NCBI GenBank assembly: GCA_016124755.1
Contig: WGNA01000002.1
Coordinates: 62,001 to 126,000 of the forward strand
Origin: Bacteroidota bacterium
Lineage (GTDB): Bacteria; Bacteroidota; Bacteroidia; NS11-12g; UBA9320
Reading direction: 5' to 3'
DNA length: 64,000 nucleotides
The notes beneath the pieces are model-generated. The model did no database searches. It saw only the letters and a list, made by a program, of their open reading frames with translations, and was not told the origin of the DNA. The translations under genes were made by a program, and so were the position numbers. Of this stretch, positions 1 to 64,000 are shown one piece after another (position 1 is the first letter of the stretch; each line of letters begins with the position of its first letter).

Positions 1-1
1 T

Positions 2-1471
2 TTAATTATCCCGGAAAACAGAGTGGTAATAATGACCGGGCCGGAATCTGATAAATCCAAAATGCCGGACGAAGCCACCATTCTTTCAATTATGAACGGG
101 ATGGATAAACTGGAAGTTCAACCCATCGAAGAAGAAATACTACCCAATGAATTAATGGTTATTAAACCTATGCCGGGCAAAGTGGTTAGTAATAATTTTA
201 ATAAGGACCTGGATGCCTATGAAATTATCCTTTCAAACGGAGCGAAAATTTTGTACAAGCACACGGACCTCAAAAATGATCAGATTCTTTTCTCTGCAAT
301 CAGCAAGGGCGGAACTAATTTATTGAATGATGCGGATTATAAAGCAATCCATCTGGGGCTGGGTGTGCTGGGCGAATCCGGAGTTGCATCCTTTTCAAAT
401 ACAAACCTACAGAAGATGCTTGCCGGTAAGAGGGTAAGTCTTAATCCCTATATTTATTCAACAACCGAAGGATTTAACGGGTCGTGCAGACCGGAAGATT
501 TTGAAACGATGTTACAACTTCTCCATCTTTACATGAAACAACCCCGATGGGACAACCAAGCTTTTGAGTCTTTTATAAAACAACAACGATCATTTTACGA
601 CAACATGAGTGCAAATCCCAACAGCTATTTTAGTGTAAAGTGGAATCAATTCACTCACGAAAATGATAACAGGGCATTTGAAATTCCGAATGATGAAGAC
701 TGGAAGGCAACCGATTACTCGGTTATAAAAAAGGTTTACGAACAACGGTTTTCCAACGCCGGTGACTTCACATATATGTTTGTCGGTAACCTCGATGTAA
801 ATAGTATAACACAATTAGTTGAGCGATACATTGGAAGTCTAAAGGGTTCTGCGGACGAAGAACAAACAGAAGATTTGGGGTCACGATATAAGTCCGGTAC
901 CCATAAGGACGTGATCGTAAAAGGTTCGGAACCGAAGAGTCGGGTGCAGATCGAAATTGCCAGAGAAATTCCATATAGTGAAAAACTCGATCTCCAACTT
1001 GAGATGATTTCAGAAATTCTGGATATAAGATTAATCGAAGTATTAAGAGAAGAAATGAGCGGCGTTTATGGTATCTCTTCGTATGCCCGTTTCTCAAGAA
1101 TTCCATACGAGAATATGGTTTTCACGATTTCATTTCCCTGCGGTCCGGAAAAAGTTGACGAATTAATTGATGCCGCAATGAATCAACTACAGCTTCTCGG
1201 AGAAGCAGGCCCGACCGAAAAAAATCTGAACAAAGCCAAACAGGCTATGACCAAAGAAGTCGATTCAGATGTTCAGAACAATCGATACTGGTTGAACAGA
1301 ATGATGGGATACGCTTTGTATCAAAATGTATCTATGGACCAGCAAAGCCGAAAAGCTGCGATTAATGCAATGACTGCTGATGAACTAAAGAAAGTGGTTA
1401 AACAGTATTTGATCGGGGATCACCTGATTGGTATTCTAATGCCGGAAAACACCAGTACCGACGACCATTAA
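2..1471 (+). CDS. M16 family zinc metallopeptidase, C-terminal part (truncated by window edge)
   Basis: The frame is open from base 2, so the true start lies outside the window; 489 residues are visible. They correspond to the two C-terminal inactive-type domains of an M16 (pitrilysin/PqqL-like) peptidase. The catalytic HxxEH half is not in view. Recognisable are the linker that begins the third domain (AYEIILSNGAKILYKHTD, about residues 75-95 of the visible part) and the last-domain segment LREEMSGVYGISSYARF near residue 345, where the family carries its R/Y substrate-gripping pair. Such proteins in Bacteroidota are usually about 930 residues, exported, and degrade peptides in a closed chamber. 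No gene follows on the same strand, so it looks like the end of its transcription unit. Family assignment is firm; substrate unknown. Confidence 0.88.
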   Translation, partial: LIIPENRVVIMTGPESDKSKMPDEATILSIMNGMDKLEVQPIEEEILPNELMVIKPMPGKVVSNNFNKDLDAYEIILSNGAKILYKHTDLKNDQILFSAISKGGTNLLNDADYKAIHLGLGVLGESGVASFSNTNLQKMLAGKRVSLNPYIYSTTEGFNGSCRPEDFETMLQLLHLYMKQPRWDNQAFESFIKQQRSFYDNMSANPNSYFSVKWNQFTHENDNRAFEIPNDEDWKATDYSVIKKVYEQRFSNAGDFTYMFVGNLDVNSITQLVERYIGSLKGSADEEQTEDLGSRYKSGTHKDVIVKGSEPKSRVQIEIAREIPYSEKLDLQLEMISEILDIRLIEVLREEMSGVYGISSYARFSRIPYENMVFTISFPCGPEKVDELIDAAMNQLQLLGEAGPTEKNLNKAKQAMTKEVDSDVQNNRYWLNRMMGYALYQNVSMDQQSRKAAINAMTADELKKVVKQYLIGDHLIGILMPENTSTDDH

Positions 1472-1505
1472 AAATGAAATACTAACGAATTATGGATGAA
1501 GGAAT

Positions 1506-1733
1506 TTATTCGACCTCTTCATAGTCTACATAAGTTCCTTCATCATTCTTTTCAAATTTTCGGGCAGACCCTTTGGAAGCGGAAATATGAACTTCCCCAT
1601 CCTTTGAACCGCTTCCCTGATTTTGCATTTCCTTCATCTGTCGGATTACAGAATTCCGGAACTTCCAGATTCCATAAAAAAATCGTACGAGCAGATACCC
1701 GACTAAAACAAGAAGTATTTTTCTAATAATCAT
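1506..1733 (-). CDS. DUF4834 family small membrane protein
   Basis: A 75-residue protein with one N-terminal membrane segment (about residues 4-22) and a charged cytoplasmic tail ending in YVDYEEVE. This layout, and the closing YVDYEEV motif, are typical of DUF4834, a Bacteroidota family of unknown function. The start codon overlaps the carB stop by one base (TAATG), so it is almost certainly translated from the carB mRNA by re-initiation. I see no evidence tying it to pyrimidine or arginine synthesis beyond this coupling. Confidence 0.75.
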   Translation of the reverse strand: MIIRKILLVLVGYLLVRFFYGIWKFRNSVIRQMKEMQNQGSGSKDGEVHISASKGSARKFEKNDEGTYVDYEEVE

Positions 1734-4549
1734 TATCGACTGAGATACATGGATTTCTCCCTGTAAAGCTCTCTGAAGTATGGATCCTTAAGGTCCTTAA
1801 CAAAATAAATTGCCTCTCCGGTTGATTTCATTTCCGGCCCCAGTTCCTTGTTAACATTCGGGAATTTCTCAAAAGAGAAAACCGGTCGCTTTATGGCAAA
1901 ACCCTTTGGTTTCTTTTCTATTTTAAAATCACTTAGCTTGTTTTCCCCGAGCATAATCTTCGTCGCGATGTTCACATAGGGTACATCATACGCTTTACAT
2001 ATAAAGGGAACAGTTCGGGATGCTCTGGGGTTTGCTTCAATCACATAAACTTTTTCATTCTTTACTGCGAATTGAATATTGAGCAATCCTTTAATTTTTA
2101 ATGCATGAGCAATTTTGTGAGTGTACATCTCGATCTGATCCATCACATTTTCTGAGAATCCAAAAGGAGGCAGCACAGCAGAAGAATCTCCGGAATGAAT
2201 ACCAGCAGGCTCAATGTGTTCCATGACCCCGAGAATGTGTACTTCTTCACCGTCGCAAACCGAATCACTTTCGGCTTCTTCTGCTCTGTCGAGGAAGTGA
2301 TCAATCAAAATTCTGTTGCCAGGCAAATCTCCCTGAAGTTCAATCACAGCCTTCTGCAAATCCTCATCGTTGATCACGATTTTCATCCCCTGACCACCGA
2401 GTACATAAGACGGTCTTACTAAAACCGGGTAACCGACTTTGTTTGCGATTTCGATTGCCTCATACGCATTTTCAGCAACCCCATAATCCGGATACGGAAT
2501 ATCCAGTGTTTTTAGCAGATCAGAAAAAGATCCCCGGTCTTCAGCCAGATCCATGTCTGGAAATGAAGTACCAATTATAGGAGTTCCGTATTCATTTAAT
2601 TTTTGAGCCAGCTTAAGAGCGGTTTGCCCTCCGAGTTGAACGATCACACCTTCCGGCTTCTCGAGATCGATTATCTCCCGAAGATGTTCCCAGAATACCG
2701 GCTCGAAATAAAGCTTATTGGCCATGTCGAAATCTGTTGATACCGTTTCTGGATTGCAGTTCACCATGATGGCTTCGTACCCACATTCCTTAGCTGCCAA
2801 CAGACCATGAACACAGCAGTAGTCGAATTCAATGCCCTGCCCGATTCGATTCGGACCGGCACCGATTACAACAATTTTCTTTTTATCGGTTGGTTTTGAT
2901 TCATTTTCTCCATCGTAGGTAGAATAGAAATAATTGGTAGGCGACTCAAACTCCGCAGAGCACGTATCAACCATTTTATAAGAACGCGTTAACCCGAGTT
3001 CGTGACGCTTGGCATAAACCTCATCTTCGGTGCAGCCACCCATTGCGTGAGCAATCTGAAAATCTGAAAATCCTTTCTCCTTTGCAATTCTGAGTGTATG
3101 AGCATCAATATTCTGAAGCGTGAACTTACGAACATGTCTTTCGGTTTTTACCAGATCATAAATCTGCTCTAAGAACCATCGATCAATTTTAGTAATTTCC
3201 TGAATCGAAGTTATTGGCACACCCAAAGTAATTGCGTCCTTTATGTGGAAGATGCGGTCCCAACTCGGATTTTTCAGACTGTTGATCAGTTTGTCGAGGT
3301 TTCTTTCCTCCCATCCATCACAGCCAAGTCCCATTCTTTTTAGTTCAAGACTCTGACAAGCTTTCTGCAATGCTTCCTGAAACGAACGACCAATTGCCAT
3401 AACCTCTCCCACCGACTTCATTTGTAAACCGAGAGACGTATCTGATCCTCTGAATTTATCAAAGTTCCAACGAGGAATTTTTATGATGGTATAATCGATT
3501 GCCGGTTCAAAAAAGGCGGAAGTAGTTTTAGTAACCGGATTTTTCAGTTCGTCGAGATAGTATCCTATCGCCAGTTTTGCTGCAATTTTAGCAATAGGAT
3601 ACCCCGTTGCTTTCGATGCAAGAGCAGATGATCTTGAAACCCTTGGGTTGATTTCTATGGTGATAATATCTTCGTTCTCGGGGTTAACTGCGAACTGCAC
3701 ATTACAACCTCCAGCAAATGTTCCCATGCTTCTCATCATCTTAAAAGCCATGTCTCTCATATTCTGGAAACATGTGTCGCTTAATGTTAAAGCGGGTGCA
3801 ATGGTGATGGAGTCTCCGGTATGAATACCCATTGGATCGAGATTTTCGATGGTACAGATAACCGCGATGTCATCCTTCCCGTCCCGAAGAAGTTCAAGTT
3901 CATATTCTTTCCAGCCCAATACCGCTTTTTCGACAAGAACCTCATGAGTTGGTGATGCCTCCAGTCCACGCTTTAAGGCGCTGTCAAAAAATTCTTTGCT
4001 GTGAACAAATCCTCCACCGGTTCCACCCAAAGTGTAAGATGGTCTGATAACTAAAGGAAATCCCAGTAGCTGAGCCGCTTCTTTTCCTTCCAGAAATGAA
4101 TTGGCAATTTTAGACGGAGCAACGGGAATTCCTATTTCGCCCATGAGTTTTCTGAACTCTTCCCGGTTCTCTGTTTTTTCAATCGCATTGATGTCAACAC
4201 CGATAATACGTGTGTTGTACTTTTCCCAAATGCCCAACTCATCTGCTTCTTTGGCAAGATTTAAAGCGGTTTGCCCACCCATTGTCGGAAGAACAGCATC
4301 TATTTGTTGTTCCTGAAGAATTTTTTCAATCGATTCTGTGGTGAGCGGCAACAGGTAAATATGATCAGCCATAACCGGATCTGTCATAATTGTCGCCGGG
4401 TTGGAATTTATTAAAGTGACTGATATTCCTTCTTCCTGTAATGAGCGTGCAGCCTGACTTCCGGAGTAATCAAACTCACAAGCCTGACCTATAATGATGG
4501 GACCGCTACCAATGATTAGTACGGATTTTATTGAACTATCTTTGGGCAT
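1733..4549 (-). CDS. carB: Carbamoyl-phosphate synthase large subunit, lacking the C-terminal allosteric domain
   Basis: Makes carbamoyl phosphate from bicarbonate, ammonia supplied by CarA, and two ATP, feeding arginine and pyrimidine synthesis. Two homologous ATP-grasp halves are visible: the first opens with SGPIIIGQACEFDYSG, the second (from about residue 560) with GAGPNRIGQGIEFDYCCVHG; each carries its Gly-rich RPSYVLGG-type loop and the acidic Mg/ATP ligand stretch (EINPR and EANPR). At 938 residues it is about 130 shorter than the E. coli enzyme and stops just after the second ATP-grasp half, so the MGS-like domain that binds ornithine, IMP and UMP is absent. Shortened CarB proteins of this size are, as far as I recall, common in Flavobacteriia. 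carA is not adjacent. A promoter word lies 20 bases upstream and DUF4834 is coupled downstream. Confidence 0.97.
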   Translation of the reverse strand: MPKDSSIKSVLIIGSGPIIIGQACEFDYSGSQAARSLQEEGISVTLINSNPATIMTDPVMADHIYLLPLTTESIEKILQEQQIDAVLPTMGGQTALNLAKEADELGIWEKYNTRIIGVDINAIEKTENREEFRKLMGEIGIPVAPSKIANSFLEGKEAAQLLGFPLVIRPSYTLGGTGGGFVHSKEFFDSALKRGLEASPTHEVLVEKAVLGWKEYELELLRDGKDDIAVICTIENLDPMGIHTGDSITIAPALTLSDTCFQNMRDMAFKMMRSMGTFAGGCNVQFAVNPENEDIITIEINPRVSRSSALASKATGYPIAKIAAKLAIGYYLDELKNPVTKTTSAFFEPAIDYTIIKIPRWNFDKFRGSDTSLGLQMKSVGEVMAIGRSFQEALQKACQSLELKRMGLGCDGWEERNLDKLINSLKNPSWDRIFHIKDAITLGVPITSIQEITKIDRWFLEQIYDLVKTERHVRKFTLQNIDAHTLRIAKEKGFSDFQIAHAMGGCTEDEVYAKRHELGLTRSYKMVDTCSAEFESPTNYFYSTYDGENESKPTDKKKIVVIGAGPNRIGQGIEFDYCCVHGLLAAKECGYEAIMVNCNPETVSTDFDMANKLYFEPVFWEHLREIIDLEKPEGVIVQLGGQTALKLAQKLNEYGTPIIGTSFPDMDLAEDRGSFSDLLKTLDIPYPDYGVAENAYEAIEIANKVGYPVLVRPSYVLGGQGMKIVINDEDLQKAVIELQGDLPGNRILIDHFLDRAEEAESDSVCDGEEVHILGVMEHIEPAGIHSGDSSAVLPPFGFSENVMDQIEMYTHKIAHALKIKGLLNIQFAVKNEKVYVIEANPRASRTVPFICKAYDVPYVNIATKIMLGENKLSDFKIEKKPKGFAIKRPVFSFEKFPNVNKELGPEMKSTGEAIYFVKDLKDPYFRELYREKSMYLSR

Positions 4550-4569
4550 CGTTGATCTTTAAAATTCGG

Positions 4570-4577
4570 CAAAATTA
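4570..4577 (-). promoter_or_regulatory. Bacteroidota -7 promoter element (TAATTTTG) for carB
   Basis: Matches TAnnTTTG exactly on the minus strand, ending 20 bases before the carB ATG. No TTG -33 element is present at the expected distance. Confidence 0.5.
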
Positions 4578-4609
4578 AGGTTTTAGGAAAGTTCGAGTGG
4601 CGTGAATCC

Positions 4610-5395
4610 GTGATCAATTTCAGAAGATTTGGTCAGGGCAAAATTCATATGATCGCTTTTCACGGATATGATCAGGACAGTTCGGTTTTCGGAGTTTGGG
4701 AAAAGGGGTTGAAAAATCGCTATACAGTCTGGTCGATTGATTTGCCATTTCAGGGAGAAACCAAATGGAATGAACCCCCTCTGAACACAGAAAGCATGAA
4801 GGAGTTGCTGACTGACTTTATCCAAAATCAAAGAATAAAAACACCATTATCATTAATGGGGTACAGTCTGGGTGGTAATTATGCCATGGGGTTTGCAACA
4901 TTGTTTCCCGAACTTGTTTCAGAAATTTGGCTGATTGCTGCGGATGGACTAATTGTTCGCCCGTGGTTTAACTTTTTAACCAGAACCCGGATCGGTAATT
5001 TTATCTTTAACAGATTCGTCGTAAGTGCGTTTTGGATTGTTCCTCTTATTCGTATCGCAGAGAGAATCGGAATCTTACCGGAACATGTATCGCATTTTTA
5101 TATTAAAAGCATTAACACATCCGAAAAGAGATCTCTTTTAAAAAAAAGATGGCTAAGTGCATCACGAATTTTTCAATCGAGGAGCGCAACTATAAAAAGC
5201 CTGAACCGATTGAATATTCGAGTTATTCTTATTTTCGGAAAGAAAGATCATGTTATCCCAATACGCGGTGCACGATTTTTCAAAAGGAAAATACCTTCTG
5301 CTATTTTGAAAGAATTAAATCAGGGACATCAGTTAATCAATCCAAAAAACAACTCTGTTGTTGAAGAAGTAATTACCCAGCTTGAAGGAAGGTGA
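4610..5395 (+). CDS. Alpha/beta hydrolase
   Basis: A 261-residue alpha/beta-hydrolase-fold protein. It shows the oxyanion-side HGYDQ near residue 20, the nucleophile elbow GYSLGG near residue 82 with serine as nucleophile, a late acid in the segment FGKKDHVIP, and a C-terminal GHQ histidine, so the triad is complete. No signal peptide. The start is a GTG; the frame is open a little further upstream, to a stop at 4553, but offers no ATG there. The last four bases overlap the GTG of the next hydrolase, so the two are co-translated. Substrate cannot be told from sequence; candidates are small esters or lactones. Confidence 0.8.
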   Translation: MINFRRFGQGKIHMIAFHGYDQDSSVFGVWEKGLKNRYTVWSIDLPFQGETKWNEPPLNTESMKELLTDFIQNQRIKTPLSLMGYSLGGNYAMGFATLFPELVSEIWLIAADGLIVRPWFNFLTRTRIGNFIFNRFVVSAFWIVPLIRIAERIGILPEHVSHFYIKSINTSEKRSLLKKRWLSASRIFQSRSATIKSLNRLNIRVILIFGKKDHVIPIRGARFFKRKIPSAILKELNQGHQLINPKNNSVVEEVITQLEGR

Positions 5396-6240
5396 AACGA
5401 AAAACTCGTCTCAAGGTTTTAAAAATTGTCTTTGGTATTAATCGAATTCTCATAAAAGTTCTGGACAAGATTGCTCCTCAACTGAGTGGAAGACTGTGTG
5501 CCCGGTTGTTTTTATCTCCTGTTAAAATTAAAGCCAGAATGACGTTTGGTGAAGCAGCCGATCATCGCATAATCAAGGTTAACGACAAACAGGTTTTGAT
5601 TCGGATTTTTGGCCATTCCGGCACTCCCATTTTATTAGCGCATGGTTGGTCGAGTAACGGATCTGTTTTTAAGTGGCTGATTCCGCATTTAACTGAAAGA
5701 GGTTATCGGTTGATCGTTCCGGATTTTCCTGCTAACGGCTCTTCTTCCGGAAAACAAACCAACATTTTTGAGTTCGTTGAAACCATTTCTCTTTTAAACC
5801 AACAGATGGGTTTTATCAAAATTTATATTGGTCATTCACTTGGTGGGTTGTCCGTTATTAAATATCTGGAAAATTATGCTGGTCCCGATTCTGTTTTGGC
5901 TGTAAGTATTTCTGCTCCGGTGTTTTTTGATCAGATCGTTGATCAATTTCTTTCGGTGTTCGGTAATCTCACTAAAACCAGATCAAAGATGATTCTTCGG
6001 TTGGAAAAGAACTTCCCGGAAATGAGTTTCAACAAATCGGCAACACAAATGATCAACAAAGGCGGGAAGGTTCGATATGCAGTTTTTCACGACTCAGAAG
6101 ACCCGGAAGTTCCCATTGAAGATGCAGTTGAATTAGCAAATATTTGTGGAACAACCTGCAACAGATCATCGGGTTTTGGTCACACCGCGTTGTTAAAGGA
6201 AGTTCTTAAAGTGATTGACCCGTTTCAACAAAGCAAATAA
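5392..6240 (+). CDS. Alpha/beta hydrolase, second of an overlapping pair
   Basis: A 282-residue hydrolase beginning with GTG inside the stop of the previous gene (GTGA overlap). It has a roughly 60-residue basic N-terminal extension before the fold, then AHGWSSNGS (oxyanion loop), GHSLGG (nucleophile serine near residue 150), an acidic stretch DSEDPEVP and a final GFGH histidine. It is closer to carboxylesterase/MhpC-type hydrolases than to its neighbour; the two share the fold but little sequence, so they look like partners rather than a recent duplication. Transcription probably ends at the hairpin immediately downstream. Confidence 0.8.
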   Translation: MKRKTRLKVLKIVFGINRILIKVLDKIAPQLSGRLCARLFLSPVKIKARMTFGEAADHRIIKVNDKQVLIRIFGHSGTPILLAHGWSSNGSVFKWLIPHLTERGYRLIVPDFPANGSSSGKQTNIFEFVETISLLNQQMGFIKIYIGHSLGGLSVIKYLENYAGPDSVLAVSISAPVFFDQIVDQFLSVFGNLTKTRSKMILRLEKNFPEMSFNKSATQMINKGGKVRYAVFHDSEDPEVPIEDAVELANICGTTCNRSSGFGHTALLKEVLKVIDPFQQSK

Positions 6241-6244
6241 AATA

Positions 6245-6289
6245 AAAAACCCCAAAGCTTATGCTCCGGGGTTTTCATAATTTTTTTCC
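6245..6289. terminator. Bidirectional rho-independent terminator
   Basis: Inverted repeat AAAACCCC (6246-6253) / GGGGTTTT (6268-6275) with an inner AGC/GCT pair. T-rich runs flank it on both strands (TTTTTT read on minus, ATAATTTTTTT on plus). It sits between the convergent hydrolase and DUF2795 genes and can serve both. Confidence 0.85.
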
Positions 6290-6292
6290 TGT

Positions 6293-6514
6293 TTAAAGTT
6301 CGTCTTCGTTGAAGAAGTAATCCTCTGTGGTGGGATATTCGCTCCAAACTTCTTCGATTGATTCGAACGGTTCTCCGTCATCTTCCAATTCCTGAAGATT
6401 CTCAACGACCTCCAATGGTGCACCAGATCGAATTGCATAATCGATCAATTCATCTTTGCTTGCCGGCCAGGGAGCATCATCGAGATACGAAGCTAATTCT
6501 AATGTCCAATACAT
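6293..6514 (-). CDS. DUF2795 domain-containing protein
   Basis: A 73-residue acidic protein that is almost entirely the DUF2795 domain: MYWTLELASYLDDAPWPASK at the start, the helix-turn segment DELIDYAIRSGAPLEVVENL, and an acidic tail. Strongly conserved in Bacteroidota as a small soluble protein of unknown role; some members outside the phylum are described as helix-turn-helix-like. It is monocistronic: its own terminator follows and 205 bases without a gene precede it. I saw no TAnnTTTG word in the 90 bases upstream. Confidence 0.85.
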   Translation of the reverse strand: MYWTLELASYLDDAPWPASKDELIDYAIRSGAPLEVVENLQELEDDGEPFESIEEVWSEYPTTEDYFFNEDEL

Positions 6515-6719
6515 AACCTTGTTTTAAGCGGGTTCTACTCTCTCGCGAAAATTGAATTTCTATACGAGAAAAACAAGCACTTTATTGTTCGTTGATTCGC
6601 AATGAAATTATTCCACTTTTTGGCTGTTATTCAGTGCATTAGGGCGCAAATTGAAAAAGACAGTGTCCTTAATCTCAGAAGATTCATGTCGTTTTACACA
6701 TCTCAAAAAGGATTAGAAA

Positions 6720-7478
6720 TCACATTTTTGAACTGGAACCGGAAAGAATATACATTCCTATAGCGGAGGCAACAGATACATTTAGCGAATCCATTTCAGC
6801 AGAGATAGGAATGCGAAATAGAGCATCACACAATTTTAATCTATACTGGTCGATACCTGTTTCTTCGCTACCAACCAACAATGCATGAGGCTGAAGTTCC
6901 ATACCCAACGGTAGTTCATTATTTGTCTTCTCCGTGAGACCGAAACACATCAAACCAAAACTTTTGATTTCGGAAATTGCTTTATTGAGATCTCCAACTT
7001 TTGAAACCGCAATTTTCAATAAAGCACCGGCAGAAGATTTAACGGCATCTCCATTAATCATTGCAGAACCATGTGATGAAATCACTAAGCCGTGATATCC
7101 AAAAGCTACTGCAGATCTGGCAATGGCTCCCAGATTTCTCACATCCGTTACACCATCAAGTATTAAAAGTTTTGGGGTATCACCTTTCTCAAAAGCAGAG
7201 GTGATGATTTCGGAGTAAGCAACGTTCGGAACAATTGAAAGAAATGCAACAACTCCCTGATGATTGCGCCGACAGAGTCTGTTAAGTTTTTGAACCGGCA
7301 CCTGATGGACAGGCAACCGATTCTCCTTGATTATTGCTTTTAAGGCTTTTAGAGATTCTGATTGGGTGTCGCTCAGAATATAAATCCGTTCAAACTCTCT
7401 TCCCGCCGCGATGGCTTCTTCCAAAGAATGAACTCCATAGATAAGCTCATTGCTCCCGGGTTCCGCCTTGTGTTTCAA
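6720..7478 (-). CDS. rlmB: 23S rRNA (guanosine-2'-O)-methyltransferase RlmB / TrmH-family
   Basis: 252 residues. The N-terminal RNA-binding substrate domain (about 10-80) starts with the LIYGVHSLEEAI segment, and the SPOUT knotted methyltransferase domain follows. The three TrmH motifs are visible: LDGVTDVRNLGAIARSA (motif 1, the asparagine-arginine pair binds RNA), LLVGSEETGI (motif 2) and IPISAEMDSLNVSVASAIG (motif 3, with the SAM-contacting knot). This is the RlmB pattern, which methylates G2251 of 23S rRNA in E. coli; other TrmH-like targets are not excluded. The gene begins 7 bases after the DUF2723 gene ends and is probably co-transcribed with it. Confidence 0.9.
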   Translation of the reverse strand: MKHKAEPGSNELIYGVHSLEEAIAAGREFERIYILSDTQSESLKALKAIIKENRLPVHQVPVQKLNRLCRRNHQGVVAFLSIVPNVAYSEIITSAFEKGDTPKLLILDGVTDVRNLGAIARSAVAFGYHGLVISSHGSAMINGDAVKSSAGALLKIAVSKVGDLNKAISEIKSFGLMCFGLTEKTNNELPLGMELQPHALLVGSEETGIDQYRLKLCDALFRIPISAEMDSLNVSVASAIGMYILSGSSSKM

Positions 7479-7485
7479 ATGGTTT

Positions 7486-10400
7486 TTACTGAGGTTGAAT
7501 TTTAGTGGTGAGCTCTTTCATTTTTAATGCGATGCTCTTTTCTCCGAGCTCCTCAGCCTGTTGCTGTGTTCTCATTGCGTCTTCAAATAAACAGTCTCTT
7601 CCATCAGATCTGTAACCAATCAATTTAGCACGGAACTGTGCGCGTATCTCCCTGCCACCTTTTTTGGACAATGCACTATAATAGTTCACCTGGTCCTCTA
7701 TTTCACGAGCATTCTCGTGTAGCAGTTTGATCGCTTCTTCTTTAGCATGAATATCTGCATAGATATCGATATAATAACTTCTTATCGATGCTTCAAATGG
7801 CAAAACTGAATGAGGAATTACAACCAAACTCTTATCAAGCAATGCTTTACTTTTTACGGAATCTCCAATAGACGCATATCGTCCGGCAACCTGAGCAAAA
7901 AGAACTCTCAGGTTTTTGGGAACCAGAGCAGCTTTACTATCGAGGAACATAGTTCCCTTATCCATATTACCCCAGACAAACTGATTCATCAAACGATTAT
8001 AAAGTAAGTCATAATCAATGAGACCTCTTTCATAACTCCAGTTACTTTGAATCGGCACAAGTCTGTAAGTAAGACCTTCGTGTCTGAAATAGGACTGAAG
8101 ATTTGCATAAGTATCGTCTCCCGTTGTGGTTGTAAAATAGATAGGTCTTTTCCACCCTTGTTCCGCATTTGTGGCAATGATGTCCATCATCACGATGGAG
8201 CCCTTCATCATTCTGTTTGGAAGATCGAATTTCAAATATTCAACGATTCTAGCGGAATCCTTTTGCTGAACAATTCCTTCATTTAGTATAACTTGTTTGT
8301 TTACCGGAATAACCACATGTCGGCTACCAATATAGTTTTCAAATTCACCATCTCTGGTTCTGCCCATGTCAGCCTGATTGTCTGAAACCATGTAATTAAG
8401 AACATCTCTTAAACTATAGTAGTCATCTTTTTTAAAGCGGGGATTACCTTCCATATACTGAAGCATATCTCTTTGGCCATCTTTAAGTTGTTCTCTCGGA
8501 ATGATGGTCATTGGAAGCGGATCAGAAGCATAGTACTTTCTTGTAAGAGCCTGAGCGTACCATTCTGTGCTTAAAAGACTCAAATTGATGATTCTCACAT
8601 CGGTTCTGAACCCTTCCACATTTTGTGCATACCACAACGGGTAAGTATCATTATCCCCATTTGTAAACAGTATCGCGTTTTTCTCACATGAGTTCAGATA
8701 ATTTTTAGCGAAGCTAATACCGAGATATCGTTTCGATCTGTCGTGATCATCCCAGTTTTGATTACCCATTAAATATGGCGCGGCAATTAAACCAATGAAG
8801 GTTGCCACAATTGCAGAGACACTTTTGTTGGACCATTTGCTAAAGAAAGATGCCATTGCCAAAACTCCCAAGCCGATCCAGATACAAAAAGTCTGATAAG
8901 AACCAACATTCGTATAATCTCTTTCTCGGGGTTCAAGTGGCGGTTGGTTCAGATAAATCACAATCAGTATCCCGGTGAAAATAAAAAGAACCGTGACAAC
9001 AATTGCGTCTAATTGGCTCTTTCTGTAATGAAAAACAAGTCCAAGAAGTCCCAACAAAAATGGCAACATATAATATTTGTTTCTGGCCTTGTTGAGTGTA
9101 AGAGATTGTGGTATTCCGTCCTGACTTCCAATTCTGTTTTGATCGATAAAGTCGAGTCCACTCATCCAGTTTCCATCAAAAGGGTTGTGATCAACGTTTT
9201 GATTATCACTTTGTCGACCGGCAAAATTCCAGAAGAAATATCGCCAATACATCCAGTTCAACTGGTAAGAGAACATGAAACCTATGTTTTGTTTAAACGT
9301 CGGGGTTTTAATTTCTCCTTCCGCATTTTTTGATTCGTCATACCAAAGACGGTAGCCTGTATTCTTCTCGGTGAGGTCACCCATTCTCGGGAAAAGAGTT
9401 TGGTCTTCCTCTCTCCATACATATTTCATCCGATAGCCGGTTTCTTCGTAACTGTCGTCTCCCTTTCTGTATGTTTTCGAAGTTCTTTCAAGATCAATTG
9501 GTCTGGCATTGTAATAAGGCCCTTTGAACAATGGTCGTTCACCGTACTGTTCACGTTGAATATAACTGAGAAGACTGTATGCATCTTCCGGGTTATTCAT
9601 ATCAATTGGTGGCTCAGCAAGAGATCTCACAACAACCATTGTATAAGTGCTGTATCCGAAAAGAACATAAGTCAAGCACAACAAGCCCAGGTTTAACAGC
9701 GGTTTATGGTTTTTAATGCTGTACCGAATCAATTGGAACATAGCCACACCAACCATCAATACTGTGAACAACACTCCACTGTTAAACGGAAGACCGAAAG
9801 AATTTACGAATAGCTTATCGAAAAATGCCGCAATTTTTGGTAAGCCTGGAATCAGCATCCAGTTCAGAAAAACCAATGAACCAGCACCAATAACCAAAGC
9901 CAAAATGAGGTTTCTTCTGTTGAATGGGAAACGCACGAAGAAATAATACAGGATTACGGCAGGCACAACGAGAAGGTTCAATAAGTGAAGACCAATAGCC
10001 AACCCAATCGTAAATGCAATAAATACAAGCCATCTGTCGGGTCTCACTCTGTTAAGATTTGACTCCCATTTTAGAATACCCCAGAACGAAAGTGCCGTAA
10101 ACAGCGAAGATGAGGCATACACTTCTGCCTCAACTGCACTAAACCAAAAAGTATCCATGAAGGTGAGTGAGAGTGCCGCAACTAAGCCGGAACCATAAAC
10201 AGATATTTTTTCTGCCAACGATAGTTCCGGATTCTGAAGAGACTTGCCAAGAATTTTAATAGCAAGATGTGTTGTAATCCAGAATGTAAACGCAACTGTA
10301 AGTGCACTTGCAACAACAGAAAGCATGTTAACGGCAAGAGCAACATTCTCTAAGTTTCCCATGGCAAACATGGCGAATATTCTTCCCAACATCAGAAATA

Positions 10401-10566
10401 ACGGGGCTCCCGGAGGGTGAACAACCTGAAGGCTGTAAGAAGCCGAAATAAATTCGCCACAATCCCACAATGGAACGGATGGTTCGACGGTCAATGAATA
10501 GACCAACATTCCGATTGCGAAAGTAAACCACCCAACTATGTTGTTCCACAATTTATACTGATTCAT
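7486..10566 (-). CDS. DUF2723 (GT117-type) multi-pass membrane protein
   Basis: About 1026 residues. The first 60% is polytopic membrane with the family hallmark near residue 30: VEPSVPLWDCGEFI, an acidic-Cys motif facing the outside, followed by VVHPPGAPLFLMLGR. After the membrane part comes a soluble C-terminal region (about 620-1026) that starts around NAILFTNGDNDTYPLWY and ends helical. DUF2723 proteins are the GT-C-like GT117 family related to human TMEM260, an O-mannosyltransferase, so a lipid-linked sugar transfer role at the inner membrane is a family-based inference. A GTG is available at 10590, but the ATG at 10566 has AGAGG five bases upstream and lies 23 bases past a promoter word, so I use it. 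rlmB follows at 7 bases. Confidence 0.9.
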   Translation of the reverse strand: MNQYKLWNNIVGWFTFAIGMLVYSLTVEPSVPLWDCGEFISASYSLQVVHPPGAPLFLMLGRIFAMFAMGNLENVALAVNMLSVVASALTVAFTFWITTHLAIKILGKSLQNPELSLAEKISVYGSGLVAALSLTFMDTFWFSAVEAEVYASSSLFTALSFWGILKWESNLNRVRPDRWLVFIAFTIGLAIGLHLLNLLVVPAVILYYFFVRFPFNRRNLILALVIGAGSLVFLNWMLIPGLPKIAAFFDKLFVNSFGLPFNSGVLFTVLMVGVAMFQLIRYSIKNHKPLLNLGLLCLTYVLFGYSTYTMVVVRSLAEPPIDMNNPEDAYSLLSYIQREQYGERPLFKGPYYNARPIDLERTSKTYRKGDDSYEETGYRMKYVWREEDQTLFPRMGDLTEKNTGYRLWYDESKNAEGEIKTPTFKQNIGFMFSYQLNWMYWRYFFWNFAGRQSDNQNVDHNPFDGNWMSGLDFIDQNRIGSQDGIPQSLTLNKARNKYYMLPFLLGLLGLVFHYRKSQLDAIVVTVLFIFTGILIVIYLNQPPLEPRERDYTNVGSYQTFCIWIGLGVLAMASFFSKWSNKSVSAIVATFIGLIAAPYLMGNQNWDDHDRSKRYLGISFAKNYLNSCEKNAILFTNGDNDTYPLWYAQNVEGFRTDVRIINLSLLSTEWYAQALTRKYYASDPLPMTIIPREQLKDGQRDMLQYMEGNPRFKKDDYYSLRDVLNYMVSDNQADMGRTRDGEFENYIGSRHVVIPVNKQVILNEGIVQQKDSARIVEYLKFDLPNRMMKGSIVMMDIIATNAEQGWKRPIYFTTTTGDDTYANLQSYFRHEGLTYRLVPIQSNWSYERGLIDYDLLYNRLMNQFVWGNMDKGTMFLDSKAALVPKNLRVLFAQVAGRYASIGDSVKSKALLDKSLVVIPHSVLPFEASIRSYYIDIYADIHAKEEAIKLLHENAREIEDQVNYYSALSKKGGREIRAQFRAKLIGYRSDGRDCLFEDAMRTQQQAEELGEKSIALKMKELTTKIQPQ

Positions 10567-10589
10567 AAGAGCCTCTGTCTTTGCTGTCA

Positions 10590-10597
10590 CAAAAATA
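10590..10597 (-). promoter_or_regulatory. Bacteroidota -7 promoter element (TATTTTTG) for DUF2723-rlmB
   Basis: Exact TAnnTTTG match on the minus strand, 23 bases upstream of the chosen ATG. It would be destroyed as a promoter if translation began at the upstream GTG, which supports the shorter protein. Confidence 0.5.
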
Positions 10598-10652
10598 TTT
10601 CTTTTTTTTACACCTCATTATTAAGTAGATGACCGTAGGAGATTACCAGATC

Positions 10653-11471
10653 ATGGATCTGGAATACGATGAGTTGATGGGGCTTGCCAGCCATTACAAA
10701 AATGAGTATGTGAACAACAAACCTTTTCCGAATATTTATTTTGATAACTTCTTCAATGAAGATTTTCTGAATGATGTTCTGGAGGAGTTCCCGGAAATGG
10801 GTGACAAGTCGGATATTCAGTATAAAACTCCGAATGAAATTAAGCTTGCATCACGGGGTGAATCACGATTTGGAAAAAAAACCAAAGTCTTCATGCACTT
10901 TCTTAACTCAGAACCATTTCTTAATTTTTTATCAGAATTAACCGGTATTGAAAACCTGATTCCGGATCCAAGTTTTGAAGGGGGAGGTTGTCATCAAATT
11001 AAACCTGGCGGTTACCTGAAGGTACATGCAGACTTCAATAAGCACAAGGCAACCCGACTTGATCGACGGCTGAATGTTTTGGTTTACCTTAATAAAGATT
11101 GGAAAGAAGAATATGGGGGTCATTTTGAACTTTGGAATACCGATATGACAAAGTGTGAGAAAAAACTTCTACCAATTTTTAATCGCATGGCCATGTTTTC
11201 GACAACAGATTTTTCTTACCATGGTCACCCGGATGCACTTAAATGTCCGGAGGGAAGAAGCCGAAAATCACTGGCTCTTTATTATTATTCTAATGGGAGA
11301 CCTTCCGAAGAAATTAATGAAGGTCTGGAGGATCACACAACTTTGTTTGTCGACCGAAAGGGTGATAAATCAGAGAACAGTATGCGGAGATATAACAAAT
11401 TGGTCTCAACACTTACAGATTGGACACCCCCTATTCTCTGGAGATCAATAAAAAGGTTGAGAAACAAATAG
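10653..11471 (+). CDS. 2-oxoglutarate/Fe(II)-dependent oxygenase
   Basis: About 272 residues with the jelly-roll prolyl-4-hydroxylase-like (P4Hc / 2OG-FeII_Oxy_3) pattern. The iron ligands read H-x-D in LKVHADFNKH (about residue 125), the distal histidine in FSYHGHPD (about 190), and the 2-oxoglutarate-binding arginine in GRSRKSLALYYYS. The GGHFELWN strand is also typical. No signal peptide, so cytoplasmic. Related proteins in Bacteroidota often lie near sugar or cell-surface genes and may hydroxylate proteins or small molecules; the substrate here is unknown. An ATG at 10629 is possible, but AGGAG at 10637-10641 favours the ATG at 10653. Divergent from DUF2723. Confidence 0.85.
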   Translation: MDLEYDELMGLASHYKNEYVNNKPFPNIYFDNFFNEDFLNDVLEEFPEMGDKSDIQYKTPNEIKLASRGESRFGKKTKVFMHFLNSEPFLNFLSELTGIENLIPDPSFEGGGCHQIKPGGYLKVHADFNKHKATRLDRRLNVLVYLNKDWKEEYGGHFELWNTDMTKCEKKLLPIFNRMAMFSTTDFSYHGHPDALKCPEGRSRKSLALYYYSNGRPSEEINEGLEDHTTLFVDRKGDKSENSMRRYNKLVSTLTDWTPPILWRSIKRLRNK

Positions 11472-11483
11472 TACCATTTAGGT

Positions 11484-11909
11484 TCATGATAAATAGGAAG
11501 ACAACATCCAAAGTGTTTTTTCCTGTTCAGATATAAATCTTGTAGCCAAATCTGCGGTTCCTGCGTCATGAACTTGCTCAGAATCTATCAGAATTTCTCT
11601 TTGCAGATTAATTAATTCCTGTAGTTGATTTTTAATTTGATCAACAGCAATATCTCCATCCGATACGTTCTTATACTCTTTTATTCTTGAGTTTTTCAAA
11701 AAGTCGGAATATGAATGAAGAGGAGAGTTTCCCAAAGTAAGAATTCGTTCTGCAACTTCGTCTATCTTCAAAGCGGTGTCGGTATAAAATTCCTCAAATT
11801 TCAAGTGAAGCTCAAAAAATTTTTTGCCTTTGATGTTCCAGTGATATCCTCTTAAGTTTTGGTAATATACTTCGTAAGATGACAGCAGGATATTGAGTTT
11901 TTCAATCAT
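11484..11909 (-). CDS. dps: Dps-family ferritin-like DNA-binding/stress protein
   Basis: 141 residues, slightly shorter than the usual 155-165 because the basic N-terminal tail is almost missing. Ferroxidase ligands of the Dps dodecamer interface are present: the histidine in RGYHWNIKG, then HLKFEEFYTDTALKIDEVAER with the D-x3-E type ligands. The protein oxidises Fe(II) with peroxide and stores it, protecting DNA; without the lysine-rich tail, DNA binding may be weak. It ends 12 bases from the convergent 2OG oxygenase. A perfect inverted repeat lies 25 bases upstream and may be either the terminator of the gene before it or an operator. Confidence 0.88.
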   Translation of the reverse strand: MIEKLNILLSSYEVYYQNLRGYHWNIKGKKFFELHLKFEEFYTDTALKIDEVAERILTLGNSPLHSYSDFLKNSRIKEYKNVSDGDIAVDQIKNQLQELINLQREILIDSEQVHDAGTADLATRFISEQEKTLWMLSSYLS

Positions 11910-11923
11910 GGTTCAATGTTCGT

Positions 11924-11961
11924 AAAAAAATAGCCCTATGACAATTGATATTAGTCATAGG
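11924..11961 (-). terminator. Hairpin with U-tract between the DUF4468-like gene and dps (terminator or operator)
   Basis: Perfect 8 bp inverted repeat CCTATGAC (11935-11942) / GTCATAGG (11954-11961) with an 11-base AT-rich spacer. On the minus strand it is followed by GCTATTTTTTTACG. This is a good rho-independent terminator for the gene ending at 11990. The same T-run (TATTTTTT) is one base off a -7 element for dps, so the dyad could instead be a repressor or peroxide-sensor site. Confidence 0.55.
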
Positions 11962-11989
11962 TCTATGTGTATGTTCAACCAATTGGTTC

Positions 11990-12796
11990 TCACCAATCAT
12001 CTTCTTCCTCAATCGGAGCTGTCTCACAAGCTTTTTTCAACCCGTTCATCATAGTTGTTATTTTGCGATCGGCTGCAATCAACACCTGATCACTGTTAAC
12101 AATGTCGTCTTTGGTTTTCATTAAATATTCGAAGTACGTTTTAACTCCTTCTTTTTCTCCCGGTCTTGGGTCAGCAACATGAACCAGATTTTTTATTGAA
12201 TAACGATATCGGCCATCTCGTACTCTGATTTCCATATCATACTGAATTGTTCCGTTCTGTACCTCAACAAACTCATTGGGTTTTATTATACATGGAAAGG
12301 ATGCATGGATTTTTATTTTGAACTCTTGCTCACTCGCATTAGAATTTTCCTCATTGGACTGAACAACCTTTTTAAGGTCTTTGCCAAATTCTGCTTCTAA
12401 CCATTTCTTGGCTCTACCATATATGGTATCAATTTCTACTTCATAGCCTTCGCGATCTTTTACCTCAATAATTGCCTGATAAACCACTAATTCTCTTGTC
12501 GAATCATAAGGAGGGACAAAGCGCACATACGGTTTCTTTTCTTTTTTCTTTACGGTGTTTTGATTACTACTTCCATATGGATCATAATCTTCATAACCAT
12601 TTTCTGAGTAATCTGAGTATCCACCAGAACTGTCGGTTGTCGAGTCCTGACCATAATCACTGTTATAGTCATAACTTCCATAATCATTATAATTCTGTGC
12701 ATTTGAGACAGAAAATAAACAAAATAGCAAACCGATTGGTACAAGCGCTCTTGCTTTGGTGATTACAGATTTAAATCCTTTTAACCCTATTTTCAT
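11990..12796 (-). CDS. Secreted protein with DUF4468-like (TBP-fold) domain
   Basis: 268 residues. A signal peptide (hydrophobic LVPIGLLFCLFSVSNA ending near residue 33) is followed by a low-complexity Tyr/Asp/Ser/Gly stretch of about 50 residues, then a folded domain from about residue 95. The segment DTIYGRAKKWLEAEFG followed by an alternating beta region resembles DUF4468, a Bacteroidota domain with a TBP-like fold found in exported proteins. The very acidic end is EEEDDW. Function unknown. Transcribed from a strong two-element promoter just upstream, and probably monocistronic. Confidence 0.65.
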   Translation of the reverse strand: MKIGLKGFKSVITKARALVPIGLLFCLFSVSNAQNYNDYGSYDYNSDYGQDSTTDSSGGYSDYSENGYEDYDPYGSSNQNTVKKKEKKPYVRFVPPYDSTRELVVYQAIIEVKDREGYEVEIDTIYGRAKKWLEAEFGKDLKKVVQSNEENSNASEQEFKIKIHASFPCIIKPNEFVEVQNGTIQYDMEIRVRDGRYRYSIKNLVHVADPRPGEKEGVKTYFEYLMKTKDDIVNSDQVLIAADRKITTMMNGLKKACETAPIEEEDDW

Positions 12797-12812
12797 TTAT
12801 TAATAAGTTGTG

Positions 12813-12842
12813 CAAAAATATGTGAATTGCCTACGTGACCAA
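12813..12842 (-). promoter_or_regulatory. Complete Bacteroidota promoter: TTG - 19 nt - TATTTTTG
   Basis: On the minus strand TTG (12840-12842) is separated by 19 bases from TATTTTTG (12813-12820), which lies 16 bases before the ATG at 12796. This is the only site in the window where I could place both the -33 and -7 elements at the textbook spacing. Confidence 0.65.
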
Positions 12843-12897
12843 CACTATTTTAGCTCACGCGGTTAACGGCATCTTTAACTGAATATTGTCAGGTTTT

Positions 12898-12905
12898 TAT
12901 CTTTG
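12898..12905 (+). promoter_or_regulatory. Bacteroidota -7 promoter element (TATCTTTG) for the M1 peptidase gene
   Basis: Exact TAnnTTTG, 18 bases before the ATG at 12924. A TTG start at 12903 would lie inside this element, which argues for the ATG. It is divergent from the promoter of the 12796 gene. Confidence 0.5.
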
Positions 12906-12923
12906 ACGCCAAAAGATACGAGC

Positions 12924-14822
12924 ATGGCAAAACGATGGTACTATTTCTTCATTCTTGCTCTTGTTTTCTTCCATAATTCTTGTGTTGTTAATGATGAAAA
13001 CAGAAAAAAAGTAAATGATTCATCGACCACATATCGATTTCTAGAAAAAGATGTTCACTCCTTTTCTAATCCTAATCAGAATAGAGTCGAACACCTTCAC
13101 CTGAACCTTGAAATAAATTTTGACGAGAAAATTCTTTCTGGTAGTGTGCTTATTTCTATTGCCAGATTGGGAAATAGTAACCATTTACATCTTGATTCAA
13201 AAGATCTTGTAATTCACAAGGTATTACTCGATGATGGAGATACCGCCAATTATTCTATTTCTCCAAAAGATTCCATTCTTGGTCAGGATTTAACAATTGA
13301 TCTGAAAAGTAACACAAAAAGTGTTGAGATATTCTATGAGACATCTCCAGAAAGCGAAGCTCTGCAATGGCTTAATCCAAAACAAACTTATGGCAAAGTA
13401 TATCCTTTTCTCTTTAGTCAATCCCAAGCAATTCTGGCCAGATCCTGGGTACCCTGTCAAGATAGTCCGGGTATTAAGTTTACATATTCTGCAGATATTG
13501 GTAATTCTCTCGGTCTCCTGGTTTTGATGAGTGCTCAAAACCCTGTTGAACGCAATGAGTCAGGTCGTTTTCATTTTGAAATGGATCAACCTATTTCTAC
13601 ATACCTTTTAGCAATCGCTTGTGGAAATATTAAATATCAAGCCCTTGACTCGTTATGTGGGGTTTATGCGGAATCTGAAATGTTGGAAGCTTCGTCCTGG
13701 GAGCTGGCCTCTCTTCCCCAAATGATTAAAAGTGCTGAGTCGCTTTATGGCAAATATGTTTGGAAGAAATACGATGTTTTAATTCTTCCACCAAGCTTTC
13801 CTTTTGGCGGGATGGAAAACCCCAGACTCACTTTTGCAACACCTACTATTATTGCGGGAGACCGATCACTTGTTTCACTCATTGCGCACGAATTAGCTCA
13901 TTCCTGGTCCGGAAATCTTGTGACCAATGAAACATGGAATGACTTCTGGCTAAACGAAGGTTTTACGGTTTATTTTGAACAAAGAATCATGGAATCAATA
14001 TATGGTAAGAGGTATGTTGACATGTTGAACGTGTTAGGAATGGATGAGTTAAAACACACAATTTCTGATCTCTTAAAAGAAGACAAGTCTGAAGATACGC
14101 ATCTCTTCTTAAACCTTAAAGGTAGAAATCCAGATGACGGACTAACCGATGTTGCTTATGAAAAGGGCAGATACTTTTTACAAACAATTGAGCAAATAGT
14201 TGGTCGAAAGCATTTTGATTCTTTCCTCAAAAAATATTTCACGGAAAATTCATTTCAGCCAATGAACACGAAGAGGTTCATTCAATATTTAAAAAAGAAC
14301 CTACTTAACAAATACAAGGGTTCAGAAAAGAAATTGATGTTAGAGCGCTGGGTATATGGCCCTGGAATTCCCTCCAATTGTACTAAACCATATTCCGAAG
14401 AATTTAACCGTGTTGATTCTTTATCAGCTTTGTTTTCTGTATCCGGGGATATTAACGTTGTTGATACAGCTGGTTGGACTACTCACCATTGGTTGCGGTT
14501 TTTAAGATCCTTAAAAGAGAGCATATCTAAAGAACAGGTAGTTTCATTAGAGCACACCTTTCATTTATCTTATAGTGGCAATTCAGAAATTTTGTGCGAT
14601 TGGTTCCAGTTGTGTATCATAACTGACTTTCAGCCAGCATTTCAACCTCTGGAGACATTTCTAATTACAGTAGGTAGACGAAAGTTTCTCTCCCCTATCT
14701 ATAAACTTCTCTCACAGACAACAGATCATAGAAAATGGGGTAGAAAAGTTTTTGTAAAAGCAAAACCTGGTTATCATTCGATAACTTCAGCAACAATTTC
14801 AGAAATCCTTATGGTCAATTAG
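12924..14822 (+). CDS. M1 family aminopeptidase, LTA4-hydrolase-like, lipoprotein
   Basis: About 632 residues. A lipoprotein signal (LALVFFHNSC, Cys near residue 20) suggests membrane anchoring. The beta-barrel N-domain is followed by the catalytic domain: GGMENP substrate-binding motif (about 300), zinc site HELAHS with the distal glutamate in NEGFTVYFE, and the proton-donor tyrosine in AYEKG. The HSWSGNLVTNETWNDFWLNEG stretch and the helical C-terminal third match leukotriene A4 hydrolase/cold-active aminopeptidases rather than PepN. It probably trims peptides outside the cytoplasm. It ends 21 bases from the convergent acyl-CoA dehydrogenase. Confidence 0.92.
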   Translation: MAKRWYYFFILALVFFHNSCVVNDENRKKVNDSSTTYRFLEKDVHSFSNPNQNRVEHLHLNLEINFDEKILSGSVLISIARLGNSNHLHLDSKDLVIHKVLLDDGDTANYSISPKDSILGQDLTIDLKSNTKSVEIFYETSPESEALQWLNPKQTYGKVYPFLFSQSQAILARSWVPCQDSPGIKFTYSADIGNSLGLLVLMSAQNPVERNESGRFHFEMDQPISTYLLAIACGNIKYQALDSLCGVYAESEMLEASSWELASLPQMIKSAESLYGKYVWKKYDVLILPPSFPFGGMENPRLTFATPTIIAGDRSLVSLIAHELAHSWSGNLVTNETWNDFWLNEGFTVYFEQRIMESIYGKRYVDMLNVLGMDELKHTISDLLKEDKSEDTHLFLNLKGRNPDDGLTDVAYEKGRYFLQTIEQIVGRKHFDSFLKKYFTENSFQPMNTKRFIQYLKKNLLNKYKGSEKKLMLERWVYGPGIPSNCTKPYSEEFNRVDSLSALFSVSGDINVVDTAGWTTHHWLRFLRSLKESISKEQVVSLEHTFHLSYSGNSEILCDWFQLCIITDFQPAFQPLETFLITVGRRKFLSPIYKLLSQTTDHRKWGRKVFVKAKPGYHSITSATISEILMVN

Positions 14823-14843
14823 TGTTATCTCTTTAACCGAGAG

Positions 14844-15983
14844 TTATTTCAAAATATCTCTAGAGATAACCATTCGTTGAATTTCTGATGTACCCTCATA
14901 AATCTGGGTAATCTTTGCGTCTCTCATCAGTCTTTCTACGTGATATTCTTTTACAAACCCATAGCCTCCATGAACCTGCACTGCTTCCACCGTTGTTCTC
15001 ATTGCAACCTCTGAAGAAACAAGCTTTGCCATACTGGACGCTTTTGCATAATCAAGATGCATATCCTTCAACCATGCAGCCTTTAGACAAAGTAATCTTG
15101 CCATTTCGATGTCAGTAGCCATGTCTGCCAACTTAAAGGCTATGGCTTGATGATTCATTATTTCGGTACCAAATGCTTTTCTTTCCTTTGAATACTGAAC
15201 AGAGCGTTCAAAAGCCCCGGAAGCTATACCCAAGGCCTGAGAGGCAATTCCAATTCTTCCACCAGACAGGACTTTCATGGCAAACTTGAATCCGAATCCA
15301 TCATCACCTATTCTATTTTCTTTGGGAACTTTTATATCCTGAAACATTATAGAATGAGTATCTGAACCTCTAATTCCCAACTTGTCTTCCTTTTTGCCGA
15401 CAACAAATCCAGGCATGTCCTTGGTTACAATTAGAGCATTAATTCCTCGATGTCCCTTTTCAATATCCGTTTGAGCTATCACTAAAAAAGTATCTGCTGT
15501 ACCACCATTGGTTATCCAGTTTTTGGTTCCATTCAACAGGTAATAGTCACCTTTGTCTATAGCGGTAGTTTTTTGTGATGTGGCATCACTTCCTGCCTCT
15601 GGTTCAGACAGGCAAAAAGCCCCATGTATTTTTCCCTGCGCTAATGGAACTAAAAATTTCTGTTTTTGTTCTTCATTTCCATATGTCTCTAAACCCCAGC
15701 AAACCAAACTGTTGTTAACAGACATCACAACAGAAGCGGAAGCATCAATCTTTGAAATTTCTTCCATTGCCAACACATAGGAAATAGTATCCATTCCTGC
15801 CCCTCCATACTTTGGATTAACCATAAGCCCCATAAAACCTAATTCACCCATTTTGCGAACCTGTTCTAAAGGAAATTTCTGCAAATTGTCCCGCTCGATT
15901 ACACCTGGCAGCAACTCTGTCTGGGCAAAATCTCTAGCAGCCTGGCGAATCATTTCATGCTCCTCAGTTAAATTGAAGTTCAT
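14844..15983 (-). CDS. Acyl-CoA dehydrogenase (short/medium-chain type)
   Basis: 379 residues, the full length of the family. It oxidises acyl-CoA to trans-2-enoyl-CoA with FAD, passing electrons to ETF. Visible: the N-terminal helical domain, the FAD-binding strand CLSEPEAGSDATSQKT, the middle domain GTKNWITNG, and the C-terminal motif QIYEGTSEIQRMVISRDIL, whose glutamate at YEGTSE is the usual catalytic base. Butyryl-CoA or isovaleryl/2-methylbutyryl-CoA dehydrogenase are the likeliest identities; chain-length preference cannot be read here. The gene stands alone, divergent from the LD-carboxypeptidase gene with 98 bases between starts. Confidence 0.93.
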   Translation of the reverse strand: MNFNLTEEHEMIRQAARDFAQTELLPGVIERDNLQKFPLEQVRKMGELGFMGLMVNPKYGGAGMDTISYVLAMEEISKIDASASVVMSVNNSLVCWGLETYGNEEQKQKFLVPLAQGKIHGAFCLSEPEAGSDATSQKTTAIDKGDYYLLNGTKNWITNGGTADTFLVIAQTDIEKGHRGINALIVTKDMPGFVVGKKEDKLGIRGSDTHSIMFQDIKVPKENRIGDDGFGFKFAMKVLSGGRIGIASQALGIASGAFERSVQYSKERKAFGTEIMNHQAIAFKLADMATDIEMARLLCLKAAWLKDMHLDYAKASSMAKLVSSEVAMRTTVEAVQVHGGYGFVKEYHVERLMRDAKITQIYEGTSEIQRMVISRDILK

Positions 15984-16064
15984 ATATGTATTATGAGTTA
16001 ATCGAATTTGAAGTCGCGAATTTAAAACATTCCTATTCGAATCTGCTTCCGGTTAATTGTATCC

Positions 16065-16072
16065 TAATTTTG
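16065..16072 (+). promoter_or_regulatory. Bacteroidota -7 promoter element (TAATTTTG) for LD-carboxypeptidase
   Basis: Exact TAnnTTTG, nine bases before the ATG at 16082, with a TCTG at a spacing of 19 bases as a weak -33 candidate. It lies inside the longer reading frame, supporting the internal start. Confidence 0.45.
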
Positions 16073-16081
16073 GAAATTGCA

Positions 16082-16993
16082 ATGCAGAAATACATGATTG
16101 AGCCACCCCTTTTGAAACCCGGTGATGAAGTTAGAATAATTGCCACAGCCAGATTTGTTGAAAAAGATTTGATTAACAGGACTGTTAATTTTTTAGAAAG
16201 TTACTCTCTTAAAGTGAGTCTTGGTAAAAACCTTTTAGGAAGGTTTCATCAATTCTCCGGAACCATTTCGGAAAGAGTTTCTGATTTACAGCAAGCAATT
16301 GATGACCCCAAGGTTAGCGCTGTTTGGATTGCTCGAGGAGGATATGGGACTGTTTCGCTGCTAGATTACATTGATTTTAAAAATATAATAAGATATCCCA
16401 AATGGATGATCGGTTATTCGGATATTACCGGCTTGCACACCCACCTAAATAATCTTGGTTTGGCATCCTTACACGCTGTAATGCCCATACATCTTAATGA
16501 TTCTGAATACTCTGAAGGTTTTAACGGTATGATGAATTGGTTGTTTGGAGAATCATTATGTTATAATCTGGTTAATCTGTCTCAACATTCCGAAGCAAAT
16601 ATTCAATCTTCAGTTATAGGAGGTAATTTGTCTGTTCTATATAGTGTATTAGGTAGCTCAACGAAACCCAATACAGAAAAAAAGATTCTTTTTCTTGAAG
16701 ACTTAGACGAGTATCTTTACCACGTCCACCGGATGATTCTCAATTTATCTAGAAATGGACTATTTCGCCCAGTTTCAGCTATCATACTTGGTGGTATGAC
16801 AAACCTGCGGGATAATCCAATTCCCTTTGGGTTTTCCCCGGAAGACAGTCTGTTAGAAATTATTGGCGAGAGCGGGATTCCTGTATTTGCAGGATTAAAA
16901 AGTGGGCATATTGCCCCAAACCATCCAATTCCATTTGGTACTCCTGCCTCAATAAATTCAGATAAAATCACTTTCGATCATATAAAATTATGA
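16082..16993 (+). CDS. Muramoyltetrapeptide (LD-)carboxypeptidase, S66 family
   Basis: About 303 residues. Hydrolyses the L-Lys/DAP-D-Ala bond of murein tetrapeptides during cell-wall recycling. The S66 serine is in MIGYSDITGLH (about residue 115), the catalytic glutamate in FLEDLDEYLYHVHRM (about 210), and the histidine in GLKSGHIAPN (about 280). WIARGGYGTVSLLDYID is the characteristic substrate-pocket loop. There is no signal peptide, consistent with a cytoplasmic recycling enzyme. The frame extends upstream to 15986, but those residues do not match the family and contain the promoter. It overlaps the convergent xerD end by six bases. Confidence 0.9.
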   Translation: MQKYMIEPPLLKPGDEVRIIATARFVEKDLINRTVNFLESYSLKVSLGKNLLGRFHQFSGTISERVSDLQQAIDDPKVSAVWIARGGYGTVSLLDYIDFKNIIRYPKWMIGYSDITGLHTHLNNLGLASLHAVMPIHLNDSEYSEGFNGMMNWLFGESLCYNLVNLSQHSEANIQSSVIGGNLSVLYSVLGSSTKPNTEKKILFLEDLDEYLYHVHRMILNLSRNGLFRPVSAIILGGMTNLRDNPIPFGFSPEDSLLEIIGESGIPVFAGLKSGHIAPNHPIPFGTPASINSDKITFDHIKL

Positions 16994-17896
16994 GCGGGGA
17001 TGAAACTCTGTAATAATATCCTTCAAGTAACTTCGATCGAGGTGTGTATAGATTTCTGTGGTTAAAATTGATTCGTGTCCCAATAGTTGTTGTACGGCCC
17101 TAATGTTTGCCCCTCTCTCAATCAATGTGGTTGCAAATGAATGCCTTAATGTATGAGGACTAATTACTTTTTTAATACCCACTTCACGAGCAAGAGATTT
17201 GATTTTTTTAAATAAATAGACTCTGGAGATTTGTTTTCCTCGATTATTCTGAAAGAAATATTCAGAAGAAGTACTATTATTCCTCTTAAGTTTGGCTGAT
17301 CTGTATTCGGTTAACGCTATCTTAGAATTATCACCAAAAGGAACAATTCTTTGCTTATTCCCTTTTCCATTGAGTGATAAGGTATTTTCAACAAAATCAA
17401 TATCCGAATCTTTCAATGAGCAAATCTCAGATACACGTGGACCAGAACCATACATCAGCATTAAAATGGCCCGATCTCTTATTCCACCCATTGAATTAAC
17501 ATCAATTGCCGAGATGATTCTAATAAATTCATCATTTGTCAATATCACAGGAAGCTTAGATGAGCTATTCGGCATTTCAATACTTTCTGCCGGGTTTGAA
17601 GTAATCACATTCTCAACAACCAAATAAGCGAAAAAGCCTTTCAGGGCAGAAAGTTTACGTGCAATGGTTTTGGCAGTAATTCCTGTTTTGGTAAGATCCT
17701 CGCAATAGTGTTCAATATCCTTATTTGATGGCCACAGAGTAGTACTTCTTGCTGCGAAATCCAAGAAGAATGCAGTTAAATCAATTCGATATGCATTGAG
17801 CGTTGATGCTGCCCTGTTTTTTTCCAGCATTAGAAAATCTAAATAATCCCCAATAAGAGCTACTTCATTAATTCTATAAGGACCACCCTCCAACAT
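16988..17896 (-). CDS. xerD: Tyrosine recombinase XerD/XerC-type
   Basis: 302 residues, the normal length. The N-terminal SAM-like core-binding domain (about 10-95) is followed by the catalytic domain with the complete R-K-H-R-H-Y set: Arg in GSGPRVSEICSLKDSDID, Lys in LNGKGNKQRIVP, HTLRHSFATTL, LLGHESILTTEIYTHL with the nucleophile tyrosine. It resolves chromosome dimers at dif with a second Xer protein; a lone Xer cannot be excluded. Bacteroidota often have several homologues, so XerD rather than XerC is a best guess. Translation is coupled to rluB (TAATG overlap), and it lies about 3 kb from the parS sites. Confidence 0.9.
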   Translation of the reverse strand: MLEGGPYRINEVALIGDYLDFLMLEKNRAASTLNAYRIDLTAFFLDFAARSTTLWPSNKDIEHYCEDLTKTGITAKTIARKLSALKGFFAYLVVENVITSNPAESIEMPNSSSKLPVILTNDEFIRIISAIDVNSMGGIRDRAILMLMYGSGPRVSEICSLKDSDIDFVENTLSLNGKGNKQRIVPFGDNSKIALTEYRSAKLKRNNSTSSEYFFQNNRGKQISRVYLFKKIKSLAREVGIKKVISPHTLRHSFATTLIERGANIRAVQQLLGHESILTTEIYTHLDRSYLKDIITEFHPRS

Positions 17897-18759
17897 TACT
17901 TTAGACTTACCAGAGTCTTTAACGAATGAACTTCTTTAGAACTCAGGTGTCGCCATTTGCCTTTTTGCAATCCGGATTTATCCAATCCTGCGTAGATAAC
18001 ACGATCAAGTTTTTCTACCTCATACCCCAATGCTTCGAACATTCTTCTAACGACCCTATTTCTACCACTATGTATTTCTACACCTATTCTTGTTTTGTCT
18101 AATGCATCTATAAATGCAATTTTATCTGGCCTGATAAGTCCGTCAAAAAGCATTATTCCTTTCTGAAGTTTTTGATAATGCCACGGTTCTAGCGGTTTAT
18201 TTAATGTAACCGAATACACCTTGGGCACATTACTTTTGGGGTGCATTAGTCTTTGTGAAAGTTCTCCATCATTGGTGAAAATCAATATACCGGTAGTGTT
18301 TCTATCTAACCTTCCAACAGGATAAACTCTTTCTTCCTTTAGATCCTCTATTAACTCCATTACTGTTCTTCGGTTTTGCGGATCATTCGTTGTTGTTATA
18401 TAATCTTTGGGTTTATTCAAAATCACATAAATCTTTGGCGCTATTGTCAACACCTTACCGTCTATCGAAACAGAATCTGATGAAACCACTTTGTGCCCCA
18501 ATGTTTTAATTATGGTTCCATTAACCATAACTCTCCCTTCAGAAATAATTTCATCCGCTTCTCTACGACTACAAATACCACAATTGCTTATGAATTTATT
18601 GAGACGAACCTCTTGCGGTTGTTTCGATGGTCTTTCCTGCGTTACTCGTGGCTTATCCTCAATTGAGTTTCTGGAGATCCTCTTTCTTCTTCTTAATCCA
18701 TCAGTTCCATCAAGATTCGGTGGACCAGATTCATTACGGTTCTGATTTTCATTACTCAT
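17896..18759 (-). CDS. rluB: RluB/RsuA-family pseudouridine synthase
   Basis: About 287 residues. A disordered basic N-terminus (about 1-50) is followed by an S4 RNA-binding domain (RLNKFISNCGICSRREADE) and the RsuA/RluB catalytic domain with motif YPVGRLDRNTTGILIFTNDG, whose aspartate is the nucleophile, then RNRVVRRMFEALGYEVEKL. It converts a uridine of 23S rRNA (U2605 for E. coli RluB) to pseudouridine. The disordered head is common in Bacteroidota members. An upstream TTG start is possible, but it would lie within the promoter word, so I take the ATG at 18759. First gene of the rluB-xerD pair. Confidence 0.9.
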   Translation of the reverse strand: MSNENQNRNESGPPNLDGTDGLRRRKRISRNSIEDKPRVTQERPSKQPQEVRLNKFISNCGICSRREADEIISEGRVMVNGTIIKTLGHKVVSSDSVSIDGKVLTIAPKIYVILNKPKDYITTTNDPQNRRTVMELIEDLKEERVYPVGRLDRNTTGILIFTNDGELSQRLMHPKSNVPKVYSVTLNKPLEPWHYQKLQKGIMLFDGLIRPDKIAFIDALDKTRIGVEIHSGRNRVVRRMFEALGYEVEKLDRVIYAGLDKSGLQKGKWRHLSSKEVHSLKTLVSLK

Positions 18760-18765
18760 AGCATG

Positions 18766-18773
18766 CAAAAATA
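18766..18773 (-). promoter_or_regulatory. Bacteroidota -7 promoter element (TATTTTTG) for rluB-xerD
   Basis: Exact TAnnTTTG on the minus strand ending six bases before the ATG at 18759, so the mRNA would be essentially leaderless. Confidence 0.45.
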
Positions 18774-18872
18774 CCCTGTAGCCGCTAAACTTTCGGAGTA
18801 TTCCCGGATATTAGCACAAACTCCTTCACAGGTAAAATCATCCGATAAGAATCACATTACACATAGATAATT

Positions 18873-18900
18873 AAAAGTTGAAATTATTATTACAACTTTT
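18873..18900. repeat. AT-rich inverted repeat upstream of the type B T9SS gene
   Basis: Perfect 8 bp arms AAAAGTTG / CAACTTTT with a 12-base spacer, ending 27 bases before the TTG start at 18928. It could be an operator; no T-run follows on either strand, so a terminator is unlikely. Confidence 0.35.
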
Positions 18901-18927
18901 GCAGTTCAATTCCGTTTTTCAAAAGCT

Positions 18928-20610
18928 TTGAGAATCATCCTCCTTTTAATATGTGTTACAGTCTCCGGTGTTTTCGCGCATGCCACGGAACACGCTCCAA
19001 GTATATTTTCAGCTTGTTTGAATACCGAAGACAGTGTCGTAACCATTACATATTCCAAAACTGAGGATTTGTGTAACTCATTTATCAGAAATGATTTCTG
19101 GGCCAGCCCAAATTCATCTACACCCTATATACTTCTTGGAACAAGCAACAACAAAAACCAAACGTTAATTCAATTCAAATTGTCAGATGCATTTAGCGAT
19201 TGGTCGTTTTATATTTCTACTTCAAACGATTGTTTTGGAAACCCTTCATTAACTTCTGATATATATACCATTAAACGTCCAGAATCCATAGAAATTGATT
19301 CTCTTTCATTCGACCCAAACACTAATGAACTCCTAATTGGATGGAGAAATCCTTCTGGTAAAAACATTAAAGGATACAGAATTTATCAGGAAAATGGAAG
19401 TATAAATTCCAAATTAGCCGATACTAACACAACAAATTACAGATTATCCAATTACCCCTTACAAAAATCTTATCCCATTACATTAGCAGTTTTTGACAGT
19501 TGTGATAGGTTTTCCAAAATCAGCAGAGCTCATAAACCAATCGTGTTAAACATAACCATCGACAGTTGTAAACAAATGCTCAAATTAAATTGGAACAGGT
19601 ATATAGGTTGGTTATCAGACACTTTTTGCCTATATATATCCATAGATGGATCGAATTATTCTCGATTTGTACAATTATCTGACACCTTCACTCAATATAT
19701 TTATGATTTGGGTAAACACTATTCATTCTTTATTGGCACTAAAGCTCTTTCCGATCCGCTGATTACTACCAGTTCTAACAGTGTCTCCTTCTTTGCAAAA
19801 GAGCGAATACCATCAGATTTATTTTATATCAGTCATTGCTCCATTGAAGAACCCGGAACAATCAATATGCAACTTTGGTTATTGAACGGTCATGTAGGAG
19901 ATAGCATCACGATTTCACAAATACACCCTGCAATTTCACCATCAAATGTTGCTGAACATAAAGTGATTCAAACAAATAGTTCATATAATTTAAACTATAT
20001 TATTGATACCTATGACTCCCCTTATAGCTTTATAGCATCAACAAAATCAGCATGTGGAACTTATAAAGAAACATCAAATCAGGTTAGTTCAATTCTATTA
20101 AAACTAGAAAACAACGTTCTTTATTGGAGCTCTTATGACGGTTATATAAATGGGGTCGAATTATATGTTTTGTTTGGATTCGATGGTTTCACGTGGAACA
20201 ATATTGCTGAAACCCAAGACACCTTTTATTTAATTCAAGATTCATATGAAAAATACCAAATTGTTGCCAATGCCTCAACAAATCAATTTAACATAAAAGA
20301 ACAGTCTAAGTCAAATATCGTTACAAGTGATGAACACTCCACTATATTTATACCCAACGCAATAAATGTCAACAGTTCCAACAACACTTTTAAAGTTTTA
20401 GGTAAAAACATAGATGTAACCAAATCCCATTTCATTTTATTCAATCGTTGGGGAGAAGTAATCTACAAGGGAAATAATGTACTAACAGGTTATACATTTA
20501 ACATTGAAGGTGACAATATCCACACAGATCTAATATTTTATTCCGTTTATATCTATGACTATCAAGGCAGACAAACTCAACAATCCGGCTATCTATCAAT
20601 AATTCGCTGA
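18928..20610 (+). CDS. T9SS type B sorting-domain protein with FN3/Ig-like repeats
   Basis: 560 residues from a TTG start; the signal peptide (MRIILLLICVTVSGVFA) begins directly there, which fixes the start. The body has several beta-sandwich, FN3-like segments rich in paired cysteines (for example at CFGNPS, CDRF and CGTYKE). The last about 85 residues are a gliding-motility/CHU_C type sorting signal: FIPNAINV, the FNRWGEVIYKG core and a GYLSIIR ending. Such proteins are exported by the type IX system and shuttled to the surface. Function beyond being a surface protein is unknown. A parS-type site lies inside the coding sequence. AT-rich with many C on the coding strand. ybeY follows after one base. 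Confidence 0.82.
   Translation: MRIILLLICVTVSGVFAHATEHAPSIFSACLNTEDSVVTITYSKTEDLCNSFIRNDFWASPNSSTPYILLGTSNNKNQTLIQFKLSDAFSDWSFYISTSNDCFGNPSLTSDIYTIKRPESIEIDSLSFDPNTNELLIGWRNPSGKNIKGYRIYQENGSINSKLADTNTTNYRLSNYPLQKSYPITLAVFDSCDRFSKISRAHKPIVLNITIDSCKQMLKLNWNRYIGWLSDTFCLYISIDGSNYSRFVQLSDTFTQYIYDLGKHYSFFIGTKALSDPLITTSSNSVSFFAKERIPSDLFYISHCSIEEPGTINMQLWLLNGHVGDSITISQIHPAISPSNVAEHKVIQTNSSYNLNYIIDTYDSPYSFIASTKSACGTYKETSNQVSSILLKLENNVLYWSSYDGYINGVELYVLFGFDGFTWNNIAETQDTFYLIQDSYEKYQIVANASTNQFNIKEQSKSNIVTSDEHSTIFIPNAINVNSSNNTFKVLGKNIDVTKSHFILFNRWGEVIYKGNNVLTGYTFNIEGDNIHTDLIFYSVYIYDYQGRQTQQSGYLSIIR
20186..20199. other. parS-type ParB-binding site (copy 1, intragenic)
   Basis: GTTTCACGTGGAAC differs by one base from the consensus GTTTCACGTGAAAC and is the exact reverse complement of copy 2. 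It lies inside the type B T9SS gene, where it encodes part of GFTWNN. Confidence 0.6.
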
Positions 20611-20611
20611 A

Positions 20612-21028
20612 ATGATTAATCATCACTGGATGTTAGAACTTCAATGTAATGTCAACCTTAAAGATCTAACAAAATGGATACAAAGCTGCTTATCCCAAAT
20701 GGGGCAGCAAGTAGAAAACTTGAATGTTGTATATTTAAATGATGCATCTCTATTAGAACTAAATATTGAACATTTAAATCACGACTATTACACTGATATA
20801 CTAACCTTTGATTTACGAGATAATGATAATTCACATTTATTGGCAGATATCTACATCAGCGTTGATCGTGTCAAAAGCAATTCAGCTAAATATTCTGTAA
20901 CTTTTGAACAAGAATTAAAACGGGTAATTATTCACGGAATCTTACACCTTATGGGTTATAATGATAAAACTCTGCAAGAAAAGAATGAAATGAAAAACAT
21001 GGAAGATCACTATTTAAATAACGCCTAA
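20612..21028 (+). CDS. ybeY: rRNA maturation endoribonuclease YbeY
   Basis: 138 residues. YbeY is a metal-dependent RNase in 16S rRNA 3' processing and 70S quality control. Visible: the DYYTDILTFDLR strand and the metal motif in IHGILHLMGYNDKT. The canonical site is H-x3-H-x5-H; here the third histidine position is an aspartate or lysine (GYNDK), a substitution I recall as usual in Bacteroidota YbeY. It starts one base after the upstream stop, and its own stop is two bases from the parS site that precedes mnmG. Probably co-transcribed with mnmG. Confidence 0.9.
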   Translation: MINHHWMLELQCNVNLKDLTKWIQSCLSQMGQQVENLNVVYLNDASLLELNIEHLNHDYYTDILTFDLRDNDNSHLLADIYISVDRVKSNSAKYSVTFEQELKRVIIHGILHLMGYNDKTLQEKNEMKNMEDHYLNNA

Positions 21029-21030
21029 AT

Positions 21031-21044
21031 GTTCCACGTGAAAC
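21031..21044. other. parS-type ParB-binding site (copy 2, between ybeY and mnmG)
   Basis: TGTTCCACGTGAAACA (21030-21045) matches the 16 bp consensus TGTTTCACGTGAAACA at 15 positions. It exactly fills the gap between the ybeY stop and the mnmG ATG. parS next to gidA/mnmG is a known arrangement near bacterial origins. Confidence 0.8.
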
Positions 21045-21045
21045 A

Positions 21046-22896
21046 ATGAAATACGATGTTATTGTAGTAGGTGCTGGTCATTCCGGTTGTGAGGCAGCAC
21101 TTTCTTCTGCCAAATTGGGTTGCACAGTTCTTTTAATCACCTCAAACTTAGAAACAATCGCCAAAATGTCCTGCAACCCCGCAATTGGTGGCGTAGCGAA
21201 AGGTCAAATTGTTCGAGAAATTGACGCCCTAGGAGGTGAAATGGGCATCATTACAGATAGATCCTCTGTCCAGTTTCGAATGCTTAATAGATCAAAAGGT
21301 GCTGCTATGTGGAGTCCACGTGCTCAATCAGATCGTCATGAATATTCATCCATTTGGCGCCAAACCCTTGAGCAGCATCCAAATATTCACCTATTTCAAG
21401 ACACTGTTAACAACATTGTTCTAAATAAGGATGACGTTTGTGGCGTAGTTACACAACTCGGGTTTAACTTTCAATGTCAAACTCTAATTCTTACTAATGG
21501 AACATTTCTCAATGGATTAGTTCATATCGGACTAAATAACTTTTCAGGTGGAAGAATTTCCGAACATAAGGTAACCGGCATAACAGAAAAATTAGTTGAA
21601 CTTGGATTTACAACAGATAGAATGAAAACCGGAACACCCCCAAGAGTTGATGGGCGAAGTTTAGATTATTCCTTAATGGAAGAACAAAAGGGGGACGATT
21701 TGCCCAGTACATTTTCTTTTTACAAACCTCAACCGTTAGAAAAACAATTAAGTTGTTTCATCACATATACAAATACCACCGTACACGATATACTCCGAGA
21801 AGGTTTTGAGCAAAGCCCAATGTTCAATGGGAACATCACAGGAATAGGTCCCAGATATTGCCCTAGCATCGAAGACAAAATAAATCGCTTTGCAGAAAGA
21901 TCTAGGCATCAAATATTTGTGGAACCAGAAGGATGGAACACCATCGAAACATATATCAATGGTTTTTCAACTTCTCTTCCAATAGATATCCAAGAAAGAG
22001 CATTACGAGAAATACCTGGATTCAAGACCGCAAGAATGTTTAGACCTGGCTATGCAATTGAATATGATTACTTTCACCCTACTCAATTATACCACACTCT
22101 TGAAACCAAAATAATTAATAATCTATTTCTTGCCGGTCAAATTAATGGCACGACTGGATATGAAGAAGCAGCAGCACAAGGATTAATTGCAGGGATAAAT
22201 GCAGCCCTAAAAGTAAAAAACACAGAACCATTCATTTTGGATAGATCTGATGCCTACATAGGAGTTTTAATAGATGATTTAGTAACCAAAGGAACTGAAG
22301 AACCCTATCGCATGTTTACTTCAAGGGCAGAATACAGAATTTTGCTAAGACAAGATAATGCTGACGAACGATTAACTCCACTTGGACATAAAATTGGTCT
22401 GGCTTCGGATGAACGATTAAATAATTTGAATAAAAAACAACAGAATATTTCTTCCATTCTAAATATTCTCAACAACACATCAGTTGAACCTTCTGTTATA
22501 AATCCTTTACTTGAACAAGCTAATACTTCAACAATTACCGAAAAAACCAAACTCAGTAAATTGATTTTACGCCCGCAATTAAAAATAGATGATATTCTCA
22601 ATAGTTCAATTGGTTACAATCTAAAAGAATTTGAAACAACAGAACTTGAAGAATCAGAAATTCTACTGAAGTATGAAGGATATATACAAAAAGAAAAAGA
22701 AGTAGCTGAGAAGTTAAAAAATCTTAAACACATTAAAATTCCATCAGACTTTGAATACAACAAAGTAAATTCATTGTCGTCTGAAGCAAGAGAAAAACTA
22801 AATCTTATAAAACCCATTAACATTGGGCAAGCAACACAAATTAGTGGTGTAAGTGCATCTGATATTTCCGTGCTATTGGTTTATTTCGGACGATGA
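21046..22896 (+). CDS. mnmG: tRNA uridine-5-carboxymethylaminomethyl modification enzyme MnmG (GidA)
   Basis: 616 residues, full length. With MnmE it installs the cmnm5 group on U34 of tRNAs reading A/G-ending codons, using FAD, NADH and folate. FAD-binding GAGHSGCEAALSSAKLG opens the protein; the conserved CNPAIGGVAKGQIVREIDALGG, the active-site segment GTPPRVDGRS, RYCPSIEDKI and GTTGYEEAAAQGLIAG all match. The C-terminal helical domain that contacts MnmE and tRNA closes the protein (about 540-616). The start is fixed by the family N-terminus and the abutting parS. The ATGA overlap links it to the lipoprotein gene after it. mnmE is not in the window. Confidence 0.97.
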   Translation: MKYDVIVVGAGHSGCEAALSSAKLGCTVLLITSNLETIAKMSCNPAIGGVAKGQIVREIDALGGEMGIITDRSSVQFRMLNRSKGAAMWSPRAQSDRHEYSSIWRQTLEQHPNIHLFQDTVNNIVLNKDDVCGVVTQLGFNFQCQTLILTNGTFLNGLVHIGLNNFSGGRISEHKVTGITEKLVELGFTTDRMKTGTPPRVDGRSLDYSLMEEQKGDDLPSTFSFYKPQPLEKQLSCFITYTNTTVHDILREGFEQSPMFNGNITGIGPRYCPSIEDKINRFAERSRHQIFVEPEGWNTIETYINGFSTSLPIDIQERALREIPGFKTARMFRPGYAIEYDYFHPTQLYHTLETKIINNLFLAGQINGTTGYEEAAAQGLIAGINAALKVKNTEPFILDRSDAYIGVLIDDLVTKGTEEPYRMFTSRAEYRILLRQDNADERLTPLGHKIGLASDERLNNLNKKQQNISSILNILNNTSVEPSVINPLLEQANTSTITEKTKLSKLILRPQLKIDDILNSSIGYNLKEFETTELEESEILLKYEGYIQKEKEVAEKLKNLKHIKIPSDFEYNKVNSLSSEAREKLNLIKPINIGQATQISGVSASDISVLLVYFGR

Positions 22897-24488
22897 ATTT
22901 TAAACAATTCGTTCTACTATTTTTAGTAGCTACAACCATATTTTCCTGTGCTACGGTAGGAACTTTAACCGGCGGTGATACCGATACATCTCCTCCTTCA
23001 GTTATTTCCACCAATCCAGACAGTGCACAAGTCAACATTTATCCATCTAAAATATTCTTCAATTTTGATGAATTAATAGTCGTAAAGGATTTCAATAATG
23101 AGGTATTCTTATCTCCTCCTATCAACGAAGCGCTAACCTATAAGGTTAAAAATAAATCATTCATTATTTCCCTGCCTAATTCCCTGAAGCCAAATACCAC
23201 CTATCATTTAAACTTGGGCAATTCGATTTCTGACATTAACGAAGGCAATGTTCTAAACAATTTTGATTTAGTTTTCTCAACAGGTAATTTTCTTGATTCA
23301 GGTAACCTAACAGGAAAGGTGTATTCCTCAATCAATGGTAAACCGGAATTCTCTAACAAGCTTTGTTTATATCCTTATAAAGAACGCGATTCCATATTTA
23401 ATCTAACCCTACCATTATACAAGACCCAAATCGATTCTTCAGGTTTCTTTAATTTCACTAACATCAAGAAAAACAACTATTTCATTTATGGATTTACGGA
23501 TCTTAATAAAAATTCAAGATTAGATGTTAATGAACGTGTTTTTTTTAAAAATGTAGATTCCAACACTACCATAGCAAATGATATATCATCCTTTCCTTTT
23601 GAAGAAACCGAATACCAATTCAAATCTATAAGTCAGATAAAATCTAACAAATTCAATATTTATCTAAATCGCTCACTACAGGATAGCATTCAATTATTGT
23701 ATGGCTCAGCACAAACCAAGAACCCATTAATCTCAAGATACAATCAGAAAGAAAATTACCTAGAAGCGTTTATCGATAAAAATTCAATACCAAAATCTGA
23801 TACAATAAATCTCTATCTCACAATTGGTACCGACACTCTTGCTTCTATAACAACAAAATATATCTTTTCCAACGACACCACTCTTAATAAGCTTTCCGTT
23901 TTCAAACCACATCTAACAGAAACCAACAAAATATATGTAGCTTCCGATAACCCATTACTCGATGTAAAGAAAGAATATATCTCAATTGTTCAAGACAGTA
24001 GTATTGTTCCAGCCTCAAACATAGAATTAATAAATCCCTTTCTCTTCTCTGTTAAACTACCCTCAACTATAACCGGTAGTGTAATGCTCATAGTTAAAGA
24101 TTCAGCACTTAATCTCTCTTCCGCAATTCCTTCCACAGATAGTATTGAAGCAATTTTATATTCCGCTGAACAATTAGGGTCAGCCAGAATTCAAATCAAA
24201 ACAAATCAAAACACCGAAAGATGTATTTTTCAAATACTCTCCAACGAAAATCTAGATCAACAAGTGGTATATAATAGAATATTCAATTCAGATACTTCCT
24301 TCTACTTCCCATTTATACAACCTGGATCATTTACCCTAAAAGTAATTGTTGATTCTGATAAAAACGGGTACTGGACTAATGGAGATATTGTTAAATTAAG
24401 ACAACCTGAGAAGATTTACATTTCTCCCTCCCCTCTGGTTATACGGAAAAACTGGGAAAACGCATTTATTTTTGATTTGTTAGAATAA
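22893..24488 (+). CDS. Ig-like (Big_5/SbsA-type) domain lipoprotein
   Basis: 531 residues. A lipoprotein signal with cysteine at about 19 (VATTIFSC) is followed by the GGDTDTSPPSVISTNPDSA stretch typical of Bacteroidota proteins with an N-terminal bacterial Ig-like (Big_5) domain, about residues 35-130. Middle and C-terminal regions are beta-rich; the DLNKNSRLD and DSDKNGYWTNGD stretches look like calcium-binding or carboxypeptidase-regulatory turns. Family members are widespread surface or periplasmic lipoproteins of unknown function. It overlaps mnmG by four bases. The coding strand has more than twice as many C as G in stretches I counted. It is the last gene before the gene-free candidate origin. 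Confidence 0.8.
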   Translation: MNFKQFVLLFLVATTIFSCATVGTLTGGDTDTSPPSVISTNPDSAQVNIYPSKIFFNFDELIVVKDFNNEVFLSPPINEALTYKVKNKSFIISLPNSLKPNTTYHLNLGNSISDINEGNVLNNFDLVFSTGNFLDSGNLTGKVYSSINGKPEFSNKLCLYPYKERDSIFNLTLPLYKTQIDSSGFFNFTNIKKNNYFIYGFTDLNKNSRLDVNERVFFKNVDSNTTIANDISSFPFEETEYQFKSISQIKSNKFNIYLNRSLQDSIQLLYGSAQTKNPLISRYNQKENYLEAFIDKNSIPKSDTINLYLTIGTDTLASITTKYIFSNDTTLNKLSVFKPHLTETNKIYVASDNPLLDVKKEYISIVQDSSIVPASNIELINPFLFSVKLPSTITGSVMLIVKDSALNLSSAIPSTDSIEAILYSAEQLGSARIQIKTNQNTERCIFQILSNENLDQQVVYNRIFNSDTSFYFPFIQPGSFTLKVIVDSDKNGYWTNGDIVKLRQPEKIYISPSPLVIRKNWENAFIFDLLE

Positions 24489-24921
24489 CTACCTCATTTT
24501 CAAAACATTAGAAAAAAACTCAAGTTCTCTTAAATTGTTAATAAACCTCCATTTTGTGGTTTAAATACCAACAATACTGTTTCACGACATACACTACAGC
24601 ACAGAAATTCCACTTGACCAATCTCTAACAACAACTTCATTAACAACATTTCACAGAATCAATTATTAACATCTCTCTTGTTAATGACAAATTATCTGAA
24701 CAGCATACACAAAACATTTAGCTGTTTTATTGATAGGACAGCATAAATATCTTTATGAAAAAATGTTGATATTAAAATCCAAACCATCTCATCGCACGAG
24801 AAATCCACAAATTCACAGCACTTAATTAAGAAATATAAATTTTTAAATTTTCTTTTTTCTTTTCATTTGTTGAAAGCGCAATCTCCATTACCACAATCAC
24901 ATCTTTGATATTTTTGCTGAG
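24489..24921. other. Gene-free AT-rich gap, candidate chromosome origin (oriC)
   Basis: 433 bases with no credible gene on either strand. It holds four near-identical 9-mers: TGTTAATAA at 24536-24544 (+), its complement at 24663-24671, TGTTAATGA at 24679-24687 (+), and its complement at 24637-24645. Each differs at two or three positions from the DnaA box TGTGGATAA. ACAGCA recurs four times, and 24820-24880 is very AT-rich and could be an unwinding element. At the right edge base composition of the + strand flips: in 24001-24120 I count 13 G and 29 C, in 24961-25080 25 G and 16 C. The parS pair lies 3.4-4.3 kb to the left. No perfect DnaA box is present and dnaA is not in the window, so this is an inference. 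Confidence 0.45.
24909..24916 (+). promoter_or_regulatory. Bacteroidota -7 promoter element (TATTTTTG) for pheS
   Basis: Exact TAnnTTTG five bases before the pheS ATG; a one-mismatch copy (CATCTTTG) lies at 24900-24907 and would leave a more usual leader. Confidence 0.4.
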
Positions 24922-25929
24922 ATGAAAGAGAAGATTGAAGAAGTCTTAAAACAAGCAAAACAATTTAAAATCGCAAGCAAAGAAGATGTTGAGCAATTCA
25001 GGTTGAAATTTTTAACCAGGAAAAGCGATATCAACGAATTGTTTGCAAGATTGAAAGAAGTTCCAACCGAAGAAAAAAGGAATGTAGGACAACTTCTCAA
25101 TCAACTTAGATCCGACTTGGAGAAGATTTTTGATGATGCCAAACTTAAATTTGATGCCAACGAGGAAGATTTTAATTATGATCTTAGCCTTCCATCCTTC
25201 AATTTTAGCACAACCGGAATACACCCGTTATCAGTTGTTAAAACAGAATTGATATCGATTTTTCTTAAAATGGGCTTTGATGTTTCAGAAGGTCCTGAAA
25301 TAGAAGATGACTGGCATAACTTCTCGGCATTAAATTTTCCCGAGAATCACCCGGCAAGGGACATGCAGGATACTTTTTTTATTGAAAATGAAATTTCTTT
25401 AAGAACGCATACTTCATCTGTTCAGGTAAGAGTGATGGAGAATAAAATGCCCCCGATTCGAACAATTTCTCCGGGAAGAGTTTACAGAAATGAGGCTATA
25501 AGTTCCAGATCAAACTGCTTCTTTCACCAAATTGAAGGATTGTATATTGATGAAAAGGTATCCTTTGCAGACCTCAAACAAACACTGTTTTTATTCGTAC
25601 AGGAATTTTTTGGAGAAGGAACCAGAGTTCGTTTCAGACCCAGCTATTTTCCCTTTACAGAACCCAGTGCAGAAATGGATATTTATCTTGGGACAGAATC
25701 AGATGCAGATAAACGACTTACAAAAGGAACCGGTTGGCTTGAAATATTGGGTTGTGGTATGGTAGACACAGCGGTGCTTAAAAATTGTGGAATTGATTCA
25801 GATAAGTATAGCGGCTTTGCATTTGGGATGGGTGTTGAACGTATCGCAATGTTCAAGTATGGAGTCAAGGATCTTAGAACATTCTTTGAAAATGACACAA
25901 GATTTTTAGAACAGTTTTACGCTGTCTGA
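24922..25929 (+). CDS. pheS: Phenylalanyl-tRNA synthetase alpha subunit
   Basis: 335 residues. Class II synthetase catalytic subunit that charges tRNA-Phe as an alpha2beta2 enzyme. An N-terminal coiled-coil tRNA-binding arm (about 1-85) precedes the catalytic domain. Motif 2 (GRVYRNEAISSRSNCFFHQIE) and motif 3 (GFAFGMGVERIAMFKYG, with the ATP-binding arginine) are intact, as is FPFTEPSAEMDI. pheT is not next to it, unlike in many bacteria. It is the first gene with a G-rich coding strand after the candidate origin. Followed by tRNA-Pro. Confidence 0.97.
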   Translation: MKEKIEEVLKQAKQFKIASKEDVEQFRLKFLTRKSDINELFARLKEVPTEEKRNVGQLLNQLRSDLEKIFDDAKLKFDANEEDFNYDLSLPSFNFSTTGIHPLSVVKTELISIFLKMGFDVSEGPEIEDDWHNFSALNFPENHPARDMQDTFFIENEISLRTHTSSVQVRVMENKMPPIRTISPGRVYRNEAISSRSNCFFHQIEGLYIDEKVSFADLKQTLFLFVQEFFGEGTRVRFRPSYFPFTEPSAEMDIYLGTESDADKRLTKGTGWLEILGCGMVDTAVLKNCGIDSDKYSGFAFGMGVERIAMFKYGVKDLRTFFENDTRFLEQFYAV

Positions 25930-25961
25930 TGTTTGGCGCTATTCATTACCTTATTAGTAAT

Positions 25962-25969
25962 TAAATTTG
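25962..25969 (+). promoter_or_regulatory. Bacteroidota -7 promoter element (TAAATTTG) for tRNA-Pro
   Basis: Exact TAnnTTTG, nine bases before the tRNA 5' end. A TTTG at 25932-25935 is a poor -33 candidate because the spacing (26 bases) is long. Confidence 0.5.
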
Positions 25970-25978
25970 TCCGCGTTT

Positions 25979-26056
25979 CGGGATGTAGCTCAGCCCGGTT
26001 AGAGTACACGTCTGGGGGGCGTGTGGTCGCTGGTTCGAATCCAGTCATCCCGACCA
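25979..26056 (+). tRNA. tRNA-Pro (anticodon GGG)
   Basis: Folds as a cloverleaf: acceptor CGGGATG / CATCCCG, anticodon stem CACGT/GCGTG around loop CTGGGGG with anticodon GGG at 26014-26016, T-arm GCTGG/CCAGT with TTCGAAT. Discriminator A and the CCA end (26054-26056) are encoded. The C1-G72 pair is the usual proline identity pair. Confidence 0.96.
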
Positions 26057-26062
26057 TTGTTA

Positions 26063-26095
26063 AAACCGGTTCAAACAGAGCCGGTTTATTTTTTT
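26063..26095 (+). terminator. Rho-independent terminator after tRNA-Pro
   Basis: AAACCGG (26063-26069) / CCGGTTT (26081-26087) followed by ATTTTTTT. It overlaps the stop codon of the convergent rdgB gene. Confidence 0.85.
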
Positions 26096-26670
26096 AGAAA
26101 TTGCATGAGTTTATCTAAAGCTCTTGAACGATGGCTGATCTTGTTTTTTTCTGAACTTTCCATTTCCGCAAATGTGTGTTTATGGTTTTCAGGAATAAAT
26201 ATAGGATCATAACCAAATCCATTTGATCCTCTTCTTTCGCTTGCAATAATACCTTCAACAATACCTTCAAACTGATGAACTTCATTATTAAAATAGAGTG
26301 TAAGAACGGTTCTGAATCTTGCATTTCTAACCGATTGGTTATCCAACTCTTTTAATAATTTGTCAATATTTCGTTCATCATTTCTGGGTTCTCCAGCATA
26401 AATAGCAGTATCAACTCCTGGATCTCCATCCAGAATTTCTACCTCAAGTCCGCTATCGTCACTGAGAACATTTAGTTTGTATTTTCTAAAAATGGTTTCC
26501 GCTTTAATAAGGGAATTTTCCTCTAATGTTTCTCCCGTTTCCGGGATGTCGTTTGTATAACCAACATCCTGCAACGATCTTAAAGAACAATAATCACCCA
26601 ACAGAGTTTCAATTTCCAAAAGCTTGTGAGCATTGTTAGTTGCAACAATTAAGGTTGGCTTATCATTCAT
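26086..26670 (-). CDS. rdgB: RdgB/HAM1 non-canonical purine NTP pyrophosphatase
   Basis: 194 residues, normal length. Hydrolyses ITP, dITP and XTP to the monophosphate and PPi, keeping deaminated purines out of DNA and RNA. The opening strand LIVATNNAHKLLEIETLL, the catalytic SDDSGLEVE with metal-binding aspartates, GVDTAIYAGE, and the purine-pocket motif GSNGFGYDPIF with FAEM and SHR near the end are all present. It overlaps the upstream ridA gene by four bases (ATGA), so the two are translated together. Confidence 0.95.
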   Translation of the reverse strand: MNDKPTLIVATNNAHKLLEIETLLGDYCSLRSLQDVGYTNDIPETGETLEENSLIKAETIFRKYKLNVLSDDSGLEVEILDGDPGVDTAIYAGEPRNDERNIDKLLKELDNQSVRNARFRTVLTLYFNNEVHQFEGIVEGIIASERRGSNGFGYDPIFIPENHKHTFAEMESSEKNKISHRSRALDKLMQFLKK

Positions 26671-27050
26671 TTTACAGCAATAACACTGATTTCCACATTT
26701 ACATTTTTGGGGAGTGTTTTTACAGCAACAGCTTCTCTTGCAGGAGGATCATTCAAAAAGTATTTGGCGTAAACTTCATTGATTTCAGTATAGAAAGACA
26801 TATCTGACATAAAAATACTGACTTTGGCAACATGGCCAAAATCCATTTGTGCTGCACTCAGAACGGCACCAACATTTTTCATAACCTGTTCAGTCTCATC
26901 AGTAATATTTGAATTAACAATTTCACCGGTTTTAGGATTAATAGCAATCTGACCTGAACAATACAGGGTATTACCGACAAGAACAGCCTGACTATAAGGA
27001 CCAATAGCAGCAGGTGCATTTTCTGTTTTAATGATTTTACGTTCCGACAT
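26667..27050 (-). CDS. ridA: RidA family enamine/imine deaminase
   Basis: About 127 residues. Removes reactive 2-aminoacrylate-type enamines produced by PLP enzymes. PAAIGPYSQAV is the family signature, and the catalytic arginine lies in the PPAREAVAV segment with the downstream NVNVEISVIAVK strand; the trimer-forming fold is complete. The ATG at 27050 gives the normal length. The frame continues upstream to 27158 and there encodes a lipoprotein-like signal (CLALLSSC), but that stretch overlaps the divergent gene starting at 27092. I take the short cytoplasmic form as more likely. Confidence 0.9.
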   Translation of the reverse strand: MSERKIIKTENAPAAIGPYSQAVLVGNTLYCSGQIAINPKTGEIVNSNITDETEQVMKNVGAVLSAAQMDFGHVAKVSIFMSDMSFYTEINEVYAKYFLNDPPAREAVAVKTLPKNVNVEISVIAVK

Positions 27051-27067
27051 CTGTGATTCTTGATTTG

Positions 27068-27075
27068 TATTTTTG
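27068..27075 (+). promoter_or_regulatory. Bacteroidota -7 promoter element (TATTTTTG) for the 27092 gene
   Basis: Exact TAnnTTTG, 16 bases before the ATG at 27092, in the 41-base gap between the divergent ridA and dehydrogenase-like genes. Confidence 0.5.
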
Positions 27076-27091
27076 TTCGACCCCGAAGAAC

Positions 27092-27754
27092 ATGAAGATA
27101 GCAGCGCTAGGCACACCCAACAGATTGGAAGAACTGAAGAAAAGACTACCTTCAACATCTGAATTTATTGAAGTCAAAAATAAAAATTTCACCCAAGCCG
27201 ATGTCATCATTGATCTCAACTTCGATGATTATCCGGAACACATAAATGACTACACGGATCTTGCCGGTAAACTGGTTATCGTTGGTGCTGTAAAACACCA
27301 GCTTGAGCAAGTAGTTGCACAATGTCTGTCGCCGTTAAAATGTCATTTAATCGGAATGAACACCTTGCCTTCATTTATTGATCGGGAAATAATGGAAGTA
27401 ACTGCCATTAAGAATAATGATAAGGAAGTATTTCAACGATTTGTTACAGATTGGAACTGGAAATACGAGTGGGTGAAGTCGCGTGTCGGAATGGTAACAC
27501 CCAGAGTTATTTTTATGATCATTAACGAGGCGTTTTATACACTTCAGGAAGGAACTGCGAGCAGAAAAGACATTGATCTGGGAATGAAGTTGGGAACAGC
27601 ATATCCATTCGGTCCTTTTGAATGGTGTGATAAAATCGGAGTTAAAAATGTATATGAAGTTTTAGATGCTTTATACCTCGATACCAAAGAACCCAGATAT
27701 AAAATTTGTCCGCTTCTGAAAAGTGAATATTACTCAACCAAACTGAAGATTTAA
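27092..27754 (+). CDS. 3-hydroxyacyl-CoA dehydrogenase-like protein with a degenerate NAD-binding domain
   Basis: 220 residues. The last about 85 (from WVKSRVGMVTPRVIFMIINE, ending PLLKSEYYS) match the C-terminal helical domain of 3-hydroxyacyl-CoA dehydrogenases, including the dimerisation segment GTAYPFGPFEWCDKIG. The N-terminal half keeps the outline of a Rossmann domain, but the first loop reads ALGTPNRLEE rather than GxGxxG, and the catalytic HFFNP site is replaced by GMNTLPSF. It therefore probably lacks hydride-transfer activity. Compact, conserved-looking and with its own promoter, so it is not an obvious pseudogene; it may be a CoA-binding or regulatory relative. The next gene starts 11 bases later. 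Confidence 0.7.
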   Translation: MKIAALGTPNRLEELKKRLPSTSEFIEVKNKNFTQADVIIDLNFDDYPEHINDYTDLAGKLVIVGAVKHQLEQVVAQCLSPLKCHLIGMNTLPSFIDREIMEVTAIKNNDKEVFQRFVTDWNWKYEWVKSRVGMVTPRVIFMIINEAFYTLQEGTASRKDIDLGMKLGTAYPFGPFEWCDKIGVKNVYEVLDALYLDTKEPRYKICPLLKSEYYSTKLKI

Positions 27755-27765
27755 ATTTTCAATTA

Positions 27766-28323
27766 TTGAGAAAGTTTTATGCATTCGTTTTTGACTTGCT
27801 GGGTTGGAAAATAGCCGGAGAAAAACCTGCTTACCACATTAAGAAGTATATCATCATTGTTGCGCCTCACACAAGTAATTGGGATTTTTTGGTAGGTGTT
27901 GGAGCAAGAGCTAAACTGGATTTTTATCCGAGATATGTTGCCAAAAAAGAGTTGTTTATCGGACCACTTTCCTGGCTTTTTAAAAGACTTGGCGGCTATC
28001 CGGTAGATAGATCTTCAAAGAAAAATCTGGTAGATCAAATGGTTGATTTATTTAATAAAGAAGATGAATTTATACTAACCATAACACCAGAAGGAACCCG
28101 AAAACATAACCCCAAGTGGAAAACAGGATTCTTCTTTATTGCCCAAAAAGCGGATGTACCAATTGTTCCTGTTGCCTTCGATTATGCCAACAAACAGGTT
28201 GTGATCGGAAATCTTCTGAAAGCGGAAGGTGACATAGATTTATTTGTAAAAAACATAAAAAACTGGTATTCACAATTTACCGGTAAACATCCGGAACAAG
28301 GCATTAGTAAGGAAGAATCGTGA
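27766..28323 (+). CDS. PlsC-like lysophospholipid/glycerophosphate acyltransferase
   Basis: 185 residues from a TTG start. The acyltransferase signature is APHTSNWDF (H-x4-D catalytic pair, about residue 45), with the glycerol-phosphate binding TPEGTRKHNPKWKTGF about 60 residues later. It is on the short side and lacks clear trans-membrane helices, as in the Bacteroidota members that look like glycerol acyltransferases of this HTSNWD subtype. It would transfer an acyl chain to a lipid at the inner membrane. The stop overlaps the GTG of the following methyltransferase gene. Confidence 0.85.
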   Translation: MRKFYAFVFDLLGWKIAGEKPAYHIKKYIIIVAPHTSNWDFLVGVGARAKLDFYPRYVAKKELFIGPLSWLFKRLGGYPVDRSSKKNLVDQMVDLFNKEDEFILTITPEGTRKHNPKWKTGFFFIAQKADVPIVPVAFDYANKQVVIGNLLKAEGDIDLFVKNIKNWYSQFTGKHPEQGISKEES

Positions 28324-28796
28324 GCTTATTTATTTCTTTTCAAACTCCGTTGGGTTTTATAACCATTAAGGAAAATCAAGGTCTTATCAACTCAGTAAAA
28401 TTCGGAGCATCGGATAATATGTCGCACCAATCAGAATCGGAATTACTGGAAAAGACCCGGAAACATATTCTAAAATATTTGCAATTCAATCAACCCATTC
28501 CGGAGCTGCCATTAGAAATTATAGGCACAAATTTTCAAAAATTGGTTTGGACTAAATTGATGGAGATTCCCAATGGATCAACAAAATCGTATCTCAATTT
28601 CTCGGAAGAAATAGCTGACAGCAAATCCGTTAGAGCGGTTGCTTCGGCCATCGCGAAGAACCCTTTGCCAATAATAATACCCTGTCACCGGATCGTAGGA
28701 ACTAACGGTTCGATGACAGGGTATCTGGGTGGGCTCGAGGCCAAAAAGTATCTTTTGAATCTGGAAAAAGGAATCATCCAGAATTCTATTTTCTGA
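28320..28796 (+). CDS. ogt: Methylated-DNA--protein-cysteine methyltransferase (Ogt/MGMT)
   Basis: 158 residues. Suicide repair protein that takes the alkyl group from O6-methylguanine. The acceptor cysteine is in IIPCHRIVGTNGS, and the preceding ALKYLQ-like helix (LMEIPNGSTKSYLNFSEEIA) is the DNA-binding helix with SVRAVASAIAKNPLPI. GGLEAKKYLLNLE closes the domain. The N-terminal domain lacks the zinc site of Ada. It starts with GTG overlapping the acyltransferase stop. Confidence 0.93.
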   Translation: MSLFISFQTPLGFITIKENQGLINSVKFGASDNMSHQSESELLEKTRKHILKYLQFNQPIPELPLEIIGTNFQKLVWTKLMEIPNGSTKSYLNFSEEIADSKSVRAVASAIAKNPLPIIIPCHRIVGTNGSMTGYLGGLEAKKYLLNLEKGIIQNSIF

Positions 28797-28797
28797 A

Positions 28798-30498
28798 CTA
28801 TTCTTTCTGAAGCCGGATTGAATGTATAACTCCTGTTTCAGGATCCGCTAATTCTAAAAAGTACAGACCGGAACTTAAGGAGTCCATGGCAATTGTTTCT
28901 TTGGTTTTTGTTGTCTTACCTTCAGCAACAAGTTGACCTGTTGTTGTAACAAGTCTCCACGAAACAGATCGTCCGTAAGTGTTATCAATCGTGAGAACAT
29001 TCACTACCGGATTCGGGTAAACTTTGATGCCTCCCGTACTTATTAATTTAACCAGATCGTGATGGGTAGTGTCGTGAGTAGTCGTATCGTTGGGTTGCTG
29101 GCGGGAAGTAGTGTCATCACAGAATTTATAGAGATAATTAAGCTCAATGGGTTTGCCGTCAACAATGTTTTTATTCTTAAAGGCATCGGCAGATACACTG
29201 TATTTAAGAGCTCTGAAGATTTGATTGCCGGCAGCGTTGTTTCCTTGTTTAATCGGTCCTCCGGCAACAATGGGACATACATACTCCCAAACAATCTTGT
29301 CGTTTTTATCGAATTCGAAAATCCTTCCTTTTGTACTTTCACAAACCAAAGTATTTCCGTTCGGCAATCGCTGAACCCCACCCATGTTGGTGCTGAAAAA
29401 AGAGGAGGAATTTTCCGTATAAGACCATTCTGAGTTTGAGGGCTGAAAGGGTTTATTGGGTTCAATTAAATATGTGTGTGTTCCGGGTTTTACACTGGGT
29501 GTGAACATTTCCACAGACGAATATTTGCGTTCAGTTCCATTATTAAAAAACAACACTTTTCCTTCTCCGGTTAAACCTTTTGCAATCCAATGCGCATCGT
29601 GTTGTTTGAAGCTAACCCGGTCGGTTGCGTTTCCCCTGTCATACGCCTGAGGATTTCCATAACGATAAAGAATGTCGCCACCCTGATTTTGATTACCACC
29701 GAAATGTCCGGAAGACTGCGATGAAGAAGTACTGTGATCGATGATGTAAATTTCACTGAAAGCGTGACAACTTATCATAATCTGATCAAGTGTGGCATTG
29801 TAATCAACCGAATTAAAGTGAAGCCAGTCGTGAGGATTTGAAATCAATGAGGAATTAAAATCTAATAATTCAGGATGCTCAGAAACGACGCCGTAGTTTT
29901 CTTTTTTAGAATCGTAATCCTGAATAATGTGATCCATCGCGTTCCATTCCCAAACAATATCTGCATCATCAGAACCTTTGGGTTTAATTTCAATAATTTT
30001 CTCAGTCCAGATAAATCCTTCCATAATAAGAGCCTGATCCCGGCCATTGGCGATGGCATCAGCTTCACTCACTTTTTCCCAAATCAAAACCAGAATGTTT
30101 CCATTGGGCATGATCCGGAAATCATGGTGTTGCGAAAAGGAATCATTAGCTAAAAGATAGCTCCATACGAGATTTCCGTCCCAATCGTATTTTTCAAGAA
30201 TTCCACCGGCACCACCGGCTTCATTGAACGGAGAAAAAACTAAACCTGCGCGAATCAGGTAACCTGAGTCATTGAGATAACAATTCGCACCGGGCTGATA
30301 ATCGCTTTCCCAGTGATTTACCAAGTGTCCGCAATTGTTGATCAGGTATGTTTTCTTTGTGTTAAAGGGAGCAAACAATGTGTAACCATCGTAAGCAGCG
30401 AGAGTGTCATAGGTAAACAGTCCAACGGTTTGTTGAGCGTGAACTGAACCAATCATTAGATAAAAGCCAAGCAAAAAAGTAATGTAAACTTGTTTCAT
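28798..30498 (-). CDS. Secreted arylsulfotransferase-like beta-propeller protein with T9SS type A signal
   Basis: 566 residues. Signal peptide MKQVYITFLLGFYLMIGSVHA, then a bladed domain matching the arylsulfotransferase (ASST, PF05935/PF14269) families: QHHDFRIMPNGNILVLIWE, NPHDWLHFNSVDYNATLDQI, KQHDAHWIAKG and GGVQRLPNGNTLVCES. Conserved histidines near these motifs are where ASST has its catalytic histidine. The last about 80 residues (IKVYPNPVVNVLTIDN to the end) are a type IX type A sorting domain, so the protein goes to the surface or medium. True sulfate transfer from a phenolic donor is possible but unproven; related propellers may be inactive. Confidence 0.8.
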   Translation of the reverse strand: MKQVYITFLLGFYLMIGSVHAQQTVGLFTYDTLAAYDGYTLFAPFNTKKTYLINNCGHLVNHWESDYQPGANCYLNDSGYLIRAGLVFSPFNEAGGAGGILEKYDWDGNLVWSYLLANDSFSQHHDFRIMPNGNILVLIWEKVSEADAIANGRDQALIMEGFIWTEKIIEIKPKGSDDADIVWEWNAMDHIIQDYDSKKENYGVVSEHPELLDFNSSLISNPHDWLHFNSVDYNATLDQIMISCHAFSEIYIIDHSTSSSQSSGHFGGNQNQGGDILYRYGNPQAYDRGNATDRVSFKQHDAHWIAKGLTGEGKVLFFNNGTERKYSSVEMFTPSVKPGTHTYLIEPNKPFQPSNSEWSYTENSSSFFSTNMGGVQRLPNGNTLVCESTKGRIFEFDKNDKIVWEYVCPIVAGGPIKQGNNAAGNQIFRALKYSVSADAFKNKNIVDGKPIELNYLYKFCDDTTSRQQPNDTTTHDTTHHDLVKLISTGGIKVYPNPVVNVLTIDNTYGRSVSWRLVTTTGQLVAEGKTTKTKETIAMDSLSSGLYFLELADPETGVIHSIRLQKE

Positions 30499-30812
30499 TA
30501 GGAATTAAAGGGTCTTCATATTTCGCGGCCCTAACGCCACATTTTTTAACATGGTGTGTTAACCATTATTTAATACACACATATTTTATATGTTGTTGAT
30601 TTTCAACCCTAAAAAATTCAACCCGAAAAACAATCCGAACAACTGAATAGAAAACCGATTCTGTTCTTTACAAGTCCGGTTTGTTGACATTTACAAGTAT
30701 TGACCAGCGACGGGAATTTCGGCGGCTTCAGGTTTTCAACCCCTTTCTAATTTTTCATCCAAAATCAATCTGCCAAGGGTTTCTACATTTGAGGAGATTC
30801 TTTAACTCACGT
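30499..30812. other. Gene-free gap upstream of nnr
   Basis: 314 bases separating divergent transcripts. It holds a short inverted repeat GTGTGT (30554-30559) / ACACAC (30575-30580) in AT-rich DNA and the nnr promoter word at its right end. I see no ORF, RNA fold or repeat of note in the rest. Confidence 0.5.
30784..30791 (+). promoter_or_regulatory. Bacteroidota -7 promoter element (TACATTTG) for nnr
   Basis: Exact TAnnTTTG 21 bases before the chosen ATG at 30813. Confidence 0.45.
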
Positions 30813-32354
30813 ATGCAACCACTGCTTTCATCATCACAAATCCGGGATATCGACACTCGCACCATCAGGAATCAAAAGCTGAATTCGAGAGAATTGATGT
30901 TCAGAGTCGGTAGTCGTTGTGCTCTATCGTTGAGGAAATATCTCAGTAAAGATATTCCTGTTGACATTGTTTGCGGAACGGGAAACAATGGTGGCGACGG
31001 ACTTGTGATTTCAATTGTTTTAAACCGAATGGGTTTCTTTTGCCGGGTCTGGAAACTGCACTTTTCAGAAACAGCAACCGAGGATTTTCTTTTCTATGAG
31101 CAGGTCGTGAGATCAACTTCCGGAATTGATTTTTTTGAAATAAAGAATGCGGATTACTTCAGCCCCGGAGAACAGATTGTTGATTCCATTTTCGGAACCG
31201 GATTAAAGAGACCTGTTACGGCGGAGTTCGAAAAAATCATTACAACGATCAACTCTACAGCCGAAACCATTTTATCTGTAGATATTCCTTCTGGGATACC
31301 TGTGAATGGAGATTTTTTCGATGATAATTATATAAGGGCGTCCCGAACATTTACATTTCAATTTCCAAAACTTGCTTTGTTACTGCCAGAATTTGCCGAA
31401 GCAAATTCTTTCTGGGAAATATTAGATATAGGTCTCGAGCCGGTAAATAATAATTGGTCTTTAACCAACTTCTTTTTATGGACCAAGGAAGATGCCGCAT
31501 TATCTGCTTTACATCGAAACAAACACATGCACAAAGGCAGTGGCGGGCATTTATTAATTGTGGCAGGATCAGAGGGTATGGCGGGAGCCGCATTGCTTTC
31601 TGCAAAATCGGCTATTCTTTCGGGATGTGGATTGACCACCCTTCATTCGATAAAAACGATTACCGAAAGCACTTCGAATCTGATTCCGGATGTACTTACC
31701 TCAACAGATGAAAATCCGGATCGTGTATCCGTAATTCCGGTGCTAAACAAATCAAATACAACCGCAATTGGTCCGGGTTTAAGTGTGAAGGAAGAGCTTT
31801 CCGAAATCATAAAAAATGAGATTCTTGAAGGGGACTCAAATCTCGTTTTGGATGCAGATGCTTTGAACAACATGGCGAATGATCCGGATTGGCGAAACTG
31901 GTATGTTTCAAAGAGACCGAAACATATTATTCTCACACCCCATCTTCTTGAATTTGACCGGCTGTTTGGCCAACATTCCAACACGTTGCAGCGAATTCAA
32001 ACAGCTACGGAGTTTTGTATTTCCACAAAATCAGTAATTGTTCTGAAAGGTGCTTATACTGTTGTGGTTGATTCTAAAGGTTTGGTTACGTTCAATAATT
32101 CTGGTACACCTGCCATGGCAAAAGGAGGTTCCGGAGATGTTTTAACGGGAGTAATCGGCTCTATGCTGGCACGCGGATACGACCCGGAAATAGCGGCCCG
32201 TCTTGGTGTTTATATTCATGGATTAGCCGGAGAAATCGCGGAGAAAAAATACAGTTCCGAATCGGTTTGTGCTTCCGGGATTATTGAAAGTTTGCCTGAG
32301 GCTTTTTCCGAAATCTATAAAGGATTTTCAGGGAGATGGAGTGGAAGGATATAA
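30813..32354 (+). CDS. nnr: Bifunctional NAD(P)H-hydrate epimerase/ADP-dependent dehydratase
   Basis: About 513 residues. Repairs the damaged cofactors NADHX and NADPHX. The N-terminal YjeF epimerase domain (about 1-210) has GTGNNGGDGLVISIVLNRMG and the catalytic aspartate region VDIPSGIP. The C-terminal ribokinase-like dehydratase domain (about 225-513) has GSGGHLLIVAGSEGMAGAA and the ATP/ADP motif GTPAMAKGGSGDVLTGVIG. Upstream in-frame codons back to 30681 do not match the family, and the ATG at 30813 lies 21 bases past a promoter word. The last 27 bases overlap the end of the convergent TPR gene. Confidence 0.95.
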   Translation: MQPLLSSSQIRDIDTRTIRNQKLNSRELMFRVGSRCALSLRKYLSKDIPVDIVCGTGNNGGDGLVISIVLNRMGFFCRVWKLHFSETATEDFLFYEQVVRSTSGIDFFEIKNADYFSPGEQIVDSIFGTGLKRPVTAEFEKIITTINSTAETILSVDIPSGIPVNGDFFDDNYIRASRTFTFQFPKLALLLPEFAEANSFWEILDIGLEPVNNNWSLTNFFLWTKEDAALSALHRNKHMHKGSGGHLLIVAGSEGMAGAALLSAKSAILSGCGLTTLHSIKTITESTSNLIPDVLTSTDENPDRVSVIPVLNKSNTTAIGPGLSVKEELSEIIKNEILEGDSNLVLDADALNNMANDPDWRNWYVSKRPKHIILTPHLLEFDRLFGQHSNTLQRIQTATEFCISTKSVIVLKGAYTVVVDSKGLVTFNNSGTPAMAKGGSGDVLTGVIGSMLARGYDPEIAARLGVYIHGLAGEIAEKKYSSESVCASGIIESLPEAFSEIYKGFSGRWSGRI

Positions 32355-34148
32355 ACTCTTTAGTGCGTTATATCTTTTACGCGCTTCAACCACATACAAG
32401 CTACCACTGAAATTGAAGATAAGATTTTCATACAGTTTAATCGCGTCTTCAGGTCTGTTTAATACATTCTGATACAGGTTTGCCAGATCAAACATTGCGT
32501 TATCGGCAAGTATGTCGTAGCCAAAATACTCAAAGACCGTTTTGTAATATTCTTCGGCTTTGGAATAGTCACGCTGTTTCTCGTAAACCTTGGCTTTTGT
32601 GTAAGCAATTTCATCTTCCAAACTGTGATTCGGATATTTGAACGGAAGAGAGTTCAGAATTTTCAGACACTCTGAATAACGGTTTTGAAAGAGTAGAAGC
32701 TGAGCATGCGCAAATTCTTTTAATGCGTCGGTGGTGGAATCCAACCCGGTGTTATCCTCAATAGTTAATGCAAGTTCAATAGCATTATTCGAAATCAACT
32801 GACTTGTTGCTGTTTTTAAAACATCAAGTTGTTGCTTGGCCCAATCAAAATCTCCCTGAAAATATGAAAGTCTGGCATTTCTGAATTTTGCCTCCTGACC
32901 TAAAGGATCTTCCTTAAATTCCTTATCAACCTGCCCGTAAAGCAACGCGGCATCCCAAACCATATCTTTCATTACATAAGCGTCGCCAAGATCAAGTTTG
33001 TAATTGCCGAGTATATGAGGTTGAAGTCGTTGAATAGAAACGATTTCTTCCATTAAACCAATTCCCTTGTCCAGATCGTGTTTGTAATAAATATAGATAT
33101 CTGCTAATTCTTTGATCGTTTCTGCGGTGTTCCATGTTTTACCAAAAAGGGTAATAAACTCATTATATCGGGTGATTAATGCATCCAGTTCTTCCGTTGT
33201 GTACGGCTTTCCCGACTGAAGTTTTTGATAGGCCGTTTGAAGCAATCCCATTTTTGCGGACAGGTAGAAATATCCATCCGGACCGAACTCAATTACTTTT
33301 TCATAGCAAGAAATGGCGATATCAAATTCCCGGTTGCTGATACAAACCTGTGCGAGATTTACCAAAACCCTTCCTTCCGAATTGTTACGTTTATCCATAG
33401 CCAGAGCCTGTCTCATGGCCGCATTAAATTTCTTCTGTTGAATGTAAACCCACATAATAAGGTCGTCGAAAACCAAAACATTCGGGTTCTTTTGAAGGTA
33501 AACTGCAACGCGTTCCTGAAGATATGCTGTCTCCGATTGTTCATCGATCAATCTTACCAGCTTTGATTCAACCAAATCCAGACTCAACGGGTCACTCACC
33601 AGTAATTCGAGACATTCATCTATTACCTTTTTCGGTTGATTAGTTTTATAATAAAGATCAATCAATTTATCAGAAAAAGCCTGAGCAGACTGAAGGTTCT
33701 TTCTCCCCTTAATAATGGTCTGTATAGAGTAATCGTAAAACTCTCTTTTCAGAAAAGCATTGGTTAACAATTCGGTTTCAGCATACCCGGGTTTCAGGTT
33801 TTTAATAAGATTTTCGAACAGCTCGGTTTTTTCTTTTTCGGCTCCTCGAAGTGAATATAAATAGCCCAGATCGATGGAATAAAGCGGACGGTCTTCGTAC
33901 TTCTTGATTTGTCGGGCGACCATTTTTTCCGCTTCGTCAAATGATTTTAGTTTGATCAGACAATCCAGATAATTCTGGTACAGATAAACCGACCCCGGAT
34001 CTTTCTTGAGCAGTTTCCGATAAAGAATTTCCGCCTTATCAAATTCTCCGTCTGCATAATATTGAGCGGCAAGTTCTTCATCAGAATTCTGCGCCTGAAC
34101 ATTGGAAAGGCTCAGCAATGAGAACAGCACAATCAGGATTTTCTTCAT
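32328..34148 (-). CDS. Exported TPR-repeat protein
   Basis: About 606 residues. Signal peptide MKKILIVLFSLLSLSNVQA with a clear AQA|Q-type cleavage region. The mature part is almost all tetratricopeptide-like helices: early repeats AAQYYADGEFDKAEILYRKL and PGSVYLYQNYLDCLIKLKSF, and C-terminal repeats KAEEYYKTVFEYFGYD and NRPEDAIKLYENLIFNFSGS. It likely scaffolds a periplasmic or outer-membrane complex; no enzyme domain is visible. A longer frame to 34190 adds 14 residues that would spoil the signal peptide. It is convergent with nnr (27 base overlap) and divergent from the BON gene. Confidence 0.85.
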   Translation of the reverse strand: MKKILIVLFSLLSLSNVQAQNSDEELAAQYYADGEFDKAEILYRKLLKKDPGSVYLYQNYLDCLIKLKSFDEAEKMVARQIKKYEDRPLYSIDLGYLYSLRGAEKEKTELFENLIKNLKPGYAETELLTNAFLKREFYDYSIQTIIKGRKNLQSAQAFSDKLIDLYYKTNQPKKVIDECLELLVSDPLSLDLVESKLVRLIDEQSETAYLQERVAVYLQKNPNVLVFDDLIMWVYIQQKKFNAAMRQALAMDKRNNSEGRVLVNLAQVCISNREFDIAISCYEKVIEFGPDGYFYLSAKMGLLQTAYQKLQSGKPYTTEELDALITRYNEFITLFGKTWNTAETIKELADIYIYYKHDLDKGIGLMEEIVSIQRLQPHILGNYKLDLGDAYVMKDMVWDAALLYGQVDKEFKEDPLGQEAKFRNARLSYFQGDFDWAKQQLDVLKTATSQLISNNAIELALTIEDNTGLDSTTDALKEFAHAQLLLFQNRYSECLKILNSLPFKYPNHSLEDEIAYTKAKVYEKQRDYSKAEEYYKTVFEYFGYDILADNAMFDLANLYQNVLNRPEDAIKLYENLIFNFSGSLYVVEARKRYNALKSLYPSTPSP

Positions 34149-34153
34149 CAAGG

Positions 34154-34161
34154 CAAATTTA
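34154..34161 (-). promoter_or_regulatory. Bacteroidota -7 promoter element (TAAATTTG) for the TPR gene
   Basis: Exact TAnnTTTG on the minus strand, only five bases before the ATG at 34148, implying a leaderless mRNA. Confidence 0.45.
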
Positions 34162-34298
34162 CTGATAACCGAACGGCCTTCGAAAATCAAATCGTACCAT
34201 TAACGACATGAGACCTCGGGCCGATCGACGAATTGATTAATTTCGCGGACGTCTGGTAAACGGTCAACGCAGTTAATAGTTTTATAAGCCACATACAA

Positions 34299-34745
34299 AT
34301 GGGATTATTCGATATTTTTAAAAAGAAGGATTCAACACAGGCGGAACACCCGCTTGCTGCTCTAATAAAATCTGAAGGAATCGAAGTTGAAAATCTGGGT
34401 TTCTCAGAAGACAATGGAATTCTGCACATCACCGGAATGGTTGACAATGGAAAAGATGTTAGAAGAGTTACCAACCTGATGAAAAATTACGATGGCATCA
34501 GAAGGGTAATTAACGAAATCGACGTCCGGGACATCAGTGATCAGGGAATAAAATTAAAAGTAGAAACCAAGGTGCGGTTTTTAAATATGCGATCCGGACC
34601 CAGTACCGATCACGACATCGTTGAAAAGCTTCCGAACGGAACTGAGGTTACGCTCAAGAAAAGAATTAACGACAACTGGTTAATGGTGAAATCACAGAAG
34701 TCAGAAGGATACTGCAATTCAGACTATCTGAAACCTCTTAACTAA
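34299..34745 (+). CDS. BON domain - SH3b domain protein
   Basis: 148 residues. An N-terminal segment MGLFDIFKKKDS, as in YgaU-type proteins, is followed by a BON domain (about 20-85: ALIKSEGIEVENLGF, LHITGMVDNGKDVRRV, GIRRVINEIDVRD) and a bacterial SH3 domain (about 88-148: FLNMRSGPSTDHDIVEKLPN, GTEV, WLMVKS, GYCNSDYL). No signal peptide or lipobox. In YgaU the BON domain is paired with LysM; here LysM is replaced by SH3b, which commonly binds cell-wall peptides. It is probably an envelope-associated or cytoplasmic small-ligand protein; function unknown. Confidence 0.82.
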   Translation: MGLFDIFKKKDSTQAEHPLAALIKSEGIEVENLGFSEDNGILHITGMVDNGKDVRRVTNLMKNYDGIRRVINEIDVRDISDQGIKLKVETKVRFLNMRSGPSTDHDIVEKLPNGTEVTLKKRINDNWLMVKSQKSEGYCNSDYLKPLN

Positions 34746-34792
34746 ACACCCTTTCTCTCGGTGTTAAATTCTGATCCGGCAAAGGATAAGAT

Positions 34793-34800
34793 TATCTTTG
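34793..34800 (+). promoter_or_regulatory. Bacteroidota -7 promoter element (TATCTTTG) for tyrS
   Basis: Exact TAnnTTTG 12 bases before the tyrS ATG at 34813. Confidence 0.5.
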
Positions 34801-34812
34801 CCCGCCTGAATT

Positions 34813-36093
34813 ATGAGTTTTACACCCCAATACAATTTGCTGGATGAGCTTAAATGGCGTGGTCTTTTTCATCAAGACACACCCGGAGCGGAAGAATTAT
34901 TAAACACACAACAGGTTACCGGTTATATCGGGTTTGATCCAACTGCAGATTCGCTGCATGTAGGAAACCTCGTGCCGATAATGTTGCTGATGCATCTGCA
35001 AAGATCCGGACACAAACCCGTGGCTTTGGTTGGGGGAGCAACCGGTATGGTTGGAGATCCATCCGGTAAAAAGGCTGAACGGGTTTTATTAGATAAAAAC
35101 ACACTGGATAAAAATCTGCGGGGAATCGAAAACCAACTTCGCCGATTTCTCGATTTTGATGGTGATTGTGCGGCATCATTAGTTAACAATTACGATTGGT
35201 TTCAAAACTTCACCTTTCTCGATTTCATCCGGGACGTAGGCAAGCACATTACGGTGAACTACATGATGGCCAAAGATTCGGTTAAGAACAGAATCGAGTC
35301 CGGTATTTCCTTTACCGAATTCAGCTATCAGCTTGTGCAGGGATACGACTTCTGTCACCTGTACAAAAACCATGATTGCCGCTTACAAATGGGAGGAAGT
35401 GATCAGTGGGGAAATATTGTTACCGGAACCGAGCTCATTAGAAGAATAGAAGGAGGTGAGGCTCATGCTGTAACGGCGCCGCTCCTTACAAAATCAGACG
35501 GAAGTAAATTCGGAAAATCGGAAGGTGGAAATGTATGGCTCGATCTCAACCGAACAAGTGCGTACAAATTTTACCAATTCTGGTTAAATGCAGCAGATGA
35601 TGAAGCGGGTAAGCTCATTCGCATTTTCACTTTTTTAGACCAGAATACAATTGAAAATCTGGAAACCGAACACGCCGTTGCGCCTCATTTACGCTTGTTA
35701 CAAAAGAGACTTGCGGAAGAAGTTACAACCATGGTTCACAGCCAGGAAGCACTTAATACGGCAATTGCTGCGTCTGAAATTCTTTTCGGAAAATCAACCT
35801 CCGAAGATCTTCGAAGTCTTGGCGAGTCCGATTTTTTAGATGTTTTTGAAGGAGTTGATCAATCGGAAATGGAAGGTGTTACAGGAATGAACATCGTCGA
35901 TTTACTTGCAGATTCCGGTTTTCTCGCATCCAAAAGTGAAGCAAAAAGAGAGTTGAAAGGAAACTCAATTTCTGTGAACAAAGAAAAAGTTGATGAGTTA
36001 TTTCAGATTGAAGAATCCGCTCTCATCAACGGAAAGTACATTCTCCTTCAAAAGGGAAAGAAGAATTATTTCATAGTTAAAGTAAAATCGTGA
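34813..36093 (+). CDS. tyrS: Tyrosyl-tRNA synthetase
   Basis: 426 residues, TyrS1 length. Class I synthetase: the HIGH-type motif is [13 protein letters not shown] (residues about 47-59), the tyrosine/tRNA pocket runs [24 protein letters not shown], and the KMSKS-type loop is KFGKS. A C-terminal S4-like RNA-binding domain (about 355-426) is present, including [19 protein letters not shown]. The stop overlaps the GTG start of the flavin reductase-like gene, so four genes (36090-38066) may share its transcript. Confidence 0.97.
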
Positions 36094-36944
36094 TTACAAT
36101 AAATCCCGGTGACCTTAAAATCCCGGAAGTACACAGACTGCTCCTCGGCAGTGTAGGCCCCAGACCCATTTGCTTTGCCAGCACAGTTGACAGCTCCGGC
36201 AACCGAAATCTGAGTCCGTTCAGCTTTTTTAATGTCTTTAGTTCAAACCCTCCGGTATTGGTTTTTTCGCCATCCAGAAGCGGAAGAACCGGTGCGACGA
36301 AAGACACATATGAAAACTGTAAGGAAGTTCCGGAGGTCGTTATCAACATCGTGAATTACGAAATGGTAGAACAAATGAGTCTTGCCAGTTCCCCTTATGC
36401 AAAGGGAGTGGACGAATTTGTTAAATCCGGATTTACGCCGGTTGATTCTGATTTGATTAAGCCTGCGAGAGTAAAAGAATCTCCGGTTCAGTTTGAGTGT
36501 AAGGTTAACGAGATTATTTCGCTGGGAGAAGGAGGTGGCGCCGGAAACCTCATCATCTGCGAAGTTTTGAGAATGCACTTCCGGGAAGACGTAATGCTCG
36601 ATGATCATCATGTGGATCAAACCAAAATCGATCTCGTTGCAAGAATGGGAGGTGATTTTTATTGCAGAGCACATGGTTCTGCTCTTTTTGAAATTCCCAA
36701 ACCACTTACCACAATTGGCGTTGGGATCGATGCACTTCCGGCAAACATCCGTAACTCATCACTGTTGAGTGGAAACGATTTGGGAAGAATCGCACAAATG
36801 GAAACGATTCCAACCGAAGCGGAAATATTTGCCGCGGAATCGACAACACCTGAAGTCGCCGTAGAAAAAGCCCGTAATCTTATTAAGTCACACAACCGCG
36901 AAGAAGCCTTCTGTATTTTGGCGAAAAACCTCCCGTATGAATAG
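36090..36944 (+). CDS. Flavin reductase-like FMN-binding split-barrel protein
   Basis: 284 residues. The N-terminal two-thirds is an FMN-binding split barrel of the flavin reductase (FlaRed/DIM6) family: [52 protein letters not shown] and [20 protein letters not shown] helical C-terminal tail (about 215-284) is an extra feature. Such proteins use FMN and NAD(P)H, often as the reductase partner of a monooxygenase; the partner is not seen here. GTG start inside the tyrS stop. Overlaps the next gene by eight bases. Confidence 0.85.
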
Positions 36945-37494
36945 TAGAACCGTTTTCAAATTCATTGTTTTTCTTTTAAACTGGCTAATTATTTCTTTGG
37001 TGAGCGTGCCTTTTACGTTGGCGTTGATCGCGCTGGCAACCCGCAATCACAATACATTTCAGTACGGATACGACTTTATCGAACTCAATAATTCGTCTGC
37101 TTTGTTAATTTCTGTTGCGATAGGGATTGTGTTTTCTGTCTGGAATGCAATGGCATTTTCGGAAGCAACCGGAGTGGAACTCAAACAATTTATGAAGGCC
37201 TGGCAGAAGTATAAATTGAAATCAGACCATGAGATTAATTCCGCGGAAATGAAAAATAAAATTAGTCGGTTTACTCAGGCTAACAAGAACTGGAAACTTC
37301 GAAAAGTGCAGGAAGACGGAGAGTGGAAATTTGAAGTGTCAAACCGATTTGCGCCCAAAGATGTTGTAACGGTGAAACGTAACGGAAATGAGTGGTTGGT
37401 GGAAAGCAGACCCAAACTTTGGATTTATTTTATTGACATGGCCAGAAACTTCCGCAACATAGAATTCATCACGAAACAACTGAACGACATTTAA
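36937..37494 (+). CDS. Conserved hypothetical membrane protein
   Basis: 185 residues. Two hydrophobic segments (about 8-32 and 47-68) are followed by a long, charged, soluble C-terminal domain with an acidic-basic alternation, including a WKLRKVQEDGEWKFEVSNRF segment and WLVESRPKLWIYFIDMARN. I do not recognise the family. It lies between two flavin proteins, overlapping the first by eight bases and the second by one (TAATG), so it belongs to their operon and may be functionally tied to them. Confidence 0.65.
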   Translation: MNSRTVFKFIVFLLNWLIISLVSVPFTLALIALATRNHNTFQYGYDFIELNNSSALLISVAIGIVFSVWNAMAFSEATGVELKQFMKAWQKYKLKSDHEINSAEMKNKISRFTQANKNWKLRKVQEDGEWKFEVSNRFAPKDVVTVKRNGNEWLVESRPKLWIYFIDMARNFRNIEFITKQLNDI

Positions 37495-38066
37495 TGAAGG
37501 CTGCAATTATTTCCGGATCATCCAGAGAAGGCAACAACACACTACGTGTGGCAAATGCGATGAAAAATCTGATTTTGGAAGAGGGATATTCGGCAGAGGT
37601 AATTGATTTCCGGGAGTACGATATACCGTTCTTTAACGGGTACGAATTAGACATAAATAACTTAACGCCTTTTCAAGAAAAACTCATTAGCGCGTGGGAT
37701 CAATCGGATCTTATTATTCTTATCAGTCCGGAGTATAATTGGTTTCCATCTGCTGAATTAGTGAACATGATTCATCAAGTGGGCAATCACGACTTCGCCC
37801 ATCTTTTTGATAAAAAAGTATTTGCCTTTGCAGGAGTTTCATCGGGTAGGGGAGGCAGACTTCCGGGAATACAAATGAGTTCTGTTTTCGACAAACTGAT
37901 TTCACACCTTCACAAAGTGTCGGTGTGCTCACCATCGAAATACGAATCGCATTACAGTCCCGACGAACTTTCGGAAGACGGAGAGTTTGTTCTTAATACA
38001 CCGTATCGTAAACACATGAAAAAGTTTGTCCGGTACAACCTCGATCTCACATTAAAATTTCAGTAA
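37494..38066 (+). CDS. NADPH-dependent FMN reductase / quinone oxidoreductase
   Basis: 190 residues, flavodoxin-like fold. The FMN phosphate loop is SGSSREGNNTLRVANAM (about 5-21), then the YDIPFFNGYELD segment and SPEYNWFPSAELVNMIHQV, the signature of the PF03358 family, and FAGVSSGRGGRLPGIQM near the second flavin contact. It probably reduces quinones, azo dyes or chromate with NAD(P)H. Start overlaps the previous stop by one base. Confidence 0.85.
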   Translation: MKAAIISGSSREGNNTLRVANAMKNLILEEGYSAEVIDFREYDIPFFNGYELDINNLTPFQEKLISAWDQSDLIILISPEYNWFPSAELVNMIHQVGNHDFAHLFDKKVFAFAGVSSGRGGRLPGIQMSSVFDKLISHLHKVSVCSPSKYESHYSPDELSEDGEFVLNTPYRKHMKKFVRYNLDLTLKFQ

Positions 38067-38178
38067 TATATCTGATTGACAATTCCTTTCTTTGCGCAGA
38101 ACTATCAGATAATAGATAGATTGCGAGATTTCTGAACGACCTTAAAGTCGTCGGATCACTTTTTATCAATTGGAAAAA

Positions 38179-41109
38179 ATGAAGAACATTTCAATGAAAC
38201 TGCTTTGGCTGGCGTTCACCGTTTTACCTGTTTTGGGCTTAGCTCAGAATACGAGATTTCAAAGATCTTTTGGTGGATCAGGTTCTGAAAACAGCTACTC
38301 AATTAAGCGAACACTCGACGGGGGATATATTACCGTCGGTTCTACAACAAGTTTTGGCTCCGGAGACAAAGATGTTTATCTGGTAAAAACAAATGGTATG
38401 GGCCAGATTCAGTGGTCTAAGGCATATGGTGGTAGTAAAGATGATGTAGGTTGGAAAATAACACTGGCAACCGATTCGGGATTTGTAATCGCCGGAACAA
38501 CCGAATCATACAACAGCAACAACAAGGATGCTTTGGTTTTTAAAACCGATAAAAACGGAACCGTTGTCTGGACAAGAACGTTCGCATCAGACAGTGCGGA
38601 AGATGCATATTATGTTTTGAAGTCGCTCTTTTCAAACGGCTATTATGTTATCGGATATGTGACGAACGATTCTACCGGCGACGACGGATTTATCGCAAAG
38701 CTGGGTTCGGCAGGTAATGTTCGCTGGTATAAAAAGTTCGGAAGTAAAGGTAACGAAGAGGCGTATAGTGTTACGGAAGATTCAAGAGGTAACGTGCTAA
38801 TCTGTGGAATGACCAACTACGACAGTCTCGTGCAAGGGGGAACAACCGGTCATGCCGGAACATCAGATGCCTTCGTTGCAAAATTTGATTCAACTGGAAA
38901 TTTCAAGTGGATGCGTACATACGGCTCCGACATGGATGATGTTGCCTGGGATTTGAAAACCGATAAAAATCAATATCTGATTACCGGCTGGTCTAAAGGA
39001 GTTGGAACCGGCGACAATGATATATTCCTGTTAATGACCGACACTTCCGGTGCGATCAACAATTTGTATAGCTATGGCTCAATGGGAGACGATAGAGCAT
39101 TTAACATTCAGGTGAATTCAAACGGAACCTATTCTATTGTAGGTTACACAGATCCTCAGGGAATGGATCGGGATGTTCTCCACCTGAAAATAACCTCTGC
39201 CGGAAACCTGCAGAATTATTCTATGATTGGAGCATCTGAAAGAGACGGCCACTGGCCAACAGACGTAACCACCGCAAGAGACGGAGGAATAACAATTCTT
39301 TCCACGACCAGATCATTTAAAGGAAGTTCCGACGATGATATTTATATTATTAAAGCAGACGACGGAGGTCTTGTAAACTGTAACTCCAAATTTGAATTGA
39401 TCAATGCGAGTAACATGACTTTCGGAGGTAAGACCTTTGGTTTAATTACTCAGGGATACCAGACACAAACACCTTCCTTAACCACAACAACCATTTCTTC
39501 CGGCTGGGATTCAACCCTTTGTTGCAAATTGGTCGCGGAAGTTTCTCAACCGAGCTTTACTATTTGTGAAGGCACATCTGTTTCGTTGGGAAAAATCGGA
39601 ACTCCCGGTTTGTCTTATGTGTGGACCGACGACAAAGGAACCACTGTAAGCACCAATGCAAACCCAACCGTGTCGCCGAAATCCTCCACAACCTATAAAT
39701 TGAAAGTTACTTCCACAGATGGTGCTTGCGCTCCGGATAGTGCTTACGTTTCGGTTACTGTAAACGCGAGACTAACCTTCGACTTTGCCCGCGACACATT
39801 CTTCTGTATGGGTGATTCCGTGATTTTCACAACACGTTCGAACATGGCAAACTATCAGTGGAAAGGCAGTCATATCAACTCTTCTTCACAAGCCATTAAA
39901 ATAAAACTGGCAGATACAATTTATTTCACAGGTTACGATGTAAACAGTTGTGTTTACACCGATACCATGAAAGTAAAAACGTTCGCACTTCCAACTTTCG
40001 ATCTGGGCACCGACACAACCATTTGCGAAAACACTCCTTTAACCATGGTTGGTCCTCCGAATATGAAAAGCTACAATTGGAATAGTGGGGAAAGCACCAA
40101 GCAATCTTTTTCAACCAACACAGAAAAGAAACATGTTCTGGATGTGGTGGATCAAAACGGATGCAAAGGATCAGACAGCAGAATGGTCTTTACAAATCCG
40201 TTCTCAACCTTCTCTCTCGGAAGCGATGATGAGATTTGTGAAAATGGAGCGTATACGATATTGGGTCCTGGTGCTCTCGGTAATTACATTTGGAATGATA
40301 CCGCATCAACCTTACAAAACTTAACCGTTTACGAACCGGGAACCTATCACCTTACTGCTTTCAATAGTTATGGTTGTCCGTACTCAGACACCATTATTCT
40401 CACTCAAAGAAATGCTCCGAAATTCAGTCTCGGTGCGGATTTCAATTTGTGTATCGGAAACTCGAAATATCTTGTCGGACCTAAAGACATGTTGAGTTAT
40501 CAGTGGTTGAGTGGCTCCAGCGACGACTCATTAAAAATAACCACCAGCGGTACCTACGTTCTGGCTGTTGTGGATTCTTTCGGTTGTCGCTTTACAGATT
40601 CAATTACAGTGAAAGACGTACCGAACCCCGTAATTACACTGGGAAATGACACGACGATTTACGACACAGACTCTCTCAAACTTCAACCGCAACCGGGATT
40701 ATATAAATCTTATTTGTGGAGTACCGGCAGCACCGAAGCGTACATCACGGTAAAACAGAAAGGAACTTACTCTGTGACAGTAACAGACGATAATGGTTGC
40801 AAAGGTTCTGCAAGCATTAAGATAGACACCATGCATGTGGGTATTAACCCGATCCTGTTCAACGACTTTAAGCTTTATCCTGTTCCGGCGACAACAGCTA
40901 TTCATTTGGAATTTACCTCGGGCAACGCCGAACCGCTGACCATACGGTTGGTGAACATGCAGGGAGCTGTTTTATCAGAACAAGAACATTTTATCAATAG
41001 TGGTGTAAACAGCATCAGCATTCCGTTGAATGAAGTTGCTGCGGGAACTTACTTCCTGCAAATGAGCAACAGCCGTGGATCATCCACGTTCAAGGTTATG
41101 GTTGAGTAA
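38179..41109 (+). CDS. Large T9SS type A secreted protein with delta-60-like and Ig-like repeats
   Basis: About 976 residues. The signal peptide runs MKNISMKLLWLAFTVLPVLGLA. The N-terminal about 340 residues are a repeat array of roughly 55 residues each (for example SFGGSGSENSYSIKRTLDGG, then KAYGGSKDDVGWKITL), a beta-propeller of the kind seen in Bacteroidota surface proteins. Residues about 450-900 hold consecutive Ig/PKD-like modules whose starts read FDLGTDTTICEN, FSLGSDDEICEN, FSLGADFNLCIGN and ITLGNDTTIYDTD; the last lacks the first cysteine. The final about 85 residues (FKLYPVPATTAIHLEF onward) are a type A sorting domain. A TTG three codons upstream is possible. It ends three bases before gldA, suggesting they are transcribed together. 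Confidence 0.88.
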   Translation: MKNISMKLLWLAFTVLPVLGLAQNTRFQRSFGGSGSENSYSIKRTLDGGYITVGSTTSFGSGDKDVYLVKTNGMGQIQWSKAYGGSKDDVGWKITLATDSGFVIAGTTESYNSNNKDALVFKTDKNGTVVWTRTFASDSAEDAYYVLKSLFSNGYYVIGYVTNDSTGDDGFIAKLGSAGNVRWYKKFGSKGNEEAYSVTEDSRGNVLICGMTNYDSLVQGGTTGHAGTSDAFVAKFDSTGNFKWMRTYGSDMDDVAWDLKTDKNQYLITGWSKGVGTGDNDIFLLMTDTSGAINNLYSYGSMGDDRAFNIQVNSNGTYSIVGYTDPQGMDRDVLHLKITSAGNLQNYSMIGASERDGHWPTDVTTARDGGITILSTTRSFKGSSDDDIYIIKADDGGLVNCNSKFELINASNMTFGGKTFGLITQGYQTQTPSLTTTTISSGWDSTLCCKLVAEVSQPSFTICEGTSVSLGKIGTPGLSYVWTDDKGTTVSTNANPTVSPKSSTTYKLKVTSTDGACAPDSAYVSVTVNARLTFDFARDTFFCMGDSVIFTTRSNMANYQWKGSHINSSSQAIKIKLADTIYFTGYDVNSCVYTDTMKVKTFALPTFDLGTDTTICENTPLTMVGPPNMKSYNWNSGESTKQSFSTNTEKKHVLDVVDQNGCKGSDSRMVFTNPFSTFSLGSDDEICENGAYTILGPGALGNYIWNDTASTLQNLTVYEPGTYHLTAFNSYGCPYSDTIILTQRNAPKFSLGADFNLCIGNSKYLVGPKDMLSYQWLSGSSDDSLKITTSGTYVLAVVDSFGCRFTDSITVKDVPNPVITLGNDTTIYDTDSLKLQPQPGLYKSYLWSTGSTEAYITVKQKGTYSVTVTDDNGCKGSASIKIDTMHVGINPILFNDFKLYPVPATTAIHLEFTSGNAEPLTIRLVNMQGAVLSEQEHFINSGVNSISIPLNEVAAGTYFLQMSNSRGSSTFKVMVE

Positions 41110-41112
41110 AAT

Positions 41113-42018
41113 ATGTCGATTCAGGTATCCCGACTTACTAAAATATATGATCATCAGGTTGCGGTTAATGCAATTTCATTTGAAATTCCCGATGGTCAGG
41201 TTGTAGGGTTCCTGGGTCCGAACGGAGCCGGTAAGAGTACAACAATGAAGATTCTTACCGGCTTCATTTCTGCCACATCCGGAACCGCATCGGTTTGTGG
41301 TTACGATGTTTCAAATCAATCAAAAGAAGCTCGCGGGGCAATCGGCTATCTTCCCGAACACAATCCGCTTTACCTCGAAATGTATGTTCGCGAATACCTC
41401 AGGTTCATGGGTGAACTCAGCGGTATCGGCAAACAAATTCGTGAAAGGGTGGAAGAAATGATTGAAAGAACCGGGTTGACCCGGGAAAGCAAAAAGAAAA
41501 TTGCCGCGCTTTCGAAAGGATATCGACAGCGCGTTGGTTTGGCGCAGGCATTACTTCACAATCCGCAGGTGCTCATTCTGGATGAACCAACTTCCGGTCT
41601 CGACCCCAATCAGGTAATTGAGATACGAAACATTATCAGGGAAATCGGAAAAGACAGAACCGTAATGCTTTCCACGCACATTATGCAGGAGGTGGAGGCA
41701 ATGTGCGATCGGGTGATTATTATTAACAAAGGAAATATTGTTGCCGATGACACCGTGACCAATCTGAGAAGACAAAACTCGGAAAGCCGTTTGACTGTGC
41801 GGTTTAAGAAACCGGTTTCTGTTCAAAAACTGAAAGCGATAAAAGGGATAACATCTGTTGAAGAGGTTGGTGCGTCAACCTATAAACTCTCTTGTTCTGA
41901 TCCCGAGGGAATTCAGGAAGCATTGTTCAACTTTGCCGTTTCCGAATCCAACATTATTCTCAAACAAAAGGAAGATGAACTCAGTTTGGAAAATGTCTTC
42001 CGTCAATACACCCGATAA
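41113..42018 (+). CDS. gldA: Gliding-motility ABC transporter ATP-binding protein GldA
   Basis: 301 residues. Walker A GPNGAGKSTT (about 35-44), Q-loop, ABC signature in ALSKGYRQRVGLAQ and Walker B VLILDEPTSGLDP are intact, followed by the family C-terminal tail (NSESRLTVRFKKPV onward). GldA, GldF and GldG form an ABC complex described as needed for gliding in some Flavobacteria; its cargo is unsettled. In Flavobacterium johnsoniae, as I recall, gldA is apart from gldFG; here all three are contiguous. The gap to gldF is five bases. Confidence 0.94.
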   Translation: MSIQVSRLTKIYDHQVAVNAISFEIPDGQVVGFLGPNGAGKSTTMKILTGFISATSGTASVCGYDVSNQSKEARGAIGYLPEHNPLYLEMYVREYLRFMGELSGIGKQIRERVEEMIERTGLTRESKKKIAALSKGYRQRVGLAQALLHNPQVLILDEPTSGLDPNQVIEIRNIIREIGKDRTVMLSTHIMQEVEAMCDRVIIINKGNIVADDTVTNLRRQNSESRLTVRFKKPVSVQKLKAIKGITSVEEVGASTYKLSCSDPEGIQEALFNFAVSESNIILKQKEDELSLENVFRQYTR

Positions 42019-42023
42019 TTTGT

Positions 42024-42752
42024 ATGTGGACGATACTTACTAAAGAGGTCAGGGGTTTTTTAAGTTCGCTCATCGCATACATCGTGATCGTGGTTTTTCT
42101 GCTTGCGATTGGTTTGTTTATGTGGATTTATCCCAGCACCAACGCACTGGATTACGGAGAAGCAACCCTCGACACCCTTTTTATGATGGCTCCCTGGGTA
42201 TTTGTTTTTCTTATTTCTGCCATCACAATGCGATCGTTTGCCGAAGAGCGAAAAACAGGAACCATTGAAATTCTCTCAACCAAACCGGTTACCGACTGGC
42301 AGATTATTCTGGGTAAATATCTGGCGGGTTTAACACTGGTTTTGTTCGCACTAATTCCTACACTTCTTTACTATTTTACCATTTATCAATTGGGAAGCCC
42401 GGCGGGTAATATCGATAGTGGAGCAACCTGGGGTTCGTATCTCGGACTTTTATGTCTGGGGTCTTGTTATGTGAGTATCGGACTGTTCGCTTCCGCACTT
42501 ACCGATAACCAGATTATCTCCTTCGTGCTATCGACCTTTCTTTGCTTCTTTCTCTATTCATCATTAGGCCAAATGAGCGACTTGTTTGAAGGTGCAGGGT
42601 TTGATTTTCTTCTGGAATGGTTAGGAATTGATTACCACTACACCAGTATCAGCCGTGGTGTTATTGATACGCGGGACGTCCTGTACTTCGGGAGCTTCAC
42701 AACCTTTTTTCTCGGATTAACACACTTTATTTTCGGCAGAAGAAAATGGTAG
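42024..42752 (+). CDS. gldF: Gliding-motility ABC transporter permease GldF
   Basis: 242 residues with six predicted membrane segments; an ABC-2 type permease. The N-terminal FFLSSLIAY-like start reads MWTILTKEVRGFLSSLIAY, and the conserved RSFAEERKTGTIEILSTKPV cytoplasmic loop follows the second segment, as in GldF. It overlaps gldG by seven bases. Works with GldA and GldG at the inner membrane. Confidence 0.93.
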   Translation: MWTILTKEVRGFLSSLIAYIVIVVFLLAIGLFMWIYPSTNALDYGEATLDTLFMMAPWVFVFLISAITMRSFAEERKTGTIEILSTKPVTDWQIILGKYLAGLTLVLFALIPTLLYYFTIYQLGSPAGNIDSGATWGSYLGLLCLGSCYVSIGLFASALTDNQIISFVLSTFLCFFLYSSLGQMSDLFEGAGFDFLLEWLGIDYHYTSISRGVIDTRDVLYFGSFTTFFLGLTHFIFGRRKW

Positions 42753-44536
42753 AAAAGACGAAAGAATTAAAGGGCAATCAGAAGAGGAAGGGGATTTCGG
42801 GCCTGCTCATTCTCGTTGTTTTCTTATCGGCACTAAATGTTGCAGGCGACCTTTGGTATAAGCGTTTTGATCTCACTAAGGAAAAGAGATTTACACTTTC
42901 TCCGGCCTCAGAAAAATTAGCACAGAAACTCGACGATGTGGTTTACGTGCAGGTTTTTCTCGATGGAAAATTTCCTTCTGAATATCAAAGGTTGAAAAAT
43001 GCTACCCGCGATATGCTCGACGAATTCAGACGTGCTTCCGGAGGGAATCTGGAATACCGTTTTGAGGACTTGCTGGCAGACAAAACCGTTGATGAAAAGG
43101 AAGAAATTCTGAGAGAGCTTTATTCTAAAGGACTTCAGATTACTACCCCGGAAGTGGAAGACGATGAAGCCGAAGTTGAAAAGTTCATCATCCCTTCTGC
43201 GCTGGTTTTATATAAGAACAATGAATATCCGTTAAATCTGCTCAAAAGGGAATTCGGCAAAACACTCGACAACGATATTAACAGCAGCATCGAATTGCTC
43301 GAATACGAAATCGGTAACGTGATACGACAATGTGTGGCGGAAAAGGTTGCGAAGATTGCGTTTACATCCGGGCACGATGAACTGGAACCCATCGAATACG
43401 CCGACGCAGCAAAGTCATTAAGTGAATTTTATAAGGTTGACCGGATCAATCTCAACCTAACCGACACCAATTGCACAAAGCACTTCCTCCCGCAAATTGA
43501 AAAAGATCCGGAGAACGCCGGATCAATTCTAATCAATGGAGTGATGGAGCAGATGAATCAATACAAAGCACTCATTGTTGCAAAACCCAGAATGAACTTT
43601 CTGGACAATGAGCTTTATCTGCTCGATCAGTATGTAATGAACGGAGGTAAGCTCATTGTTCTCGCTGAAAGCCTGATTGCGGAAATGGATAGTGTGGCGA
43701 AATACGGTACCATAATGACGGCGGATTACAACCTGAATCTGAATGATCTTCTGTTCAGATATGGTGTGCGCATTAATCCCGATTTAATCGAAGACTTAAA
43801 CTGTCATGGCATTCCGGTAATTCAGACCCAACAAGGAGGAAAGCCCGGTTTTAAACCCTGGATTTTTTATCCGCTTTTTGCACCGGATTCAGAACAACCG
43901 ATTGTCCGGAATCTGACTTCCGTTTGGGGAAGATTTGTTTCAAGCATTGATACACTGCCCAACAAGGAAGTTAAAAAAACACCGCTTTTGGTGAGCGGAC
44001 CGAACAGCCGGGTTGCACAGAATCCGGTGAATGTTTCGATCGGCATGGTCGGATTGAAAATAGATCAGGCAATGTTCAACAAGCCGGGAAACATCGCTGC
44101 GGTTTTGCTTGAAGGCCGGTTTCGATCGGTGTTTGCACACAGACCCGCCATGAAAGATAAAACTCCATTAGACTTTAAAGAAACGATTGATCACAATTCG
44201 ATGATCGTGATTTCGGATGGAGATCTGATAGCCAATCAGGTGAGCAAAGACAATCAGGTTTATCCTCTTGGATACGACCGTTTTGCTTCGAAAGCGTTCA
44301 ATGAATCTGTGGTTTTTGCCAACAAGAAATTTATTTTGAATTGTGTGGATTTCCTCTGCGACGACTCTAATCTGATTGAAGTTCGGTCGAAGAAAATCGT
44401 GCTGCGATTGCTCGATAAAGTAAAAGTGAAGACCGACCGACGAAAATGGCAATTGGTTAATATGGTTTTGCCGGTTGTTCTGATGATCGTTTTCGGTTTG
44501 GTGAATGGTTTCATTCGCAAACGGAAATACGCCTGA
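42746..44536 (+). CDS. gldG: Gliding-motility-associated protein GldG
   Basis: 596 residues. An N-terminal membrane segment (about 15-35), a long periplasmic domain that starts SRYDLT-like with RFDLTKEKRFTLSPASEKL, the central GATase1-like fold containing VLAESLIAEMD, and a C-terminal membrane segment (about 575-590). This matches GldG of the IftA/GldG family, the permease partner of GldF. It is the end of the gld operon: a promoter word for the next gene lies 23 bases downstream of its stop. Confidence 0.92.
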   Translation: MVEKTKELKGNQKRKGISGLLILVVFLSALNVAGDLWYKRFDLTKEKRFTLSPASEKLAQKLDDVVYVQVFLDGKFPSEYQRLKNATRDMLDEFRRASGGNLEYRFEDLLADKTVDEKEEILRELYSKGLQITTPEVEDDEAEVEKFIIPSALVLYKNNEYPLNLLKREFGKTLDNDINSSIELLEYEIGNVIRQCVAEKVAKIAFTSGHDELEPIEYADAAKSLSEFYKVDRINLNLTDTNCTKHFLPQIEKDPENAGSILINGVMEQMNQYKALIVAKPRMNFLDNELYLLDQYVMNGGKLIVLAESLIAEMDSVAKYGTIMTADYNLNLNDLLFRYGVRINPDLIEDLNCHGIPVIQTQQGGKPGFKPWIFYPLFAPDSEQPIVRNLTSVWGRFVSSIDTLPNKEVKKTPLLVSGPNSRVAQNPVNVSIGMVGLKIDQAMFNKPGNIAAVLLEGRFRSVFAHRPAMKDKTPLDFKETIDHNSMIVISDGDLIANQVSKDNQVYPLGYDRFASKAFNESVVFANKKFILNCVDFLCDDSNLIEVRSKKIVLRLLDKVKVKTDRRKWQLVNMVLPVVLMIVFGLVNGFIRKRKYA

Positions 44537-44558
44537 GCGCAGATCTGTATTAATGCTC

Positions 44559-44566
44559 TAACTTTG
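44559..44566 (+). promoter_or_regulatory. Bacteroidota -7 promoter element (TAACTTTG) for the 44572-mutL group
   Basis: Exact TAnnTTTG five bases before the ATG at 44572; the message would be leaderless. Confidence 0.45.
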
Positions 44567-44571
44567 CCACC

Positions 44572-44904
44572 ATGGAAATCCGGAGAATTCAATTCGGACG
44601 AAGAGCCAACCGGCGATTCAATTACATTCCGCGTTATTACGACGAAGACAAAGAGGATTTGGAGAATCGGGTGAATAACGTCAGAATGGAAGTTTCCGGA
44701 AATTACGATCCAAAGGGTTTTGAACAGCGAATAAGAGATGGGTTTAATAAGAAATCCACCGCGTATCAAACTCCCTACAACACAATCAATCACGGCTCGC
44801 GAATTCGATTCCTGTTTATTCTGATAACACTTGGGTTAGTATTTTATCTGGCGTTTTATACCAAGGCCTTTGGTATTATCTTCGGGGCTTTTATTAATGC
44901 CTGA
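44572..44904 (+). CDS. Small basic protein with one C-terminal membrane segment
   Basis: 110 residues: a basic N-terminal region (FGRRANRRFNYIPRYYDEDK), a helical middle, then a single membrane segment (about 80-102). Proteins of this form precede mutL in many Bacteroidota; some databases have mislabelled them as a riboflavin synthase subunit, which nothing here supports. Function unknown. It overlaps the mutL start by eight bases. Confidence 0.7.
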   Translation: MEIRRIQFGRRANRRFNYIPRYYDEDKEDLENRVNNVRMEVSGNYDPKGFEQRIRDGFNKKSTAYQTPYNTINHGSRIRFLFILITLGLVFYLAFYTKAFGIIFGAFINA

Positions 44905-46717
44905 TATAATCCGACTTCTTCCTGAGTCTATTGCCAACCAGATTGCGGCAGGTGAGGTAGTTCAAAGACCAGCTTCGGTGGTTAAAGAACTTCTCGAAAA
45001 CAGTCTTGATGCCGGAGCAACATCCATTACGCTGATTTTTAAAGATGGTGGCCAAACACTGATTCAGGTTATCGACAACGGAAAGGGAATGAGCGATACC
45101 GATGCCCGGATGTGTTGGGAACGCCACGCCACTTCTAAAATTAAAGAAGCTCAGGATTTATTTGCCTTATCCACTTATGGTTTCCGGGGAGAAGCATTAG
45201 CCAGCATTGCTTCCGTATCTCAGGTAGAACTAAAAACCAGATCCGATGAAGATTCGCTCGGCAATCGAATAGTAATTGAAGCCGGGGAGGTAAAAAAACA
45301 GGAGCCGGTTCAATTCAACCGGGGAACTTCCATTTCCGTAAAAAACCTGTTCTTTAACATTCCGGTTCGGCGTAACTTTCTGAAATCGATAACAGTTGAA
45401 AGCCGCTATATAATTGAAGAGTTTCAGCGATGTGCCCTTGCCCGACCGGATGTGGAAATGATTCTGGTTAACGGTAATAGTGAAGTGTACAAGCTGGAAC
45501 CTACCGATCTCCGTCAACGCATTGAAGATGTATTGGCTAAATCCAAATCGGGTAAACTCATTTCCATTGAAGAAGATACAGAGATTGTAAAACTACATGG
45601 CTTTGTGGGAAGCCCGGAACGAGCCCGGAAAACGCGTGGAGATCAGTATCTGTTCGTAAACGGCCGGTACATTCGGGATGCCTATTTTCACCATGCGATC
45701 AGTCAGCCGTTTGATGGATTGATCGAATCTGACTTCCACCCCATGTACGTTATTTTCATGGAGATGGATCCGGCACGCATTGATGTAAATGTTCATCCGA
45801 CCAAAACCGAGGTAAAGTTTGAAGACGGCCGACACATTTATGCGATCATAAAATCGGTGGTGCAGAAAGCGCTGTCGAAATACCATCAGACTCCGGTTAT
45901 TGAAACCATCCCCGGGATTTTTCAAACAGAGAGTTTCGTTAACCGACTTCCGGATACCGGGAAAGTTTTCAGCAACAACCCAACACCGGTCAGTCCGGGA
46001 TATTCTCCCTTTGAACAAAACCGAAAGCGGGAGAAACAACCCACCCATTGGGAGAGGTTATACGAACCCTTCCGCGACAATCCGGCACCCGAGTTTCAAT
46101 CGCGGGAAGAACCAAAACCGCTGATACAAAAAGAGGATGTCCGGATCGGAAAAAGCTTTCAGTTTAACTATACGTATCTCGCAGCAGAAATTAACGGATC
46201 TTTATACCTGGTTCATCAGCAGCGAGCCCATGAACGTGTGTTATACGAGAAATATCTGGGTCAGTTAAAGCAGGGGAAAACGCCGAGTCAGCAGTTGCTG
46301 TTCCCAAGAACTATTGAACTTCCGGCCGCCGATTATCATCTTATAATGGATTTGTCTGATGAACTTGAGCAACTTGGCTTTGACATCAGTTCATTTGGGA
46401 AAAATACCGTGATTGTAAACGGAACACCAGCCGATATTAAAAAAGGCGAGGAGCGGGAAATGCTAGAAGGCATACTCGATAGTTTTAAAATGAACGAGCA
46501 ATCGCTTCATCTCGACAAAAGAGAAAATCTGGCAAGAGCTTTAGCCCGAAACGCTTGTATGCCGAATAAATCACCACTTTCAGAGGAGTCGATAAACTCT
46601 CTGCTTCAATCGTTGTTTCAATGTAATCATCCGGGTCATACGCCTTCAGGCCGGGTGGTGCTCAATGCGTTTGAACCGGAGCAATTGGAGGCCATGTTTA
46701 AGAAGAGCGGAAGCTGA
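44897..46717 (+). CDS. mutL: DNA mismatch repair protein MutL
   Basis: About 606 residues. GHKL ATPase N-terminus: RLLPESIANQIAAGEVVQRP, the ELLENSLDAGA motif (catalytic glutamate), TYGFRGEALASIASV (ATP lid). The transducer domain follows, then a low-complexity linker (about 330-410) and the C-terminal dimerisation domain. That domain ends ACMPNKSPLSEESINSL and CNHPGHTPSGRVV, the zinc-region motifs, while the QxDHAAxERxxYE endonuclease motif appears as LVHQQRAHERVLYEKY, which lacks the aspartate; nicking activity is thus uncertain. The ATG at 44897 matches the family start. mutS is not here. Confidence 0.95.
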   Translation: MPDIIRLLPESIANQIAAGEVVQRPASVVKELLENSLDAGATSITLIFKDGGQTLIQVIDNGKGMSDTDARMCWERHATSKIKEAQDLFALSTYGFRGEALASIASVSQVELKTRSDEDSLGNRIVIEAGEVKKQEPVQFNRGTSISVKNLFFNIPVRRNFLKSITVESRYIIEEFQRCALARPDVEMILVNGNSEVYKLEPTDLRQRIEDVLAKSKSGKLISIEEDTEIVKLHGFVGSPERARKTRGDQYLFVNGRYIRDAYFHHAISQPFDGLIESDFHPMYVIFMEMDPARIDVNVHPTKTEVKFEDGRHIYAIIKSVVQKALSKYHQTPVIETIPGIFQTESFVNRLPDTGKVFSNNPTPVSPGYSPFEQNRKREKQPTHWERLYEPFRDNPAPEFQSREEPKPLIQKEDVRIGKSFQFNYTYLAAEINGSLYLVHQQRAHERVLYEKYLGQLKQGKTPSQQLLFPRTIELPAADYHLIMDLSDELEQLGFDISSFGKNTVIVNGTPADIKKGEEREMLEGILDSFKMNEQSLHLDKRENLARALARNACMPNKSPLSEESINSLLQSLFQCNHPGHTPSGRVVLNAFEPEQLEAMFKKSGS

Positions 46718-46721
46718 TATT

Positions 46722-47462
46722 ATGCAATACCGATTGTCAGACGGAACCCCACCGGTAGTAAAAAACCTGCTGATTATTAATGTTCTTTTTTTTGTTGCCA
46801 CCATTGTGGCCCAATCAAAAGGAATTGATTTGATCAATTTGCTGGGAATGCATTATCCGCAATCTCAGTTCTTCAGACCCTGGCAAATTCTCACACATTT
46901 TTTCATGCACGGAGGGCTCACACACATCTTCTTTAACATGTTTGCACTCTGGATGTTCGGTCGTATGCTTGAAATGGTCTGGGGTTCAAAACGCTTTTTA
47001 TTTTTCTATCTTGTGACGGCTTTTTCTGCAGCACTTCTTCATTTTCTGGTGGTTCACTATCAAATCATTCAACTTACAAACTCCATGGATCCATCGCAGG
47101 TTCAGGAAGTGATAAACGAAGGTTGGAAAGTGATCCAAATGGATAAGAATTTTATGGATCCGTCAATGGCACATTTGAATGGATTATATAATGGTGCGGT
47201 TGTCGGGGCATCCGGTGCTGTTTTCGGATTGTTGGGCGCATGCTTTATTCTCTTTCCGAATATGATTCTGATGCTAATTATCCCGCCAATACCAATCAAG
47301 ATGAAATACTTTGTAACAATCTACGGGCTCATTGAGTTATTCAGTGGAGTCGCAAATTTGCCGGGAGACAACATCGCTCACTTTGCTCATCTTGGCGGAT
47401 TGATAGCGGGTATTATAATTGTCAAATATTGGAACCAAACCAGGAGAGATTCCTTCTTTTAG
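46722..47462 (+). CDS. Rhomboid family intramembrane serine protease (first of two)
   Basis: About 246 residues with six or seven membrane segments. Catalytic serine in GASGAVFGLLGACF (about 160), histidine in AHFAHLGGLIAG (about 225), the L1-loop arginine region WMFGRMLEMVWGSKRFLFFY after the HGGLTHIFFNMFALW motif. It has the GASG..H architecture of active rhomboids. It starts five bases after the mutL stop. Substrates unknown. Confidence 0.9.
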   Translation: MQYRLSDGTPPVVKNLLIINVLFFVATIVAQSKGIDLINLLGMHYPQSQFFRPWQILTHFFMHGGLTHIFFNMFALWMFGRMLEMVWGSKRFLFFYLVTAFSAALLHFLVVHYQIIQLTNSMDPSQVQEVINEGWKVIQMDKNFMDPSMAHLNGLYNGAVVGASGAVFGLLGACFILFPNMILMLIIPPIPIKMKYFVTIYGLIELFSGVANLPGDNIAHFAHLGGLIAGIIIVKYWNQTRRDSFF

Positions 47463-47483
47463 TATTATTGATTGAGCCGCAGA

Positions 47484-48398
47484 ATGAACGTTTGGGAAAG
47501 CATTAAATACGAGTTTAACAAAGATGATTCACCGATCCGGAAACTGGTTATCATCAATGTTGCAGTATTCGTTTTGGCAGGTTTGGCGTCTTTCATTCTA
47601 CACCTTTACAAACTCGATGTAGATTTTTATCTCAGCAAGTATTTTTATCTTCCATCATGGTTTAGTGAGTTCATCACCAAACCATGGACACTGCTCACCT
47701 ACATGTTCTTCCATGCGGGTGTTATGCACATACTGTTTAATATGCTCTGGCTGTATTTCATCGGGCGCATTCTTATCGACTTCACAACCAACAAACGCTT
47801 TTACCAGATCTATTTTTTCGGCGGATTAACCGGTGGTGTACTTTACCTTTTGTTCTATAATGTTTTTCCGATTTTCACACAGATGCCGGAATCTTCTGTG
47901 ATGTTAGGTGCCTCCGGAGCGGTAAATGCAATTATCGTTGCAACGGCCGTTCTGGTTCCGAACTACGAGATATTTCTGTTTGGTATTTTCCGGGTACGAC
48001 TGAAATGGATTGCGTTATTTTTAGTGATGATGGATGTTCTTCTATTTTCTCAGGGAAATGAAGGAGGAAGACTGGCACATCTCGGCGGTGCAGCATTCGG
48101 GGCACTTTATGTTCTTCAAATGCAGGGAAGACTCAATTTGAATTTTAATTTCCTTCGCAAAATCAGGAACCCATTTAAACCCAAATATCAGGTGATAGAC
48201 GAGAGCAAAATTTTGAGAAATAAAAAATCTCCGAACACATCCGGCTCAACTTCGAAAAGCACAAATCCGTTTAACATCCGCACCTCCGGAAAACCCGGTC
48301 AGGAAGAGATTGATGCAATTCTGGATAAAATCAGCCAGTCGGGTTACGAAAGTCTGAGCAAGGAAGAAAAAGAAATGTTGTTCAGAGCCAGCGAGTAA
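47484..48398 (+). CDS. Rhomboid family protease with DUF6576-type tail (second of two)
   Basis: About 304 residues. The rhomboid core shows HAGVMHILFNMLWLYFIGR, catalytic serine in MLGASGAVNAIIVATAV and histidine in RLAHLGGAAFGALY. Past the membrane part (about 215-304) a charged linker leads to the EEIDAILDKISQSGYESLSK tail found on many Bacteroidota rhomboids. A TTG four codons upstream is also available. It shares only the fold with its neighbour, so the pair is old. The next gene follows after four bases. Confidence 0.88.
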   Translation: MNVWESIKYEFNKDDSPIRKLVIINVAVFVLAGLASFILHLYKLDVDFYLSKYFYLPSWFSEFITKPWTLLTYMFFHAGVMHILFNMLWLYFIGRILIDFTTNKRFYQIYFFGGLTGGVLYLLFYNVFPIFTQMPESSVMLGASGAVNAIIVATAVLVPNYEIFLFGIFRVRLKWIALFLVMMDVLLFSQGNEGGRLAHLGGAAFGALYVLQMQGRLNLNFNFLRKIRNPFKPKYQVIDESKILRNKKSPNTSGSTSKSTNPFNIRTSGKPGQEEIDAILDKISQSGYESLSKEEKEMLFRASE

Positions 48399-48402
48399 CA
48401 GA

Positions 48403-49428
48403 ATGAAAAAATTCTTCCGGTTAATAGCCGGCTTACTTCTGTGGGGAATAATCGCCGGTTTGTTGTTGTCTTATCTGGCACCTTTCATTAACCCGAAACA
48501 TTTCTGGCCGATCGTATTTTTCGGTCTTACCTTTCAAATCTGGTACATCGCCGGAATTCTTATGTGGATTCCCGCCTTCAACCGAGGACTGAAAAGAGGA
48601 ATGATCATGACTGCGGTTCTCCTGATGGGTTTGCCGTATGTTCATCGAATGGTCGGTTTTTCAGGCGATAAAAATCCCGGAGAGCACAACCTAAATGTCG
48701 TTTCATTTAACACCTGGGGCTTTGGAAAAGACAAACAAAACCCGGATCGGATCGCGCAATTTCTCGATTCCAATCAGGTGGATTTTGCCACATTATTCGA
48801 ATTAAATCAGGATTATGGAAAGGTTAAACCCAAAACTCTTCCGTACAAAAGAAGCAACGCAGTTCATGGTTGGTATTGCGGAGTTCAGATATTTTCACGC
48901 TACCCGATAATCAGATCCGAAAACCTGCCTTTACCAAGTACCTACAGCGATGCAATCTTTACCGATATTGTCCGGGACAAAGACACTATTCGTATTTATT
49001 CTCTCCATCTTGAAAGCAATAGAATTAAACCCGACGACTATCACAAGATGAAACAACTGAATCTCGACGATAATTATCAAGTGCATGCGCAAGGCATCGT
49101 AAGAAGACTAAAACAAGCTTCTCAAAAAAGAGCCGGGCAAAGTGATTTGTTGAGCCAACACATGTCAACGTCTCCCTATCCGGTAATTATTTGTATGGAT
49201 TTAAACGATACACCGAACAGTTATGCGTATCGCCAACTCAGAGGTGACCGTTCTGATTCTTTTGTGGAGGGAGGTCAGGGTTGGGGAGCGACTTATCAGA
49301 AACCCTTCCCCTTTTTGAGGATTGATTACATCCTTCATGATCCGTATTTCCGCTGCACAAGTTTCCGCAAGTATTCCGGGATTAATTCAGATCACCAGTT
49401 GATATTTGCCCGCCTAACGAATCGATAA
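48403..49428 (+). CDS. Membrane-anchored endonuclease/exonuclease/phosphatase (EEP) family protein
   Basis: 341 residues. Three N-terminal membrane segments (about 1-80) hold an EEP domain outside: NVVSFNTWGF, metal-binding glutamate in TLFELNQDYGKV, YSLHLESNR (histidine), ICMDLNDTPNSYAY (catalytic aspartate and asparagine), RIDYILHDP and NSDHQLIFARL (final histidine). All catalytic residues are present. Members with this membrane head in Bacteroidota act on unknown phosphodiesters; a lipid or nucleic acid target is possible. Confidence 0.85.
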   Translation: MKKFFRLIAGLLLWGIIAGLLLSYLAPFINPKHFWPIVFFGLTFQIWYIAGILMWIPAFNRGLKRGMIMTAVLLMGLPYVHRMVGFSGDKNPGEHNLNVVSFNTWGFGKDKQNPDRIAQFLDSNQVDFATLFELNQDYGKVKPKTLPYKRSNAVHGWYCGVQIFSRYPIIRSENLPLPSTYSDAIFTDIVRDKDTIRIYSLHLESNRIKPDDYHKMKQLNLDDNYQVHAQGIVRRLKQASQKRAGQSDLLSQHMSTSPYPVIICMDLNDTPNSYAYRQLRGDRSDSFVEGGQGWGATYQKPFPFLRIDYILHDPYFRCTSFRKYSGINSDHQLIFARLTNR

Positions 49429-49442
49429 CCAACACAACGCAA

Positions 49443-50087
49443 ATGGAATTTATAGACCTGAAACTCGCGGAATATGCCGAGAATCACACATCTCCGGAAA
49501 CCGAAATTCTTTCCCGTTTAAATCGCGACACATACGCAAACGTGTTGATGCCCCGAATGCTTTCTGGCCATATTCAGGGGAGAATTCTCAGTATGTTCAG
49601 CAAAATGGTTCGACCTAATTTTATTTTAGAAGTGGGAACGTACACCGGTTACTCAGCGCTGTGTCTTGCAGAAGGATTAGCACCTGAGGGAAAGCTTCTC
49701 ACCATGGATATTAATGAAGAACTTGAAGACCGCATCAATTCATACTTTAAAGAGTCACCGTTTGCCGGTCAGATCGAATTGAAAATCGGCGACGCAACTC
49801 AAATTATTCCAACCATTGATCAGCCGGTGGATCTTGCATTTATCGATGCAGATAAAGAAAACTACTCTGTTTATTTTGATATGATCATCGACAAAATGCC
49901 ATCCGGAGGAATTATCATCGCCGACAACGTTTTGTGGAGCGGCAAGATTCTGAATGCAGATGAGATCGCCAGAGATGAAGAGACCCGGGCCTTGCATCAG
50001 TTCAATGAAAAAATCCAGACCGACAATCGTGTTGAAAATGTCTTGATGCCCGTTCGCGACGGACTGATGGTCATCCGAAAAAAATAA
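49443..50087 (+). CDS. O-methyltransferase (catechol/caffeoyl-CoA type)
   Basis: 214 residues. SAM-dependent class I methyltransferase of the PF01596 family: the glycine-rich motif I is ILEVGTYTGYSALCLAEG (about 62-80), the acidic loop is LTMDINEEL, and the metal-ligand aspartates lie in AFIDADKENYSVYF and GIIIADNVLWSGKI. It probably methylates a phenolic or catechol-like small molecule. It lies in the + strand run between an EEP protein and a cyclophilin, with short gaps. Confidence 0.9.
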   Translation: MEFIDLKLAEYAENHTSPETEILSRLNRDTYANVLMPRMLSGHIQGRILSMFSKMVRPNFILEVGTYTGYSALCLAEGLAPEGKLLTMDINEELEDRINSYFKESPFAGQIELKIGDATQIIPTIDQPVDLAFIDADKENYSVYFDMIIDKMPSGGIIIADNVLWSGKILNADEIARDEETRALHQFNEKIQTDNRVENVLMPVRDGLMVIRKK

Positions 50088-50096
50088 ACACTTGGC

Positions 50097-50104
50097 TAAA
50101 TTTG
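50097..50104 (+). promoter_or_regulatory. Bacteroidota -7 promoter element (TAAATTTG) for cyclophilin-pgk
   Basis: Exact TAnnTTTG 25 bases before the ATG at 50130. Confidence 0.45.
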
Positions 50105-50129
50105 CCAGCCCCAAACAGAACATTTTGAT

Positions 50130-50873
50130 ATGAGAAAAATTCAATTAGCACTAATCGCAGTATTTTCTGTTGCCTTCATTTCCTGTGATAAAGGAAAATC
50201 AAATGCAAATTCAGAAGCCGGAGAAACCGGAAGTTCAGAGACGACCAAATTTGTAAAAGAGGAACATTTCCTCAATCCGGATACCGTTCGTAAATATTTC
50301 GGAGAAGGTTTATATGCTCAATTGTACACGCATCACCAAAGTGTTTTGATTAAACTGGAGATGGAAAAAACACCCCTTACCGTTGCCAACTTTGTGGCTC
50401 TTGCGGAGGGAACAATGCCCAATACAGCAAAACCGGCAGGTGAACCATTCTACGACGGTCTCACCTTTCACCGGGTAATCAGCAAGTTCAACGGAGATGA
50501 TCAGGACTTCATGATTCAGGGTGGAGACCCAATGGGCACCGGAATGGGCGGGCCGGGTTATAATTTCCGTGACGAATTCGACGCCTCGCTGAAACACACT
50601 GAACCAGGAAAACTATCCATGGCGAACAGCGGCCCGGGAACGAACGGAAGTCAGTTCTTTATTACGGTTGCTCCAACTCCCTGGCTTGATGGGAAACACA
50701 CCATTTTTGGTCATGTGGTCGACGGTCAGCAATACGCCAACAACACATTACAGGGAGATAAGATCGACTTCATCCATATTATCCGGATTGGTGAAGCAGC
50801 TCAAAACTTTAATGCACTTGAAACATTCAATTCTTTGAAAGATGGCAACAACAGCGACAATTCCAACAATTGA
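50130..50873 (+). CDS. Cyclophilin-type peptidyl-prolyl isomerase, lipoprotein
   Basis: 247 residues. The lipobox VAFISC (Cys about 19) makes it an exported lipoprotein. After a Ser/Glu-rich linker the cyclophilin fold is complete: [22 protein letters not shown] (catalytic arginine), [38 protein letters not shown], and [15 protein letters not shown] with the tryptophan of the proline pocket. It folds envelope proteins. Its last 32 bases overlap the start of pgk, an unusually long overlap. Confidence 0.92.
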
Positions 50874-52050
50874 TCAATTCAACTTCAGCGGCAAAAAAGC
50901 CCTGATTCGCGTTGATTTTAATGTTCCGTTAAATGCAGAATTTGAAATCACCGACGATGCGAGAATGACCGCTGCGGTTCCAACTATTAAAAAGGTTTTG
51001 AATAATGGTGGTTCTGTAATTCTGATGTCGCACCTCGGTCGGCCTAAAACAGGTCCGGAAGACAAATTTTCACTCCGTCATCTGGTGAATCATCTTTCTG
51101 AAATTACCGGCACAAAGGTGCTTTTTGCAAACGACTGCATCGGTGAAGAAGCGGTTGAGAAAAGTCGAAACCTGAAGCCAGGCGAAATTCTCCTTCTTGA
51201 AAATCTCCGGTTCTATAATGAAGAAACCGCAGGAGACGAGGCTTTTACCGCTAAGCTTGCTTCTCTCGGAGACTTTTATGTAAATGATGCATTTGGAACG
51301 GCACACCGGGCTCATGCATCAACAGCCGTTATTGCCAATCATTTCCCCGGAAATAAATGCTTTGGTTATGTGATGGCTAATGAAATATCGAATGCCGACA
51401 AGGTGATGAAAACTCCGGGCAGACCTTTTACAGCAATTGTTGGAGGAGCAAAGGTTTCAGACAAACTTCTGATTCTCGAAAACCTGATGAACATTGCCGA
51501 CAACATCATCATTGGGGGCGGAATGGCATACACCTTTATTAAAGCTCAGGGGGGAAATATCGGTAATAGCCTTTGCGAATCGGATCGGCTCCAGTTAACA
51601 TTGGATCTGCTGGAAAAAGCCAAATCGAAAGGAGTAAATATCTTTTTACCCGAAGATTCGGTTTGTGCGAGATCTTTCTCAAACGAAGACGGGAACGACA
51701 CCTACAACAGCAACAACATCCCCGATGGCTGGATGGGACTCGATATAGGACCCAAAGCAGTTCAGAAATTCAGTGAGGTTATCGGTGAATCTAAAACATT
51801 GTTGTGGAACGGCCCAATGGGAGTTTTTGAATTCAGCAATTTCGAAAACGGCAGCAAGTCGGTTGCAAATGCAGTTGCCGAAGCAACTTCCAATGGTTCA
51901 TTCTCACTCATCGGAGGCGGTGACAGCGCAGCAGCCATCAAGAAGTTTGATCTTCTTAATGAAGTTAGTTATGTATCAACCGGCGGAGGTGCTCTTCTCG
52001 AATATTTTGAAGGAAAAGATCTTCCGGGAATCGCGAGCGTTTTGAATTGA
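50842..52050 (+). CDS. pgk: Phosphoglycerate kinase
   Basis: 402 residues. Glycolytic conversion of 1,3-bisphosphoglycerate and ADP to 3-phosphoglycerate and [14 protein letters not shown] (N-domain substrate site), [56 protein letters not shown] and the Gly-rich [15 protein letters not shown] near the C-terminus are all there. The start overlaps the end of the cyclophilin gene by 32 bases; no closer in-frame start exists, and the family N-terminus begins about eight residues into the protein, so translation coupling is likely. Confidence 0.96.
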
Positions 52051-52059
52051 AGCGTTAGA

Positions 52060-52083
52060 ATTAACGTTTAAACAGACGTTAAT
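52060..52083. repeat. Inverted repeat between pgk and the convergent PIG-L gene
   Basis: Perfect arms ATTAACGT (52060-52067) / ACGTTAAT (52076-52083) with an eight-base loop. It may help end both transcripts, but no clear T-run follows. Confidence 0.4.
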
Positions 52084-54589
52084 TTCCGAGCGAAACCAGA
52101 TTCGCCATCAAACGGAATGCTCCGGGAACACCGGCAGGAAGCTCCCTGAAAAAGGAAAGTCCCGTGTACACGAAATAGCCTTTACCGTAATTCGCAACCA
52201 ACAAACTTCCGTTTCGGGCGGGCTCGTTTTCGTCGTGAATCGAAAGTAAGGCCGAATAGTTTTCATCCCATGATTCCGGGAAATACAGACCGCGTTCCTG
52301 TACCCAATTACTAAAATCGCTGTTGGTTATTTTGTTTGGCGTGTTCAGCGCCGGGTGATCTCCTTTCAGTAAAGTTACCTGAGCATCTTCTTCCGTAACC
52401 CGATCGCGGGAGAGTTTTAATGGAAAAGGTCCGATATCATTCGAATACAAGCGATGTGAAGTGTTGTACTGAACCACGACATTGCCACCGTTTTCCACGT
52501 ATTTCATTAACACCTGATGTACATCGCCGATATTTTCGAGTGTGTTGAAAGCTCTTACGCCAACTACAATCGCGTCGAAGTTTAAAGGTCGCTGAAGAAT
52601 ATCATTAACCGTTATTTCTGTAACCGAATAACCAATTTCTCTGAGCGCATCAGGCACTTTATCTCCGGCGCCCATCAGGTAGCCGATTGTGTTTCCGCGC
52701 TTTTCAATACTAATGTTCTGAAGAGATGATGAAGCTTTCGGGAAATAAGCAGTGTTCGGAATGTGATCATACAAAATCTCGCGAATGCTCTGATTCCAGC
52801 CTTGAGTTTCGTTTTTAAATACGACTGAAATTTCTCCGGACTGCTGATTTGACGGGGAAGAAACGGTGAACTCAAATGTTTGGCGATTGCCTTTCGCACC
52901 TGTTTTAACAGAATAAAACGCAGGTTCACATTTCCATCCTTCCGGGAGATTCAGCATCACCTTTCCCTCTGTTCCCGGCTTTCCGGAAATGCAATTCACC
53001 AACACTTTTCGGGTAGCTCCGGCCGTGAAAACATAAACTTCTTTTTCCAACCCGGGCATCACGTCGGGAACAACAACAAGGGGTTCCCGAATTTCTCCCT
53101 TTACCGGATCGGTGCTTCCATACCAAACCGGAAATGGAAGTACGATCTCCTGATTTTCAATTTTAATTTTAACCGAACAGACAAATTCATACGGATTTAC
53201 CGGTTGTCCGATCAAAGACAAATCCGTTGGAACCGTATACGATCCAAGTGTTTTACTCCCCGAAAGCCAATACGGTTGAGAAACCGGATGGTCTTTCGAT
53301 ACACTTCCTTCTTTTTTAATATGAAATCCGTTTCCGGTAATGGAAACCACAGCGCTTTCCTGAATTCCCAATGTCGGTATCTTATATTCCAATAACTCAA
53401 CATTAGCCAAAGACGAAAATGATGTAATGTCGATGGTGACCGGAATCCCGGTTTCACCCCGGTAGATCTTTCTCTCGGAAGCAAGTACCGAAACGCGAAG
53501 CCCGAGGCAGTCTGTAATTATGCGATCAAGTTCATCCTGCTTTTGGCGAATGATGTAGTCGTCAAGTTTCGCTGGGTTTTGCCTGATCAGGTTTTTAAGT
53601 TTTAACAGAGCAGCAATTGATTTTTCCGGGTGCAGGTAGTCGTATGTTCTGGTGATTTCCTGAATCAGTGTGGTTATGGATTTTGCGGTCGAATGATCAG
53701 ACCAATGGGTTTTCTGGTTGCTGAACAGTTCGTTTCCTTTTTGTTCTCCTCTTAATAACTGAAGAAGCTCCCTTTGTTCTTCGGAACTTGATGAACTTCC
53801 GAATCCCTGACTTTTATGCTGACTCCGGCTGAGAGCGGAAATTTCGGAACACGTTTTTCCGAGTAGAGGCAGGTAACTATTGACATTAAGTGCCAGATAC
53901 TTGTTCGGATTTTTCGCCATTTCCTCATCCATTTTTTCCTGACTTCCGTAAAACCAGTAGCTCGTATTCCAGAAGATTTTATTGACACTATGCGTTGAAT
54001 ACAACTTTGCCGATTCAGGATATTTGGCCGGATCAGAAGCATATTGAGCCGCCAAAAGAGCGAGTTGTGCAGAAGCGGTATGATGTCCGTGCGTCGAATG
54101 TTCCGGATTCACTTCCGGAGAAAAGCGTGTGATAATTATATCGGGTTTCACTTTTCTGATAACACAAACCATATCGGAAAGCACACCTTCCTTATCCCAG
54201 ATTTTCAGGGTCTCTTCCGGTGTTTTGGAAAAGCCGAAATCGATCGCTCTGGTAAAATACTGATGACCGCCGTCGATTCTTCGTGCTGCAAGAAGTTCAT
54301 TTGTGCGGATTAGCCCTAAACCGTCTCCGATCTCCGTACCGATTAAATTCTGCCCTCCATCTCCCCGGGTTATGCTGAGATAGGAAACATCCGCTTTTAA
54401 CTCGTTTGTGAGATAACTGATCAGCCGGGTATTTTCATCATCCGGATGTGCTGCGATATACAATACTCTTCCGATGTGATCCAGTTTTTCAATGTCGTGC
54501 AATATGGAGGAAGAGCTCTGAGCTCCGGATTTGACCGAAAAGACCAAAGTGTTTATGAGCAGCAGTAAAAGGTATTTGGATTTTAGCAT
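52079..54589 (-). CDS. Exported PIG-L (LmbE-like) deacetylase, large form
   Basis: About 836 residues. Signal peptide LKSKYLLLLLINTLVFSVKSGAQ. The N-terminal PIG-L domain (about 30-250) has the zinc motif AAHPDDENTRLI and the second ligand region HSTHGHHTAS, plus TRGDGGQNLIGTE. The middle is beta-rich (about 380-600). A C-terminal GATase-like/ThuA-like segment (about 610-836: VGVRAFNT and QYNTSHRLYS, then GLSFFRELPAGVPGAFRLMAN) closes it. It likely removes N-acetyl groups from a sugar in the periplasm. The start is taken at ATG 54589 because the longer TTG frame would overlap the phosphatase stop. It sits four bases after that gene. Confidence 0.85.
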   Translation of the reverse strand: MLKSKYLLLLLINTLVFSVKSGAQSSSSILHDIEKLDHIGRVLYIAAHPDDENTRLISYLTNELKADVSYLSITRGDGGQNLIGTEIGDGLGLIRTNELLAARRIDGGHQYFTRAIDFGFSKTPEETLKIWDKEGVLSDMVCVIRKVKPDIIITRFSPEVNPEHSTHGHHTASAQLALLAAQYASDPAKYPESAKLYSTHSVNKIFWNTSYWFYGSQEKMDEEMAKNPNKYLALNVNSYLPLLGKTCSEISALSRSQHKSQGFGSSSSSEEQRELLQLLRGEQKGNELFSNQKTHWSDHSTAKSITTLIQEITRTYDYLHPEKSIAALLKLKNLIRQNPAKLDDYIIRQKQDELDRIITDCLGLRVSVLASERKIYRGETGIPVTIDITSFSSLANVELLEYKIPTLGIQESAVVSITGNGFHIKKEGSVSKDHPVSQPYWLSGSKTLGSYTVPTDLSLIGQPVNPYEFVCSVKIKIENQEIVLPFPVWYGSTDPVKGEIREPLVVVPDVMPGLEKEVYVFTAGATRKVLVNCISGKPGTEGKVMLNLPEGWKCEPAFYSVKTGAKGNRQTFEFTVSSPSNQQSGEISVVFKNETQGWNQSIREILYDHIPNTAYFPKASSSLQNISIEKRGNTIGYLMGAGDKVPDALREIGYSVTEITVNDILQRPLNFDAIVVGVRAFNTLENIGDVHQVLMKYVENGGNVVVQYNTSHRLYSNDIGPFPLKLSRDRVTEEDAQVTLLKGDHPALNTPNKITNSDFSNWVQERGLYFPESWDENYSALLSIHDENEPARNGSLLVANYGKGYFVYTGLSFFRELPAGVPGAFRLMANLVSLGN

Positions 54590-54593
54590 TTGA

Positions 54594-55079
54594 CTAAAGC
54601 GCAAAGTTGTTTTCAATGAGTTTGTTAAGAAAGTTATGGTTGGCTGTTAACAGAATCTGAAATACTTCTTCAAATTCCTCCATCCCGCCCCAATATGGAT
54701 CCGGAACTTCTTCATCTCCCGAATTATCAAAATCCCGCATCAGGTAAATCTTCGCGCGAAATTCTTCGGGAAAAACCGATAAAATATTTTTTCGGTTTGA
54801 GTGATCCATCGCCACGATGTAATCAAAATTATTGGCATCCGACCTTCTCAATTGACGGGCTGTCGCGGTCAAAGTGATTCCGTGATTTTTAGCCGTTTCC
54901 CGCATTCTGGAATCCGGAAGTTCTCCAACATGATAGTTTCCGGTTCCGGCACTATCCACATCGAACAAATGACTCAGATTCTTTTTTTTGATGAGGTCGA
55001 GAAATACACCTTCAGCCATCGGTGACCGGCAGATATTTCCCAGGCAAACAAACAGAACTTTTGTTTTTTCGGTTTTCAA
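54594..55079 (-). CDS. Low-molecular-weight protein-tyrosine phosphatase
   Basis: 161 residues from a TTG start. The P-loop VCLGNICRSPMAEG holds the nucleophile cysteine and arginine (C-x5-R), and the general acid is in EVPDPYWGG. It may dephosphorylate a polysaccharide tyrosine kinase or other tyrosine-phosphorylated envelope protein, but no partner kinase is in the window. Four bases separate it from the PIG-L deacetylase gene downstream. Confidence 0.92.
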   Translation of the reverse strand: MKTEKTKVLFVCLGNICRSPMAEGVFLDLIKKKNLSHLFDVDSAGTGNYHVGELPDSRMRETAKNHGITLTATARQLRRSDANNFDYIVAMDHSNRKNILSVFPEEFRAKIYLMRDFDNSGDEEVPDPYWGGMEEFEEVFQILLTANHNFLNKLIENNFAL

Positions 55080-55162
55080 CGGTCAATAATACAATACAAT
55101 GAATGCGGATAAAAAACAGCCGTGAGTCACAACTGTTGTTTCTACATTACAATCAGATTCTA

Positions 55163-55170
55163 ATTTTGTT
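55163..55170 (+). promoter_or_regulatory. Bacteroidota -7 promoter element (TAATTTTG) for DUF456
   Basis: Exact TAnnTTTG three bases before the ATG at 55174; TTG at 55136-55138 lies 24 bases upstream of it. A leaderless transcript is implied. Confidence 0.4.
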
Positions 55171-55173
55171 CGG

Positions 55174-55662
55174 ATGGATATTTTGATCGTTGTAATCGGA
55201 TTGTTGTTAATAGTGGTTGGAATTCTCGGTAGTTTTCTACCCATTCTTCCCGGGCCGCCTTTAGCCTATTTTGCCCTGCCGATTTTATATTTTCATTCGA
55301 ATGTTCTTACACACCCAACGGGCAAATTGTTGAGTATTTATGCCTTGGTCGTAATCATCATTACAGTCGCGGATTATTATTTACCGGTTTGGGGAACTAA
55401 GAAATTCGGAGGCACAAATGCCGGAAAAAGGGGAAGTGTTGCTGGTTTAATTCTGAGCATCATTTTTCCGGTTGCCGGTCCGTTCACAATTTTAATCGGG
55501 CCTTTTGTGGGGGCAATTGCGGGAGAATTAATAGCAGGTCAGAATACGGAAACAGCCTGGAAATCGGGAGTTGGAAGCTTTCTTGGCTTTATGGCCGGAA
55601 CACTGTTAAAATTAGCGATCGTGATCATGATCGGCTGGAAGTTCGTTACATTAATCTGGTGA
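55174..55662 (+). CDS. DUF456 family membrane protein
   Basis: 162 residues, four or five hydrophobic segments. The Gly-rich start GLLLIVVGILGSFLPILPGP and the later GPFVGAIAGELIAG and GSFLGFMAGTLLKLAI repeat the GxxxG-rich pattern of DUF456, a family of glycine-rich inner-membrane proteins of unknown function. Single gene with its own promoter. Confidence 0.88.
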   Translation: MDILIVVIGLLLIVVGILGSFLPILPGPPLAYFALPILYFHSNVLTHPTGKLLSIYALVVIIITVADYYLPVWGTKKFGGTNAGKRGSVAGLILSIIFPVAGPFTILIGPFVGAIAGELIAGQNTETAWKSGVGSFLGFMAGTLLKLAIVIMIGWKFVTLIW

Positions 55663-55670
55663 AATAACCA

Positions 55671-56879
55671 TCAGCCATTAACATAATCTGAGAGGTACAA
55701 ATACTTGGTTGTTAATTGTCCTCCTTCCGCAATGGTTGCTCTTTCCAAAATGGTGTTCTGATCTCCGTTTAACAATAAAGGCACAACTTCCTTCATAATC
55801 GAAGCCCCGAAATCCCGGCTCGAATCTGCCGGTAATTCGGATGGTAGAACTGTTACCGCCATTACATCGATACAGTCTTTTTGAAAAGGTTTGGTTTCAC
55901 ATTGCTTTGCCGGATCCCAACCAAAAGTCGGATCACTTGGATAGGTCGCCCGAAGCGTGATGGGCACAGAACCTTCAACATCACAGGTAATATCGGCTAT
56001 AACTTTAATCCGGAAGTCTGTTCTCGCCGTGTCGGTTTTCGTAAACAATGCCGGCATAGATGGTTCCCAGTACATGCCGTTAATCAATATATCCGATTCC
56101 TGAAAAAATGGTTCGAAGCGAATATCGTATTCCTCGTGATGCGTATAAAAATGGTGTGTGTCCCACTCAGATGATCCATTTTTCCGATGAAACAATTCAT
56201 GGTTTTTAAGATGGGTGAACACGATTTCCGAAAACGATGAGTGCAAATACGTTTGCGGATCCACCTCGTGAATTCCAAGATGTTCCATAATTTGAAGAGC
56301 TCCGTTCGCGACTCTTCCGTTGCCGGTAATTACAATTTTGAGCATCGGAAGATTAGGCTTTATGGAATCGAGCTCAACTTTTAAATCTTCATAATGGGCT
56401 AAAGAGTATGCGGGTTTCAGGTCAAACGCATGGTATTTTTTCCCCCAGGTTAGCAAAGCGTTATATGCGCCCACAACTCCGGCCCAGTTTCCGAATCCAA
56501 GTATTCTTCCGTCATCCGGATAAGTTAAACATTCGTAATCGATCAGGCGTATTTTCTTCTTCAGAATTTCCTGGAGCATTTTACGATTATACGGTTGTGC
56601 TTTTATCGTGTGGGAGAAGAAGAGATAGGTTTTCCCTTCGTTTAAATGATCAACGGGAACTTCTTTAACACCCATCAGAATATCGCAATCCGAAACATCG
56701 CTCACCACAGAAATCCGGTTTAAGCGATAGTCTTCATCTGAATAAATGCGATCGGGTGAAGATTCAACAACAAACGAATGATCCGGATATTTCAGCGATA
56801 ATTCCTGCATCTGAAGAGGCGTAAGTGCAACCCGCTTATCGGGTGGATTTTTCCATTCTCTGATCAAGGCTAATTTCAT
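55671..56879 (-). CDS. Saccharopine dehydrogenase-like NAD-dependent oxidoreductase
   Basis: About 402 residues. The family of L-lysine-forming saccharopine dehydrogenase (AlaDh_PNT N-terminal fold): MKLALIREWKNPPDKRVALT starts the substrate domain with the lysine/arginine pair, the NAD-binding strand is VITGNGRVANGALQIM, and IADITCDVEGSVPITLRAT closes the active site, with a GNWAGVVGAYNALL loop. The enzyme would act on lysine or a related amino acid with 2-oxoglutarate, either in lysine breakdown or synthesis; the window gives no pathway partner. A longer frame to 56906 adds nine residues that do not fit the family. Confidence 0.85.
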   Translation of the reverse strand: MKLALIREWKNPPDKRVALTPLQMQELSLKYPDHSFVVESSPDRIYSDEDYRLNRISVVSDVSDCDILMGVKEVPVDHLNEGKTYLFFSHTIKAQPYNRKMLQEILKKKIRLIDYECLTYPDDGRILGFGNWAGVVGAYNALLTWGKKYHAFDLKPAYSLAHYEDLKVELDSIKPNLPMLKIVITGNGRVANGALQIMEHLGIHEVDPQTYLHSSFSEIVFTHLKNHELFHRKNGSSEWDTHHFYTHHEEYDIRFEPFFQESDILINGMYWEPSMPALFTKTDTARTDFRIKVIADITCDVEGSVPITLRATYPSDPTFGWDPAKQCETKPFQKDCIDVMAVTVLPSELPADSSRDFGASIMKEVVPLLLNGDQNTILERATIAEGGQLTTKYLYLSDYVNG

Positions 56880-56903
56880 GTGGTGTGTGGTAAAAACCGG
56901 CGG

Positions 56904-56911
56904 CAAAGGTA
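56904..56911 (-). promoter_or_regulatory. Bacteroidota -7 promoter element (TACCTTTG) for the saccharopine dehydrogenase-like gene
   Basis: Exact TAnnTTTG on the minus strand, 24 bases before the ATG at 56879; it overlaps the longer reading frame, supporting the internal start. Confidence 0.45.
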
Positions 56912-57016
56912 TTTGGAGCGAACGAACAAAAGGTCAGGAAAAGAATGTGTTTCCGTTTAGAATGCTGACAAACCGTCAAAAAGACCGGGAGAAACGTTAC
57001 GAAACGGCAGAGGAAT

Positions 57017-57024
57017 TACTTTTG
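57017..57024 (+). promoter_or_regulatory. Bacteroidota -7 promoter element (TACTTTTG) for ssrA
   Basis: Exact TAnnTTTG 23 bases before the tmRNA 5' end at 57048. Confidence 0.5.
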
Positions 57025-57047
57025 TGAGCGACAATCGTACATCAATC

Positions 57048-57419
57048 GGGGCTGACTGGTTTTGACGGGAGGGCCAATTGACGTGTAAGCATGTAGAGCG
57101 TTGTGGGAAGAGCTCTTGAAACGGAACCCTCAAATCATAAACGGCGATTTTAATTACGCCATGGCTGCCTAATCTGAGAGATTAAGCATATTGCCATCCG
57201 CCCCCTGCGGCTTCGTTCGGGCTGCGGCAGATCCGGGGCGGTCGAAATGCCCGGATAGTGATGACTGATACCTGCCGGGTCATTACTTATAATGCAGGTT
57301 ACGGAAACGTTGAGGTTGGTACCGGACCTTACGCTTCCCGACAACAACCGGTATTAAACATGTAGAAAGCGCGATTCAATTCCATTCCGGACCCGGGTTC
57401 GACTCCCGGCAGCTCCACC
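57048..57419 (+). ncRNA. ssrA: tmRNA (SsrA), tag GDFNYAMAA
   Basis: The tRNA-like ends pair as GGGGCTG (57048-57054) with CAGCTCC (57410-57416). The D-arm-like start reads GGGGCTGACTGG, and the T-arm GGACCCGGGTTCGACTCCCGG is present. The tag reading frame runs from the resume codon GGC (57143) to TAA (57170-57172) and encodes GDFNYAMAA, which fits the GENNYALAA-like tags of Bacteroidota. A GC-rich hairpin CCGCCCC (57198-57204) / GGGGCGG (57235-57241) is part of the pseudoknot domain. CCA is not fully encoded: the last bases read ACCT. Rescues stalled ribosomes. Confidence 0.93.
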
Positions 57420-57422
57420 TTC

Positions 57423-57462
57423 GCCCGCCATAGCTTTTTCCTAAGAAAAAGCGACGGCGGGC
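57423..57462 (+). terminator. Long hairpin after ssrA, probable terminator
   Basis: Outer stem GCCCGCC (57423-57429) / GGCGGGC (57456-57462) encloses inner stem GCTTTTTC / GAAAAAGC with loop CTAA. It starts about six bases after the tmRNA 3' end. An A-run, not a T-run, follows on the + strand, so termination efficiency is uncertain. Same structure as the repeat unit described next. Confidence 0.5.
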
Positions 57463-57713
57463 AAAAAGCTTACCTCATCCGAAATCAATTGACAGAGCGG
57501 GCTCCGGCGGAGACACTCCACTCTTCACCCAAAGCTTTTTCCTAAGAAAAAGCGACGGCGGGCAAAAAACTTACCTCATCCGAAATCAATTGACAGAGCG
57601 GGCTCCGGCGGAGAAGCTCCACGCGTCTGCCATAGCTTTTTCCTAAGAAAAATCGACGTCGGGCAAAAAACTTACCTCATCCGAAATCAATTGACAGAGC
57701 GGGCGAAGGCGGA
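57432..57713 (+). repeat. Three 101 bp tandem repeats downstream of ssrA
   Basis: Units begin at 57432, 57533 and 57634, a constant 101-base period. The conserved part runs about 80 bases and holds the hairpin GCTTTTTCCTAAGAAAAAGC, the string TTACCTCATCCG, and GACAGAGCGGGC. The junctions between units (CACTCCAC, AGCTCCAC) echo the tmRNA 3' end AGCTCCAC. Decay is graded: the first hairpin is perfect, the third has lost one pair. Not a CRISPR: the repeat is long and the spacers are near-identical and short. Confidence 0.9.
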
Positions 57714-57832
57714 AAAAATACTCTGATTTAATGACGAACGATCAATCAACCGATTGCTTGAAAACCAATTAAACGCTTAAAAAATTAACTGAAGAATTAA
57801 AATCATCCTGGGATAAATATCTTGCAATTACA
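57714..57832. other. AT-rich spacer before the GIY-YIG gene
   Basis: Short stretch without a gene; I see a weak TATCTTGC near 57820 that may be a -7 element with one or two mismatches, and nothing else. With the repeats it makes a 412-base gene-free region after ssrA. Confidence 0.4.
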
Positions 57833-58072
57833 ATGAGTTGGGTTGTTTACATTCTGGAATGTTCAGACGGACTACATTATGTCGGGTGTACCTCTAATTT
57901 ACTCATTCGTTTAAGTTATCATGAAAAAGGAAGGGTTTCCTTTACCAGCACAAGATTGCCGGTTTCTGTGATTATCTATTTGACTTTTAACAATAAATAC
58001 CGGGCATATCAATTTGAAAAATATTTAAAGAGTGGTTCTGGCAGGGCATTTATGAAGAAGAGATTTTTATAA
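57833..58072 (+). CDS. GIY-YIG nuclease-domain protein (short, UPF0213-like)
   Basis: 79 residues, only the GIY-YIG domain. The motif reads WVVYILECSDGLHYVGCTSNL, the glutamate of the active site is in QFEKYLKSG, and the arginine in DLLIRLSYHEKGR-like segment (NLLIRLSYH). Such short proteins are common in several copies in Bacteroidota, often near RNA genes. Function unclear; structure-specific nuclease is the family guess. The stop overlaps the start of the next gene by one base (TAATG). Confidence 0.88.
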   Translation: MSWVVYILECSDGLHYVGCTSNLLIRLSYHEKGRVSFTSTRLPVSVIIYLTFNNKYRAYQFEKYLKSGSGRAFMKKRFL

Positions 58073-58398
58073 TGGTGGATTCCCCCATTCCCCCCTTCCG
58101 CAACTCCGGTTACGATTCCTTCATCAAAATCCTGATTAATTTGCTTCCCAAATTACAGTCAGTTTTGAACTTTATTAAATCGTATAAATTCCTGTTAATA
58201 GGTATCACCATCGGTGCGATCGCAGGCTATCTCTATTATTTCTATGTTGGTTGCAGTTCCGGAACCTGCGCCATAACATCCAAACCAATAAACAGCACCT
58301 TATACGGAGCAATGATGGGTGGACTTTTATTTTACCGCGAACCCAAGAGAAAAGGGAATTCGGAAACGAGTATATCTGAAACAAATTCTGTTGAATAA
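58072..58398 (+). CDS. DUF6132-like membrane protein
   Basis: 108 residues. One membrane segment (about 40-60, LLIGITIGAIAGYLYYF) is followed by the family core YVGCSSGTCAITSKPINSTL and a second short hydrophobic piece (GAMMGGLLFYRE). The CSSGTC cysteine pair and NSTLYGAMMGG match DUF6132, a Bacteroidota family of rhodanese-associated or membrane proteins of unknown role. The first 35 residues are unusual for the family, so the true start could be later, but no ATG is there. Coupled to the GIY-YIG gene. Confidence 0.75.
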   Translation: MVDSPIPPFRNSGYDSFIKILINLLPKLQSVLNFIKSYKFLLIGITIGAIAGYLYYFYVGCSSGTCAITSKPINSTLYGAMMGGLLFYREPKRKGNSETSISETNSVE

Positions 58399-58400
58399 GT

Positions 58401-58850
58401 ATGGAACCGCATTTCTATAATGTTGAAGTAAACTGGCGACACGATCGTAAAGGCGTGATGTGTTCTCCTGAGTTAAACCGTGATGCCGGAAGCTGTGTTG
58501 AAGTGGCAACTCCTCCTGAATTTCCGGGAGGAATGCCTGGAATCTGGTCTCCGGAACATCTGTTTACCGCGTCTGTGAGCAGTTGTTTCATGACAACCTT
58601 TTTAGCCATTGCAGAAAATACCCGGCTCAGCTTTTCTAAATTTAGTTGCCAGTCGAAAGGAAAGCTCGAAAAGGTCGACGGAAAATTTATGATGTCGGAA
58701 ATTATTCTGGAACCGGAAGTCACTATTTCAAACGAAGAAGACCGTGAAAAAGCAGAGAGAATTCTCACGAAATCAGAAGCCGCGTGTCTTATAACCAATA
58801 GCATCAAAGCTAAAGTTACAATGATTCCGACTGTTCGGGTTGCAGACTAA
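58401..58850 (+). CDS. OsmC family peroxiredoxin-like protein
   Basis: 149 residues. OsmC/Ohr proteins reduce organic hydroperoxides with a pair of cysteines. Cys in VSSCFMTTFLAI (about 58) and Cys in EAACLITNSIKA (about 125) are both present, as are the Glu and Arg-like partners in PEHLFTASV. It belongs to the OsmC rather than Ohr branch by the long beta part before the first cysteine. Two bases after the DUF6132 stop. Confidence 0.88.
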   Translation: MEPHFYNVEVNWRHDRKGVMCSPELNRDAGSCVEVATPPEFPGGMPGIWSPEHLFTASVSSCFMTTFLAIAENTRLSFSKFSCQSKGKLEKVDGKFMMSEIILEPEVTISNEEDREKAERILTKSEAACLITNSIKAKVTMIPTVRVAD

Positions 58851-58937
58851 AATTAAAGCCTGATTACCTTTTAATTCCGGAAATATATTTCGGACGATTC
58901 AACTTTATTGACAAAGGGTTGTTCTAATTCCTTTCCT

Positions 58938-60674
58938 ATGACAACCCAAAAGATTACCTATAACTGGGCCTTTAAAGAATATATCTGGCCTCGTCGCAAA
59001 ATTGTTTTGTTCGGATTGGTACTGATCCTCATCCGAAGTTTATCCGGATTAATTCTGCCCTACGCCAGCAAAAACCTGATTGATGAAATCATTCCTTCGG
59101 GCGACATAACCGCTATGCGAAACCTGCTCATCATCGTTTGTTCGGGGATTTTAGTTCAGGCTATCAGTTCATTTTCTCTCACCAAACTTTTGAGTGTTGA
59201 AGCACAACACCTCATTTCCCTATTGCGGTCTGAGGTTCAGAAAAAACTGTTACGACTTCCTGTGAGTTTCTTCGATAATCACAAATCCGGAGAATTGGTT
59301 TCCCGCGTGATGAATGATGTGGAAGGTGTGCGAAATCTGGTGGGAACCGGTTTGGTTCAATTGATCGGAGGCACCATTACAGCCATCATTTCCTTAGTGA
59401 TATTAATACGCATTAATGCCACGATGACTCTCTTCGTTCTGTTGCCGGTTGGCTTGTTTGCGTTTATCGCACTAAAAGCCTTTCAACGCATCCGGCCGAT
59501 TTTCCGAAACCGCGGGAAGCTCAATGCTGATGTAACCGGAAGATTAACCGAAACCCTCAATGGAATTCGCGTCATTAAAGGTTTTAATGCAGAAGAACAA
59601 GAAAGCAAAGTTTTTGAAAAAGGCGTGAAAGATCTGTTTCTAAATGTTAAAAAGAGCCTCACCGCAACTGCCTTTATTACGAGCACCTCAACCTTTTTAC
59701 TCGGACTCGCATCTGCCGGAATAATGGGAATCGGCGGGTATTTTATGATGGATAATACCATGACTTATGGTGAGTTTATTTCGTTCACACTGTTTCTCGG
59801 TTTTATGATCGCGCCGATTGTACAGATGAGCAATATCGGAAGTCAGCTTACCGAAGCAATGGCCGGACTCGACCGAACCCAACAAATCATGGAGATGGAA
59901 GAGGAAGACGATCCGGAAGTGAGAACCAAACATCTGGGAAGTATCAATGGTGATATTGAATTTCACGATGTTCATTTCGAATACGAAAAGGATAAGGAAG
60001 TTCTGCACGGAATCAATTTCAAAGCTCCGGCTGGAAGTGTTACTGCTTTGGTTGGTTCATCCGGTTCGGGAAAGACAACCATTGCCGGCTTGGCTGCCAC
60101 CTACTTAAATCCTACTTCCGGCGTAGTTACTATCGATAACATTGATCTGGCAGGCGTGAATCTTTCGAGTTACCGGCAACATCTCGCAGTGGTATTACAG
60201 GATGATTTTCTGTATGAAGGAACCATCCGCGAAAACATTCTTTTTCCGCGACCGGAAGCTACCGAAGAAGAATTGATGGCGGCAGTTAAAGGTGCGTATG
60301 TGAATGAATTTTCAGACCGTTTTCAAAACCGACTTGACACCGTGATCGGAGAAAGAGGGGTGAAACTTTCGGGCGGACAAAGACAAAGAATATCCATTGC
60401 CAGAGCGTTACTGGCAAATCCGAAAATCATTATTCTGGATGAGGCCACTTCGAATCTGGATACCGAAAGCGAGTTGTTTATACAGAAAAGTCTGGAAGAA
60501 CTTATGCGCAACCGAACCACATTTGTAATTGCGCACAGGCTCAGTACTATTCGAAAAGCAGATCAGATTTTAGTAATTGAAGACGGTCGTATTTCGGAAC
60601 AGGGAACGCACGACGAATTAATCGAAAGCCGAGGCCGCTATTACGATTTATACACCTATCAAAGCCGCATCTGA
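58938..60674 (+). CDS. ABC-type exporter, fused membrane and ATPase domains (MsbA-like)
   Basis: About 578 residues. Six membrane segments in the first 320 residues, then an ABC ATPase: Walker A GSSGSGKTTIAGLA, Q-loop, signature KLSGGQRQRISIA, Walker B IIILDEATSNLD, H-loop IAHRLSTI. The arrangement is that of a half-transporter forming a homodimer, like MsbA, which flips lipid A-core, or drug exporters. An upstream TTG start at 58908 is possible but the ATG at 58938 gives the family N-terminus. Cargo unknown. Confidence 0.92.
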   Translation: MTTQKITYNWAFKEYIWPRRKIVLFGLVLILIRSLSGLILPYASKNLIDEIIPSGDITAMRNLLIIVCSGILVQAISSFSLTKLLSVEAQHLISLLRSEVQKKLLRLPVSFFDNHKSGELVSRVMNDVEGVRNLVGTGLVQLIGGTITAIISLVILIRINATMTLFVLLPVGLFAFIALKAFQRIRPIFRNRGKLNADVTGRLTETLNGIRVIKGFNAEEQESKVFEKGVKDLFLNVKKSLTATAFITSTSTFLLGLASAGIMGIGGYFMMDNTMTYGEFISFTLFLGFMIAPIVQMSNIGSQLTEAMAGLDRTQQIMEMEEEDDPEVRTKHLGSINGDIEFHDVHFEYEKDKEVLHGINFKAPAGSVTALVGSSGSGKTTIAGLAATYLNPTSGVVTIDNIDLAGVNLSSYRQHLAVVLQDDFLYEGTIRENILFPRPEATEEELMAAVKGAYVNEFSDRFQNRLDTVIGERGVKLSGGQRQRISIARALLANPKIIILDEATSNLDTESELFIQKSLEELMRNRTTFVIAHRLSTIRKADQILVIEDGRISEQGTHDELIESRGRYYDLYTYQSRI

Positions 60675-60682
60675 TGTGCGTT

Positions 60683-63600
60683 TTATTTTAGTTCAACACT
60701 AAAGCGAAACCGAGTAAACTTACCGGATTCACTTTCGATATGCAATTCACTTCCGAGAATCTTTAGGCGCTTTTGCATGTTTCGGAGACCGTTTCCCGAA
60801 TCACTGAAACCTGAAAGTCCCTTGCCATCATCTGTTAGTTCCATATCCAGCTTATTGCCGTATGATATGGCATGAACTGAGAAATTGCGGGCTTCCGAAT
60901 GTTTTAAGGCGTTGTTCATCATCTCTTTTACCACCAGAAAAATGTGACGACGAACATCAGAGGTTACGGGAATATCCGATTGAGGTTTTACAAAATCTAT
61001 TTGGAAACAGATGTTTGAGTTTTCAAAAAAAGCCGAACCGTAGTTACGGATGTATTCCATCAATCCGTTCAAAGAGTCGTTTCTCGGATTCAGCGACCAG
61101 ACAATTTCGCTGAGATTCTCAACCAATTCAACAGCGGTCCCGGAAATTTTATCCAATTGTTTGCTCAATCCCGATTCATCTTTCAGATTCATTTTGGCGA
61201 TCTCACTGAGTAGAGCAATTCTGGAAAGTTCACCGCCCAGATCGTCGTGCATGTCTCTCGAAATTCGCTCGCGTTCTTGTTGAACAGCTTCTTGTTGTTT
61301 GTAAAGCGCAACCCGTTTACGAAGACGGATGGTAAGTAAATACCAGACCGGATACCCAAGAACGGCAACACCGGCAAGGATCATCAGAAAAATGAACCCG
61401 GTAGTTTCCCAGAATGGTGGAAGAATTTCTATCTCCATCAATTGGGTTTCGGGTCCGGCAATTCCGTCGTTGTTGTATGCGCGGGCCATTAGCTGATATT
61501 TTCCCGAGGGAAGATTTCCATATCGGAAAAACCTTCGACCACCCGATTGAACCCAGTCGTGATCAAAACCCACCAATTTGTATTCGTATCGGTTTTTATG
61601 TGGATTTGTAAATTCATTCGCGGTGATTTCAAAGTACAGTGAATTGCTGTCGTAAGGTAGAGTGATACTCGAAATAGCCGGTGATAATTGGTTTTCCGGA
61701 GAAAGCATGTCCATTATTCCCCATCTGGAAATGGCCGGCACCGGAAGGTTCGAATTGGGATTAATGAGTTCCGGGTAAAAAAGATTAAATCCGTTTACGC
61801 CGCCAAACAAGAAAGAACCATCTTTTCTTCTGAGAAAAGCGCCTGTATTAAACTCGTTTGATTGCAGCCCGTCGGAGACATTGAAATTCGTGAAGCTTTC
61901 GGTGGCAAGATTTAATCTGCACAATCCGGAATTCGTGCTAATCCAGAGATCACCGGAATTATCAGCCAGAATTCCATAGATGAAATTGTCGGCTAATCCA
62001 TTTTCGGTTGTGTACGTTTTGAGTTTACGGGTTTTTAAATCAAACCGGACAAGGCCCTCTTCAGAACCCATCCAAACCGTGTTTTCCAGTTGGCAAAAAG
62101 ACCGGATCATGTTCATGTTCTCCAAAGAATCGGCAATTACCAATTGATCTCTTGAGATTTTGAGTCGGTACACTTTATCAGAATATTCGCAGCATGTCCA
62201 GATGAAACCATCATTTGCCTGATACAGGGCATACAGATTTTCGTATGGAAGAATTTGCCGGAAAGAAGAAGCTGTTCCATTTTTAACATTAGTATAAAAA
62301 ATACCGTTCGTAGTGGCACATATTAGCTGTTGTTCCGGTGTAATAATGAGGTCGTGAACCGTTACGTTTTTTCCAGAGCCGGCGACAGAACTCAGATTAA
62401 ATCTTCTCAATAATTGCAATGGCTTTGGATTGAAAACCAGAATTTCTCCCAAAGAGCCAACCCACAAAAAACCGTCGGAATCTTTCTTTAATCCAACCGC
62501 AAGATTTTGTTCGCTATTCTTCCAGGAGGTAAAATCTACCGCTTGATTCACAAGATTAAAAGTTGCCAGTCCTTTGTCGTAAGTTCCGAGGAACAAGGTT
62601 GAATCATCCCGTTCACAAAAACTTTTAATAAAGGTTCCCGGAAGAGGTTGATCCGGATACCGGTACCGGGGATATGAATAAAATCGCAGCGGTTTGAGAT
62701 CGAGTTTCATCAATCCGCCACCATCGGTTCCAATCCAGAGATTTTGGTCTTTGCCGATCATTAATGAGCGGATCTGATTTCCATTCGAAATAAAGAAATC
62801 GTTGTTTTCACGACAGTAAATCTCAAGTTTTGAATTCGCTGGATCGAGACGATATAACCCATCGGTGTAAGACCCCATCCAAATTTTGCCGGAAGTATCT
62901 TCAACCATAACATTGATCCAGTTGTCTGAACCTTTTCGGGCAGGTACATTTATGGTTCGGATTACGCCCTTTTTAAGATTGTATTCGATTACCGAATTAG
63001 GAGTGGCAATCCAGAAGTTTCCGTTTCCGGATTTTAGCAGGGCATTGCAGAATGAAATTTTATTCAAGCGGAAATAGTTTTCACCAAACAGCCTGAACTG
63101 ATGAGTGCGGGTAGAGAAATGAGCAAAACCCATTGGGGTGGCAAACCATATATTATTTCCATCGAGCAAAGCCGATCGGGTTTTAATAAGGGATTTGCTT
63201 TTCAGATTTTCGGGAACCGGAAATTTAGTGTAAGAATCATTTTTTAATTGGTATGAAACCATTTCATCATACCCATTCCAAAACCATAGTATTTGAGACG
63301 CAGTGTCGATTCCGATGATTTCGCATTGCGATTTCTCCAGCGATAAACCATTAATTACAAGAGAAACAACATCGCCGGTTTTTTCCCGAAAAACGATGAT
63401 TCCAGATCTTGATGAGAAATAAATATCACCATTGTTATTCTGATGTACCGGTCCGCTAAGGAAGTTTTGAAGCGATGAAAATCTGGAGAAATTTTTCCGG
63501 ATCTGAACAAACTGATATCCGTCGAACCGGTTCAGGCCCTGGGCGGTTCCGGCCCAAACAAATCCTCTGCGATCCTGAAAAAGACTGTAAACCGAACTTT

Positions 63601-63724
63601 GCGATAAACCCTGATCAACAGAATAGCAAACAAAGGGTGCTTTAAAATACGAAGGAGTACTGCCGACAAGATGTGAACCTGTCAACAGAAATAACCAGAT
63701 CAGTGATTTTGTTTTGAACGACAT
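60683..63724 (-). CDS. Sensor histidine kinase with two-component regulator propeller
   Basis: About 1013 residues. A signal/anchor (about 5-22) precedes a seven-bladed Reg_prop propeller made of repeats such as GLSQSSVYSLFQDRRGFVWA and GLADNFIYGILADNSGDLWI (about 30-690), then the Y_Y_Y domain (about 700-770, PYDSNSLYFEITANEF to LMARAYNNDG), one membrane segment (about 785-808) and the kinase: H-box RISRDMHDDLGGELSRIALL (phospho-histidine in HDD, HisKA_3 type), N-box EMMNNALKHSEA, G-boxes TDDGKGL and GNGLRNMQKRL. No response regulator is adjacent in the window. Ligand is probably a surface glycan or its breakdown product, by family. Confidence 0.9.
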   Translation of the reverse strand: MSFKTKSLIWLFLLTGSHLVGSTPSYFKAPFVCYSVDQGLSQSSVYSLFQDRRGFVWAGTAQGLNRFDGYQFVQIRKNFSRFSSLQNFLSGPVHQNNNGDIYFSSRSGIIVFREKTGDVVSLVINGLSLEKSQCEIIGIDTASQILWFWNGYDEMVSYQLKNDSYTKFPVPENLKSKSLIKTRSALLDGNNIWFATPMGFAHFSTRTHQFRLFGENYFRLNKISFCNALLKSGNGNFWIATPNSVIEYNLKKGVIRTINVPARKGSDNWINVMVEDTSGKIWMGSYTDGLYRLDPANSKLEIYCRENNDFFISNGNQIRSLMIGKDQNLWIGTDGGGLMKLDLKPLRFYSYPRYRYPDQPLPGTFIKSFCERDDSTLFLGTYDKGLATFNLVNQAVDFTSWKNSEQNLAVGLKKDSDGFLWVGSLGEILVFNPKPLQLLRRFNLSSVAGSGKNVTVHDLIITPEQQLICATTNGIFYTNVKNGTASSFRQILPYENLYALYQANDGFIWTCCEYSDKVYRLKISRDQLVIADSLENMNMIRSFCQLENTVWMGSEEGLVRFDLKTRKLKTYTTENGLADNFIYGILADNSGDLWISTNSGLCRLNLATESFTNFNVSDGLQSNEFNTGAFLRRKDGSFLFGGVNGFNLFYPELINPNSNLPVPAISRWGIMDMLSPENQLSPAISSITLPYDSNSLYFEITANEFTNPHKNRYEYKLVGFDHDWVQSGGRRFFRYGNLPSGKYQLMARAYNNDGIAGPETQLMEIEILPPFWETTGFIFLMILAGVAVLGYPVWYLLTIRLRKRVALYKQQEAVQQERERISRDMHDDLGGELSRIALLSEIAKMNLKDESGLSKQLDKISGTAVELVENLSEIVWSLNPRNDSLNGLMEYIRNYGSAFFENSNICFQIDFVKPQSDIPVTSDVRRHIFLVVKEMMNNALKHSEARNFSVHAISYGNKLDMELTDDGKGLSGFSDSGNGLRNMQKRLKILGSELHIESESGKFTRFRFSVELK

Positions 63725-63801
63725 CGAAGTGGAATCTCCCGAATCCGGAGGTTCCGATATGCGAATTAGAAAAATAAACGCACATTCTGTTTGTGCATTC
63801 A

Positions 63802-63841
63802 ATAAAAAGAAAAGTTGCCGCATCAAACCGACACGGCAACT
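63802..63841 (-). terminator. Rho-independent terminator after the SPFH gene
   Basis: On the minus strand AGTTGCCG (63834-63841) pairs with CGGCAACT (63813-63820), followed by TTTCTTTTTATT. It lies between the SPFH gene and the kinase start. Confidence 0.75.
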
Positions 63842-63860
63842 CCAAGGTTAAAAAAGCAGC

Positions 63861-64000
63861 TTATTGTTCATTAATGATCATCGGGGTCTGACCATTAGTT
63901 ATAATAATTTTAGCGTTGGTTGAATTGGAAAGCTCCTTCAACATCTGAATCTGGTTGTACTGGAGCAATTTGGTTGTGAGAGATGAGTCAATGATGTTCT
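63861..64000 (-). CDS. SPFH/prohibitin-family protein, C-terminal end (truncated by window edge)
   Basis: Only the last 46 residues are in the window; the frame is open at the right edge and ends at TAA 63861-63863. The tail (TKLLQYNQIQMLKELSNSTN then AKIIITNGQTPMI) matches the C-terminus of Bacteroidota band-7/prohibitin proteins, which form membrane microdomains. Assignment rests on this short stretch. Confidence 0.6.
   Translation of the reverse strand, partial: NIIDSSLTTKLLQYNQIQMLKELSNSTNAKIIITNGQTPMIINEQ

Follow-up and report, generated by a model that had tools for sequence, protein, structure and literature searches.

Where the chromosome of this uncultured Bacteroidota bacterium starts to replicate, and whether the AT-rich gap in front of pheS is that place, is the question raised by this locus. 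The window, the whole stretch of 64 kb analysed here, comprises bases 62001-126000 of contig C1 (359,908 bases) in a 4.05-Mb draft genome of 39 contigs. The nearest pheS loci belong to uncultured Bacteroidota (61-63% identity), with up to 72% identity in relatives of the same family. From left to right, the genes are a XerC/D-like recombinase and an rluB-like gene on the minus strand, followed on the plus strand by a long secreted-protein gene, ybeY, mnmG, a Big_5 gene and, beyond the gap, pheS. The gap spans 433 bp between the stop codon and the start codon of two plus-strand open reading frames and has an AT content of 70.9%, compared with 59.4% for the whole window. In addition, a tRNA gene lies directly after pheS (25979-26053, plus strand). 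The genes and the gap are as follows.

20612-21028, plus strand: ybeY, endoribonuclease (Pfam PF02130)
21046-22896, plus strand: mnmG (gidA) (Pfam PF01134)
22893-24488, plus strand: lipoprotein-like protein with a Big_5 domain, left neighbour of the gap (Pfam PF13205)
24489-24921, no strand: proposed oriC, the AT-rich DNA that separates the Big_5 lipoprotein gene from pheS (from the skew minimum, the conserved gap length and the skew of relatives)
24922-25929, plus strand: pheS, right neighbour of the gap (Pfam PF01409, PF02912)

The initial annotation placed a candidate chromosome origin in this gap, and the proposal is supported by converging lines of evidence, including GC skew in the window and in relatives, the sole parS cluster of the genome, the conserved length of the gap, a directional pair of DnaA-box-like sites and the 40-bp stretch with the lowest stability in the window. 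Judged from these sequence comparisons, the gap is very probably the chromosomal oriC.

Cumulative G minus C over the 64-kb window is lowest at 24903, within the gap, and this position is still the minimum over bases 1 to 226,000 of C1 apart from 2 kb. These curves cover stretches only, as a 39-contig draft precludes a whole-chromosome curve. The switch in plus-strand composition described earlier is real, and its base counts (13 G/29 C before the gap and 25 G/16 C after it) are exact. From the left to the right of the gap, skew at third codon positions increases by about 0.12 in genes of either strand, indicating that the switch is not caused by gene orientation. Gene orientation itself, which had also been cited in favour of an origin, is a weak argument, with 10.95 kb of plus-strand and 10.84 kb of minus-strand coding bases to the left of the gap and 24.3 kb and 12.0 kb, respectively, to the right. 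Among relatives, G013 (main contig 2.41 Mb) has a local skew minimum at 2107904, 95 bp upstream of pheS (2107999), and its sampled skew, although noisy, is mainly below zero between about 1.0 and 2.1 Mb and above zero beyond. Four further relatives (G017, G002, L044 and G052) have their minimum either inside the gap or no more than about 110 bp from where pheS starts, while in several others, for which about 20 kb around pheS were read, the minimum of the stretch falls elsewhere. In G053, from another family of the same order, skew forms a broad V that spans about 390-430 kb and includes pheS at 406 kb. Skew is noisy, however, and the exact local minimum lies 23 kb from pheS in G053 and 5.7 kb in G049. 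This noise, the fragmentation of the draft and the displaced minima of some relatives count against an origin in the gap.

Two parS sites lie to the left of the gap.

20185-20200, no strand: parS site 1 (GGTTTCACGTGGAACA), inside the gene preceding ybeY, exact match to GTTNCACGTGNAAC
21030-21045, no strand: parS site 2 (TGTTCCACGTGAAACA), between ybeY and mnmG, exact match to GTTNCACGTGNAAC

They are the only exact GTTNCACGTGNAAC matches in the whole genome, at 3.4 and 4.3 kb from the gap. The initial annotation gave the distance of 3.4 kb correctly for the site at 21030 and overlooked the one at 20185. All 12 relatives searched carry two or three parS, which are clustered and lie at ybeY-mnmG wherever these genes were mapped, and parS stands beside mnmG or ybeY in 28 of the 29 Bacteroidota loci inspected (L195-L223). 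The linkage of parS to mnmG holds in this genome even though parB, with a single match on contig C31, and dnaA sit on other contigs. In many of the 29 loci, parS flanks mnmG on both sides, and G035 has a third, perfect parS within the origin gap itself (L152:9964-9977).

Within the gap, a tandem pair of box-like sites precedes an AT-rich stretch.

24801-24809, plus strand: DnaA-box-like site 1, AAATCCACA, two mismatches to TTATCCACA, conserved in position on the plus strand
24809-24817, plus strand: DnaA-box-like site 2, AAATTCACA, three mismatches, abutting site 1 with one base shared; the same pair occurs in relatives
24822-24861, no strand: probable DNA unwinding element, the least stable 40 bp of the 64-kb window

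This putative box pair, unnamed in the initial annotation, is the most conserved element of the gap. Relatives carry a matching pair about 110-140 bp upstream of pheS (e.g., ATCCACAAATCCACAG in G017 and G001), and the 16-mer over the pair at 24801-24817 has no other match with under 2 mismatches in the genome. The motif WTYMACA occurs on the plus strand 95-155 bp upstream of pheS in 33 of 39 gaps, compared with 4.2 in shuffles (maximum 12) and with 2 of 39 on the opposite strand. A Big_5-pheS gap of 348-475 bp is kept in most of the relatives checked. An oriC is expected to hold an AT-rich unwinding element adjoining its boxes, and such a stretch is found at 24822-24861, directly downstream of the pair and ranked first of 63,960 positions in a nearest-neighbour stability scan of the window. 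The DnaA of this genome retains the GRDHSTV signature in domain IV, which, with its surrounding residues, we take to be that expected for recognition of TTATCCACA-type boxes.

A basal unwinding system (BUS) combines one DnaA box, or a pair of them, with a spacer and three or more DnaA-trios, and the BUS rule calls for a box with at most two mismatches, a second with at most four, and at least three consecutive trios (3'-NAN-5') within 16 bp of a box (PMC8287927). Comparison with relatives places the trio region immediately after the pair.

24818-24836, plus strand: position of the DnaA-trios of relatives, here the non-canonical GCACTTAATTAAGAAATAT

In the window, AAATCCACA and AAATTCACA, with two and three mismatches and one shared base, fit the box part of the rule, but at most two trios are consecutive; the site is therefore BUS-like in layout and is not classed as a BUS, a shortfall that also weighs against the origin reading. 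Relatives such as L030, L035, L036, L039 and G053 do carry at least three consecutive trios, with CTTATACTACTACTATTAA in L036 and ATAATACTAATACTATTAG in G053 at the trio position (alignment row L014, on the wrong strand, was disregarded). Sister genera carry CTTAATAAAGAAATAAGAA or close variants there, and the window has CTTAATTAAGAAATA. The arrangement resembles the B. subtilis incC BUS in its one-strand tandem pair of DnaA-box-like sites, its short GC-containing spacer followed by AT-rich DNA, and the canonical DnaA-trios that several relatives carry in the right place and on the right strand. It differs in that the window is without three consecutive trios, near relatives having a CTTAATAAAGAAATAAGAA-like tract and the window CTTAATTAAGAAATA. 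An automatic scorer of box pair plus trios did not rise above shuffles in most genomes, whereas anchoring by position before pheS did, and a BUS scan near parS in other orders gave no convincing match. A tentative and rather doubtful idea is that the DnaA-trio step has been rewritten within one family, with the box pair fixed and CTA trios replaced by a CTTAATAAAGAAATAAGAA-type tract in this genus and its near kin, so that DnaA or a partner would read single-stranded DNA by another code. The seven DnaA proteins compared with regard to this change are all close in their AAA+ and DNA-binding regions. Separately, a second motif, CTATTACTACCGTGGA, is conserved in genus g3 (L016, L021 and L022) about 60 bp upstream of pheS, downstream of the AT-rich stretch; it is trio-like and terminates in an inverted partial DnaA box.

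The origin could also lie in the same region at another spot within about 10 kb, for example in the AT-rich DNA at about 19.95 or 23.6 kb by parS and mnmG, but this is quite improbable. Similarly unstable DNA does occur at 19954 and 23610 (60-bp windows), parS stands beside mnmG phylum-wide, and the box clusters of other orders lie at varying distances from parS-mnmG. However, both unstable stretches fall within genes, and in several genomes the skew minimum is at the gap rather than at mnmG. Genus g13, in which pheS lies about 39 kb (G037) and about 9 kb (G049) away from mnmG and parS, bears on the same point. Its cumulative skew is lower at pheS than at parS (-810 vs -603 in G037; -591 vs -372 in G049), and both pheS gaps retain TTACCACTATTCACA, which suggests that the origin remained with pheS after rearrangement. 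As the exact minima lie 19 kb (G037) and 5.7 kb (G049) from pheS, this evidence is supportive only.

The initial annotation had instead singled out four TGTTAAT(A/G)A 9-mers in both orientations. They are present in the gap as described, on the plus strand at 24536 and 24679 and on the minus strand at 24637 and 24663, with five more in the rest of the window. Read as boxes, they are as follows.

24536-24544, minus strand: possible weak DnaA box, TTATTAACA, TGTTAATRA site in the gap
24637-24645, plus strand: possible weak DnaA box, TCATTAACA, TGTTAATRA site in the gap
24663-24671, plus strand: possible weak DnaA box, TTATTAACA, TGTTAATRA site in the gap
24679-24687, minus strand: possible weak DnaA box, TCATTAACA, TGTTAATRA site in the gap

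Four copies were reached in none of 5000 dinucleotide shuffles of the gap (mean 0.047). Because TGTTAATRA was picked after looking, and 5% of shuffled gaps have a best 9-mer family of at least four copies (P ~0.05), the 9-mers taken alone are modest evidence. Their conservation, proposed earlier as a check, holds in part: TGTTAATRA is enriched in the gaps of relatives (8 seen vs 1.9 expected), but individually it is less conserved, being present in 8 of 25 gaps compared with the site at the pair position in 33 of 39. The 9-mers are real, and their choice as the key boxes was only partly right. The broader motif TYWTYMACA is observed 4 times in the gap against 0.49 expected and 30 times in relatives against 6.1, and the k-mers ATTAACA (74 seen, 12.5 expected) and ATCCACA (24 seen, 1.5 expected) are also enriched in the gaps of relatives. 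The gap holds no perfect TTATCCACA box, as noted earlier, and none within one mismatch, which counts against an oriC; six sites lie at two mismatches. Counting sites with at most two mismatches to TTATCCACA was dropped as a marker, as a few other 433-bp windows have five or six and the gap is not strongly singled out. No mention of TTATTAACA as a DnaA box in Bacteroidota emerged from a search of the literature. In the gaps of L046, L047 and L102, AATGCGACA occurs six times in total, in both orientations, and is possibly a lineage-specific origin repeat.

The same modest P ~0.05 could be taken to mean that the gap serves as a conventional regulatory region for pheS, with the 9-mers as regulator sites or chance occurrences. 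A promoter-like TATTTTTG at 24908-24921, which we take to resemble the Bacteroidota -7 promoter element and similar sequence to which is kept in relatives, fits this reading; as it ends about 5 bp upstream of the start codon, the pheS mRNA may be leaderless. Nevertheless, in most loci from Flavobacteriaceae and Sphingobacteriaceae the gap upstream of pheS is short and parS does not occur within 8 kb of the gene, an RNA family search of the gap gave no match, and regulation of pheS would leave the skew minimum, the clustering of parS and the stability minimum unexplained, making this a very remote prospect. An origin beside dnaA, as in many other bacteria, can scarcely be entertained: the dnaA locus on contig C3 does have TTATCAACA and TTATTCACA close by (L001:826-855), but C3 has zero parS, in G013 a distance of 850 kb separates dnaA from the sharp skew minimum at pheS, and boxes near dnaA are consistent with autoregulation. 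Both TTATCAACA and TTATTCACA may be autoregulatory DnaA boxes that form a link between TTATCCACA and the TTATTAACA sites in the gap.

An oriC in the gap, away from dnaA, is in line with known systems. A location of oriC far from dnaA is common in Bacteroidetes, as described for Prevotella intermedia (PMC4755523), and the origins of mouse-gut bacteria, two Bacteroidetes among them, were placed via skew and parS with coverage support rather than via dnaA (PMC10197239); given these precedents, an oriC without adjoining dnaA is expected here. The gap is thus very probably a new example of the dnaA-distant oriC already documented for Bacteroidetes. It shares with P. intermedia chromosome 1 and DoriC entries a GC-skew transition, candidate DnaA boxes and a distant dnaA (PMC4755523), and is unlike them in its flanking Big_5 lipoprotein gene and pheS and in its degenerate boxes. 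As in the enterobacterial gidA(mnmG)-oriC-mioC arrangement, the proposed origin lies a few kb from mnmG (Yersinia example, PMC10225481), whereas here the gap is about 1.6 kb from mnmG, with one gene in between, and parS stands beside mnmG. Two near-palindromic parS close to the origin and a single parB match recall the ParABS-parS origin domain, from which this locus differs in having parB on another contig, C31. The literature searched yielded no paper describing an origin next to pheS or DnaA-trios in Bacteroidota, which does not disprove the existence of such papers.

From this layout, we infer DnaA binding, melting and bidirectional initiation at the gap. DnaA, encoded elsewhere in the genome, would bind the weak boxes across the left 300 bp of the gap and the directional tandem pair at 24801-24817, from which it would extend rightward onto single-stranded DNA and melt 24822-24861. 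Helicases would load at the melted stretch, with forks departing both ways, and ParB loading at the two parS 3.4-4.3 kb to the left would promote segregation of the new origins.

Collectively, these analyses narrow the probable origin of an uncultured Bacteroidota bacterium to 433 bp of intergenic DNA, in which opening likely occurs within about 60 bp, and point to an origin gene context conserved across an order. Because dnaA gives no hint of their position, the origins of uncultured Bacteroidota can readily go unannotated, and the occurrence of parS beside mnmG or ybeY in nearly all loci checked suggests a rule for the phylum, namely that origins be searched for near mnmG. In addition, the change in the trio region between sister genera offers a natural comparison for the sequence needs of DnaA in DNA opening.

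Follow-up and report, generated by a model that had tools for sequence, protein, structure and literature searches.

Tandem repeats behind a Bacteroidota ssrA gene as probable tail modules of a GIY-YIG-linked cassette family

Three tandem repeat units follow ssrA in the window, as the whole 64,000-nucleotide stretch of DNA that was analysed is called here. These units are probably ORF-less tandem copies of the tail module of a GIY-YIG-linked cassette family that would insert or multiply at tRNA and tmRNA 3' ends in Bacteroidota. In its complete form the cassette would comprise the module and a GIY-YIG gene of about 80 aa, and such a gene is found in the window after unit 3. The array itself would consist of nuclease-free copies that decay away from ssrA. 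Many of the genomes compared are drafts or bins.

The repeat array behind ssrA

The ssrA gene (tmRNA, tag GDFNYAMAA) was placed by ARAGORN at 57048..57419 on the plus strand, and the Rfam tmRNA match (RF00023, 133 bits) covers 57048-57420. At the gathering score, Rfam reported only this tmRNA and one tRNA in the window, and no other RNA family. The string CTCCAC at 57413-57418 forms part of the last bases of ssrA and is the template copied by the repeat units. An array with a period of 101, 2.8 copies, 93% matches and a score of 486 was detected by TRF; the second-best array in the window scored 51. In the phase adopted by a preliminary description of this locus, the units occupy 57411..57511, 57512..57612 and 57613..57713 of the plus strand, and in this register they have 88, 84 and 89 of 101 bases in common pairwise. 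The tandem array proposed in that description is borne out by the TRF score and the in-register identity, and the repetition of CTCCAC at the junctions agrees with its claim that the units copy the ssrA 3' end. The period, which had been called exact, is 101 for the array as a whole, but CTCCAC occurs at 57413, 57516 and 57617, that is, at spacings of 103 and 101. Strings resembling the tmRNA terminus had been reported at each junction; the true end and two copies were found, but no clean copy closes unit 3, where ATACTC stands instead. A single hairpin per unit had been described as well. Hairpins are present, but there are two in each unit (A and B). When 57411-57730 was folded, none of 100 shuffles folded equally well.

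Of the three units, unit 1 has preserved the module best. The 5' arm of hairpin A is eroded in unit 2, which has a tmRNA-end copy at 57617-57622, and both hairpins are eroded in unit 3. The outward decay that had been noticed by eye is reproduced by model R1, which scores 64.8 (57420-57515), 38.0 and 21.5 bits outward from ssrA; because R1 was trained on first units, unit 1 of the window included, the size of the drop is inflated, and its E-values are rough. Scores also fall outward in L253 (80.7, 31.8 and 20.0) and L141 (73.7, then 42.4 and 43.9), and no such drop is seen in L245 (77.9-78.6) or L142 (86.6, 84.6).

A search of the 4.05-Mb genome with the 303-bp array returned a single locus, and the sole further match (43 bp, 84%) covers hairpin A only. 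Dispersal of the unit with no tie to ssrA, which the preliminary description had named as the observation that would speak against it, is thus absent. The 101-bp unit was rejected as a dispersed repeat, the hairpin core alone being dispersed. At the DNA level the unit was found in one of 58 order-level genomes, the window's own.

Palindromes of the type GTCCGCC-TTCGCTAAAGC-TACGGCGGAC were observed between genes in the same genome, in four loci near 1501 (L036, L041, L045 and L052; C4, C31 and C1) and in L038 (C26). These dispersed intergenic palindromes look like a module that has collapsed and combines TCCGCC, the end of a tRNA-Ser, with the inverse of that end.

Module anatomy and its match to the host RNA

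In Bacteroidota loci the module sits between the RNA end and the nuclease gene, in the order RNA 3' end, hairpin A, linker, repeat of the hairpin A 3' arm, and hairpin B. In its fuller layout, TTCG comes after the RNA end and leads into arm a and arm a', which enclose an inner stem-loop; a T-run, an AT-rich linker and a second arm a' come next. After a gap of about four bases, the distal part consists of the inverse of the RNA end and, about three bases on, a copy of the RNA end. The T-run (four or more T within 11 bases after hairpin A) is present in 19 of 24 units, the window's not being among the 19. Hosts in Bacteroidota are tmRNA, tRNA-Val, tRNA-Ser, tRNA-Ala and tRNA-Pro genes, and the closing copy differs between them: TCCAC for most tmRNAs and tRNA-Ala, GCCCAC for tRNA-Val, TCCGC for tRNA-Ser (L140) and CCCGAC for tRNA-Pro. 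Since unit length and sequence vary between lineages, homology of all units is argued from their anatomy.

All parts of the module apart from the T-run were identified in unit 1 of the window, with one mismatch each in hairpin B and the second arm. Hairpin A (57423..57462, plus strand) has an outer stem GCCCGCC / GGCGGGC and an inner stem AGCTTTTTC / GAAAAAGC; its pairing was assessed from the sequence and from pair counts over 23 units. The distal arm, a second copy of the hairpin A 3' arm (AGCGGG), lies at 57496..57501 of the same strand and was likewise assessed by pair counts. Hairpin B (57506..57521, plus strand) is formed by the inverse GGCGGAG, a 3-base loop and the tmRNA-end copy CTCCAC.

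Thirty ssrA loci were compared, 29 from relatives and the window's own. In another genus (G020) a similar hairpin comes right after the CTCCAC of ssrA and is followed by a GIY-YIG gene. In G013, of another genus in the same family (L010, reverse strand), the ssrA end and a terminator are repeated in tandem, with a unit sequence unrelated to that of the window.

Pairing was examined in alignment A4, which, like model R1, holds 23 units, L154 being omitted from the 24. In hairpin A, 97.7% of cells are paired, and double changes occur in 8 of 12 pairs (42 cells), a value reached in 0 of 500 shuffles. The second arm is 82% paired and has double changes in four of its seven pairs, with 5 of 500 shuffles as high on double changes. 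The number of further pair types was not above shuffles for either (311/500 as high for hairpin A, 496/500 for the second arm).

The match between parts was examined by permutation over 24 units, in tests that ignore kinship. When arms were swapped among units (2000 permutations), near-arm matches fell from 140 to at most 129 and far-arm matches from 110 to at most 104. Matches between the host end and its copy numbered 125, above a permutation maximum of 121, though this comparison is biased because the units were excised using motifs picked by eye. For the host end and the inverse arm the count was 132 with a permutation maximum of 133 (3/2000 as high), slightly above permutation. The stricter search for hairpin B is free of that bias: with a 5-mer rule, hairpin B fitted the RNA of its own locus in 13/37 cases, the RNA of a host with a different end in 5/660 trials, and a reversed region in 0/37. 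A looser rule (exact 6-mer, other arm with at most one mismatch) gave 12/37 for the own host, 18/742 for other hosts and 1/37 for reversed regions. Together the two rules recovered 19 of the 37 loci, the window by the looser rule only, and neither automatic rule found hairpin B in the other 18. Judged from these sequence matches, hairpin B tracks the host RNA.

Module copy number ranges from 1 to about 6. TRF on 14 other loci found module-scale arrays in eight, with 1.8-6.2 copies: L141 (139 bp x 2.8), L142 (138 x 1.8), L149 (132 x 1.9), L245 (179 x 3.6), L247 (163 x 3.1, behind tRNA-Asp), L249 (107 x 5.7), L259 (63 x 6.2, behind tRNA-Ser) and L262 (35 x 3.3, behind tRNA-Met). Within one genus, L249 has six same-strand R1 matches and L253 three. 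In L157, L141 and L142 the nuclease gene has a further module behind it, so the gene can lie within an array; no such module was found in the corresponding place in the window.

Among 395 genomes R1 matched 10, three of which are training sources besides the window's own. In genomes outside the training set, matches behind a tRNA or tmRNA were found in G136, G222, G253 and G171, where the match closes a tRNA-Asp array, and matches without an adjacent tRNA or tmRNA in G231 (three) and G162. A neighbouring RNA is likewise absent from one further match in G341 and from two in G000. The pattern CTTCGCYCKCCRWAGC gave 14 matches in 247 genomes. Four lie directly behind a tRNA or tmRNA, the window's among them, one follows a tRNA-Ser end fragment, and nine have no neighbouring RNA. 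The reversed pattern gave 21 matches, exceeding the 14 real ones, so the pattern alone proves nothing.

Two further loci deserve mention. In L135 (Seonamhaeicola) a second tRNA-Val-like copy, which ARAGORN did not call, a module and an apparently broken nuclease gene occupy about 4221-4560, downstream of the first set, as if the whole RNA-module-nuclease set had been duplicated in tandem. Behind the tmRNA of Aequorivita capsosiphonis (L146) a run of N begins inside the first unit, which suggests that such arrays break short-read assemblies.

GIY-YIG genes behind tRNA and tmRNA genes

The ORF after unit 3, in window sequence read to 58800, lies at 57833..58072 on the plus strand and encodes an intact protein of 79 aa with a GIY-YIG endonuclease domain (Pfam PF01541, E 5e-12; alignment A2). 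It has no stops and carries the conserved columns V5, Y16, G18, R26, H30 and E62. The AlphaFold2 model has a mean pLDDT of 97. The nearest solved structure, by both sequence (E 7e-14) and fold (E 7e-5), is that of UPF0213 (1zg2); in the fold comparison it is followed by Slx1 entries (E 0.004 or more). In phage and plasmid collections no tblastn match to the protein was found at E 1e-5. Two relatives were found in viral contigs, neither with an adjacent tRNA. At 57691-57719, upstream of the GIY-YIG gene, the TTGACA of the unit 3 linker and an AAAAAT 17 bases further on make a weak match to a sigma-70-like promoter. TTGACA is present in the linker of each unit, and the scanned stretch contains three sigma-70-like matches with 1.7 expected.

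PF01541 is present in all 58 order-level genomes. The matches listed for this set include 64 small members (one 49-aa fragment was excluded), and among these 28 lie at most 300 bp, and 33 at most 1 kb, behind a tRNA or tmRNA gene on the same strand. Among the same listed matches, 41 RNAs within 2 kb are on the strand of the nuclease gene and none is on the opposite strand. A second, named set was collected with a profile of the ssrA-type nuclease and consists of the best 80 of 145 relatives; here the RNAs near nuclease genes divide into 27 on the same strand and 0 on the opposite one. The RNAs near GIY-YIG genes are thus on the strand of the gene in 68 of 68 cases among the matches listed. As background, none of 24 3-kb loci of the window's own genome contains a tRNA.

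In the first 31 of the best 80 named loci, all with Bacteroidota titles except one from a Candidatus Levybacteria bin that is possibly misbinned, a same-strand RNA lies within 1.2 kb upstream in 21, and ARAGORN detected none at that distance in the other 10. Of the loci that seem to lack an RNA, some stand behind an RNA end not called by ARAGORN (L132, L137) and some behind an end fragment (L139, L148). Among the remaining 49, nearly all from other phyla, a same-strand RNA was found by ARAGORN within 1.2 kb in five and none in 44. The phylum search covered 395 genomes and, in addition to the window, yielded 21 matches; in 18 of these (16 of 19 loci) a tRNA or tmRNA gene lies at most 800 bp upstream on the same strand. 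As for the three exceptions, L245 lies behind an integrase gene and a fragment of an ssrA end, L250 behind a fragment of a tRNA-Ser end, and no RNA was detected for L261.

Records titled Thermodesulfobacteriota, Phycisphaerae and Omnitrophota (L165, L203, L169 and L174) also contain GIY-YIG relatives, at 130-232 bp from the tmRNA or tRNA-Lys that precedes them, and the association of GIY-YIG genes with RNA genes may reach beyond Bacteroidota. In the record titled Candidatus Levybacteria (L140) a module and nuclease gene stand behind tRNA-Ser, through transfer to a distant phylum or because the contig is misbinned.

Downstream, 10 nt or more of the RNA end recur exactly in 25 of 33 rows and in 0/33 rows of a reversed-tail control; three loci with two nuclease genes each are counted twice, and two of the 25 positive rows (L076 and L103, 11 nt) may be due to chance or to another tRNA. 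No such tmRNA-end copy was found behind the GIY-YIG gene of the window, where the longest exact match is 8 nt, the same as in the control. The window's tmRNA-end copies are just 6-8 nt long.

Members of the window's nuclease subfamily occur behind both tmRNA and tRNA genes. On a tree of 69 nuclease proteins the RNA type requires 26 changes vs 44.9 when shuffled, and none of 200 shuffles was as low; the tree has few columns and many open forks, near-copies inflate the clustering, proteins shorter than 60 aa or without an upstream RNA are left out, and L132 and L137 were labelled tmRNA by eye. By this tree, nuclease subfamilies appear to cluster by RNA type. Adjacent branches still switch between types (tmRNA, Val, Ala and Ser), a hint of movement from one RNA gene to another.

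Occupied and empty sites were compared at one tRNA-Asp gene in one genus; the window's genus is represented by a single genome among those searched. In L297 and L302 the site is empty, with only tRNA-Asp, a terminator and the next gene. In L295 it is filled by a nuclease gene followed by a partial copy of the tRNA end and a terminator, and the downstream sequence of this locus matches L297 at 79% over 1050 bp and L302 at 71-75% in two pieces. Two tandem nuclease cassettes with identical first 301 bases are present in L288. In L299 there are repeats and a tRNA-end copy 129 bp on, and no nuclease gene was seen between tRNA-Asp and the next gene; by its sequence, this locus would be the counterpart of the window array. 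L299 and L288 share a different following gene (78% over 678 bp). Since the following genes differ among loci, the clean empty-filled comparison is that of L295 with L297 and L302. An extra copy of the last 14 nt of tRNA-Asp was observed in L288 (G055) upstream of the intact gene, about 175 bases before its end. Three traits of a free-standing GIY-YIG homing endonuclease cassette were found: an intact GIY-YIG gene, occupied and empty sites (at tRNA-Asp in the one genus), and a subfamily that tracks the RNA type.

Origin of the array and related systems

Copying without any part for the nuclease has to be weighed first. A terminator region behind ssrA could have been multiplied passively by slippage or unequal recombination, the GIY-YIG gene being an unrelated neighbour. 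Such an origin would fit the greater likeness of adjacent units in the window (88 and 89 of 101 bases, vs 84 for units 1 and 3) and the homogeneity of units within genomes (96% in G474, 98% in L142). It is nonetheless unlikely, given that module and nuclease gene occur together at many RNA genes, always on the same strand where this was counted, that empty and filled sites exist, and that hairpin B tracks the host RNA.

Selection for hairpins that serve tmRNA termination, 3' processing or stability is a doubtful alternative. The covariation of hairpin A, the T-run that follows it in 19 of 24 units and the better preservation of unit 1 are in its favour. A terminator or processing array, as had been suggested earlier, accordingly fits most relatives; it does not fit the window, where 0 terminator-like sites were found at 56900-58100. 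Copy number also varies despite nearly identical linkers (one copy in L153, two in L142), and the decay of units 2 and 3 is unlike an array under selection.

The 3' end of ssrA had further been proposed as an attachment site of integrative elements, and this holds in relatives. Tyrosine-recombinase genes (Pfam) lie closely behind ssrA in G017, G052 and G018, and several other ssrA loci have an apparent one by eye. In G017 roughly 13 kb, with the integrase gene first, separate ssrA from a 21-nt copy of its end, and the module and the nuclease gene come after that copy. In G474 an integrase gene extends beyond the edge of the locus and is directed away from a fragment of the ssrA end, and four units follow the fragment. 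Both arrays start past the second RNA-end copy, so array and element are separate. That the units themselves are scars, end copies left by tyrosine-recombinase elements that went in and out of ssrA repeatedly, is very improbable despite the integrases and the 21-nt copy, for these arrays lie outside the elements, and the units have a two-hairpin anatomy of their own that recurs at tRNAs together with GIY-YIG genes and host-matched hairpins. Attachment cores as the bounds of the units were rejected too, the RNA-end copies of the G017 and G474 elements preceding the array.

For tail modules of a GIY-YIG-linked cassette, the following course may be envisaged. The putative nuclease would make its cut close to or at the 3' end of the RNA; from its kinship with Slx1 and UPF0213, what it recognises there may be near-palindromic DNA that is prone to form hairpins. 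If the cut is repaired from another copy, the module would be inserted or multiplied in tandem, and the RNA gene would be left whole because every copy brings the RNA end along. Unit 1 would be the terminator of the RNA gene in many relatives, which may be why it is intact while the outer units decay. The nuclease may also be a passenger.

The best working analogy for the tail cassette is phage SegB, reported to be a free-standing GIY-YIG homing endonuclease often encoded near tRNA genes, whose cuts lead through recombination to tandem amplification of tRNA-Tyr together with segB; no favoured tRNA type is reported (PMC13096335). SegB resembles the cassette in the GIY-YIG domain, the proximity to tRNA genes and the tandem amplification. 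It differs in acting in phage genomes and in amplifying tRNA-Tyr with segB, whereas the cassette lies in bacterial chromosomes, copies only the RNA end and has host-matched hairpins. Module arrays behind tRNA or tmRNA genes with GIY-YIG genes were not found in the open-licence literature, which is weak evidence, and SegB was the sole near parallel there.

Other systems share single traits with the array. At E. coli tyrT, 178-bp tandem repeats stand behind the tRNA gene (rtT RNA), each with a short copy of the tRNA 3' end. They are like the window array in being tandem units behind an RNA gene that each copy its 3' end; they are not known to have a nuclease gene or a host-inverse hairpin. Integrative elements at ssrA and tRNA 3' ends have the same target and RNA-end copies on both sides, but they need an integrase and kilobase cargo, and the two module arrays beside such elements lie outside them. 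UPF0213 (1zg2) and, next by fold, Slx1 are the structural neighbours of the nuclease; Slx1 acts on branched DNA with Slx4. REP/RAYT and MITE-like elements are short imperfect palindromes, and a palindrome like hairpin A is also dispersed in the window's genome. What sets the module apart is the link of the copies analysed with RNA 3' ends and with a GIY-YIG gene.

We tentatively suggest that tail cassettes form a new class of mobile element across Bacteroidota, one that remakes the host RNA end and its mirror image as a hairpin in each copy and that could spread or multiply by means of an Slx1-like GIY-YIG nuclease recognising folded DNA rather than a fixed sequence. Nuclease-free arrays would be its non-autonomous offspring, and the dispersed GTCCGCC...GGCGGAC palindromes may be further, collapsed offspring of the cassette.

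If true, this would account for the repeats that follow tRNA and tmRNA genes in a large phylum, and would unite small tRNA-adjacent GIY-YIG genes, tRNA-end copies and variable hairpin arrays in one system. It makes testable the homing of a nuclease by way of folded DNA at the ends of RNA genes and SegB-type nuclease-driven amplification in bacterial chromosomes. The ends of tRNA and tmRNA genes are hot spots of mobile DNA, so a resident that reshapes these ends may affect which elements integrate there.
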